Assembly (NCBI GenBank): GCA_023664365.1
Contig: JAMPFR010000028.1
Coordinates: forward strand, 1 to 39,539
Length of the DNA stretch: 39,539 bases
DNA from: Acetatifactor muris
Lineage (GTDB): Bacteria > Bacillota > Clostridia > Lachnospirales > Lachnospiraceae
Direction of reading: 5' to 3'
In this document: positions 1 to 39,539 of the stretch, piece after piece
Layout of the letters: every line of letters starts with the position of its first letter
How positions within the stretch are numbered: the stretch's first letter is position 1
The notes under the pieces: model-generated
Databases searched by the model: none
What the model was told of the DNA's origin: nothing
The model's input: only the letters and a program-made list of their open reading frames with translations
Translations under genes and position numbers: made by a program

Positions 1-75
1 AGTATTGTTGCGGGAGCAGTATAAGATAATGCAACAAACTTAGGAAAGAACCAATCAGTCCTTGACAAGTTGCAA

Positions 76-144
76 CCGGAGAAGCCGGGCTGTAGGAATA
101 TTTCCGCTGCCGGAGAAGCCGGGCTGCTAGGAACATTTCCGCTG
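76..144. repeat. Two-copy tandem repeat, about 34-35 bp per unit
   Basis: Two adjacent near-identical units (76-109 and 110-144) share CCGGAGAAGCCGGGCTG followed by TAGGAA, a variable base, and ATTTCCGCTG. They differ by one inserted base and one substitution. They lie just upstream of the GH18 gene, and a TTGACA at 62-67 lies just before them with no convincing -10 box at normal spacing. The rest of 1-75 shows nothing I can assign. Function unknown; a local duplication is the simplest reading. Confidence 0.8.
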
Positions 145-189
145 CCGCCTGCGTATGATAAGCGCAGAGAGGAAAATGCAGGAGGCTCT

Positions 190-1344
190 ATGGAAATTTA
201 TGTGGTAAAATCCGGTGATACAATAGACAGTATTGCAGCGCAGCTGGGAGCAGAGACAGAGCAGCTGATTTATGACAATCAATTGGTATATCCCTATGAG
301 CTTGCCGTGGGGCAGGCTCTTTTTGTTGCAGGGGACAGGCAGGATGCCCGACAGGATACTGCCCGTTCCGTTTCTGTCAGCGGTTACGCCTATCCCTTTA
401 TCAGTCCCTGGGTGCTGGACCAGACCCTGCCTTTTTTGTCGGAGCTGCCTGTTTTTTCTTATGGATTTACCGGGGAAGGAGAGCTTTTGCCCCCTGCTTA
501 CGGGGATGATTCCTGGATGATTACCCGGGCGCTGGATGCCGGCGTCCGTCCCATACTGACGTTGACGCCCTTCGGGCCGGAGGGAAACTTTAACAACCGG
601 CTGATTCATTCCGTGGTGAACAATGAAGAATACAGAGCGAACCTGATCGGGAATCTTCTTGCGGTCATGGCGGATAAAGGCTATCAGGGCGTTGATATTG
701 ATTTTGAGTATATTCTTGCAGAGGACAGAGACGCTTTCACGGACTTTGTCCGGGAGGTGGCGGAAACCATGCGGGAAAACGGGTATCATACTTCTGTGGC
801 GCTGGCACCGAAGACGTCCACGGAACAGAGGGGACTGCTTTATGAGGGGAAGGATTACCGGGCTATCGGGGAAGCGGCGGATCATGTGCTGCTGATGACT
901 TACGAGTGGGGCTATACCTATGGGCCGCCTATGGCGGTGGCGCCCCTAAACCAGGTGCGCAGAGTGGTGGAGTATGCCCTGACCCAGATCCCGGCGGAGA
1001 AGATTGACTTAGGGATACCCAATTACGGCTATGACTGGCCTCTGCCCTATGTGCGCGGGACCACGGAGGCCGTTACCGTGAACAATATTCAGGCGGTGCG
1101 CATTGCGGTGGCAAACGGGGCGGAAATCCGCTTTGACGAGGTGGCGGAAAGCCCATATTTTACCTATTCGGGTGAGGAAGCAGAGCATGAGGTGTGGTTT
1201 GAGGATGTAAGAAGCCTGCTGGCAAAGTTCGACCTGCTGCGGGAGTACGGGCTCAGGGGCTGCGGTTACTGGCAGATTATGCAGTGGTTTCGGGCAAACT
1301 GGCTGCTGCTGCAGGAGCAGTTCCATATTTTAAAATTAACTTAA
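190..1344 (+). CDS. LysM + GH18 spore-cortex-type N-acetylglucosaminidase (SleL/YaaH-like)
   Basis: Predicted to hydrolyse peptidoglycan, probably spore cortex, as SleL/YaaH proteins do during germination. The start at 190 is chosen because AGGAGG lies at 180-185; the frame opens further upstream but only through the tandem repeat. The 384-residue product begins with one LysM wall-binding domain (about residues 1-47), then a GH18 barrel to the end. The GH18 signature GVDIDFE places the proton donor at about E173. There is no signal peptide, which fits family members made in the mother cell and deposited on the spore. Bacillus SleL usually has two LysM repeats, so this is a shorter form. Family assignment is firm; spore role is inferred from the family. 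Confidence 0.88.
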   Translation: MEIYVVKSGDTIDSIAAQLGAETEQLIYDNQLVYPYELAVGQALFVAGDRQDARQDTARSVSVSGYAYPFISPWVLDQTLPFLSELPVFSYGFTGEGELLPPAYGDDSWMITRALDAGVRPILTLTPFGPEGNFNNRLIHSVVNNEEYRANLIGNLLAVMADKGYQGVDIDFEYILAEDRDAFTDFVREVAETMRENGYHTSVALAPKTSTEQRGLLYEGKDYRAIGEAADHVLLMTYEWGYTYGPPMAVAPLNQVRRVVEYALTQIPAEKIDLGIPNYGYDWPLPYVRGTTEAVTVNNIQAVRIAVANGAEIRFDEVAESPYFTYSGEEAEHEVWFEDVRSLLAKFDLLREYGLRGCGYWQIMQWFRANWLLLQEQFHILKLT

Positions 1345-1421
1345 AGAATTTCTTTCGGAGTACAGGCATCTGTGGTACAATAGATAACGGGGATTTTGAG
1401 TCCTTTGGAGGAACTGTGAAA

Positions 1422-3725
1422 ATGAGAAAAAAATTGCTTTGCTGTATCCTGGTCGCAGCATTGGGTTTTCAATGCTGCAGCTGTGGGAAATCAAATACGG
1501 AAACAGTCGGGGATGGCGGCGGGACGGGAGAGGAAAATCAGGAATCCTCCGAGAAGAACGATATACCGGCGGGAAATACTGATTTCGCAGGGGAAGATTT
1601 ATTCCTCTCTCTGGAGGACATGCCCTGGCGGGATAATTCACTGGACGCCTATGCGGCGGTTATAAATATGCCCCTGCAGTACACAAAACAGGAGGGCACC
1701 ATAGACGGCGGCATCAGCGCATACATTTTGGGAGATACCCGGGCGTCTGTTTTTAAAAAGCATCTCTTTGAAGAACCGTCAGAATGCTGGGATGAGATTA
1801 AAACCGTTACGGCGCAGGATACGGAAACCTCTTTTCATCTGGACTTTAAGGAAGGCCAGCTTAATCAGGCATGGATGGCAGGAGGCATTGCGGGAAGCGA
1901 CCATTATATAATGATGGGGGAAGTCGAGAGAGATGACGCCCGGGGATATTTATATCCCTTTTATGAGACAGACGAGAATATGCAGATTGTAAACACCTTT
2001 TATGCGGACTGCCTTGCCGGAGATGATTTTGTAACGCCGAGTCAGCTTCAGGCGGATGCAGAGGGGAACCTTCACATGATTATCAACCGGTATTCCGGCG
2101 ATATATCCACATACCATTATTATATCGCGGCGCCGGACGGTACATTATTGGCGGAGGTCGGTCCTCGGGAGGGTTTTACGCCGGAAGAGAGGCCGGAGCT
2201 TTTTCTCCTGTATGACGGCAGGGTGGGGATGCGGCTTGGGGAAGAACTGAAATGTGCGGACATTGAGACCGGAGACACGGAGGTTCTGGTGAATATAAAA
2301 TCCGGCTGGCGCTCCTGCGCACTCCAAGATGAAAAGACGCTTGTCTATGCCGATACCGTCGGAGTGTATCGCAGCGGTCTGTCAGGGGAAAATCCCGAGC
2401 TTCTGTACACCTGGAGCAATCATGGCGTCTTTGCTTCTAAAATAGAGGCCATGCAGGTTACGGGAAACGGAAGCATCAGCTTGATTTATACGGATTATAA
2501 AGGGGCGAATTATTTAAGGCTGGAGCCTGTCACCGAGGAGGTAGAGATACGGGATATTACCTTTGCGGTATCCTCTTCCCAGAAGTATCAGTCCGCGGTG
2601 GCGGCGTTTAACAAAAAATATCCGGCATACCGCATCCGGTTAAAGACATACAGCCTGAATGACACCAATCTGCAGACGGAACTGATTGCAGGAAAGGGGC
2701 CGGTACTGGTGGATACGGCGCTGGTAAACTTTGAGAATAATGCAGAGTGGTGGGAACCTCTGGATGAGGTATTCCGGCAGATGAAGCTGGATGAAGAACT
2801 GATACCCAAGGTGCTGGATACAGGGAAAATCGACGGTACCTTATATGGCGTTGTCACAGACTTTCATATAAATACGGTGGTAACTTTTGCGGAGGAGCCT
2901 GAGGAATGGGATTATGATACCTTTCTGGATTGTTTTGACGAGAATGATATCTCTTCCATGAAATCTGTTTTTCTTCCCTTCAGCGGAAGTGACGGTTACT
3001 CCTTTATTGCAGCCTTTTTTTATCATACCCTGAAGGAAAAATATCTGTTTGATGCGGAACACTGCACAACCCGCTTTGACAGCGAGGAGTTCCGCAAGAT
3101 ACTGAGGCTTGCAGAATATTTTATGGACAGAGATCATCAGGCGGACAGTGAGGATTTCCGGCAGGGCGCGTCGCTGTGTGCCGCGGTATCCGTATATAAA
3201 CCGGAGGATATGGCCTGTCTCCGTATCTGGGGCGGAAATAAGCTTAAGTTTATCGGTTATCCCTCAGAGGATGGCTCCGTACATTATATAGAGGGCAGTA
3301 GTCCTATAACCGTCCGCGCCAATGCAACGGTGGAGGAGAAGCAGCTTGCCCACAGCTTTATCCGGTTCCTTCTCTCCTATGAGGCGCAGATGGAATCGGT
3401 GCTGGACGTGACTAATTTCGATTATGCAATGAGCGCGCGTAAGGATGTACTGGAAGAACAGATAAATCGTATGGATGAATATACATACACGACGCTCAGC
3501 GGCTTTCCGCAGTTTGAACTGGGAAAACAGGTGAATCGGGAGCTTGACGGAGCTGCTTTGTACGAACTGTTGGAGAAGACGGAGCCGAAGCATTATATGC
3601 CGAGGGAGCTTGTATGGATATTTGCGGAGGAGCTGGATGCGTATCTGTCCGGAAACCTGACGGAGGATATGCTGATTGAACACTTGGAAAACCGGGTGGG
3701 GCTGTACCTTTCGGAGCAGAAGTAG
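1422..3725 (+). CDS. Orphan lipoprotein with propeller-like N-terminal region and family 1 solute-binding domain
   Basis: A 767-residue exported protein. The start at 1422 has GGAGG at 1407-1411 and gives a typical signal peptide (MRKKLL, then a hydrophobic stretch) ending in a Cys-rich segment (QCCSC) that acts as a loose lipobox; upstream codons are likely untranslated. After an acidic, low-complexity linker, roughly residues 60-370 look like repeated beta strands of a propeller. From about 375 to the end it resembles an extracellular solute-binding protein of ABC sugar importers ([20 protein letters not shown], then LYGV near the hinge). No permease or ATPase gene is adjacent, so it may sense or bind a ligand for a distant transporter. 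A possible -10 box (TACAAT, 1376-1381) precedes it, with a poor -35. Ligand unknown. Confidence 0.75.
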
Positions 3726-3747
3726 AGAAAAGGGGAGGAGCGGCGCT

Positions 3748-5061
3748 ATGAGAATGTATGACATCATTATGAAAAAGAGGAACGGGGGAGAACTGACCCC
3801 GGAGGAGATTCATTTCTTTGTGGATGGCTACACCGAGGGAACCATTCCGGATTATCAGGTATCGGCGCTGATGATGGCTATTTATTTTCAGAAGATGACG
3901 GATGCGGAGACCTGCGAGCTTACCATGGCAATGGCCCACAGCGGGGAAATGCTGGACTTGTCCGCCATACAGGGCGTCAAGGTTGACAAGCACAGCACCG
4001 GAGGCGTGGGGGACAAGACTTCTCTGGCATTGACGCCCATGGTGGCGGCCTGCGGAATTCCGGTGGCAAAGATGAGCGGAAGAGGACTCGGGCACACCGG
4101 CGGCACCATTGACAAGCTGGAGAGCTTTCCCGGTTTTACCACCGCCCTGACCGCAGAACAGTTTATTCATAACGTAAACAGCATCGGCATTGCACTGATG
4201 GGGCAGACTTACAATCTTGCACCGGCGGACAGGAAGCTGTATGCCCTGCGGGATGTGACGGCCACTGTGGACAATATGTCTCTGATTGCCAGTTCTATTA
4301 TGAGCAAGAAGCTGGCGGCGGGAGCGGACGCCATTGTGCTGGACGTGAAGACCGGCAGCGGCGCCTTTATGAAAAGAGAAGAGGATGCAAAAGCCCTTGC
4401 GGAGGAAATGGTAAAAATCGGAAAGGGTGCAGGCAGGAAGACCATTGCCGTCATCTCTGACATGGATCAGCCCCTGGGCTTTGCCGTGGGGAATGCCCTG
4501 GAGGTGAGGGAGGCCATTGACACCCTGAACGGCCGGGGGCCTGACGACTTTCTGGAGCTTTGCCTGACATTGGGCAGCCGGATGCTGACGGCAGGCGGGA
4601 AAGCAAAGGACACAGACACCGCGCGGCACATGCTGGAGCAGGTGATTGCGGACGGAAGTGCGCTGAAGAAAATGGCGGAGTTTGTAGAAGCGCAGGGAGG
4701 TGACAGTAGTGTCGTTTATTGCCCTGACAAGCTTCCCACAGCATCCATACAGAAAAATGTGATTTCTCCTGCTGACGGTTATGTCAGTCGGCTTATCTGT
4801 GATGAGGTGGGGATTTGCTCCCTGATCCTGGGAGGCGGACGGGAGACCAAGGAGAGCAAAATAGACCTTTCCGTGGGGTTGGTTCTCTGCAAAAAGGCAG
4901 GAGATGCGGTGAGGGCCGGAGAACCTCTTGCGGTGCTTCATGCCAATGACGGGGCAAAGGCGGCGGAGGCGGAGCGGAGATTTCTGGCGGCTTGTACCAT
5001 AGCTGAGAACCCGCCGGAAAGACGGCCTCTTATTCGGGGAATTATCGGCGAAGGCTGTTGA
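3748..5061 (+). CDS. pdp: Pyrimidine-nucleoside phosphorylase
   Basis: Cytosolic enzyme of nucleoside salvage that splits uridine, thymidine or deoxyuridine with phosphate into base and (deoxy)ribose-1-phosphate. The 437-residue length is normal for the thymidine/pyrimidine phosphorylase family. The phosphate-binding signature [13 protein letters not shown] is intact near residue 80, followed by [11 protein letters not shown], and the C-terminal alpha/beta domain is complete. The start at 3748 follows AGGGGAGG and lies 22 bp after the lipoprotein gene. No other nucleoside gene (deoC, cdd, transporter) is in the window. A GC-rich hairpin follows the stop (about 5081-5103) but lacks a T run. 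Family assignment is firm; pyrimidine breadth versus thymidine-only is inferred from the usual Firmicute enzyme. Confidence 0.93.
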
Positions 5062-5140
5062 AACTGCCGTGCCGTTGTCTCTGCCGCCGTTTTGGGCGGC
5101 GGCAATCATAGTTTGAAGTCTCCGATAATATAATGGGAGT

Positions 5141-5431
5141 ATGAAGAAAAGAGACAGTAAACGCAACACCGATCAGAAAAAAGAAGCTTTGATAGAGTCT
5201 CTGAAGCTGCCCAGGGACATCTGCATGGGAGCCATGAAGGTCACCATGACGGGCAGCCGGGAGGCGTGGATTGAAAATTACAGAGGGATTTTGGAATATA
5301 CGGAGAATCAGATTCTGCTGCAGGGCAAGACCTGCCGGGTATGCTTTGAAGGGACCTGCCTTTCCATCGATTATTACACCAATGAGGATATGAAGATAAG
5401 CGGCTGCATTGCCTGCGTCAGGTATATATGA
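5141..5431 (+). CDS. yqfC: Sporulation protein YqfC (YabP/YqfC family)
   Basis: A 96-residue protein with the YabP/YqfC pattern: SLKLPRDI, then a beta-rich segment with WIENYRGILEYTENQI. In Bacillus the gene is transcribed in the mother cell under sigma-E; its biochemical role is unknown. It lies 9 bp before yqfD, the usual arrangement. The start is uncertain: the ATG at 5141 has GGGAG only one base away, while a TTG at 5189 would give a shorter N-terminus. A sigma-E-like element overlaps the upstream region (see findings), but would place the transcript start almost on the ATG. Confidence 0.85.
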   Translation: MKKRDSKRNTDQKKEALIESLKLPRDICMGAMKVTMTGSREAWIENYRGILEYTENQILLQGKTCRVCFEGTCLSIDYYTNEDMKISGCIACVRYI

Positions 5432-5440
5432 GGTGTAAGT

Positions 5441-6664
5441 ATGATAGAGTTTTTAAAATATATCAGGGGCTATCTGCGCATCCGTGTCAGCGGGTTCTCG
5501 CCGGAGCGCTTTATGAATCTGTGCAGCAACAAGGGCATCCTTCTCTGGAAAATTGTCAGGGAAGGGGACGTCTATTATATGAATATCAACCTGAAGGGGT
5601 TTCGGGCGCTTCGCCCCATTGTCAGAAAGACAGGAACCAGGGTGGCCATATTGGAAAGATATGGGCTGCCCTTTTTTCTGCCCAAGCTGTTGAAGCGAAA
5701 GGTTTTTGTGGGGGGACTGCTGTTAGCCGTGGCCTTCTGGATGTGGTCCTCCCTGTTTATATGGGATATTGAACTGTCGGGCAATTATCAGATTACAGAC
5801 GACATGTTTCAAAGCTTTTTGAAAGAAAATGAAGTGATTGTGGGCATGAAGAAGGGGGAGCTTGACATTGAGAGCCTGGAAAAGGAAATCCGCCGGAGCT
5901 TTCCGGAGGTGACATGGGCGTCCGCCAGACTGTCCGGTACAAAGCTGCTGATTGACATTAAGGAGAACGACGCGCCCATCATTACGGAGCAGGAGAAAAC
6001 CGAAGCCGGGAGCAATCTTGTCTCCTCCTGCGGGGGGACGGTGGTATCCATTATCGTGAGGAGCGGTGTGCCTATGGTAAACGCGGGTGACACCATCGAG
6101 GCGGGAGCGGTACTTGTGGAGGGGCGGGTGCCTGTGTACAATGATGACGCCACGGTAAGGGAGTACATTTATGTGGATGCGGACGCGGATATTATTCTGG
6201 AGCATACCAGGGAGTTTTCCGACAGGCTGCCTCTGGATTACATAAAAAAGGAATACACCGGCAGGGAGAAGGATACCCGGTATCTGAGGCTGGGAGACAA
6301 TCAGCTGAAGCTGCCACAGGATCGCCCCTTTTTAATCTATGACAGCGTGATTCGGGAGAGCAGGCCGCTTATTTTTGAGAAGCTTTCCATACCGGTTTAC
6401 ATGGGCTCCTGCACTTATAGGGAATATATGAACGTGGAATATAAATACTCCCGGGAGGAGGCGGAGGAGCAGCTTGGCGAAAAATTAATTACATTTCTTA
6501 CAAGTTTAGAGGAAAAAGGGGTACAAATTATTGAAAAAGATGTTAAAATAGATATAAGCGACAATTTCTGGGTTCTTTCCGGGCTGTTTCTGGTGCGGGA
6601 GCCGGTGGGGGACAGTGTTGCCGTTGAAAAAATAATAATCGGGGAAACAGAAGCGGATGAGTGA
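5441..6664 (+). CDS. yqfD: Sporulation protein YqfD
   Basis: A 407-residue membrane-anchored protein of the YqfD family, conserved in spore formers and sigma-E controlled in Bacillus. The N-terminal domain (about residues 1-85) is cytosolic, one hydrophobic segment follows near residues 88-108 (GGLLLAVAFWMWSSLFIW), and the rest is predicted outside the membrane, with a POTRA-like beta stretch (WDIELSGNYQITDD). Molecular function is not established. AGGTG upstream serves as ribosome site. Its stop overlaps the phoH start by 8 bp, so translation is probably coupled. Confidence 0.88.
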   Translation: MIEFLKYIRGYLRIRVSGFSPERFMNLCSNKGILLWKIVREGDVYYMNINLKGFRALRPIVRKTGTRVAILERYGLPFFLPKLLKRKVFVGGLLLAVAFWMWSSLFIWDIELSGNYQITDDMFQSFLKENEVIVGMKKGELDIESLEKEIRRSFPEVTWASARLSGTKLLIDIKENDAPIITEQEKTEAGSNLVSSCGGTVVSIIVRSGVPMVNAGDTIEAGAVLVEGRVPVYNDDATVREYIYVDADADIILEHTREFSDRLPLDYIKKEYTGREKDTRYLRLGDNQLKLPQDRPFLIYDSVIRESRPLIFEKLSIPVYMGSCTYREYMNVEYKYSREEAEEQLGEKLITFLTSLEEKGVQIIEKDVKIDISDNFWVLSGLFLVREPVGDSVAVEKIIIGETEADE

Positions 6665-7655
6665 GTGTTCTATCAGGCTTGACATGCCGGCGGAACATAT
6701 GCGGAAGATATTCGGTATGCAGGATGCATATGTGAAAAAGCTGGAACGTGACTTCGGAGTTTCAATTGTTGACAGAAACGGCGGAGTGACGATTACCGGA
6801 GGGGAAGATATGGTGAAAAGAGCCGCAGGAGTGCTGCAGCAGCTGGCCATTCTTTCCGGCAGGGGAAACGAAATAGAGGAGCAGAGCGTAGATTACGCCA
6901 TTACGTTGGGTATGGAAGAAAAGGAAAATGTGATTACGGAGATTGATTCCGACTGTATCTGCCACACGGTAAACGGGAAACCGGTTAAGCCGAAGACCCT
7001 GGGGCAGAAGGCATATGTGGACGCCATTCGGAAAAATATGATAGTGTTCGGGCTGGGGCCGGCGGGGACGGGAAAGACATACCTTGCCATGGCTATGGCG
7101 ATTACGGCCTTTAAGAACGATGAGGTGGGCAGGATTATTCTGACAAGGCCGGCTATAGAGGCAGGAGAAAAGCTGGGATTTCTGCCGGGAGATCTGCAGA
7201 GTAAGGTAGACCCTTACTTGAGGCCTCTCTATGACGCCCTGTACCAGATTATGGGGGCGGAGAGCTTTGCCAAAAACATGGAGAAAGGGCTGATTGAGGT
7301 GGCGCCCCTGGCCTACATGAGAGGCAGGACTCTGGATAATGCTTATATTATTCTGGACGAGGCCCAGAATACCACGCCTGCCCAGATGAAAATGTTTCTC
7401 ACCCGAATCGGTTTCGGCTCAAAGGTGGTTGTCACAGGCGACGCCTCCCAGAAGGATCTTGCCCCGGGTACAAAATCGGGGCTTGATGTGGCGGCAAGAG
7501 TGCTGGCAAAGATTGACGATATCGCATTCTGCAATCTGACCAGCCGGGATGTGGTGCGGCACCCGCTTGTACAGAAGATTGTAAAGGCATACGAAGATTA
7601 CGAGGTGAAGGAATTACAGCATGGCAGAAGCAGAGAAAAAAATGGAAGAAAATAA
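6657..7655 (+). CDS. phoH: PhoH-family ATPase
   Basis: Cytosolic P-loop protein of 332 residues. A KH-like N-terminal region (about 1-110) precedes the PhoH ATPase domain, with Walker A GPAGTGKT near residue 137 and Walker B IILDEAQN near residue 232. PhoH proteins are linked to RNA metabolism and are commonly encoded beside ybeY, as here. The gene overlaps yqfD by 8 bp and runs 35 bp into the next gene, an unusually long overlap for an operon. Family assignment is firm; the exact biochemical role of PhoH in bacteria remains poorly defined. Confidence 0.92.
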   Translation: MSECSIRLDMPAEHMRKIFGMQDAYVKKLERDFGVSIVDRNGGVTITGGEDMVKRAAGVLQQLAILSGRGNEIEEQSVDYAITLGMEEKENVITEIDSDCICHTVNGKPVKPKTLGQKAYVDAIRKNMIVFGLGPAGTGKTYLAMAMAITAFKNDEVGRIILTRPAIEAGEKLGFLPGDLQSKVDPYLRPLYDALYQIMGAESFAKNMEKGLIEVAPLAYMRGRTLDNAYIILDEAQNTTPAQMKMFLTRIGFGSKVVVTGDASQKDLAPGTKSGLDVAARVLAKIDDIAFCNLTSRDVVRHPLVQKIVKAYEDYEVKELQHGRSREKNGRK

Positions 7656-8820
7656 GAGAAAAGCCGGCTGGAAATTTTTCCTTGCCGAAGGGGCAATTAT
7701 CATAGCGGGAACCTTTGGAATGGGATTGTTTGGCAGAATCAGACAGCAGCCGGAGGACAGGCTGTTGGGAAACTGTGTCATGATGCTTCTGGTTCTGGCG
7801 GTTATCTGTTTTCATCTTCGCAGGGAGTATGTACACGGCGGTCTTGAGTATGACAACGGGGAGCATATTTTCCGCTTTTTCCTGTGTCTGGGAATCGGAC
7901 TTGCGGTGGCGTTTGCCTGCGGCTTTCTGCCGGTGGCGGGCTGGCCCTTTCTGCCGGTGTTTATCATGCTGGCCCTCTTCAGCAATATGAGCGTGGGACT
8001 TTTGTCTGCTGCGTCGCTGCTGCTGATTTCGGTTTTGCTGAGCGGCGGCGATGCAGGGGGCTTTGCGCTGTATTTTGTCAGCGGTGTTTTTGCGGTGACA
8101 TTGTTTCGGCATCTGGGAGAGGATTTCAAGATAGGAATTCCCTTATTTTTGTCCATGCTTTGCCTGCTTGTCTGCGAGACGGCAAACGTGGTGCTGGTGG
8201 CAAACGCAAGACCTGATTTTGAAAGCTTTGTGATTCCCGCGGCGAATATGATTGTCAGCGGCGTACTGCTCTTAGGCTGTCTGAAGATGTTTTCCTCCAT
8301 GGTGGTGTACCGCCACAGGGAGAAATATCTGGATATTATTGATTCGGAGAATCCCGTGATTGCCAGACTGCGTGAGCGTGACAGAAACGAATATATGCAC
8401 TGCGTCCATACCACTTATTTCTGCGAGCGTATCGGAAAGCGTCTCGGGCTGCAGGTGGAAGCGTTAAAAAGCGCGGGCTATTATTACCGCCTGGGGGGAG
8501 AGCTTACACAGATGCTGGAGGACGAGCAGTTCCCGCCCGATGCAAAGGAAATCCTGCTGGATTACAGGAACAGGCAGGGAGGCATGAAAAGAAAAGAAAC
8601 GGCGGTGCTGTATTGTGCGGATATGGTAGTGTCTTCGGTGAAGGCGGCGCTGGACGGCAAAGAACAGGGCCAGGTGAATTTTGACAGGCTGATAGATGAT
8701 ATTTTCAGTAAACTGTATCGGGATAAGATTTTTGACAAGTGCGATATATCTATGGGTGAGCTCCGCACAATGCAGCAGATATTTAAGGAGGAAAAGCTCT
8801 ATTATGACTTTTTACGTTGA
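7621..8820 (+). CDS. Degenerate PgpH/YqfF-like 7TM protein lacking the HD active site
   Basis: By position (between phoH and ybeY) and sequence this corresponds to YqfF/PgpH, the c-di-AMP phosphodiesterase. Canonical PgpH has about 700 residues: an extracellular 7TMR-HDED domain, seven helices and a cytosolic HD domain. This protein has 399. About seven hydrophobic segments occupy residues 17-225 with no room for the extracellular domain. The C-terminal 175 residues still align with the HD fold (YMHCVHTTYF for the usual TYHHS segment; LYCADMV for LAD), but the HDIGK motif reads RLGGE at residues 290-294, and the later HHGT reads RQGG. The metal ligands are therefore mostly gone, so hydrolysis is unlikely. 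AAGGA near 7607 supports the start at 7621; it overlaps ybeY by 17 bp. It may bind or sense without cleaving. Confidence 0.8.
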   Translation: MAEAEKKMEENKRKAGWKFFLAEGAIIIAGTFGMGLFGRIRQQPEDRLLGNCVMMLLVLAVICFHLRREYVHGGLEYDNGEHIFRFFLCLGIGLAVAFACGFLPVAGWPFLPVFIMLALFSNMSVGLLSAASLLLISVLLSGGDAGGFALYFVSGVFAVTLFRHLGEDFKIGIPLFLSMLCLLVCETANVVLVANARPDFESFVIPAANMIVSGVLLLGCLKMFSSMVVYRHREKYLDIIDSENPVIARLRERDRNEYMHCVHTTYFCERIGKRLGLQVEALKSAGYYYRLGGELTQMLEDEQFPPDAKEILLDYRNRQGGMKRKETAVLYCADMVVSSVKAALDGKEQGQVNFDRLIDDIFSKLYRDKIFDKCDISMGELRTMQQIFKEEKLYYDFLR

Positions 8821-9307
8821 AAACGAGACGGAAGAGATTTTTCCCTTTGATGTGCGGGAGACGGCTGAGGCAGTGTGTCGGGCGGTTCTGGAGGAGGAAA
8901 GGTGTCCCTATGAAGCCCGGGTAGAGTTGGTGATTACCGACAATGAAGGAATCCGTGAGATGAATCGTGAAAGCAGGGGGATTGACAGGGAGACGGATGT
9001 ACTGTCCTTTCCCAATGTGGACTTTGAGCGGGAAGGCTGCTTTAAGATTGAGAAGGACAGGGAAGCGGATTATTTTGACCCGGATACGGGGGAACTGATT
9101 CTGGGGGATATTATGATCTCCGCAGATAAGGTAAGACAGCAGGCGTTAGAATACGGGCACAGCCTGCGGAGGGAATTTGCGTTTCTGGTGGCCCACAGCA
9201 TGTTCCATCTGTGCGGATACGATCACATGGAGGAGCAGGCGGCAGAGGTGATGGAGAGAAAGCAGGAAGAGGTACTGGAACGTCTGGGAATCAGACGGGA
9301 AGTGTGA
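8804..9307 (+). CDS. ybeY: Endoribonuclease YbeY (rRNA maturation factor)
   Basis: A 167-residue zinc-dependent endoribonuclease involved in 16S rRNA maturation and ribosome quality control. The zinc motif HSMFHLCGYDH, three histidines in H-x3-H-x5-H spacing, is intact near the C-terminus, and the N-terminal part has the family pattern of TDNEGIREMNRESRGIDRETDVLSF in shortened view (NREYR/TDVLSFP-type region). The start at 8804 follows AAGGAGG at 8785-8791 and gives a normal length; the frame also opens further upstream, inside the preceding gene. The placement after phoH is typical for bacteria. Confidence 0.93.
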   Translation: MTFYVENETEEIFPFDVRETAEAVCRAVLEEERCPYEARVELVITDNEGIREMNRESRGIDRETDVLSFPNVDFEREGCFKIEKDREADYFDPDTGELILGDIMISADKVRQQALEYGHSLRREFAFLVAHSMFHLCGYDHMEEQAAEVMERKQEEVLERLGIRREV

Positions 9308-9329
9308 GGCTCAGGCAGAGGGACAAAAG

Positions 9330-10934
9330 ATGAATCAGGCGGAGGTAAGGAGAAGACAGGCGCAGGCAATATCGGCGGTTCTTGCATTTATTAACCTTGG
9401 TATAATTGCGCGGCTGGCGGGATATAACGGTGTGGCCTATGTGGCGGCGGCGGTGGAGGCGTATGCCTTTTTTGGCATTGCGGTCAGCGGCGGCGTTTCC
9501 GACGCTTTAGGCAGGATACTGCGGCTGCGGGGCGCCAAGGGACAGTATCGGAATGCGGCGGCAATGCGCAGAAATGCCGTTATTTTTCAGGCTGCCCTGG
9601 GAGGGCTTGGAACCGCGGTGCTGCTGCTTGGAGCGGAAGGAATTGCGGTAAAGCTGTTTCGGACTCAGTACAGCTCCGCTATTTTGATGATTTTGGCGCC
9701 GGCGGTGTTCCTGCGTTCCCTGTCGTCCGTTCTGGCAGGGTATTCCAGAGGAGAAGGCGCGGAGCTTCCGGCAGCGGCGGCAGATATTTTAAGGCAGCTG
9801 CTTATCCTGGGGTTCAGCGTTCTGTTCAGCAGAATGCTGGGTAATTACGGCGATAAGGTGAGTCATTTGCTGGCTCATGCAAATTTTACCTCCATGTACG
9901 GAGGGATCGGAGTTGCCATAGCGGTGACGCTGGCAGAGGCGATTGTCGTGCTTTTGTTGTTCCTGTTGTACAGGGTGAGCAGAAAGAGGAAGAACCGGAC
10001 GCTTCAGGATGGAATGCGGGCTGCGGATTCTATTGTTGACAGTATACGGATTCTCTGCGGAAACAGGGGTTGGCAGACAGGTCTGCAGCTGTTGGCGGTT
10101 CTTTTTGTACCGCTGGGTATGATGTTCTGGCAGAAGGCCGGGGAGGGCAGTGAGAGTGCTGCCGCGGAATACGGCGTTTATGCCGGGGGCTTTTGTATGC
10201 TCTGTGGTATTGCGGTAAGCCTGATTATGCTGTTTTTGATTCCTGTATGCGCAAATACGGTAAGCCTGCTTCGCAGGGAGGAGTCTCGTTTTGCCAGAAA
10301 TGTATTTCAGTCCGGAGTTCATATCGGCGTGGTCCACGGAGCCTTTCTTTCCGCGTCCGCCATGACCATGTCGGAACAGTTCGGGGCGGTTTTCTGCGGC
10401 GGACAGGCGGCGCTGGGGACGAAGCTGCTGAAAGGAGGCGCAGCTGTTGTGCCCTTGGCGGCGCTGTCCCTGTATTTTGCAAGACTTTTGATCCTTACAG
10501 GGAAAAAATATATTGTCATGGGAGCGGTGGCTGTTGCGGATGTGATTTATGTGGTTGCGGTAACAGTGCTGTTGGGCGCCGGGAAGGCAGGAATTCTTTC
10601 TCTTGTGTATGCAGGATTGATTGCCTGCGGGGTACTCTGTGTTGTGCTTGGAATGATTTCTTACCGCGCGTTTCGGCAGAGGGTGGACTGGCTGCATGTG
10701 TTGGTGGTGCCGGTGGCGGCGGCCTGTGTGGCAGGGCTTGTGGGCATGCTGCTTGCAAAAGTGCTGACGCCTCATCTGGGGAATCTTGCAGCGCTGCTGG
10801 TGTGTCTGATTTTAAGCGCCGCCCTGTACTGGGCAGGGCTTTTGCTGCTTCGCAATTTCCGGGAGCAGGAGCTGGAGGCGATTCCGGGAGGGAAACTGCT
10901 GAATGCGCTGGGACAGATGCTTCGGGTGTTTTGA
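9330..10934 (+). CDS. Wzx/SpoVB-type polysaccharide flippase
   Basis: A 534-residue integral membrane protein with about 12-14 hydrophobic segments, resembling the MOP superfamily (Wzx, MurJ, SpoVB) that flip lipid-linked sugars across the membrane. The N-terminal helix pair, the GGVSDALGRILRLRGAKGQ loop and the SRGEG segment match the pattern of this group. Substrate cannot be read from sequence. It starts 22 bp after ybeY with AGAGGGA at 9317-9323, so is likely cotranscribed. Its neighbours (sporulation genes before, BofC-like protein after) favour a spore-envelope role as inference only. No glycosyltransferases are nearby. Confidence 0.72.
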   Translation: MNQAEVRRRQAQAISAVLAFINLGIIARLAGYNGVAYVAAAVEAYAFFGIAVSGGVSDALGRILRLRGAKGQYRNAAAMRRNAVIFQAALGGLGTAVLLLGAEGIAVKLFRTQYSSAILMILAPAVFLRSLSSVLAGYSRGEGAELPAAAADILRQLLILGFSVLFSRMLGNYGDKVSHLLAHANFTSMYGGIGVAIAVTLAEAIVVLLLFLLYRVSRKRKNRTLQDGMRAADSIVDSIRILCGNRGWQTGLQLLAVLFVPLGMMFWQKAGEGSESAAAEYGVYAGGFCMLCGIAVSLIMLFLIPVCANTVSLLRREESRFARNVFQSGVHIGVVHGAFLSASAMTMSEQFGAVFCGGQAALGTKLLKGGAAVVPLAALSLYFARLLILTGKKYIVMGAVAVADVIYVVAVTVLLGAGKAGILSLVYAGLIACGVLCVVLGMISYRAFRQRVDWLHVLVVPVAAACVAGLVGMLLAKVLTPHLGNLAALLVCLILSAALYWAGLLLLRNFREQELEAIPGGKLLNALGQMLRVF

Positions 10935-10940
10935 AGTTGA

Positions 10941-10971
10941 TGTATAAATAGTGAAAAAACAGCTGATACTG
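10941..10971 (+). promoter_or_regulatory. Candidate sigma-G-type forespore promoter
   Basis: TGTATA (10941-10946) and GATACTG (10965-10971) are separated by 18 bp. They match the Bacillus sigma-G consensus TGAATA / CATACTA at 5 of 6 and 5 of 7 positions. It lies 20 bp before the GTG of the BofC-like gene. B. subtilis bofC is a forespore gene, so this fits, but short motifs occur by chance. Confidence 0.35.
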
Positions 10972-10991
10972 ATTGCAAAAGGGGGTTTGGT

Positions 10992-11705
10992 GTGAAATTT
11001 GTAAAAGGTATTAGCTTATTTTTTATTTATCCTATGTTTATGCTGGTGCTTGGCTTCTATGCAGGCGTTCGGTTCACCGATTATTATGGGCAGTTCCGTT
11101 ATCAGTCTGAGGAAGACAGGGATGTTTTGGAGCCGGAGGAAAGTATGCAGGAGCAGCCCGCCGCGGAATCCGCAGAGCCTGTTGGAAACAGCCTGGATTT
11201 TGAAAGGGCGGAGGAGTTGTCGGAGGAGGCTGATTTTTATGTTGAAGCCGCAAGCGCATCCGAAACCCTGAATGTGGAGACAAAATATGTGCTGGAGGAG
11301 CGGGATATCTATCGGGATACGGTGGTTGAAACTACCTGGCGTCTGCCGGATAAGTATGTGGGAATGAACAGGGAGCAGTTTCTGGAGGCCATGGAGGAGT
11401 ATGAAGCGTTTCCGCCGCTGTCGGAGATGCAGCGGGGATTTGTGAGCCTGGATGTGCTTTCCTTTTCCAGGGAAAGGGTTGTGGTACAGATGAATTATCG
11501 TGTGGTTCTGCCCACCGACAGCTTCTATCTGGCGGTGTATGACAATAAGGTGGTAGTTCTTCTGGAGGACAGGGAGACCGTCTATATAGAGACGGATATC
11601 AAACTGGAAAAGCTGCCGGAGGAGGAGCAGGAGCAGATTATCAATATGATGTTTATTGAGGATGAGGCCGGGCTTTATGATTTCCTGGAGGCACATTCCT
11701 CGTGA
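10992..11705 (+). CDS. BofC-like membrane-anchored protein
   Basis: A 237-residue protein starting at GTG with GGGGG about seven bases upstream. One hydrophobic N-terminal segment (residues 5-25) anchors or exports it; an acidic linker follows to about residue 95. The C-terminal half resembles the BofC C-terminal domain: VVETTW, a beta strand ending MNYRVVL, FYLAVYDNKVVV, then TDIKLEKLPEEEQE and a closing LYDFLEAHSS. In B. subtilis BofC restrains the SpoIVB protease during sigma-K activation. Whether this protein does so is inference; SpoIVB is not in the window. Identification rests on remembered motif similarity, so treat it as moderate. Confidence 0.55.
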   Translation: MKFVKGISLFFIYPMFMLVLGFYAGVRFTDYYGQFRYQSEEDRDVLEPEESMQEQPAAESAEPVGNSLDFERAEELSEEADFYVEAASASETLNVETKYVLEERDIYRDTVVETTWRLPDKYVGMNREQFLEAMEEYEAFPPLSEMQRGFVSLDVLSFSRERVVVQMNYRVVLPTDSFYLAVYDNKVVVLLEDRETVYIETDIKLEKLPEEEQEQIINMMFIEDEAGLYDFLEAHSS

Positions 11706-11800
11706 GAATGCGGGCGGCGCACTGCGGCACCGCGCCATGGATAGTTTTATTGCAGCAGATTCTTTCACTCCTGTCAAACACTGTGGAGGAGGGCGTAAAT

Positions 11801-13048
11801 ATGCGAAGAACAATCGGAGTTGTGGGAGGAGGCGCCGCGGGAATGACGGCGGCAATCCTGGCGGCCGGGAACGGAGCGGATGTGACGGTCCTGGAAGGAA
11901 ATGACCGGGTAGGAAAGAAAATTTTGTCTACGGGAAACGGCAGATGTAACCTGGGCAATGAAAGCTTAAGCCCGGAGATGTATTCTACCCGGAATCCGGA
12001 GCGTCTTAAGGGCTGGCTGGAGCAGTTCGGCACCAATGACACGGTAGAGTTTTTCCGAACCTTAGGGCTGCTGACAAAGGTGAAAAACGGCGGCTTGTAT
12101 CCTGTCAGCGAACAGGCGTCCTCCGTGCTGGACGCCCTGCGGTTTGAACTGGCAAGACAGCAGCGGATTCATGTCAGAACCGGATGCAGGGTGGAGCGTA
12201 TCCGGCGTGATAAAACGGGAAACCACATTTTGCTGGAGGGCGGCGGAGAGAAGTTTTCCTTTGACAGAGTGATCTTAGCCTGTGGGGGCAGGGCCGCGCC
12301 GAAGACCGGATCTGACGGCAGCGGTTACCGCTTGGCGGAAATGCTGGGCCACAGCCTGGTGCCTGTGGTTCCGGCGTTGGTGCAGCTGAAGTGCCGTGAG
12401 GACTGGTTCCCGTCCGTTGCGGGGGTCAGGGCAGACGGGGCGATGGTTCCGGAGGATGCCGGGGCGGGAATACTGCCGGAGCGGGGGGAGCTGCAGTTTA
12501 CGGACTATGGAATTTCAGGCATTCCGGTCTTTCAGATCAGCGGCCGGATCAATTACATATTGCGTGAAAAACGGGAAGTGGTACTGAAGATAGATTTTTT
12601 TCCGGATGACGAAAAAGAAGGCTTTCCGGAGAAGCTGATGCGGACACGGCTGCCCCTTGCGTCCTGCGGCACTGTGGAGGAGTATTTTACCGGAGTGCTG
12701 AACAGGAAGCTGATGACGCTGTTTATCAGGCTGGCAGGTTTAAGGCCTTCAGAGCCTGCGGCACAGGCGGATCCCGGTAAGATACGGCGGGTGTATGAGC
12801 TGTGCAGGGAGCTTAAGGTGCATGTAACCGGCAGCAATTCCTTTGAGCATGCCCAGGTGTGCGCGGGAGGCGTGCCTCTGGATGAACTGACGGAAAGGCT
12901 GGAATCCGCAAAGACGCCCGGCGTGTTCTTTGCGGGGGAGATACTGGACGTGGACGGAAGGTGCGGCGGTTATAACCTGCAATGGGCCTGGTGCAGCGGT
13001 TACCTGGCAGGTGTGTCTGCGGCGGCATTCGCCAAGTCAGCTTGCTGA
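11801..13048 (+). CDS. YhiN/HI0933-family FAD-dependent oxidoreductase
   Basis: A 415-residue flavoprotein. The dinucleotide-binding motif GGGAAGM sits at the N-terminus, followed by the family signature GKKILSTGNGRCNLGN and a C-terminal FAD contact (GGYNLQWAWCSGYLAG). The family (COG2081) is widespread, with no settled substrate. The start at 11801 follows GGAGGAGGG; the frame opens about 100 bp earlier with no good ribosome site. It lies 95 bp after the BofC-like gene. Cofactor assignment is firm, reaction unknown. Confidence 0.88.
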   Translation: MRRTIGVVGGGAAGMTAAILAAGNGADVTVLEGNDRVGKKILSTGNGRCNLGNESLSPEMYSTRNPERLKGWLEQFGTNDTVEFFRTLGLLTKVKNGGLYPVSEQASSVLDALRFELARQQRIHVRTGCRVERIRRDKTGNHILLEGGGEKFSFDRVILACGGRAAPKTGSDGSGYRLAEMLGHSLVPVVPALVQLKCREDWFPSVAGVRADGAMVPEDAGAGILPERGELQFTDYGISGIPVFQISGRINYILREKREVVLKIDFFPDDEKEGFPEKLMRTRLPLASCGTVEEYFTGVLNRKLMTLFIRLAGLRPSEPAAQADPGKIRRVYELCRELKVHVTGSNSFEHAQVCAGGVPLDELTERLESAKTPGVFFAGEILDVDGRCGGYNLQWAWCSGYLAGVSAAAFAKSAC

Positions 13049-13130
13049 CTTTATGTCCTATGCAAGCATGGCCGTTTGGCTCATTGCTCGCGGGAATAAA
13101 AGGTATGTACCACGGAAGGGATAAACAGAT

Positions 13131-14798
13131 ATGTTACGGGTGAATCAGGTAAAAATAAGAACAGAGCATACGGAGGAGCAGCTGCGAAAAAAAGCGGCGG
13201 AGCTGCTGCATATTCCGGTTTGTGAAATACTGGAAATGAAAATTGTGCGTCAGTCCATAGACGCAAGGCAGAAGCCGGAGATTTTTTACAGTTATTCTCT
13301 GGATATAAAGGTTAAAAATGAGGACAGGATTTTACATAGGTTCAGGGGCAGGGAGAATCAGGTCAGCCGAAAACCGCAGGATTCCTATGTTTTCCCGAAG
13401 CCCGGGGAAAAGCGCCTGGAGCGGCCCGTTGTCATCGTGGGAATGGGGCCGGCGGGCCTGTTTTGCGGTTATTTTCTGGCACTTCACGGATACCGCCCCA
13501 TTCTGCTGGAGCGGGGAAAATGTGTGGAGGAGCGGCAGCGGGATGTGGAGGAATTCTGGAAGACAGGGCGCTTAAATACGGAATCCAACGTGCAGTTTGG
13601 GGAGGGCGGAGCCGGTACCTTTTCCGACGGCAAGTTGAACACCCTGGTGAAGGACAGGAACGGCAGGAACGGAGTGGTGCTGGAAACTCTGGTAAAGTTC
13701 GGCGCAAAGGAGAGCATCTGTTATGAGGCCAAGCCCCATGTGGGAACGGACGTGCTGCGGAAGGTGGTGCGGAATCTGCGAAACGAGATTGTGCGGCTGG
13801 GGGGTGAAGTGCGGTTTCAAAGCCTTGTGACAGATATTGAAATACAGAACGGAGGTGTGGCAGGCGTTGTGATAAATCACAGAGAGCGGCTGGCCTGCAG
13901 CCGGCTTGTCCTTGCTGTCGGCCACAGTGCCAGAGATACCTTTTCCATGCTGTATGAGAAAGGGGTTCCCATGGAGGCCAAGGCTTTTGCAGTGGGGCTT
14001 CGGGTGGAGCATCCGCAGTCCATGATCAACGAGAGTCAGTACGGAATGAAGGATCCCGGCCGTCTGGGGGCGGCGCCCTACAAGGTGGCGGCAAAGGGCC
14101 GAAACGGCAGGGGGGTTTATTCCTTCTGCATGTGTCCCGGCGGGTATGTGGTGAATGCCTCCTCCGAGGAGGGGCGGACTGCGGTAAACGGTATGAGCTA
14201 CAGCGGGAGGAACGGCGTCAATGCCAACAGTGCTGTGATTGTGGCCGTGACCCCGGAGGATTTCGGCTCGACACATCCCCTGGCGGGAGTGGCGTTTCAG
14301 AGAAGGCTGGAGGAAAAGGCTTTCGCCCTTGGACAGGGGAAAATTCCGGTTCAGCGGTATGGAGAATTTAAGAAACGTGTGGCGGAAAATGCAGGAACGG
14401 AACAGCCGGATATACAGCCCGGCAACAGGTTGCCGGAGCCTGTCCTGCCGGAGGGAGAGAGTCCGGTAGAGCCTCAGTGCAAGGGGGAATATGTCTGGGC
14501 TGATTTGAGCGGCCTTCTTCCTGTGGAATGCAGCCGGGCGTTTATCGACGGTATGGAGAGCTTCGGACGGCAGATTCGGGGCTTTGACAGGCCGGATGCG
14601 GTGCTCCTTGGGGTGGAGAGCAGAACCTCCTCCCCGGTGCGGATAGGCAGGGACGAGACCCTGCAGTCGGAAATCCGGGGTTTATATCCCTGCGGAGAAG
14701 GAGCGGGCTATGCGGGAGGCATCACCTCCGCAGCCATGGACGGGCTGCGGGTGGCGGAGCAGATTGCGGCGGATATTGAAAGCCGCCGGATTTCGTGA
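13131..14798 (+). CDS. FAD-dependent oxidoreductase of the COG2509 type
   Basis: A 555-residue flavoprotein. An N-terminal alpha/beta region (about 1-95) precedes a Rossmann FAD motif (VVIVGMGPAGLFCGY, near residue 102), then the family stretches FGEGGAGTFSDGKL and YEAKPHVGTD, and a C-terminal FAD contact (GEGAGYAGGITSAAMDG). It is unrelated in detail to the preceding flavoprotein despite their adjacency. Substrate is unknown for the family. GGAAGGGA precedes the start. Its last codons overlap the proB promoter. Confidence 0.87.
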   Translation: MLRVNQVKIRTEHTEEQLRKKAAELLHIPVCEILEMKIVRQSIDARQKPEIFYSYSLDIKVKNEDRILHRFRGRENQVSRKPQDSYVFPKPGEKRLERPVVIVGMGPAGLFCGYFLALHGYRPILLERGKCVEERQRDVEEFWKTGRLNTESNVQFGEGGAGTFSDGKLNTLVKDRNGRNGVVLETLVKFGAKESICYEAKPHVGTDVLRKVVRNLRNEIVRLGGEVRFQSLVTDIEIQNGGVAGVVINHRERLACSRLVLAVGHSARDTFSMLYEKGVPMEAKAFAVGLRVEHPQSMINESQYGMKDPGRLGAAPYKVAAKGRNGRGVYSFCMCPGGYVVNASSEEGRTAVNGMSYSGRNGVNANSAVIVAVTPEDFGSTHPLAGVAFQRRLEEKAFALGQGKIPVQRYGEFKKRVAENAGTEQPDIQPGNRLPEPVLPEGESPVEPQCKGEYVWADLSGLLPVECSRAFIDGMESFGRQIRGFDRPDAVLLGVESRTSSPVRIGRDETLQSEIRGLYPCGEGAGYAGGITSAAMDGLRVAEQIAADIESRRIS

Positions 14799-14804
14799 TA
14801 GAAT
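14776..14804 (+). promoter_or_regulatory. Sigma-A promoter for proB
   Basis: TTGAAA (14776-14781), 17 bp, TAGAAT (14799-14804), with a TG one base before the -10 (extended -10). Five of six matches in each box. The promoter overlaps the 3' end of the flavoprotein gene and lies 33 bp before the proB start. Confidence 0.7.
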
Positions 14805-14837
14805 TGTTTTTGCGTTATCTGCAGGAAGAGGAGAAAA

Positions 14838-15707
14838 ATGAGCGATTTAAGAGAATTACTGAAGGATAAAAAAAGGATTGTGGTGAAAATAGGTTCCTCC
14901 TCCCTGACCCACAGGGAGACGGGGGACATGGATTATATCCGTATGGAAAAGCTGGTGCGGGAGCTGAGCGACATTCGGAATCAGGGGAAAGAGGTGGTGC
15001 TGGTCTCATCGGGAGCCATCGCCGCCGGAAAGAATGTGGTGAACCTGAAGAATGTGCGGGTGGACAGCGGGGCGGAAACCCTGGCGGTAAAGCAGGCATG
15101 CTCCGCAGTGGGACAGGCCAGGCTGATGATGACTTATCAGCGGCTGTTTGCAGAGTACAATCAGGTGGCGGCGCAGATACTGATGACAAAAAATACCATT
15201 GTGGATGACCTGAACAGATACAATGCCCACAATACCTTTACGGAGCTTTTAAAGCTGGGAGCCATTCCCATTGTGAACGAAAACGACACGATTACCACCT
15301 TTGAGATTGAGTTTGGGGACAATGATACCCTTTCCGCCATTGTAGCCGCACTGGTGGAGGCGGATTTGCTGATTCTGCTGTCAGACATTGACGGCCTGTA
15401 CACCGATGACCCCAGGAAGAATGCGGATGCGAAGTTTATCGGGCAGGTGGATGAACTGACTGACGAACTGATGGGCATGGGAAAAGCCTCCACGGGCAGC
15501 AGCGTGGGTACCGGCGGCATGAACACAAAGCTTGTGGCGGCCAGGATTGCCACGAAGGCAGGGGCGGATATGATTATTGCCAACAGCGCGGATATCGGCG
15601 TACTGCACAGACTGTTGGCGGGGGAGAACGAGGGAACCCTGTTTGCGGCCAAAAAGGACGAAAATTTTGATCTGCCCGGTTTTGTCAATAATCTGCACAA
15701 TAATTAG
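14838..15707 (+). CDS. proB: Glutamate 5-kinase
   Basis: First step of proline synthesis: phosphorylates glutamate to gamma-glutamyl phosphate with ATP, in the cytosol. The 289-residue product has the amino-acid kinase fold: VVKIGSSSLT at the N-terminus, VSSGAIAAG, FGDNDTLSAIVAALVEADLLILLSD in shortened view (NDTLSA, LSDIDGLYTDDPR) and GTGGMNTKLVAA near the end. It lacks the C-terminal PUA domain of the E. coli enzyme, a common shorter form. AGGAAGAGGAG precedes the start. It runs with the cyclo-ligase and proA; the product is passed to ProA. Confidence 0.94.
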   Translation: MSDLRELLKDKKRIVVKIGSSSLTHRETGDMDYIRMEKLVRELSDIRNQGKEVVLVSSGAIAAGKNVVNLKNVRVDSGAETLAVKQACSAVGQARLMMTYQRLFAEYNQVAAQILMTKNTIVDDLNRYNAHNTFTELLKLGAIPIVNENDTITTFEIEFGDNDTLSAIVAALVEADLLILLSDIDGLYTDDPRKNADAKFIGQVDELTDELMGMGKASTGSSVGTGGMNTKLVAARIATKAGADMIIANSADIGVLHRLLAGENEGTLFAAKKDENFDLPGFVNNLHNN

Positions 15708-15722
15708 GACAGGAAGGACAGC

Positions 15723-16289
15723 ATGGATAAGGGTGAAATCAGGCGGCAGGCGCTTTCCCTTCGGGAAGGCGTAAGCGCGGCGGAAAGAGAGCGGGCAAGG
15801 ATTCTGCTTACAGAGCGTATCATGGGGCATCAGTGGTTTTACCGTTCGGACACTCTGTTGGGATTTGCCGGCTGCGGCAGTGAAATTGATACGGAAGAGC
15901 TTCTGCGGGAGGCCCTTCGCCTGGGGAAGAAGGTGTATCTGCCCAGAGTGACGGAACCGTCTGAGGGCAGAATGGCATTTCTGCGGATAGAGCGTTGGGA
16001 GGATCTGAAGCCGGGTTACGGAGGCATTCCGGAACCGGATGCGGGGGCAGAGGCCTATGAATACCATGAGCGGGACGCAGAACATGTATTGATGCTGATG
16101 CCGGGGGTGGCCTTTGACCCATACAGAAACCGTATCGGCTATGGCAGAGGTTTTTATGACAGGTATCTGGCGGACAAGCCGGCTCTGCAGCTCAGGACCA
16201 TTGGGGTGGGATTCAAATGCCAGATGGTAGAGGAGATGATACCCTGTGGGGAACATGACGTCAGGCCCTGCCAGGTGATATGTATATAA
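15723..16289 (+). CDS. 5-formyltetrahydrofolate cyclo-ligase
   Basis: Converts 5-formyl-THF to 5,10-methenyl-THF using ATP, returning a storage or inhibitory folate to the one-carbon pool. The 188-residue length is normal. The family signature FDPYRNRIGYGRGFYDRYL is intact near residue 135, and KGEIRRQALSLR at the N-terminus gives the usual nucleotide contact. It lies 15 bp after proB (GGAAGGA before the start) and before proA. The link to proline is positional only; both genes are probably just cotranscribed. Confidence 0.92.
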   Translation: MDKGEIRRQALSLREGVSAAERERARILLTERIMGHQWFYRSDTLLGFAGCGSEIDTEELLREALRLGKKVYLPRVTEPSEGRMAFLRIERWEDLKPGYGGIPEPDAGAEAYEYHERDAEHVLMLMPGVAFDPYRNRIGYGRGFYDRYLADKPALQLRTIGVGFKCQMVEEMIPCGEHDVRPCQVICI

Positions 16290-16318
16290 TTTAAATGAAA
16301 CGGCATGTATCATATAAT
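16290..16318 (+). promoter_or_regulatory. Sigma-A promoter for proA
   Basis: TTTAAA (16290-16295), 17 bp, TATAAT (16313-16318). The -10 is perfect and the -35 matches four of six. It starts directly after the cyclo-ligase stop and lies about 90 bp before the proA start, suggesting proA can be expressed apart from proB. Confidence 0.55.
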
Positions 16319-16408
16319 AACAGCGCATAATAATGGCGAATCCTAACGGTATGTATGGGGTTGCTGTGGATAAAATATCAGGCGCAGACGCGCGGAAACG
16401 AGGAAGCT

Positions 16409-17656
16409 ATGACGGATTTGACGGCTATGGGCAGGAGAGCGGCGGCAGTAAAGCCCGCTTTGCAGAAGATGAAGGGTGAGGAGAGAAACAGAGGACTTCT
16501 GGCGGCGGCGGAGGCATTGGAAGCCGATGTGGACGAAATTCTGGAAGCAAATAAAAAAGATATGGAGAACGCCGCAGAAAACGGTATGAACCCCGGAATG
16601 CAGGACAGGCTGCGGCTGACGCCGGAACGGATTGGAGCCATGGCGGAGGGACTGCGCCAGATTGCCGGGCTGCCGGATTGCATCGGTGAGGTGATGGAGG
16701 AGCTTCAGCGTCCCAACGGGTTGAAAATCAGGAAAGTTCGAGTGCCCATAGGGGTTATCGGCATTATTTATGAGGCAAGGCCGAATGTGACGGCGGATGC
16801 CTTCGGACTTTGCTTTAAGACGGGAAATGCCGTCATCCTGAAAGGGGGCAGCGACGCGCTTTATTCTAACGGGGCCATTGTGAAAACCCTTCGGAAGGCT
16901 CTGGAAGCCTGCGGGATGTCCGGAGATGTGCTTCAGCTTATCGAGGATACGGACAGGGCGGTGACCGTGGAGTTTATGAAGCTGAAGGCTTATGTGGATC
17001 TGCTGATCCCCAGGGGAAGCGCCGGGCTTATCAGGAGCGTGGTGGAAAACAGTACCATTCCCGTCATTGAGACGGGCACGGGCAACTGTCATGTGTATGT
17101 GGACAGGGATGCGGATTTGGATCAGGCGGCCCGGATCGTATTTAACGCCAAGACCCAGCGAATCAGCGTCTGCAATGCCTGTGAATCCCTGGTGGTACAC
17201 AGTGCGGTGACCCAGGCCTTCCTGCCGAAGCTGGAAGAGCTTCTTGCCGTGAAAAATGTGGAGCTGCGGGGGGACGAACGGGTGCGGCAGGTGCTGCCGG
17301 ACTGTAAGCCTGCCACGGAGGAGGACTACGGAAGGGAATATCTGGATTATATTTTGTCCCTGAAGACAGTGGACTCCCTGGAGGAGGCCATAGAGCATAT
17401 TAACCGGTACGGCACGGGCCATTCCGAGTGCATTGTCACGGAGGACAGCCGGGCGGCGGAGCGGTTTTTAAATGAAATCGATGCGGCCTGCGTCTATTGG
17501 AACGCATCTACCCGGTTTACGGACGGGTATGAGTTCGGATTCGGCGCGGAAATCGGTATCAGCACCCAGAAGCTGCATGCAAGAGGGCCCATGGGGCTGA
17601 AGGAGCTGACGTCCTATAAGTACACCATATATGGAAGCGGGCAGGTCAGAGAATAA
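16409..17656 (+). CDS. proA: Glutamate-5-semialdehyde dehydrogenase (gamma-glutamyl phosphate reductase)
   Basis: Second step of proline synthesis: NADPH-dependent reduction of gamma-glutamyl phosphate to the semialdehyde, which cyclises to pyrroline-5-carboxylate. The 415-residue product has the aldehyde dehydrogenase-like fold, with PIGVIGIIYEARPNVTADA, the GNAVILKGGSDA cofactor loop, the active-site segment VCNACESLVV, and ARGPMGLKELTSYKY at the C-terminus. The start at 16409 is preferred because GAGGAAG lies at 16400-16406; the frame opens 54 bp earlier with no ribosome site. proC is not in the window. Confidence 0.94.
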   Translation: MTDLTAMGRRAAAVKPALQKMKGEERNRGLLAAAEALEADVDEILEANKKDMENAAENGMNPGMQDRLRLTPERIGAMAEGLRQIAGLPDCIGEVMEELQRPNGLKIRKVRVPIGVIGIIYEARPNVTADAFGLCFKTGNAVILKGGSDALYSNGAIVKTLRKALEACGMSGDVLQLIEDTDRAVTVEFMKLKAYVDLLIPRGSAGLIRSVVENSTIPVIETGTGNCHVYVDRDADLDQAARIVFNAKTQRISVCNACESLVVHSAVTQAFLPKLEELLAVKNVELRGDERVRQVLPDCKPATEEDYGREYLDYILSLKTVDSLEEAIEHINRYGTGHSECIVTEDSRAAERFLNEIDAACVYWNASTRFTDGYEFGFGAEIGISTQKLHARGPMGLKELTSYKYTIYGSGQVRE

Positions 17657-17663
17657 CTGTTTC

Positions 17664-17693
17664 TTGACAAATTCCCCGTTTTTGCACTACACT
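17664..17693 (+). promoter_or_regulatory. Sigma-A promoter for ppa
   Basis: A perfect TTGACA (17664-17669) is followed after 18 bp by TACACT (17688-17693), four of six. It lies about 60 bp before the pyrophosphatase start, after the proA stop. Confidence 0.6.
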
Positions 17694-17713
17694 TACATCA
17701 TGTAAAAATTGGA

Positions 17714-17740
17714 CTGCCGATCAACGAAAAAGTACGGCAG
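17714..17740 (+). other. Leader hairpin next to the ppa ribosome site
   Basis: CTGCCG (17714-17719) and CGGCAG (17735-17740) form a perfect 6-bp stem around a 15-base A-rich loop. The GGGAGG ribosome site begins immediately after the right arm. It lies within the expected 5' leader and could affect initiation or mRNA stability; no T run follows, so it is not a terminator. Confidence 0.5.
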
Positions 17741-17753
17741 GGGAGGAAAGCAT

Positions 17754-18305
17754 ATGAAAGAAGTAAACGGCAGTATCTGGCACAGTATCAGTACCCAGAG
17801 AGTGACGCCCACGGATTTTATCTGTGTGATTGAGATTGCAAAGGGAAGTAAGAACAAATATGAGCTTGACAAGGAAACGGGATTTCTGATACTGGACCGC
17901 ATCCTGCACACGTCCACCCATTATCCCGCAAATTACGGTTTTATACCTCGTACATACGGCGACGACGGCGACCCGCTGGATGTGCTGCTTTTGTGTTCGG
18001 AGCCCATACAGCCGCTGACCCTGGTGCGGGCTTATCCCATAGGAGTCATCTCCATGCTGGACAGCGGTAAAAATGACGAAAAAATCATAGCGGTTCCTTT
18101 TAATGACCCTTATTATAACAGCTATCAGGACATTTCCGAGCTGCCGATTCATGTGGTACAGGAGATGGAACATTTCTTTACGGTGTATAAGAGCCTGGAA
18201 AATAAGACCACTGCGGTAAACGAACAGGGCAGCCGGGAGGAGGCCGTAGAGGTCATCAAGAAGTGTCTGGATAATTATATCAATATGTTTATCAAGAGCT
18301 GGTAG
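17754..18305 (+). CDS. ppa: Inorganic pyrophosphatase, family I
   Basis: Hydrolyses pyrophosphate to two phosphates in the cytosol, pulling biosynthetic reactions forward. The 183-residue product has the family I signature DGDPLDVL, the upstream segment [12 protein letters not shown] and the downstream [13 protein letters not shown]. Many Firmicutes use the unrelated family II enzyme, so a family I enzyme here is worth noting but not rare. Start at 17754 follows GGGAGG. The gene has its own promoter and is followed 16 bp later by gltX, whose enzyme releases pyrophosphate. Confidence 0.9.
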
Positions 18306-18321
18306 GAAGAGGTGTGGAGGT

Positions 18322-19776
18322 ATGAAGATAAGGACAAGGTATGCCCCCAGTCCCACGGGGAAAATGCATGTGGGAAATCTGCGGTCGGCTTTATATGAAT
18401 TTCTGATTGCAAAGCACGCAGGCGGAGATTTTATGCTTCGGATTGAGGATACGGATCAGGAGCGTTTTGTGGAAGGAGCCACGGAAATTATATACCGTAC
18501 CATGGAAAAGACAGGACTGGTACACGACGAGGGCCCGGATAAAGACGGCGGATACGGTCCCTATGTCCAGAGTGAGCGGATGAAGACCGGTATCTATATG
18601 AAGTATGCCAAAGAACTGATTGACAGGGGGGAGGCCTATTACTGCTTCTGTGACAGGGAGCGGCTGGCGTCCCTGAAGACGGAGGTTGTGGAGGGCAAGG
18701 AGATCACCGTTTATGACAAGCACTGCCTGCAGCTGTCCCGGGAGGAGGTTCAGGCGAATCTGGCGGCGGGAAAGCCCTTTGTGATCCGGCAGAATAATCC
18801 GACAGAGGGAAGCACCACCTTTCATGACGAGCTTTACGGTGACATTACGGTGGAGAATGCCGAACTGGACGATATGATACTGATTAAGTCTGACGGCTAT
18901 CCCACCTACAATTTTGCAAACGTGGTGGATGACCATACCATGAACATTACCCATGTGGTGCGGGGAAACGAGTATCTGTCTTCCTCCCCCAAATACCAGC
19001 GCCTGTATGATGCCTTTGGCTGGCAGAGTCCCGTGTATGTACATCTGCCCCTGATCACCGACGAGAACCACAAGAAGCTGTCAAAGCGAAGCGGACATGC
19101 TTCTTTCGAGGATTTAATGGAGCAGGGCTTTGTGGCAGAGGCAGTGGTAAACTATATTGCGCTGCTGGGCTGGTCCCCGGAGGAGAACCGTGAGATATTC
19201 AGCCTGGAGGAACTGATTCGTGAGTTTGACTATCACAGGATCAGCAAATCTCCTGCAGTATTTGACATTGTAAAGCTGCGCTGGATGAACGGCGAGTATA
19301 TTAAGGCCATGGATTTTGATGCCTTTTATGAGATGGCGGAGCCATATCTTAAGAAGGCGCTGACAAAGGATTTTGATTTAAAGAAAATTGCCAATATGGT
19401 GAAGACCCGTATCGAGGTTTTTCCGGATATTGCGGATCATGTGGATTTCTTTCAGGAACTGCCGGAGTATGATGTGGAAATGTACACCCATAAGAAGATG
19501 AAGACTGACAGGGATTCTTCCCTGCAGGTGCTTCGGGATGCGCTTCCGCTGCTGGAGGCGCAGGAGGATTACAGCAACGACGGCCTGTATCAGATGCTGT
19601 TAAAGTATGTGGAGGAGAGAAATGTAAAGAACGGCTATGTAATGTGGCCTCTCCGCACCGCCGTTTCCGGGAAACAGATGACTCCTGCCGGCGCCACCGA
19701 AATCATGGAGGTGCTGGGGAAAGAAGAGGTCTTAAAGAGAATCAGGAAAGGAATAGATAAGCTTGCCAATGCCTGA
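18322..19776 (+). CDS. gltX: Glutamyl-tRNA synthetase
   Basis: Charges tRNA-Glu (and, in most Clostridia, tRNA-Gln for later amidation) with glutamate. The 484-residue class I synthetase shows the HIGH-type motif in [19 protein letters not shown] and the KMSKS-type motif in [12 protein letters not shown], both intact. AGGAAGAGG at 18304-18312 gives normal ribosome-site spacing. Its last codons overlap the start of the helicase gene by 14 bp. Whether a second gltX exists elsewhere cannot be judged. Confidence 0.94.
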
Positions 19777-21727
19777 CAGCCTGAATGAAGCACAGCGCAG
19801 AGCTGTGACCTGGGCCGGGGGGCCGCTGCTGTTGCTGGCGGGCCCCGGATCCGGGAAGACATTTACCATTACAAAACGGATTCTGTACCTTCTGGAGCGG
19901 GGCGTTCCCCCGGAGGAAATCCTGGTCATCACTTTTACAAAGGACGCAGCGGCGGCCATGCAGAGCCGTTTCCGGCAGTTGTCCGGTCTTTTCTTTCCCG
20001 TTCATTTCGGAACCTTTCATTCTGTTTTCTATCACATTTTACTGGAGTCCGGCGGATTCCGCCATTTACAGCTGCTCAATGATTCCCGCAGAAAAAAACT
20101 GATGATTTCCATTTTGAGACAATATGGGACAACCCCGGAGCTTTCGGAGGAATCCGTTAAAATACTGTCCGCAGTCAGCCTGTACAAAAATACGGGGGAC
20201 AGAGAGCGGGCCCTGTCCGAAATGCCTGTGGGCTGGGGAGAGCGCTTCGGGGAAATCCTTACAGCCTATACAGAGGCGGTGCGGGAGGCAGGCGCGGTGG
20301 ACTTTGACGACATGCTGTTTGAATGCCGCAGGCTTCTGGAAGGAGACATAAAAGTGCGGCGCAGCTGGCAGAATCGGTTCCGGCATATTCTCATAGACGA
20401 ATTTCAGGACTGTAATCCCATGCAGTATGAGGTTATCAGGCTTCTGGCCCCGGAGCCTGCAAATGTGTTTGCCGTGGGGGACGACGATCAGTCCATTTAC
20501 GGGTTTCGGGGCGCCAGGCCGGATATTCTCCGGCGTTTTGAAAAAGATTTCGGGGCGGAGCGGATTCTGCTGGATGTAAATTACCGGTGTGCGGAAGAGA
20601 TTGTCAAAGCTTCGCTGGCGGTGATTGAGGAAAACAGGGACAGGTTTCCCAAGGCCCTCAGGGCGGCAGAGCCTGCAAAAGGGCCGGGAGAGGCCGGAAA
20701 GACCGAAAAAGTGCATATCATACCCTTTCAGGACAGGGAGGCGCAGAACGGCTGGATTCTGCAGCAGACAGCGGAATGGGAACGGAATCACAGGGATGAC
20801 GGTATGCGGTGTGCTGTTTTGTTCCGCACCAATTCCTGTATGCAGAGGATTGCGGCGGCCATGCACAATGCGGGAATTCCTTTCTTTATGAGAGAGAAGG
20901 GGCAGAATATTTATGAGCATTTTGCGGTAAAGGATATTATGGCCTATCTGCTGCTGGCTTCAGGAGACTGGCGCAGGGAGCATCTGCTCCGCATTATAAA
21001 CAGGCCCGTGAGATATATCAGCAGGGAGGCGGTGGGGGAGGGCCGGACAATTTCGGAGATGCAGGCATATTATCGGGAGCAGCTTGGCCGGGAAGGCGGA
21101 ATGGCCGGAGGCGTAAGAAATGCCGCCGGGATCGGCGGCGTTGGAGCAGGAAAGCCGGGAACAGCCGGATACAGGCGGGAGGTATTGGAGAAGCTGTCCT
21201 GCTTTCAAAAGCAGCTGGACAGCCTTCATAAGATGCCGCCGTCTCTGGGGGTTCGATATATTCTGAAAGCGGTCGGCTATGAGGAGTATCTTCGGACACT
21301 GGCGAAGGGAAATCAGGAAAAGCTCACCCGGTGGCGGGAGACTGTGGAGTGGCTGAAAACAGATGCCGGTCGTTTTGAGAATGTGCGTGACTGGACGGAG
21401 GCTCAGGAAGCCTATATTGAGGAGGCGGGAAAGAACGCCGTGCGATCGGACACCGGCGAGTCCCTATGTCTGATGACGGTACACGGGGCAAAGGGACTGG
21501 AATTTGACAGAGTGATTATTCCCCAATGCAATGAACGGATATTTCCCCGGGGGGAACTGCAGACACGGGAGCAGATTGAGGAAGAACGACGCATTTTCTA
21601 TGTGGCGATGACCAGAGCGAAAAAAAGCCTGGAGCTCCTGTACCTTATGGGTGACAGCGCGCGCTCCGGGCTCCCTTCAAGATTTTTGAATCCTCTTCTG
21701 GAAAAAGGAAGAATCACTCCTCAATAA
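19763..21727 (+). CDS. UvrD/PcrA-type superfamily 1 helicase
   Basis: ATP-driven 3'-5' DNA helicase of the UvrD/Rep/PcrA family, acting in repair or replication. The 654-residue product has Walker [57 protein letters not shown] and [11 protein letters not shown], all in order. It is shorter than PcrA (about 730). A Gly/Ala-rich, low-complexity insert occupies about residues 443-472. Two starts are possible: TTG at 19763, 10 bases after AAAGGA, or ATG at 19769. The 3' end overlaps the convergent DUF1292 gene by 14 bp. Confidence 0.9.
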
Positions 21728-22031
21728 GCTCATCAAATTCACAGTTGTCCAGATATTCGTCAAAGGCGTCGGCAACCGCTTCATATTCGTCGTCATCATC
21801 AATATAGTCCAAAACAGGTTCTTCGTTAGGGTCGTCGGGATTTTCACTGTAACGGTAAAACCAGACCTCCCCGTCTTCGTTTTCGCCCTCTTCATTCAAA
21901 GGGAGAAGGACAATATAATCTTTGGAATTTACCGTGATGATAGTGATAACGGCGCAGTTTACGTTGGTGCCGTCGTCCAGCTCCAGTTCTACAGTCATTT
22001 CTTCGTCTTCGTAGTCATTTTTCTTTCCCAT
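21714..22031 (-). CDS. DUF1292 family protein
   Basis: A 105-residue strongly acidic protein of the DUF1292 family, common in Firmicutes and of unknown function. It shows the typical opening (EEMTVELELDDGTNVNC), the central IVLLPLNE strand and an acidic tail (DDDDEYEAVADAFDEYL). The start at 22031 follows AGGAGG at 22036-22041; the frame opens further upstream. It is transcribed from its own promoter, away from the NlpC/P60 gene. Confidence 0.85.
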   Translation of the reverse strand: MGKKNDYEDEEMTVELELDDGTNVNCAVITIITVNSKDYIVLLPLNEEGENEDGEVWFYRYSENPDDPNEEPVLDYIDDDDEYEAVADAFDEYLDNCEFDELIEE

Positions 22032-22061
22032 GGGAAGCCTCCTGTATTTGAGTTTTGTAAC

Positions 22062-22090
22062 AGTATACCCCCTTTGAGGCAAATTTGCAA
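22062..22090 (-). promoter_or_regulatory. Sigma-A promoter for the DUF1292 gene
   Basis: On the minus strand TTGCAA (22090-22085), 17 bp, TATACT (22067-22062). The -10 matches five of six and the -35 four of six. It lies 31 bp before the start codon, and its -35 box is 11 bp from that of the divergent promoter. Confidence 0.65.
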
Positions 22091-22101
22091 TGTTTGCTTT
22101 G

Positions 22102-22130
22102 TTGACAGTAACCGTATCTGTACCTATAAT
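22102..22130 (+). promoter_or_regulatory. Perfect consensus sigma-A promoter for the NlpC/P60 gene
   Basis: TTGACA (22102-22107), exactly 17 bp, TATAAT (22125-22130). All twelve consensus bases match. It lies 50 bp before the start codon and implies strong vegetative expression of the wall hydrolase. Confidence 0.9.
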
Positions 22131-22179
22131 ATAAAATGGAAAAGGAGCAGATTTCAATTATCTGCTGTCGGAGAACAGG

Positions 22180-23601
22180 ATGAAGTACAGGCTGATAAGT
22201 GTGGCCGTCCTTGGACTGCTGGCGGGAAACCTCTATGCGGAGGCTGCTGCCGTGCAGGAGGATGTGAAAGAGGCCGCCGTAGGAAAAACAACAGAGACGA
22301 TTGAAATAACCGAAGCCATGGAACAGCAGGCAGAGGTTTCCGTAGAGACAGAGGCTTCCGCAGAGGCCGGAAAACCGGTTCTGGCCGGGGGCATCGGGGC
22401 TGATTTGACGCCGCCCCGATTTACGGACAGCGAGTCGGCGATCCGGAATTCGGAGACTGCTGCGCCTGCGGATAGTGCTGCGCCTGCGGATAGTGCCGCG
22501 CCTGCGGATAGTGCCGCTGCGCCTGCAGACAGCAGCTTTGCAGCGGAGATCGAAAACTTGGAGGCGGCTGCCGCCGGAGTCACCGACGACAGTCCGGCGT
22601 CGGAAAAGGCCGACATGGGAACGGAAGAACCTGCAGCGGAAACAGAGCCGGAAAACGAGTATGCGGATTTGGCCATTGCCGATGTGCGAAACTACGTTAA
22701 TGTCCGTACCGGGCCGGATACCGGCAGTTCCATTGTGGGCAAGATATATGACGGCGCAGTGGCCCAGATACTGGAGACGGTTGACGGGGAGAACGGGGAG
22801 TGGTTCCGGGTGGTCTCCGGCAATGTGGAGGGTTATATTAAGTCGGAGTTCTTTCTGTACGGCGACGCAGCGGCGGAAGTGATAGACGATTATGTGACAA
22901 GATATGCGGTAGTGCTGGCCAGCAGGCTGAATGTCAGGGAACAGCCCGATGTGGAGACAAGGCGGATCGGCTATGTGGACAAGGGAGAAAAGGTTCAGAT
23001 TCTGGAGAATCTGGGAGACTGGCTGAAGGTGCAGTATACCCGGAACAAAACGGGGTATGTGGCGGCAGAGTATGTGACGGTGACGGAGGAATTTGTCTAC
23101 GCAAAGACGCTGGAGGAGGAAGCGGCGGAGCTTGCGGCGAAAAGGGCCCTGGAACAAAGGCAGAATGTTTCTGAGACACAGGCGGCGGAAAGCACCGAAA
23201 TCACGGTAACGCCTCCCACGGGAGAGTATTCCGACAGTGCGGAGCTGCGCAGTGAGATTGTGGCGTATGCCATGCAGTTTCTGGGCAATCGGTATGTGCA
23301 CGGCGGACAGTCGCTGGAGACGGGCACGGACTGCTCCGGTTTTACCAGTCTGATTTATGCGGTGTTTGGCTATTCGGTGAGCAGAACGCCTGCCGGACAG
23401 CTTTCCGGCGCAGGCAGGAACGTTCCCTACAGCGAGGCTAAGCCGGGAGATATTATATGCTACGGCTCCGGCAGATGTACCCATGTAGCCCTGTATATCG
23501 GCGACGGACAGATTATTCATGCGGCAAATTCCCGCAAGGGGGTAGTGACCCAGCAGGCCGACTATGACAATATACTGGGTGTGAAAAATTTAATCGACTG
23601 A
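22180..23601 (+). CDS. Secreted SH3b-NlpC/P60 cell-wall endopeptidase
   Basis: Predicted gamma-D-Glu-diamino-acid peptidase that cuts peptidoglycan stem peptides. The 473-residue product has a short signal peptide (ends near GNLYAEA), an Ala/Glu-rich linker containing an AAPADS repeat, two bacterial SH3 domains (about residues 165-228 with YVNVRTGPDTGSSIVG, and 240-302 with LNVREQPDVETRRIG), a Glu/Ala-rich helical stretch, and a C-terminal NlpC/P60 domain. The catalytic Cys lies in TDCSGF (about residue 386) and the His in THVALYIGDG. GGAGAA precedes the start. Its stop overlaps the convergent CapA-type gene by 12 bp, leaving no terminator space. Confidence 0.92.
   Translation: MKYRLISVAVLGLLAGNLYAEAAAVQEDVKEAAVGKTTETIEITEAMEQQAEVSVETEASAEAGKPVLAGGIGADLTPPRFTDSESAIRNSETAAPADSAAPADSAAPADSAAAPADSSFAAEIENLEAAAAGVTDDSPASEKADMGTEEPAAETEPENEYADLAIADVRNYVNVRTGPDTGSSIVGKIYDGAVAQILETVDGENGEWFRVVSGNVEGYIKSEFFLYGDAAAEVIDDYVTRYAVVLASRLNVREQPDVETRRIGYVDKGEKVQILENLGDWLKVQYTRNKTGYVAAEYVTVTEEFVYAKTLEEEAAELAAKRALEQRQNVSETQAAESTEITVTPPTGEYSDSAELRSEIVAYAMQFLGNRYVHGGQSLETGTDCSGFTSLIYAVFGYSVSRTPAGQLSGAGRNVPYSEAKPGDIICYGSGRCTHVALYIGDGQIIHAANSRKGVVTQQADYDNILGVKNLID
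22459..22533 (+). repeat. In-frame tandem repeat in the NlpC/P60 linker
   Basis: Three 18-bp units (22459-22476, 22477-22494, 22495-22512) and a 21-bp variant (22513-22533) encode repeats of Ala-Ala-Pro-Ala-Asp-Ser. Units 1 and 2 are identical; unit 3 has one change. The repeat sits in the linker between signal peptide and first SH3 domain and could vary in copy number between strains without breaking the frame. Confidence 0.9.
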
Positions 23602-24990
23602 CAGATCCGACTTTTTCAGCGTCCAGTCTCCTATGATTTCATCGCTCCAGGCCTGCAGGTCAGAGCGTTTTAAGGCCACGCCGCCGTAACTGCGGATGCC
23701 GTGGCGGGCGGCCTGTTCCTCGGTGTAATCCTCCAGGAAATATATGTTTTCCAGGCGCACGGGGCCGCTGGTGTAATGACAGACCAGGGGAAGGGCGCCG
23801 GTTTGTTCCTCTGCAATGGCAACGCCGTCCTCCGATACATGAAAGGTGACCCAGGCCATTTCCTCCAGCATACACAGGGCCTGCTTCTGGGTGGACACAT
23901 AATTGCCCAGGGAATAGTAGCACAGGGCGGTGTTGCCGTTATCGGCAGTGATTTTTTCCACAGGCTGGGGGACATGGGGATGGGTGCCTATAATCAGATC
24001 CGCACCTGCCTCTGTCATTTCCAGGGCAAATTTCCGTTGGTAGGTTGAGGGGTTTTTCTGGTATTCAGTGCCCCAGTGCGGAAACACGATGACAATGTCC
24101 GCAAGCTGCTTTGCCAGTTCGATATCCTCCAGCACACGGGGATTTAAACTGGTGAAATCAATGCGGCCGTTTTTTTCATTATAGGCGCAGAGCATATTCA
24201 GATGTCCCCTGAGGGGGAAAGCCAGAGTTTCGGCGTTGGGACCGTAGGTATAGTTTAAGATGGCAAAGGTGACGCCGCCCGTCTCAAGAAGGGGGATTGA
24301 TCCGGCAGCATCGGCGGCTGTATCCGTACCTGCGATACCGGTCATTAAAATCTCAGGGTGGGCTTCCTTCCAGTAGGCGGCACAGTTCAGGATACCCTCC
24401 AGTCCCTGGTCGGCGGCGTGGTTTGTGGCGTGGAGCACCACGTCAAAACCGGCCTCTGCAATGGCGTCGCCTACCTCCGTAGGAGAATTAAAGAGGGGAA
24501 AGCCGGAAAACCCAAGCTCATTTCCGCCCAGAATAGTTTCCTGATTGATGATACTGATATCCGCGGCTTCCAGACAGCTGCGGATATTTTCAAAGAGAAA
24601 GGCATAGTCCCGGGTGCCGTCGCTCATCTGTCCGGTTCTGACAATTCCCATGTGCATCAGATTGTCGCCTACGGCTAAGAGAGTGATGTCATATTCTTCA
24701 AAAGCAGGCTCCGGCGTGGAAGAGGGGACAGGTTCAGGTGTGGGAGCAGGAGCGGGAGCTGACTCCGGCACGGAATCCGGCGCCGCGGTATCCGGCAGCT
24801 CCGGAGACAGGGATTCCGATGCCGGGGAACCTGCGGAAGCCGATGCATCCCCGGCCGGCCTGCTCTCAAAAAGCTTTCCGGCTGCAGTAAGCATACGGTT
24901 TCCGGCCGGGTGAAAGGATATGCCGATCAGGCCGGCCAGCACCAGAACCGGAATTATAATGGCAATCAGATATTTTTTCTTACTTTTCAT
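23590..24990 (-). CDS. CapA-family exported metallophosphoesterase-like protein
   Basis: A 466-residue protein of the CapA/PgsA family, originally linked to poly-gamma-glutamate capsule export but common in genomes without capsules. It opens with a membrane anchor (KKKYLIAIIIPVLVLAGLIG), then a Pro/Ala/Ser-rich linker to about residue 110. The calcineurin-like domain has LLAVGDNLMHMG, INQETILGG, LHATNHAADQG, VFPHWGTEY and IIGTHPHVPQPVE, with the metal-binding positions intact. The start at 24990 has GGGAGG upstream. No pgsB or pgsC is in the window, so a role other than capsule synthesis is more likely. Its neighbour on the opposite strand is a wall hydrolase. Confidence 0.85.
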   Translation of the reverse strand: MKSKKKYLIAIIIPVLVLAGLIGISFHPAGNRMLTAAGKLFESRPAGDASASAGSPASESLSPELPDTAAPDSVPESAPAPAPTPEPVPSSTPEPAFEEYDITLLAVGDNLMHMGIVRTGQMSDGTRDYAFLFENIRSCLEAADISIINQETILGGNELGFSGFPLFNSPTEVGDAIAEAGFDVVLHATNHAADQGLEGILNCAAYWKEAHPEILMTGIAGTDTAADAAGSIPLLETGGVTFAILNYTYGPNAETLAFPLRGHLNMLCAYNEKNGRIDFTSLNPRVLEDIELAKQLADIVIVFPHWGTEYQKNPSTYQRKFALEMTEAGADLIIGTHPHVPQPVEKITADNGNTALCYYSLGNYVSTQKQALCMLEEMAWVTFHVSEDGVAIAEEQTGALPLVCHYTSGPVRLENIYFLEDYTEEQAARHGIRSYGGVALKRSDLQAWSDEIIGDWTLKKSDLSVD

Positions 24991-25022
24991 GGCCGCCTCC
25001 CAACCTACCACATTATGGCTGA

Positions 25023-25051
25023 ATAGTACGCTTATTTTGCCTGTTTGTCAA
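25023..25051 (-). promoter_or_regulatory. Sigma-A promoter for the CapA-family gene
   Basis: On the minus strand a perfect TTGACA (25051-25046), 17 bp, TACTAT (25028-25023), four of six. It lies 33 bp before the start codon. Its -35 is 7 bp from that of the divergent GH13 promoter. Confidence 0.7.
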
Positions 25052-25058
25052 TCGGCGC

Positions 25059-25087
25059 TTGTGATTTTAAGGCATATCCAGTATAAT
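25059..25087 (+). promoter_or_regulatory. Sigma-A promoter for the GH13-like gene
   Basis: TTGTGA (25059-25064), 17 bp, a perfect TATAAT (25082-25087). It lies 38 bp before the start codon at 25125. Confidence 0.7.
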
Positions 25088-25124
25088 GGAACTGTATTCA
25101 GATAAGCGGAATGGAGGATGGAAT

Positions 25125-27023
25125 ATGACTAATACGAGCGGCAACAGAAATCCTTACCCACTGGGAGCAAGACCGGAGGCAGACGGAATCCGTTTTTCCT
25201 TTGTGTCCGAAGAGGCTGACTGCGGCATTCTGCTTTACAGTTCCCGCACGGGCAGGGAACTGCGGAAAATTCCCTTCTCTGAGGAAGAACGCATGGGAAA
25301 AATCTATTGCAAAACGGTGGAGGGAATCCGCCCGGAAGAGGTGACCTATCAGTTTTACAGGGGCCGTGAGCTTGTACCGGACGAGCACGGGCGTGTCTTT
25401 CCGGGGAAATATGTATTCGGGAAAAGGGCGGGAAACAGCGGGAGAAAGGCGGGCTTTCTGCCGGCGGTCTATGACTGGGAGCAGGATCGCTGCCCGGAGC
25501 TTCCGTACAGCGAAGCAGTCTTTTATTGTTTACATGTGAGAGGCTTTACAAGACATATCTCTTCGGAGGTGAAAAACAGAGGAACCTTTGCGGGGATTCA
25601 GGAAAAGATTCCTTATCTGCAGGAAATAGGAGTCACCACGCTGGAGCTGCAGCCTGCCTATGAATTTGCGGAGCTGGAGGAGTGGGATGAAAATCTGCCC
25701 CCTTACTGTGTCCCGGGGCCTGCAGAGCGGCGTGACAAAGCAGGAGCGGTAAACTACTGGGGATATAAAAAGGGATATTACTATGCGCCCAAGGCCGCCT
25801 ATGCCGCCTCCGGCAATGCGCCGGAAGAATTCAGAGGTCTTGTTAAGGCGTTACACAAAAGCCGTATGGAGCTGGTGATGCAGTTCTATTTTCCGGAAGA
25901 TGCCGCTCGGAACGAAATTGCGGAAATCCTGCGGTTCTGGACGCTGGAGTACCATGTGGACGGTTTTCATCTCATGGGAGCAAATCTTCCCGTGGATATG
26001 CTTGCCGCAGACCCTTTGCTGGCGGATAAGAAAATCATGTATTACGGATTTGACCGGGAAACGGTTTATGATAAAATGGCGGGACAAAGGTTTCCTCATT
26101 TGGCGGAGTATAACGACGGTTATCTTTATGATATGCGCAGGCTGCTGAAGGGGGATGAAGATATGCTGAGTATCGCCCTGCGTCACATGCGCTATATCCC
26201 GGAGAAGGCGGGGCGTGTTCATTATCTTACAAATTATTACGGCTTTACCTTGTCTGATCTTGTGTCCTACGATTATAAACACAATGAGGCCAACGGGGAG
26301 GACAACAGAGACGGAAACGACCACAACTGCAGCTGGAACTGCGGCGAGGAGGGAGGCACAAGAAGCCGCCGGGTCAGACAGCTTCGTATCCGGCAGATGA
26401 AGAATGCAATTTGTATGCTGCTGCTGACCCAGTCCACACCTCTGATATTTATGGGAGACGAATTCGGAAATACCCAGAAGGGGAACAATAATCCCTGGTG
26501 TCAGGACAATGGAGTCTGCTGGCTTGACTGGGGAAAGCCAAACGGCGAGATACTGGAATTCTGGAAGCAGGCGGCGGCTTTTCGGAAGAAGCATCCGATT
26601 CTCCATCCGGAAAGCCCTCTTCGTCTGATGGATTATCTTTCCTGCGGCTATCCTGATTTATCCTATCACGGAGAGAGCGCATGGCGGCCGCATATGGAGA
26701 GTCACTGCAGGCATATGGGTATCATGCTCTGCGGAGAGTATGCGGAGCAGGATGACGGCGGGGCGGATGACTTTATCTATATTGCCATGAATATGCACTG
26801 GGAAAGCCATCGACTGGCGCTTCCGAAGCTGCCGAAGGGTATGTGCTGGCGCATGGCGTTTGCAACGGCGGAGGCGGAGGATATGACGGAGTCCGGGGAA
26901 GAAGAAAATCCCGACAGCGGTGTGACAGTGGCGCCCAGAAGTATTGCGGTGCTTACCGGCGTACAGACGGGGCGGAAAACGGGACCCGGCAGCGGGAAAA
27001 AGAGCAGAAAACAGAAGGGCTGA
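25125..27023 (+). CDS. Catalytically dead GH13 debranching-enzyme-like protein
   Basis: A 632-residue relative of GlgX/isoamylase-type glycogen debranching enzymes, with a CBM48-like N-terminal region (about 1-105) and a GH13 barrel. The scaffold is kept: HVRGFT, NYWGYKKGYYYAPKAAY, FTLSDLVSYDYKHNEANGE with NRDG after it, and FMGDEFGNTQ. All four catalytic regions are lost. Region I (usually DVVYNH) reads QFYFPE near residue 253; the nucleophile Asp of GFRFD is Met284; the acid Glu of AEPW is Tyr306; the His-Asp of CHDGFT is Tyr371-Tyr372. Hydrolysis is not expected; glycan binding, regulation or scaffolding are possible. The start follows GGAGG at 25113-25117. The C-terminus is basic. It is followed 9 bp later by a DUF5662 gene. 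Confidence 0.85.
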   Translation: MTNTSGNRNPYPLGARPEADGIRFSFVSEEADCGILLYSSRTGRELRKIPFSEEERMGKIYCKTVEGIRPEEVTYQFYRGRELVPDEHGRVFPGKYVFGKRAGNSGRKAGFLPAVYDWEQDRCPELPYSEAVFYCLHVRGFTRHISSEVKNRGTFAGIQEKIPYLQEIGVTTLELQPAYEFAELEEWDENLPPYCVPGPAERRDKAGAVNYWGYKKGYYYAPKAAYAASGNAPEEFRGLVKALHKSRMELVMQFYFPEDAARNEIAEILRFWTLEYHVDGFHLMGANLPVDMLAADPLLADKKIMYYGFDRETVYDKMAGQRFPHLAEYNDGYLYDMRRLLKGDEDMLSIALRHMRYIPEKAGRVHYLTNYYGFTLSDLVSYDYKHNEANGEDNRDGNDHNCSWNCGEEGGTRSRRVRQLRIRQMKNAICMLLLTQSTPLIFMGDEFGNTQKGNNNPWCQDNGVCWLDWGKPNGEILEFWKQAAAFRKKHPILHPESPLRLMDYLSCGYPDLSYHGESAWRPHMESHCRHMGIMLCGEYAEQDDGGADDFIYIAMNMHWESHRLALPKLPKGMCWRMAFATAEAEDMTESGEEENPDSGVTVAPRSIAVLTGVQTGRKTGPGSGKKSRKQKG

Positions 27024-27032
27024 AGGCAGCAA

Positions 27033-27599
27033 ATGGGAAAGATCTGGAGTCATTTTAAGACAATTACATATCACAAGCTTCTGGTGGCAAAGGGATGCTT
27101 TCAGGTAGGGCTGTATCGTCAGGGCATCCTGCATGATTTGTCAAAGTACAGTCCCACAGAGTTCATAGTAGGCGCCAGATATTATCAGGGAACGCGGAGC
27201 CCCAATAACGCAGAGCGGGAGGAAAAGGGATATTCTGCAGCGTGGATGCACCACAAGGGAAGAAACAGGCATCACTTTGAATACTGGACGGATTATTCCA
27301 GCGACCCGGAAAAGCGGGGATGCGTGGTGCCGATCCCCATGCCTGACAAATATATTGCAGAGATGGTTATGGATCGCATTGCAGCCAGCAAAGTGTACAA
27401 GGGGAAGGAATATACGGATGCGTCGCCGCTTGAGTACTATCTGCAGGGAAAAGCAGGAAAGCTGCTTCATCCGGAAACGGCGAAAAAGCTGGAAAAAATG
27501 CTGCGCCTTCTGGCAAGGGAGGGGGAAGAAAAGACCTTCGCCCGTATCAGGCGTGAGTTGAAGGTGGACCGGCACAGGAGAAGGAATCGAAGCATATGA
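27033..27599 (+). CDS. DUF5662 family protein
   Basis: A 188-residue protein of unknown function, mostly helical and His-rich. It carries an HD-like element (ILHDLSKYSPTEF near residues 33-45), then WMHHKGRNRHHFEYW and PDKYIAEMVMDR, conserved-looking features that suggest a metal site like HD-domain proteins, as I recall for DUF5662. The C-terminus is strongly basic (RHRRRNRSI). It starts 9 bp after the GH13-like gene with only a weak AAGG site, so it probably relies on translation of the gene before. Catalysis unproven. Confidence 0.8.
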   Translation: MGKIWSHFKTITYHKLLVAKGCFQVGLYRQGILHDLSKYSPTEFIVGARYYQGTRSPNNAEREEKGYSAAWMHHKGRNRHHFEYWTDYSSDPEKRGCVVPIPMPDKYIAEMVMDRIAASKVYKGKEYTDASPLEYYLQGKAGKLLHPETAKKLEKMLRLLAREGEEKTFARIRRELKVDRHRRRNRSI

Positions 27600-27629
27600 T
27601 ACCATAAAAACAAATATGGTGAGCATATG
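27593..27629 (+). other. Long inverted repeat enclosing the start of the Cys/Gly-rich gene
   Basis: Two stacked arms: CATATG (27593-27598) pairs with CATATG (27624-27629), and ACCATA (27601-27606) pairs with TATGGT (27615-27620), around an A-rich loop of 8. The right arms contain the GGTGAG ribosome site and the ATG at 27627. The left arm contains the DUF5662 stop. Folding would hide the initiation site. Confidence 0.7.
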
Positions 27630-27950
27630 AACTGGATTATCTTATTGTTACTGTTCGGCTGCGGATGCGGCGGCAGCGGGCGGGGCAGTAACTGCGGATG
27701 CGGCGGCAGAAGCTGCAATAATGACTGTGGTACCAATGTGGGCACATCCTGTGCCTGTGCGAGAGAAGCGGTGCGTGAGGCGAGAGAAGATGTGAGAGAG
27801 GCCCTGCGGGATGTCCGTGAGGCAAGAGAGCGGGAACAGGCTGTCTGCGACGGCCCCGGCATGGTTCCCCCGCCCTGGCAGGATTATCCTCCTATGCCCA
27901 GGCGGGACATGGGATGCGATGACGACAGAGACTGCGGCTGCAATAATTAA
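27627..27950 (+). CDS. Small Cys/Gly-rich protein
   Basis: A 107-residue protein I do not recognise. It opens with a short hydrophobic stretch (MNWIILLLLFG), then a Cys/Gly-rich part (GCGCGGSGRG, NCGCGG, SCNNDCG, SCACA; about ten Cys by residue 46), a charged helix built on repeats of REAREDV/REALRDV (about 46-70), a Pro-rich stretch and a Cys-Asp tail (CDDDRDCGCNN). The Cys clusters could bind metal or form disulfides, as in spore-coat or other surface proteins; this is inference. The ribosome site is weak (GGTGAG) and lies inside an inverted repeat. A hairpin follows the stop. Confidence 0.65.
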   Translation: MNWIILLLLFGCGCGGSGRGSNCGCGGRSCNNDCGTNVGTSCACAREAVREAREDVREALRDVREAREREQAVCDGPGMVPPPWQDYPPMPRRDMGCDDDRDCGCNN

Positions 27951-27955
27951 CTGAA

Positions 27956-27981
27956 AAAAGACTTTTACAAAGTCGTCTTTT
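27956..27981 (+). terminator. Possible terminator hairpin after the Cys/Gly-rich gene
   Basis: AAAAGAC (27956-27962) and GTCTTTT (27975-27981) form a perfect 7-bp stem ending in four T; an alternative nested stem GACTTT/AAAGTC uses the loop. The stem is AT-rich, so efficiency is uncertain. The -35 of the next promoter lies in its loop. Confidence 0.5.
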
Positions 27982-27991
27982 GTGCTATATT
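27964..27991 (+). promoter_or_regulatory. Sigma-A promoter for the lactonase-family gene
   Basis: TTTACA (27964-27969), 16 bp, TATATT (27986-27991), five of six in both boxes. It lies 28 bp before the start at 28019 and overlaps the terminator hairpin. Confidence 0.6.
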
Positions 27992-28018
27992 GTAGGAGAG
28001 ACAAAGGAGGTATGACCC

Positions 28019-29071
28019 ATGGAAAAGGAGAAATATGTGGCATATGTCTCTACCTACACGCAGGGAGATAACCACGGAATCAAAATATATGATGTGGATA
28101 TGAAAAAGGGACGCTTTGTAGAAAAGGCCCAGGTGGAAATCACAAATTCCTCCTATGTGACGATTTCACACAGTGAGAAATATTTGTATTCCATCACGGA
28201 CTTTGGAGTGGAATCCTACAAAATAAAAAAGGACGGCGGGCTGGATCTTCTGAATTTTGCACCGATTAACGGTATGAGAGGCTGCTATGTGTCCACGGAT
28301 TATACGGATCGGTACCTGTTTGTGGCGGGATACCATGACGGCAAGCTGACGGTGCTCAGATTGAAGGAGGACGGTTCCATCGGAGAAATTACGGATGAAA
28401 TTTTCCACAAGGGTCTGGGAAGCCTGGCGGACAGGAATTTCCGGCCCCATATCAACTGCGCCAGAATGACCCATGACAATAAGTATCTGCTGGTGGCGGA
28501 TCAGGGGATGGATCATGTAAATGTATACCGGCTGGATTTGGAGACCGGCAAGGTGCTGCTGGCGGATGTTATCAGGAGTGAAATTGAATCGGCCCCCAGA
28601 CACATTAAGATTTCACGGGACGGGCGGTTTATCTATATTGTTCACGAGTGGAAATGCTATATAGATGTGTACTCCTATGAAGACAGGGGTGGACAGCCGA
28701 TGTTTGAAAAAATCCAGACGGTGGAGACCGCAACGGCCGAGCGGGGCAGCTCCAATGCCACCAGCGCGCTGACATTTTCCGAGGATCACAAGTACCTGGT
28801 GAGTACCGTGGCGGGGGATAATTCCGCGGTGCTGTTCAGCGTGGATGAGGAAACCGGTATGCTGCAAAAGATTTTCTGTCTGCCGGTCAGCGGAGAATAT
28901 CCCAAGGACGCCATCCTGTTCCCCAACGATAAGTTTCTTGTATCCCTGAATCATGAGTCCAATGACATGACATTCTTTCATGTGAACGTCAAAGACGGCA
29001 CAATGATTATGAACGGCCCGCCCATTGCGGTGAATGTGCCGAACTGTATTACCTTTCACAAGCTGCAGTGA
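28019..29071 (+). CDS. Lactonase-family beta-propeller protein (6-phosphogluconolactonase-like)
   Basis: A 350-residue cytosolic seven-bladed propeller of the lactonase (Pgl/YkgB-type) family. Blade patterns recur: YVAYVSTYTQGDNHGI, RYLFVAGYHDGKLTV, RPHINCARMTHDNKYLLVADQGMDHVNVY in shortened view, and RHIKISRDGRFIYIVHEWKCYIDVY in shortened view. Members can hydrolyse 6-phosphogluconolactone in the oxidative pentose phosphate pathway, but many in Clostridia have no known substrate. AAAGGAGG at 28003-28010 fixes the start. No zwf or gnd is in the window. Confidence 0.85.
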   Translation: MEKEKYVAYVSTYTQGDNHGIKIYDVDMKKGRFVEKAQVEITNSSYVTISHSEKYLYSITDFGVESYKIKKDGGLDLLNFAPINGMRGCYVSTDYTDRYLFVAGYHDGKLTVLRLKEDGSIGEITDEIFHKGLGSLADRNFRPHINCARMTHDNKYLLVADQGMDHVNVYRLDLETGKVLLADVIRSEIESAPRHIKISRDGRFIYIVHEWKCYIDVYSYEDRGGQPMFEKIQTVETATAERGSSNATSALTFSEDHKYLVSTVAGDNSAVLFSVDEETGMLQKIFCLPVSGEYPKDAILFPNDKFLVSLNHESNDMTFFHVNVKDGTMIMNGPPIAVNVPNCITFHKLQ

Positions 29072-29109
29072 TTTGCGTTTGCCGGAGACGGAACAACGGT
29101 CGGAATACA

Positions 29110-29143
29110 AACAGCCGGGCAGGTTTTAAGCCGCCCGGCTGTT
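29110..29143. terminator. Bidirectional terminator between the lactonase-family gene and aroC
   Basis: AACAGCCGGGC (29110-29120) and GCCCGGCTGTT (29133-29143) form a perfect 11-bp stem around a 12-base loop, flanked by A-rich and T-rich sequence on the two sides, so it can stop transcription from both converging genes. The right arm overlaps the aroC stop codon. Confidence 0.88.
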
Positions 29144-30239
29144 ATTTATAGAAATCTACTATATTGTCCAGTCTGGCAGACATGTTTACCAGCATGGCGT
29201 CAAGGATAGTGACAGCGGTCATGCACTCCATGACTACTACGGCTCTGGGAACAATGACCGGGTCGTGCCGTCCCCTGATATTGACGTCAATTTCCGCACC
29301 GTCCTTATTTACCGTCTGCTGGGTCAGAAAAATGGAGGGCGTGGGCTTTACATGGGCCCGTATCCGCAGGACGCCGCCGTCGCTGATACCGCCGAGAACG
29401 CCGCCTGCATGGTTGGAGGCTTTTGCAATTTTCCCGTTTTTAAGGCGGAATCCGTCATTGTTCTGACTTCCTTTTCTCAGGGATACCCTGCAGCCGTCTC
29501 CGATTTCTACGGCTTTCACGGCGCCGATGGACAGGATGGCCTTTGCCAGATTGGCGTCCAGCTTTTCAAAAACCGGGTCGCCGATCCCGGCGGGAAGTCC
29601 CTCCACAATGCATTCCATGCAGCCGCCCACGGAGTCGCTGTCTTTTTTCGCTTCTTCCAGATAGGCCACGGCTGCCTTGTCCGCCTGCAGATCCGGCATG
29701 GCCGTGGGAGTGGAAAGGATGGCGGCGCGGTCAAACTGTTCCATGTCTGCTTCTACGGGCCCGATGGAACGGGTGTAGGCGCAGACGGAAATGTCCAGCT
29801 GCTTTAAGATTTTTGCGGCTATGGCGCCTGCGGCCACCCGCCCGATAGTTTCCCTTCCGGAAGAGCGTCCGCCGCCCCGGTAATCCCGAAAGCCGTATTT
29901 TGCATCAAAGGTATAGTCTGCATGACCCGGGCGGTAATAGCCTGCAATTTCACTGTAGTCCGCCGACTGCTGGGAGGTATTGCGTACCAGCAGGGAGATG
30001 GGGGCGCCTGTGGTAAGTCCTTCAAATACGCCGGACAGAATTTCCACGGAATCCGCCTCTTTGCGGGGGGTAGTGATGCTGCTGGTCCCCGGTTTTCTGC
30101 GGTCCAGATACTGCTGTATATCGGCCTCGCACAGGGCAAGACCGGCGGGACAGCCGTCTACCACCACGCCCAGTGCCTTGCCGTGGGACTCTCCCCAGGT
30201 GGTTATTTTAAAGATTGTGCCAAAGGTGGAACCTGCCAT
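29142..30239 (-). CDS. aroC: Chorismate synthase
   Basis: Last step of the shikimate pathway: converts EPSP to chorismate using reduced FMN. The 365-residue length is normal. Family stretches are intact: TWGESHGKALGVVVDGCPAG near the N-terminus, FRDYRGGGRSSGRET in the centre and HAGGVLGGISDGG later. GGGGAG lies upstream of the start. It is alone on the minus strand, with its own promoter and terminator; no other aro gene is in the window. Confidence 0.95.
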   Translation of the reverse strand: MAGSTFGTIFKITTWGESHGKALGVVVDGCPAGLALCEADIQQYLDRRKPGTSSITTPRKEADSVEILSGVFEGLTTGAPISLLVRNTSQQSADYSEIAGYYRPGHADYTFDAKYGFRDYRGGGRSSGRETIGRVAAGAIAAKILKQLDISVCAYTRSIGPVEADMEQFDRAAILSTPTAMPDLQADKAAVAYLEEAKKDSDSVGGCMECIVEGLPAGIGDPVFEKLDANLAKAILSIGAVKAVEIGDGCRVSLRKGSQNNDGFRLKNGKIAKASNHAGGVLGGISDGGVLRIRAHVKPTPSIFLTQQTVNKDGAEIDVNIRGRHDPVIVPRAVVVMECMTAVTILDAMLVNMSARLDNIVDFYK

Positions 30240-30277
30240 GCCGTTTCTCCCCGTTTCTGTAAAGTGTAGCTAAGAAT

Positions 30278-30306
30278 ATTTTACAGGATAATTCTGCAGA
30301 TAGCAA
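30278..30306 (-). promoter_or_regulatory. Sigma-A promoter for aroC
   Basis: On the minus strand TTGCTA (30306-30301), 17 bp, TAAAAT (30283-30278), four and five of six. The -35 box is 2 bp from that of the divergent carboxypeptidase promoter. Confidence 0.65.
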
Positions 30307-30308
30307 TA

Positions 30309-30337
30309 TTGCATTATTTTTTAAAGTATGGTAAAAT
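30309..30337 (+). promoter_or_regulatory. Sigma-A promoter for the VanY-type gene
   Basis: TTGCAT (30309-30314), 17 bp, TAAAAT (30332-30337). It lies 36 bp before the start. The perfect palindrome GCAATATTGC (30303-30312) spans both -35 boxes. Confidence 0.65.
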
Positions 30338-30372
30338 AATTCCGGTTGTATATTTCAGAGGGAAAACAATAG

Positions 30373-31449
30373 ATGAAAATGACGCTTGAGGAGCGGTTTC
30401 GCAAGAAGCTGCTGAAAATCGGAAAAAAGAACAGGTTTCTCCGTTTCTGCATCATTCCCGTGATGGCTGCAGGAATGTTCTTTTTTCATGCAGTCAGATA
30501 TTTCAGAGGGAATGGAAAGCGCTTTATTGTGCTTGCCACTACCTTTTGTCTGTTTGCGGTGTACAGCAGCTTTTCTTTTCCCATGTTTGTTTCCGGTGCG
30601 GAAGAGGAAGTGGAATGGAATGCCATTTCCGACGAAGCCCGGGATATCGTCCTGGCGGAGGAAGTGAAGGTCGATCTGGCTGAGTTGGAGCTTTTGGAGG
30701 ACGAAGATGTGCTGTTTGAGGGGGAAGAGATTCCCGAGACGGTTCATGGCATGGATATTGGGGAGAGGTACAGCGCTTCGGATATTCTGGAGTATAATCA
30801 GGACAGGCTTCCCACGGAAACTTACGAGGCGGCGGAGGCGGAGGCTTATGAGGATTATGAGTTTTCTCCGGACGACTGGCGTCTGATCCTGATCAATAAG
30901 CAGAATTCCATTCCCGAGGGCTATGAGGAGGAGGTTCCGCTGGGAAATATCAATACCATGAAGGGCGTCATGCACTGTGATGAGAGGATTATAGACGATC
31001 TGCTTGCCATGACCAAGGCGGCGAAGGAGGATGGTGTGATCCTTCAGATCTGCTCGCCTTATCGGGATCTGGAATATCAGGAAGTTCTGTTTAACCGGAA
31101 AATTAAATATTATATGAACCAGGGGTTGTCCTATATGGAGGCGTATCAGCGCGGCAGCCAGGTGGTGACGGTGCCCAATGCCAGCGAGCATCAGCTGGGG
31201 CTGGCATTGGATATTGTGTCGGATGATTTTACCAGGTTGGTGGAAGAATTTGAAGATACGGAGGCCGGTAAGTGGCTGGCGGCCAACAGCTACCGCTATG
31301 GGTTTATCCTGCGTTATCCCAAGGATAAGGAGGATATTACAGGTATTACTTATGAGCCCTGGCATTTCCGTTATGTGGGAGTGGAGGCGGCGACGCTTAT
31401 CACGGAGCATGGCATTACGCTGGAGGAATTCTGGGAGGAGTATTTATAG
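30373..31449 (+). CDS. VanY-type D-alanyl-D-alanine carboxypeptidase (M15)
   Basis: Membrane-anchored zinc peptidase that trims the terminal D-Ala from peptidoglycan stem peptides. The 358-residue product has a basic cytosolic start, one hydrophobic anchor (about residues 52-75), an acidic extracytoplasmic linker (about 76-165) and a C-terminal M15B domain. The zinc motif SEHQLGLALDI and the closing EPWHFRYVG are intact. AGAGGGA precedes the start. tgt follows after 3 bp and is likely cotranscribed. No vanA/vanH-type resistance genes are nearby, so a housekeeping wall role is likelier than glycopeptide resistance. Confidence 0.9.
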   Translation: MKMTLEERFRKKLLKIGKKNRFLRFCIIPVMAAGMFFFHAVRYFRGNGKRFIVLATTFCLFAVYSSFSFPMFVSGAEEEVEWNAISDEARDIVLAEEVKVDLAELELLEDEDVLFEGEEIPETVHGMDIGERYSASDILEYNQDRLPTETYEAAEAEAYEDYEFSPDDWRLILINKQNSIPEGYEEEVPLGNINTMKGVMHCDERIIDDLLAMTKAAKEDGVILQICSPYRDLEYQEVLFNRKIKYYMNQGLSYMEAYQRGSQVVTVPNASEHQLGLALDIVSDDFTRLVEEFEDTEAGKWLAANSYRYGFILRYPKDKEDITGITYEPWHFRYVGVEAATLITEHGITLEEFWEEYL

Positions 31450-31452
31450 ATC

Positions 31453-32586
31453 ATGTATCGCATTTTAAAGCAGGAGGGCAGGGCAAAGCGGGCGGAGCTT
31501 ACCACGGTGCACGGAACTGTTCAGACCCCCGTATTCATGAATGTGGGAACCGTGGCGGCCATTAAGGGCGCCGTTGCCACCTCCGATTTGGAAGAAATAA
31601 AGACACAGGTGGAGCTTTCCAATACCTATCACCTTCATGTTCGCCCCGGCGATAAGGTGGTGAAGCAGTTGGGAGGACTCCACAAATTTATGTCCTGGGA
31701 CAGGCCCATTCTGACGGATTCAGGCGGTTTTCAGGTCTTTTCCCTGGCAGGCTTAAGGAAAATCAGGGAGGAAGGGGTCTATTTCAACTCCCATATAGAC
31801 GGCCGGAAAATTTTTATGGGGCCGGAGGAAAGTATGCAGATTCAGTCCAATCTTGCATCCACCATCGCCATGGCCTTTGACGAATGCGCACCCAGCAAGG
31901 CGGAGCGGTCTTATGTGGAGGCCTCCGTAGCGCGTACCACCCGTTGGCTGGAACGCTGCAAAAAGGAAATGGCCCGGCTGAATTCCCTGGAGGACACCAT
32001 AAACCGGAATCAGCTTCTCTTCGGCATCAATCAAGGGGCTGTTTATGCGGATATAAGGGTAGAGCATGCAAAGCGCATTGCGGAGATGGAGCTGGACGGC
32101 TATGCGGTGGGGGGACTTGCGGTGGGAGAGACTCATGAGGAGATGTATTACATCTTGGATGAGACGGTTCCTTTCCTGCCCAAGGATAAACCCGTCTATC
32201 TGATGGGAGTGGGAACGCCTGCCAATATTCTGGAAGGAGTGGAGCGGGGCGTGGATTTCTTTGACTGCGTTTATCCCAGCAGAAACGGCCGTCACGGGCA
32301 TCTTTACACAAATCATGGGAAGATCAATCTGTTCAACGCCAAATATGAACTGGATGACAGGCCCATAGAGGAGGGCTGCGGCTGCCCTGCCTGCAGGCGG
32401 TATTCCAGGGCCTATATCAGGCATCTGCTGAAGGCAAAGGAGATGCTGGGCATGCGGCTGTGCGTATTGCATAACCTTTATTTCTATAACACCATGATGG
32501 AAGAAATCAGGGATGCGCTGGATGAGGGGCGATTCGGGGAATATAAAAAGCGGAAGCTGGCGGGCATGGCGGCAGCCCGGGAGTGA
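31453..32586 (+). CDS. tgt: tRNA-guanine transglycosylase
   Basis: Exchanges guanine at position 34 of tRNAs with GUN anticodons for a queuosine precursor. The 377-residue product has DSGGFQVFSL, GGLAVGE and zinc ligands CGC-x2-C with a later His (CVLHNLYFY). The segment after the catalytic Asp reads DCVYPSRNGRHG, where E. coli has DCVMPTRNARNG. It begins 3 bp after the carboxypeptidase gene; no preQ1 riboswitch can fit there. yajC follows, the common order, but secD/secF do not. No queC/D/E/F or queA is in the window. Confidence 0.94.
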   Translation: MYRILKQEGRAKRAELTTVHGTVQTPVFMNVGTVAAIKGAVATSDLEEIKTQVELSNTYHLHVRPGDKVVKQLGGLHKFMSWDRPILTDSGGFQVFSLAGLRKIREEGVYFNSHIDGRKIFMGPEESMQIQSNLASTIAMAFDECAPSKAERSYVEASVARTTRWLERCKKEMARLNSLEDTINRNQLLFGINQGAVYADIRVEHAKRIAEMELDGYAVGGLAVGETHEEMYYILDETVPFLPKDKPVYLMGVGTPANILEGVERGVDFFDCVYPSRNGRHGHLYTNHGKINLFNAKYELDDRPIEEGCGCPACRRYSRAYIRHLLKAKEMLGMRLCVLHNLYFYNTMMEEIRDALDEGRFGEYKKRKLAGMAAARE

Positions 32587-32639
32587 CGGACACATTTACA
32601 CCCATGCCGGTAACCGGATGTAAAAAAATAATAAAGTGC

Positions 32640-32668
32640 TTGCCCAAAGGCGTTTTATTGTGTATCAT
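32640..32668 (+). promoter_or_regulatory. Sigma-A promoter for yajC
   Basis: TTGCCC (32640-32645), 17 bp, TATCAT (32663-32668), four and five of six. It lies 63 bp before the yajC start, so yajC can be expressed apart from tgt. Confidence 0.55.
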
Positions 32669-32731
32669 AGTATTTTAGAGACAGAAAAGACGTCGGCGGG
32701 AAATGACTGCAGATGTCAGAATGGAGGAAAT

Positions 32732-33082
32732 ATGGGAATTCTTTTAACCGAGGGAGCCGACGCGGCGGCGCAGAGTGCGGAGCAGGTTCAGGCCGGCGGC
32801 ATAAGCATTATTGGTATGATAGTGATTTACGGACTTATGTTTTTTGCGCTGTGGTTCTTTATGCTCCGGCCGCAAAGCAAGGAGAAAAAGAAAATGGCGG
32901 CAATGCTTTCCACGCTGGCCATAGGCGATGTGGTAATGACTACCTCCGGGTTTTACGGAGTGGTGATCGACATTTCGGATGAGGATAATACTGTTATCGT
33001 GGAGTTCGGCAGCAACAAAAACTGTCGTATCCCTATGGAAAAGCAGGCCATCAGCCGTGTGGAAAAGCCCGGCGAGGCATAA
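32732..33082 (+). CDS. yajC: Preprotein translocase subunit YajC
   Basis: Small accessory protein of the SecDF-YajC complex in the membrane. The 116-residue product has one transmembrane helix (GMIVIYGLMFFALWFFMLRP, about residues 27-46), a basic QSKEKKK turn and the cytosolic domain with LAIGDVVMTTSGFYGVV. The start at 32732 follows GGAGG at 32723-32727. A strong terminator follows, and secDF are not downstream, unlike many genomes. Confidence 0.92.
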   Translation: MGILLTEGADAAAQSAEQVQAGGISIIGMIVIYGLMFFALWFFMLRPQSKEKKKMAAMLSTLAIGDVVMTTSGFYGVVIDISDEDNTVIVEFGSNKNCRIPMEKQAISRVEKPGEA

Positions 33083-33131
33083 GTCCGTGCAGTGCGGATG
33101 TACACAAGTGCATAAAACGGGTAAGAAATGG

Positions 33132-33175
33132 GGCAGTGCCCAAAGGATGCTTTATTCCTTTGACATTGCCTTTTT
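33132..33175 (+). terminator. Rho-independent terminator after yajC
   Basis: Two stacked 7-bp stems (33132-33138 with 33164-33170; 33141-33147 with 33156-33162) separated by a small internal loop, an 8-base loop, then five T at 33171-33175. It closes the vanY-tgt-yajC group. A TTGACA at 33160-33165 lies in its 3' arm and might serve leuB, though no good -10 follows at normal spacing. Confidence 0.85.
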
Positions 33176-33199
33176 ATAAATGTAAAGGGGGTTGAGAGT

Positions 33200-34285
33200 A
33201 TGGAGCTGCATATTACCTGTATTCCCGGCGACGGAATCGGGCCGGAAATTATTGCGGAAGCCAAAAAGGTGCTGGAGAAGACGGCTTCCGTCTACGGACA
33301 CAAAATGGTGTTTGAGGATATTCTGATGGGGGGAGCCTCCATTGACGTACATGGTGTGCCTCTGACGGAGGAGGCCGTTGCAAAGGCAAAGGCTGCGGAC
33401 GCGGTGCTGATGGGTTCCATTGGCGGAGATACCACCACGTCGCCCTGGTATAAGCTGCCGCCGAACCTGCGTCCGGAGGCGGGACTGCTGGGCATCCGCA
33501 AGGCGCTGAATCTTTTTGCAAACTTACGTCCGGCGGTTCTGTATGACGAGCTTGCAGAAGCCTGTCCTTTGAAGGAGGAAATCAGCCGGGCCGGTTTCGA
33601 TATGCTGATTATGCGGGAGCTTACCGGCGGACTGTACTTCGGTGAGCGGAAAACCATAGAGGAGAACGGTGTTTTAAAGGCGATTGACACTCTTACCTAC
33701 GACGAGAATGAAATCCGGCGTATTGCCGTGAAGGGCTTTGACATCGCCATGAAACGCCGCAGGAAGGTAACCAGCGTGGATAAGGCCAATGTGCTTGATT
33801 CCTCAAGGCTTTGGAGAAAGGTTGTGGAGGAGGTGGCGAAGGAGTATCCGGAGGTCACCCTGGAGCATATGCTGGTGGACAACTGCGCCATGCAGCTGGT
33901 GAAGGATCCCGCGCAGTTTGACGTGATTCTGACAGAGAATATGTTCGGAGATATTCTTTCCGATGAAGCCAGCATGGTGACCGGCTCTATCGGTATGCTG
34001 GCCAGCGCCAGCCTCAACGACAGCAAATTCGGCCTGTATGAGCCCAGCCACGGCTCTGCGCCGGATATTGCGGGAAAAGACATTGCAAACCCCATTGCCA
34101 CAGTGCTCAGCGCCGCTATGATGCTGCGCTACAGCTTTGACCTTGACAGGGAGGCGGACGCCGTTGAAGCGGCGGTGAAGCAGGTGTTGAAGGATGGCTT
34201 CCGCACGGGAGATATTATGTCCGAAGGCTGTACAAAGGTAGGCTGCTCCCGGATGGGGAATCTGCTGGCGGAGAGGATCAGGTAG
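33200..34285 (+). CDS. leuB: 3-isopropylmalate dehydrogenase
   Basis: Third step of leucine synthesis: oxidises 3-isopropylmalate to 2-oxoisocaproate (after decarboxylation) with NAD. The 361-residue product has [10 protein letters not shown] at the N-terminus, [13 protein letters not shown], the metal-binding [11 protein letters not shown], and [18 protein letters not shown] near the end, the pattern of LeuB rather than isocitrate dehydrogenase. GGGGG precedes the start. leuA, leuC and leuD are not in the window; ilvD follows after 177 bp. Confidence 0.94.
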
Positions 34286-34358
34286 CAGGATGCAGTGCGA
34301 CTTGCAAAAAAATGCAAAAATCTGTTACAAAATGTTAACTTTGAATTAAAACTTGCAA

Positions 34359-34373
34359 AAATTTCGGAAAAAT
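34359..34373. promoter_or_regulatory. Candidate CodY box upstream of ilvD
   Basis: AAATTTCGGAAAAAT matches the low-GC Gram-positive CodY consensus AATTTTCWGAAAATT at 12 of 15 positions. It lies 90 bp before the ilvD start. CodY represses branched-chain amino acid genes when isoleucine/leucine/valine and GTP are plentiful, which suits these neighbours. The presence of codY in this genome is not shown. Confidence 0.5.
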
Positions 34374-34387
34374 GCAGATATGTGGGA

Positions 34388-34404
34388 ACATTTCGAATAA
34401 ATGT
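34388..34404. repeat. Perfect inverted repeat in the ilvD leader
   Basis: ACATTT (34388-34393) and AAATGT (34399-34404) flank five bases (CGAAT). It lies 15 bp downstream of the CodY-like box and 58 bp before the ilvD start; it may be an operator or chance in AT-rich DNA. The remaining 34286-34462 gap also contains repeated TTGCAAAAA stretches but no T-box-like sequence. Confidence 0.5.
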
Positions 34405-34462
34405 ATAAATGTTTCGGCATGGAAACAATAGCAGGATACTGGATGACAGGGAGGATAAAAGC

Positions 34463-36133
34463 ATGACAAGCGATAATGCGAGAGCCGGTATGCAGCAGGC
34501 GCCGGCAAGGAGTCTTTTTAACGCGCTGGGATTTACCCCGGAGGAAATGAAAAAGCCCATGGTAGGCATTGTGAGCTCCTACAATGAGATTGTGCCGGGG
34601 CATATGAACATTGATAAGATTGTGGATGCCGTGAAGCTGGGCGTTGCAGAGGCGGGAGGCGTTCCCGTGGTATTCCCGGCAATCGCCGTGTGTGACGGCA
34701 TTGCAATGGGGCATATCGGAATGAAATATTCCCTGGTAACCAGAGATCTGATTGCGGATTCTACCGAGTGTATGGCAATCGCCCATCAGTTCGACGCCCT
34801 TGTGATGGTGCCCAACTGCGACAAGAATGTGCCCGGACTGCTGATGGCGGCGGCTCGTTTAAACCTTCCTACGGTGTTTGTGTCCGGCGGTCCCATGCTG
34901 GCAGGCCATGTAAAGGGACAGAAGCGAAGCCTCTCCTCCATGTTCGAGGCGGTGGGCTCCTATGCGGCGGGTACCATGACGGAAGAGGATGTATGCGAAT
35001 TTGAGAACAAGGTATGCCCTACCTGCGGTTCCTGTTCCGGCATGTATACGGCAAATTCCATGAATTGCCTGACAGAGGCTCTGGGAATGGGGCTTAAGGG
35101 AAACGGAACCATTCCGGCGGTTTATTCCGAGCGTATCAAGCTGGCAAAGCATGCAGGCATGGCGGTGATGGAGCTGGTGCGTAAAAATATCCGGGCCAGG
35201 GACATTATTACAAAGGACGCTGTCATGAACGCCCTGACCGTGGATATGGCTCTGGGCTGTTCCACCAATTCCATGCTGCATCTGCCGGCCATTGCCCACG
35301 AAATAGGCTTTGACTTTGACATCAGCTTTGCCAACCCTATCAGCGAGAAAACGCCGAATCTGTGCCACCTTGCGCCGGCAGGCCCTACTTATATGGAGGA
35401 TCTGAACGAGGCGGGAGGCGTGTATGCCGTTATGAAGGAACTGGCGGACATGGGGCTTCTGAAGACGGACTGTATGACGGTGACGGGAAAGACCATTGGG
35501 GAGAACATTGCAAATGCAGTGAACCTGAACCCGGAGGTTATCCGGCCGGTGGATCATCCCTACAGCAAAACAGGCGGCCTTGCGGTGCTGAAGGGCAATC
35601 TGGCGCCGGACGGTTCCGTGGTGAAGCGCTCTGCGGTGGTGGAAGAGATGATGGTGCATGAAGGCCCGGCCAGAGTATTTGACTGTGAGGAGGACGCCGT
35701 TAAGGCAATCAAGGAAGGCAAAATTGTACCGGGAGATGTGGTGGTGATCCGCTATGAGGGTCCCAAAGGCGGCCCCGGGATGCGGGAAATGCTGAATCCC
35801 ACTTCAGCCATTGCAGGTATGGGACTGGGGTCTTCTGTTGCGCTGATTACCGACGGACGGTTTTCCGGCGCTTCCAGAGGCGCTTCCATCGGCCATGTTT
35901 CTCCTGAAGCCGCAGTGTGCGGCCCCATAGCCCTGGTGGAGGAAGGGGATATTATCAGTATTAATATTCCGGAGCTTACCCTGAATGTGAAGGTGTCCGA
36001 TGAAGAACTGGCAGCCCGCCGGGCAAAATGGCAGCCTAAGGAGCCGGGGGTGACAACAGGGTATCTGACCAGGTACAGGGAGCTTGTCACAAGCGGCAAT
36101 CGGGGAGCCATACTGGAGCTTCCGAGACATTGA
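34463..36133 (+). CDS. ilvD: Dihydroxyacid dehydratase
   Basis: Iron-sulfur enzyme that dehydrates the dihydroxy intermediates of isoleucine and valine synthesis to 2-oxoacids. The 556-residue product is full length, with the cluster ligands in VPNCDKN and [17 protein letters not shown], and [19 protein letters not shown] in the C-terminal domain. The start at 34463 follows AGGGAGG; the frame opens 54 bp earlier. It is separated from leuB by a regulated-looking leader and from ilvB by a leader carrying a copy of its own 3' end. Confidence 0.95.
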
Positions 36134-36179
36134 CCGGCGATTGCCGCTCGGGCAATCGGGGAGCCATACCGGAAATTCC
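36095..36179. repeat. Duplicated 3' end of ilvD with hairpin
   Basis: A stretch in the last codons of ilvD (36095-36123) recurs 56 bp later (36151-36179) with 26 of 29 bases identical, starting GGCAATCGGGGAGCCATAC. Between them CGATTGCC (36138-36145) can pair perfectly over 8 bp with the downstream copy (36151-36158, loop of 5) or with the upstream copy (36095-36102). No T run follows. Confidence 0.8.
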
Positions 36180-36213
36180 CGTATAATCATAATCATAGAA
36201 CGGAGGAGCAATC

Positions 36214-37890
36214 ATGCAGTTGAACGGTTCTGAAATCGTTGTGGAATGTCTGAAGGAGCAGGGGGTAGATACCGTATTCGGTTATCCCGGAGGCGCTATC
36301 CTGAATATTTATGACGCTCTTTACAAGCACAGCAGCGAAATCAATCATATATTGACGTCTCATGAGCAGGGGGCGGCTCATGCGGCGGACGGCTATGCAA
36401 GGGCTACAGGCAAGGTGGGCGTGTGTATGGCTACCAGCGGTCCGGGGGCAACCAATCTGGTAACGGGGATTGCCACGGCTTACATGGATTCCGTGCCCAT
36501 GGTGGCAATTACCGCAAATGTGACCCTGCCCATGCTGGGCAAGGACAGTTTCCAGGAGGTGGATATTGCAGGCGTTACCATGCCCATTACCAAGCACGGT
36601 TATATTGTAAAAAATGTGGAGGAGCTTGCACCTACTTTGCGCAGAGCCTTTGAAATTGCAAAGAGCGGGCGGCCCGGCCCGGTTCTGGTAGATATTACCA
36701 AGGATGTGACGGCGGCGGTCTGTGAATACACGCCGGAAAAGCCTTCGGAAAAGAGAACGGAGGCGTCCTGGACGAAGGAGCAGCTGGACAGGGTGGCAGA
36801 CTGTATCAGGGAAGCGGAAAGACCCTTTATTTATCTGGGCGGCGGCTCCGTTATTTCAGGAGCCTATGATGAGGTGGCGCAGTTTGCGGAGCTGATAGAC
36901 GCCCCTGTCTGCGACACGCTGATGGGAAAAGGGGGATTTGACGGACGCAGTCCCCGCTATACGGGTATGATTGGCATGCACGGCACCAAGGCGTCCAATC
37001 TGGGGGTCAGCCGGTGTGATTTGCTGATTGCCCTGGGAGCCAGGTTTTCAGATCGTGTTATCGGCAATCCGAAAAAATTTGCAGAGGACGCAAAAATTGT
37101 CCATATCGACATTGACGCGGCGGAGATTAACAAGAATATCCGGGTGGACTTAGGGATAGTGGGAGATTTGAAGCAGGTGCTTGCACAGCTGAATCAAAAG
37201 CTGGAAAAGCAGAACCACAGCGGCTGGATGAATAAAATAGCGGAGCTGAAGGAAAAATATCCTTTAAAATATGACGACAGCCGGCTTTCCTGTCCTTATG
37301 TGATAGAGACCATTGACAGGGTGACAAAGGGGGAGGCGCTGATTACCACGGATGTGGGACAGCATCAGATGTGGGCGGCCCAGTATTACCGCTATACAAA
37401 GCCCCGCACCTTCCTGTCCTCCGGCGGTCTGGGAACCATGGGCTACGGTCTGGGAGCCTGTATCGGCGCCCAGGTGGGACAGCCGGATAAAATCTGTATT
37501 AATATTGCGGGGGACGGCTGCTTCCGAATGAATATGAACGAGCTTGCCACGGCCAGCCGCTATAATATTCCCGTTATCAATGTGATTATCAACAACCGGG
37601 TTCTGGGCATGGTACGGCAGTGGCAGACGCTGTTCTACGGAAAGCGTTACTCCCAGACGGTGCTGGATGATAAAGTGGATTTCTGTAAAGTGGCGGAGGC
37701 ATTGGGATGCACGGCTATCCGTGTGACGGAGAAGGAAGAGGTACAGCCTGCCATTGAGAAGGCTGTCGCCCTGAAGGCTCCGGTGGTGATTGAGTGCATG
37801 ATCCCTGAGGATGATAAGGTATTCCCTATGGTTCCCGCAGGTGCGCCCATTGCGGATGTGTTTGACGGTGATGATATGAAAAATAGTTGA
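36214..37890 (+). CDS. ilvB: Acetolactate synthase, large subunit
   Basis: Thiamine-diphosphate enzyme that makes acetolactate or acetohydroxybutyrate, first common step of valine, leucine and isoleucine synthesis. The 558-residue product has the conserved Glu segment LTSHEQGAAHAADGYAR, the quinone-like FAD region, and the thiamine-diphosphate motif GDGCFRMNMNELATASRYN in shortened view (GDG to NN). CGGAGGAG precedes the start. The regulatory subunit ilvN and ilvC are not next to it, so feedback control would need a partner encoded elsewhere. A TATAAT at 36182-36187 has no -35. Confidence 0.93.
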   Translation: MQLNGSEIVVECLKEQGVDTVFGYPGGAILNIYDALYKHSSEINHILTSHEQGAAHAADGYARATGKVGVCMATSGPGATNLVTGIATAYMDSVPMVAITANVTLPMLGKDSFQEVDIAGVTMPITKHGYIVKNVEELAPTLRRAFEIAKSGRPGPVLVDITKDVTAAVCEYTPEKPSEKRTEASWTKEQLDRVADCIREAERPFIYLGGGSVISGAYDEVAQFAELIDAPVCDTLMGKGGFDGRSPRYTGMIGMHGTKASNLGVSRCDLLIALGARFSDRVIGNPKKFAEDAKIVHIDIDAAEINKNIRVDLGIVGDLKQVLAQLNQKLEKQNHSGWMNKIAELKEKYPLKYDDSRLSCPYVIETIDRVTKGEALITTDVGQHQMWAAQYYRYTKPRTFLSSGGLGTMGYGLGACIGAQVGQPDKICINIAGDGCFRMNMNELATASRYNIPVINVIINNRVLGMVRQWQTLFYGKRYSQTVLDDKVDFCKVAEALGCTAIRVTEKEEVQPAIEKAVALKAPVVIECMIPEDDKVFPMVPAGAPIADVFDGDDMKNS

Positions 37891-37902
37891 CGGTAGGAAC
37901 CA

Positions 37903-39312
37903 ATGAAAAAATTAAGTCGTTTTCTTGTGCTGGTTCTCCTGTGCGGCATGCTTGTGCTGCTAAGCGGGTTTCTGGTGCTGGGCATGTATTATCGGAATAA
38001 TTTTCCTGTGAACACCTGGATTAACGGGGTCTACTGTACAGGAAAGACAATAGAGCAGGTCAACCGGGAGCTGGTGGCGCAGACAGGGGTTTCGGATGTG
38101 GTAATCACTGACGGAGCCGGCGTGGAATGGCGCATCTCGGCTGCCGACCTGGAGCTTTGTCCTGATTACACCGGGGCGCTGAAGGCGTATATGAGGAAGA
38201 ATGCCACAGTGCTCTGGATGCAGAATATACAGAAGCCTGCCACAGTAAGCCTTGCCCCCGGGCAGTACAGCTGGAATGCCGAAAAGCTGGAGGAAGCCTT
38301 TAAGGCATTTGGGTTTGTACGGGAGGAAGGCAGCCGGGAAAAGGGCTGTTCCATAAAATATGCGGAAGACATCGGCTATTATCTGTATGATGGTAACAAG
38401 GCCCGGCTGAATATTGCAAAGACCCTGGATTGCATTAAGACATGCCTTTCGGGAGGAGAGCTGTCTGTGAATCTGGCCGGGAAGGGCTGCTATGAGGATT
38501 TGGAGGATACTGCGGAGGACGCCGCTAAGCGGGTATTGTGGGGACAGCTGCAGGAGTACTATGACGATTGCGGGATCGTCTATGATATGGGAGCGGAACA
38601 GATACCCTTTACACCGGCCGTTTTGAGTTCCTTTCTGAAAGCGGATGAAAACGGACAGCTTCTGCTGAATGAGGCAGGACAGCTTGTGATAGACGGAACC
38701 CGGGTGGAGCAGTGGGTGGATGATCTGGCGGAGCGATATAATACCTGCGGGACGCAGAGGGAGTTTCAGGCAACCAGAGGCGATGTAGTCAGCGTGAAAT
38801 ACTCCACCTACGGTACGGAGCTTGACACAAAGGCGGAGAAAAAGTATCTTCTGGAGGCACTGGCCGGAAACGGGGCAGAGCAGGAAATGCATATTCCCGC
38901 CTATGTGCAGGAGGGGTATGCCCGTGGCCTGGACGACATCGGAGATACCTATATTGAAGTAGATATGACGGAACAGCATATGTATTATTATGTGGACGGA
39001 GAACTGCGGCTGGACACGGATGTTGTCACAGGCAATACCAGCAGACGCAGGGGGACGCCGGAAGGTATTAATTTTGTATATAATAAGCAGAAAAACCGTA
39101 TTTTAAGAGGAGCGGACTATGCCACGCCCGTAAAATACTGGATGCCGGTTAAGGGCGCGGTGGGAATTCATGATGCGGACTGGCGCAGGGAATTTGGAGG
39201 AGAAATTTATAAAAAGAACGGCTCCCACGGCTGTATCAACACGCCGCCGGAGGTGATGGCGGAGCTTTACGACATGGTGGAGATTGGAACGCCGGTGATA
39301 ATGTTTTACTGA
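37903..39312 (+). CDS. L,D-transpeptidase (YkuD domain) with peptidoglycan-binding region
   Basis: Exported enzyme that makes 3-3 cross-links in peptidoglycan or modifies stem peptides. The 469-residue product has an N-terminal transmembrane anchor (about residues 7-28), a substituted-wall-binding region of the PG_binding_4 type (about 40-320) and a C-terminal YkuD domain with HDADWRREFGG and the catalytic SHGCINTPPEV, Cys near residue 446. TAGGAACC precedes the start. It follows ilvB by 12 bp, so it may ride on ilvB transcription; the functional link is not obvious. Confidence 0.9.
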   Translation: MKKLSRFLVLVLLCGMLVLLSGFLVLGMYYRNNFPVNTWINGVYCTGKTIEQVNRELVAQTGVSDVVITDGAGVEWRISAADLELCPDYTGALKAYMRKNATVLWMQNIQKPATVSLAPGQYSWNAEKLEEAFKAFGFVREEGSREKGCSIKYAEDIGYYLYDGNKARLNIAKTLDCIKTCLSGGELSVNLAGKGCYEDLEDTAEDAAKRVLWGQLQEYYDDCGIVYDMGAEQIPFTPAVLSSFLKADENGQLLLNEAGQLVIDGTRVEQWVDDLAERYNTCGTQREFQATRGDVVSVKYSTYGTELDTKAEKKYLLEALAGNGAEQEMHIPAYVQEGYARGLDDIGDTYIEVDMTEQHMYYYVDGELRLDTDVVTGNTSRRRGTPEGINFVYNKQKNRILRGADYATPVKYWMPVKGAVGIHDADWRREFGGEIYKKNGSHGCINTPPEVMAELYDMVEIGTPVIMFY

Positions 39313-39365
39313 CGGCATCGGTGAAAGGGACGGTGCGCCTTCGCCTGATTTTTGGCAATTTTCTG

Positions 39366-39393
39366 TTGATTACGAAATATAAGTGGACATAAT
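39366..39393 (+). promoter_or_regulatory. Candidate sigma-A promoter for the AbrB-type gene
   Basis: TTGATT (39366-39371), 16 bp, CATAAT (39388-39393), four and five of six. It lies 34 bp before the start codon. The rest of 39313-39427 shows no other clear signal. Confidence 0.5.
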
Positions 39394-39427
39394 AAAGTAA
39401 GGAATATATTTAGGAGGAGATTGTTTT

Positions 39428-39505
39428 ATGGAGTTTGTTAAGGTTACATCAAAAGGACAGATTACAATACCGATAGAGATTAGGAAAAAGTTAGGGAAAC
39501 GCTGA
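39428..39505 (+). pseudogene. Truncated AbrB/MazE-type DNA-binding protein
   Basis: A strong AGGAGGA (39412-39418) and start are followed by the typical swapped-hairpin opening MEFVKVTSKGQITIP, then IEIRKKLG. Family members continue for at least 20 more residues to complete the fold, but here the frame reads KR and stops at 39503-39505. The following sequence (about 39494-39539) does not look like the rest of the gene and contains the near-palindrome CTGATTAAATCAG. An insertion at about codon 23 is the likeliest cause; the inserted element cannot be identified from the 40-odd bases left. Intact, it would be a transition-state regulator or an antitoxin. Confidence 0.75.
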
Positions 39506-39539
39506 TTAAATCAGTATTTTAACTATCTTTTCGCCACCA

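Follow-up and report, generated by a model that had tools for sequence, protein, structure and literature searches.

Gene content of the locus

The window, by which we mean the whole stretch of 39,539 nucleotides analysed, carries on its forward strand a gene for a protein derived from glycoside hydrolase subfamily GH13_11, hereafter the pseudo-isoamylase, followed by a DUF5662 gene and a small Cys/Gly-rich frame, as originally predicted (Table 1). The 632-codon frame is open and translates as had been claimed, and its ATG at 25125 is preceded by a GGAGG stretch. The gene had also been described as promoter-driven, which the sequence does not show: a promoter-like match is present upstream, but the 3.2 kb scanned contained 6 such sites against 3.3 ± 1.8 in shuffled sequence, not clearly more than chance. 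Divergent to the pseudo-isoamylase gene, the minus strand carries a PGA_cap-type gene (region 23590-25087), and promoter-like matches in both orientations occur at 25023-25087.

Table 1. Genes and sequence features at the pseudo-isoamylase locus, in window coordinates.
Feature	Position	Strand	Description
Promoter-like match TTGTGA-17-TATAAT	25059..25087	+	Upstream of the pseudo-isoamylase gene
Pseudo-isoamylase (GH13_11-derived)	25125..27023	+	632 aa; barrel scaffold flanked by N- and C-terminal beta domains
NYWGY segment (Trp212, Tyr214)	25752..25766	+	Corresponds to acarbose-contacting Trp222/Tyr224 of S. venezuelae GlgX
Region I remnant VMQFYFPED	25875..25901	+	Asp replaced by Gln253, Asn-His gone; next ~44 GlgX residues absent
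Region II remnant DGFHLMGA	25959..25982	+	Nucleophile position is Met284
Region III remnant KIMYYGFD	26031..26054	+	Acid/base position is Tyr307; Trp replaced by Phe309
Region IV remnant LTNYYGFTLS	26226..26255	+	His-Asp replaced by Tyr371-Tyr372
KHNEANGEDNRDG loop	26277..26315	+	Strongly conserved in the family; Glu392 corresponds to acarbose-contacting Glu470
QKGNNNPWCQDN segment	26475..26510	+	Asn456 and Trp458 correspond to acarbose-contacting Asn534/Tyr536
DUF5662 gene	27033..27599	+	E = 2e-39; starts 9 bases after the pseudo-isoamylase stop
Small Cys/Gly-rich frame	27627..27950	+	107 aa; follows the DUF5662 gene

The arrangement belongs to a block that recurs in Lachnospiraceae, namely gltX, a UvrD-type helicase gene, DUF1292 on the opposite strand, the pseudo-isoamylase where present, and DUF5662 (18322-22157 and 25125-27599 in the window); uvrD, DUF1292 and DUF5662 still stand together in two genomes without the pseudo-isoamylase. 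DUF5662 is the same-strand downstream neighbour at 43 of 76 loci (17/26 in the genus set, 26/50 elsewhere), so this part of the neighbourhood is shared, but the two genes show no preferential co-occurrence, DUF5662 being about equally frequent in carriers (29/34) and non-carriers (36/45) of the pseudo-isoamylase. It is a conserved neighbour, not an obligate partner. Frames similar to the Cys/Gly-rich one cluster two genes downstream of the pseudo-isoamylase at 11 of 76 loci, the representative of that cluster being a frame other than the window's. No glycogen genes were present among the recurrent neighbours that could be named.

Loss of the catalytic regions within a retained scaffold

Overall sequence and fold both place the protein in GH13_11 (GlgX/isoamylase), in agreement with the well-kept scaffold described previously. 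The nearest NCBIfam family is GlgX (TIGR02100, E = 1.9e-84), where the protein scores 284.1 bits, less than half of the 640.9-bit cut-off. It matched GlgX 7u39 in the PDB (E = 6.7e-65), and its AlphaFold model (pLDDT 89.6) superposes on rice ISA1 at 2.6 Å over 569 residues. GlgX and plant ISA1 are the closest solved relatives; plant ISA2 was also matched, both by fold and by profile A2 (9j6x_C and 9xvi_C, E = 2.7e-66 and 3.5e-66), which was built from the window and 58 of the 61 members found in a named-genome scan. A further profile, A1, was built from 45 of 55 same-genus orthologues.

Catalytic positions were read from an alignment with 15 true GlgX of other genomes, and every one of the four regions is altered, as proposed: Met284 stands for the nucleophile, Tyr307 for the acid/base, Tyr372 for the stabiliser and Gln253 for the region I Asp, while QFYFP takes the place of GlgX DVVFNH. 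The original prediction had recognised the missing region I motif, the Met and the Tyr-Tyr of region IV, and was right about a Tyr at the acid/base position but numbered it 306, whereas aligning KLIAEAWD with KIMYYGFD gives Tyr307. It had missed two deletions that nearly all relatives share: ~44 residues are gone from the stretch linking regions I and II, and 14 from that linking regions II and III. Compared to GlgX, TreX and ISA1, the window protein is therefore without nucleophile, region I His and acid/base, lacks active-site stretches and falls below the TIGR02100 cut-off. From these sequence features we consider it very probable that the pseudo-isoamylase performs no GH13 hydrolysis.

Among the 60 further genomes of the genus that were searched, 55 carry an orthologue, which in G020 appears as a fragment; the remaining five are 59-84% complete. 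Frames are uninterrupted in all 55 aligned orthologues (the window and 54 others), three of which end at contig ends. All 55 have Gln at the region I Asp, a non-acid at the nucleophile and Tyr at the region IV His. The acid/base position is more variable, with 44 Tyr, 4 Asp, 3 Glu and 4 other residues, as is that of the stabiliser (26 Tyr, 9 Asp, 20 other). Estimates of dN/dS by NG86 over the closest pairs, many with dS above 1 and one saturated, ranged from 0.05 to 0.19 (window vs. nearest orthologue: dN 0.120, dS 0.793, ratio 0.152), indicating strong purifying selection. The claim of a selected pseudoenzyme rather than a decaying copy is borne out by this selection, by the lack of any orthologue with the catalytic set (0/55 in the genus, 0/146 family-wide) and by the lack of conserved acids shifted to nearby positions, such that the pseudo-isoamylase almost certainly has a selected function.

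To survey the wider family we combined the named-genome scan, in which Konateibacter massiliensis and a Butyrivibrio strain are among the carriers, with a search of 397 Lachnospiraceae genomes that was followed up using a broader profile. Judged by match strength and span, relatives occur in ~313 of the 397 genomes (264 strong matches, 13 weak but confirmed, and 36 of 46 in a further follow-up, 9 of these partial or split), with GlgX-type matches alone in 10 and neither in 74. The 323 matches were divided into 264 strong and 59 remaining ones by eye, genomes that were not listed were deduced from numbering gaps, and motifs were checked in 20 follow-up genomes and 8 loci (one duplicate) rather than in each strong match. 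Across a class-wide sample of 291 genomes, with few candidates scored per genome and among matches listed up to E 1e-90, all 8 full-length matches fell within the window's own family; 6 other genomes with matches up to E 1e-90 displayed a split GlgX pattern, and the 4 that were fetched encode true GlgX.

No member among 146 distinct aligned sequences, several of them contig-cut fragments, has the full catalytic set, and the region I His is kept in none (earlier alignment counts included the exact duplicates L083, L085 and L087, later removed). An acid occupies the nucleophile position in 1 of 145 readable members (L175), a protein from which region I motif, acid/base and stabiliser Asp are all missing. 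Single residues survive elsewhere, with the acid/base Glu in 20 members and the stabiliser Asp in 24, and one Anaerocolumna member (L102) combines the region III Glu with the region IV His-Asp, its nucleophile gone. Candidate shifted acids were rejected, as besides the ancestral Asp279 of DGF an acid was present in at most 54% of members at the examined positions near regions I-IV. The ~44- and ~14-residue deletions are common to all but one or two members: the spacing between regions I and II is 26 in 139/146 members (25-27 in 144) compared to 70-72 in 43/43 true GlgX, and that between regions II and III is 24-26 in 145/146 compared to 38-39. Short-form members (~565-615 aa; L175-L177, L205-L207 and L209-L212) are also without the segment around the acid/base.

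In a quick tree from which the catalytic columns were omitted, a single branch with SH-aLRT 100 separated 48 of the 146 members from 42 of the 43 true GlgX. The residues that replace the catalytic ones differ from lineage to lineage. On the simplest reading of these sequences, catalysis would have been lost once, early in Lachnospiraceae, and the dead centre would have been drifting since.

Retained sugar contacts and glycogen enzymes of carrier genomes

We assessed glucan contacts using the acarbose contact list given for S. venezuelae GlgX in passages of PMC9530166, placing contacts by offset on the GlgX letters of the 7u39 search and then by motif. Of the sugar contacts, those inside regions I-IV are mostly lost, but five that lie elsewhere in the protein are retained at 90-100%. 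The Trp212 position is Trp in 146/146 members and the Tyr214 position is Tyr in 135/146 and Phe in 11. At the Glu470 position, 21 of 43 true GlgX have Trp, not Glu, and 142/146 members of the pseudo-isoamylase family have Glu. Together with the analogy to ISA2, the retained contacts make it reasonably probable that the pseudo-isoamylase binds alpha-glucan. Two findings weigh against binding. Arg212, another contact on the list, is not retained (an Arg stands 8-12 residues ahead of the Trp in 28/146 members vs. 30/43 true GlgX), which slightly lowered our confidence in the explanation favoured below. In addition, of the 152 columns conserved in GlgX, 53 remain at 90% or more in the family, and the kept contact residues may instead serve folding. 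According to the same passages of PMC9530166, E. coli GlgX and TreX do not share the c-di-GMP site of S. venezuelae GlgX.

The suggestion that the protein might regulate a true debranching enzyme fared poorly in the genomes. No GlgX was detected in the window's genome (98% complete), which encodes two GlgB-type and two type I pullulanase-type proteins, and only ~10 of 55 same-genus carriers showed GlgX, leaving ~45 of 55 without, incomplete genomes allowed for. A general role as a GlgX regulator therefore looks unlikely. Co-occurrence with glycogen synthesis was uninformative because GlgC was universal in the sample (79/79 genomes examined). Two further observations speak against the explanation favoured below: the lack of glycogen genes among the recurrent neighbours that could be named, and the 84 of 397 genomes in which the pseudo-isoamylase was not found, at least 15 of which have a GlgC match.

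Candidate functions of the pseudo-isoamylase

The loss of the cutting machinery combined with wide retention in gut Lachnospiraceae suggests a non-cutting job, most likely that of holding glycogen-like chains. The explanation that fits best, and towards which we lean slightly, is that the protein binds alpha-glucan without catalysis, as a bacterial counterpart of plant ISA2. A GH13_11 relative would have lost its Asp nucleophile together with the two active-site deletions, most simply once in early Lachnospiraceae, and the gene would then have been kept for a non-catalytic role. Through the NYWGY, NGE and GNNxY contacts, what is left of the old substrate channel wall would hold chains of endogenous glycogen or maltodextrin but leave them uncut. 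Bound to glucan, the protein might serve other glycogen enzymes as a scaffold, protector or sensor, much like ISA2 for ISA1. This last component, a scaffold or regulator of a glycogen enzyme, is proposed by analogy and more tentatively.

Like ISA2 (9j6x_C, 9xvi_C), the protein is, judged by its sequence, a non-catalytic GH13_11 paralogue with a changed nucleophile. Passages of PMC12510319 describe ISA2 as a long-kept paralogue with the nucleophile and most catalytic residues changed, and these and passages of PMC12892837 portray it as a noncatalytic protein that sits on ISA1, raises ISA1 activity and has a surface glucan site. The two proteins differ in that ISA2 has an extra N-terminal beta-sandwich and sits on ISA1 (PMC12510319 and PMC12892837), whereas the model of the bacterial protein has one N-terminal strand run (14-84) before a barrel strand at 133. 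Moreover, the bacterial protein has its own ~44- and ~14-residue deletions, and the window's genome has no detected ISA1/GlgX. A glucan-binding channel also sits uneasily with the ISA2 precedent, as the central channel of ISA2 is predicted to be closed and glucan was seen only at a surface site in the parts of PMC12510319 that treat it.

Inactive relatives of starch enzymes exist outside GH13_11, and the plant proteins BAM4 and BAM9 are beta-amylases, another family, and eukaryotic. According to passages of PMC12892837, both are amylase relatives that have no activity but take part in glucan turnover, and BAM4 binds amylose and amylopectin.

As an alternative to the ISA2-like reading, the pseudo-isoamylase could serve the DUF5662 protein as its sensory or regulatory subunit. 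The DUF5662 protein may be an HD-domain phosphohydrolase, and its activity would be set by glucan binding, converting glycogen status into a nucleotide signal. Consistent with this, DUF5662 lies downstream at 43/76 loci, with only the 9-base gap in the window, and 31 DUF5662 sequences share invariant His34-Asp35, His73-His74, His80-His81 and Asp114. The protein is predicted to be helical with a weak structural likeness to HD-domain phosphohydrolases: the best ten rows of a structural search were HD-type or HDOD, some by title (HD-GYP, PgpH HD domain) and others, namely MmoQ, 3m1t, SP1746, YqeK and a small alarmone hydrolase, which we take to be so. A PDB profile search with DUF5662 gave no match up to E 10, and no paper mentioning the domain was found in the open-access literature searched. 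We regard the subunit role as unlikely, and its extension, in which most Lachnospiraceae would carry a glycogen sensor where the dead isoamylase sets the co-encoded HD-type DUF5662 and glycogen is relayed to a nucleotide second messenger, as decidedly improbable.

An enzyme with new chemistry in the old barrel would account for the strong conservation among Lachnospiraceae members, in which 86 alignment columns reach at least 90% conservation. However, 61 of these are equally conserved (90% or more) in true GlgX, only 5 are family-specific with no evident catalytic set among them, and the replacing residues vary between lineages, which makes such an enzyme a rather doubtful proposition. Weak activity of the GH13 type from an aberrant triad has a precedent in B. 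megaterium BmaN1, a GH13 amylase that functions although Lys and His occupy two of its triad positions (PMC5347038), and is in line with the surviving acid/base Glu and stabiliser Asp of some members. BmaN1 differs in that, by the same passages, it is active and keeps both its acid/base Glu and a strictly conserved neighbouring Asp, whereas here no conserved acid lies near a lost one and the loops that link regions I, II and III have become shorter, so that we give this reading very little credence. Decay of the gene, which the changes in all four catalytic regions and the absence from about one fifth of sampled Lachnospiraceae might evoke, is ruled out for practical purposes by the uninterrupted frames and low dN/dS, alongside the shared deletions.

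Passages of PMC12510319 treat non-catalytic isoamylases of green plants and algae and say that the reason for their retention "is not understood". No description of a bacterial dead-isoamylase family was found in the open-access literature searched; dead isoamylases are already known from plants, and the bacterial family, with its own deletions and wide spread, appears new. A bacterial family with deep active-site loss, carried by many genomes without detected GlgX, would separate glucan binding from the partner role. Debranching capacity could be overcounted in surveys of gut glycogen use because proteins annotated as GlgX in Lachnospiraceae may be the dead protein. The two glgX homologues listed for Blautia obeum in a review (PMC10395257) exemplify annotation in which it might be counted.
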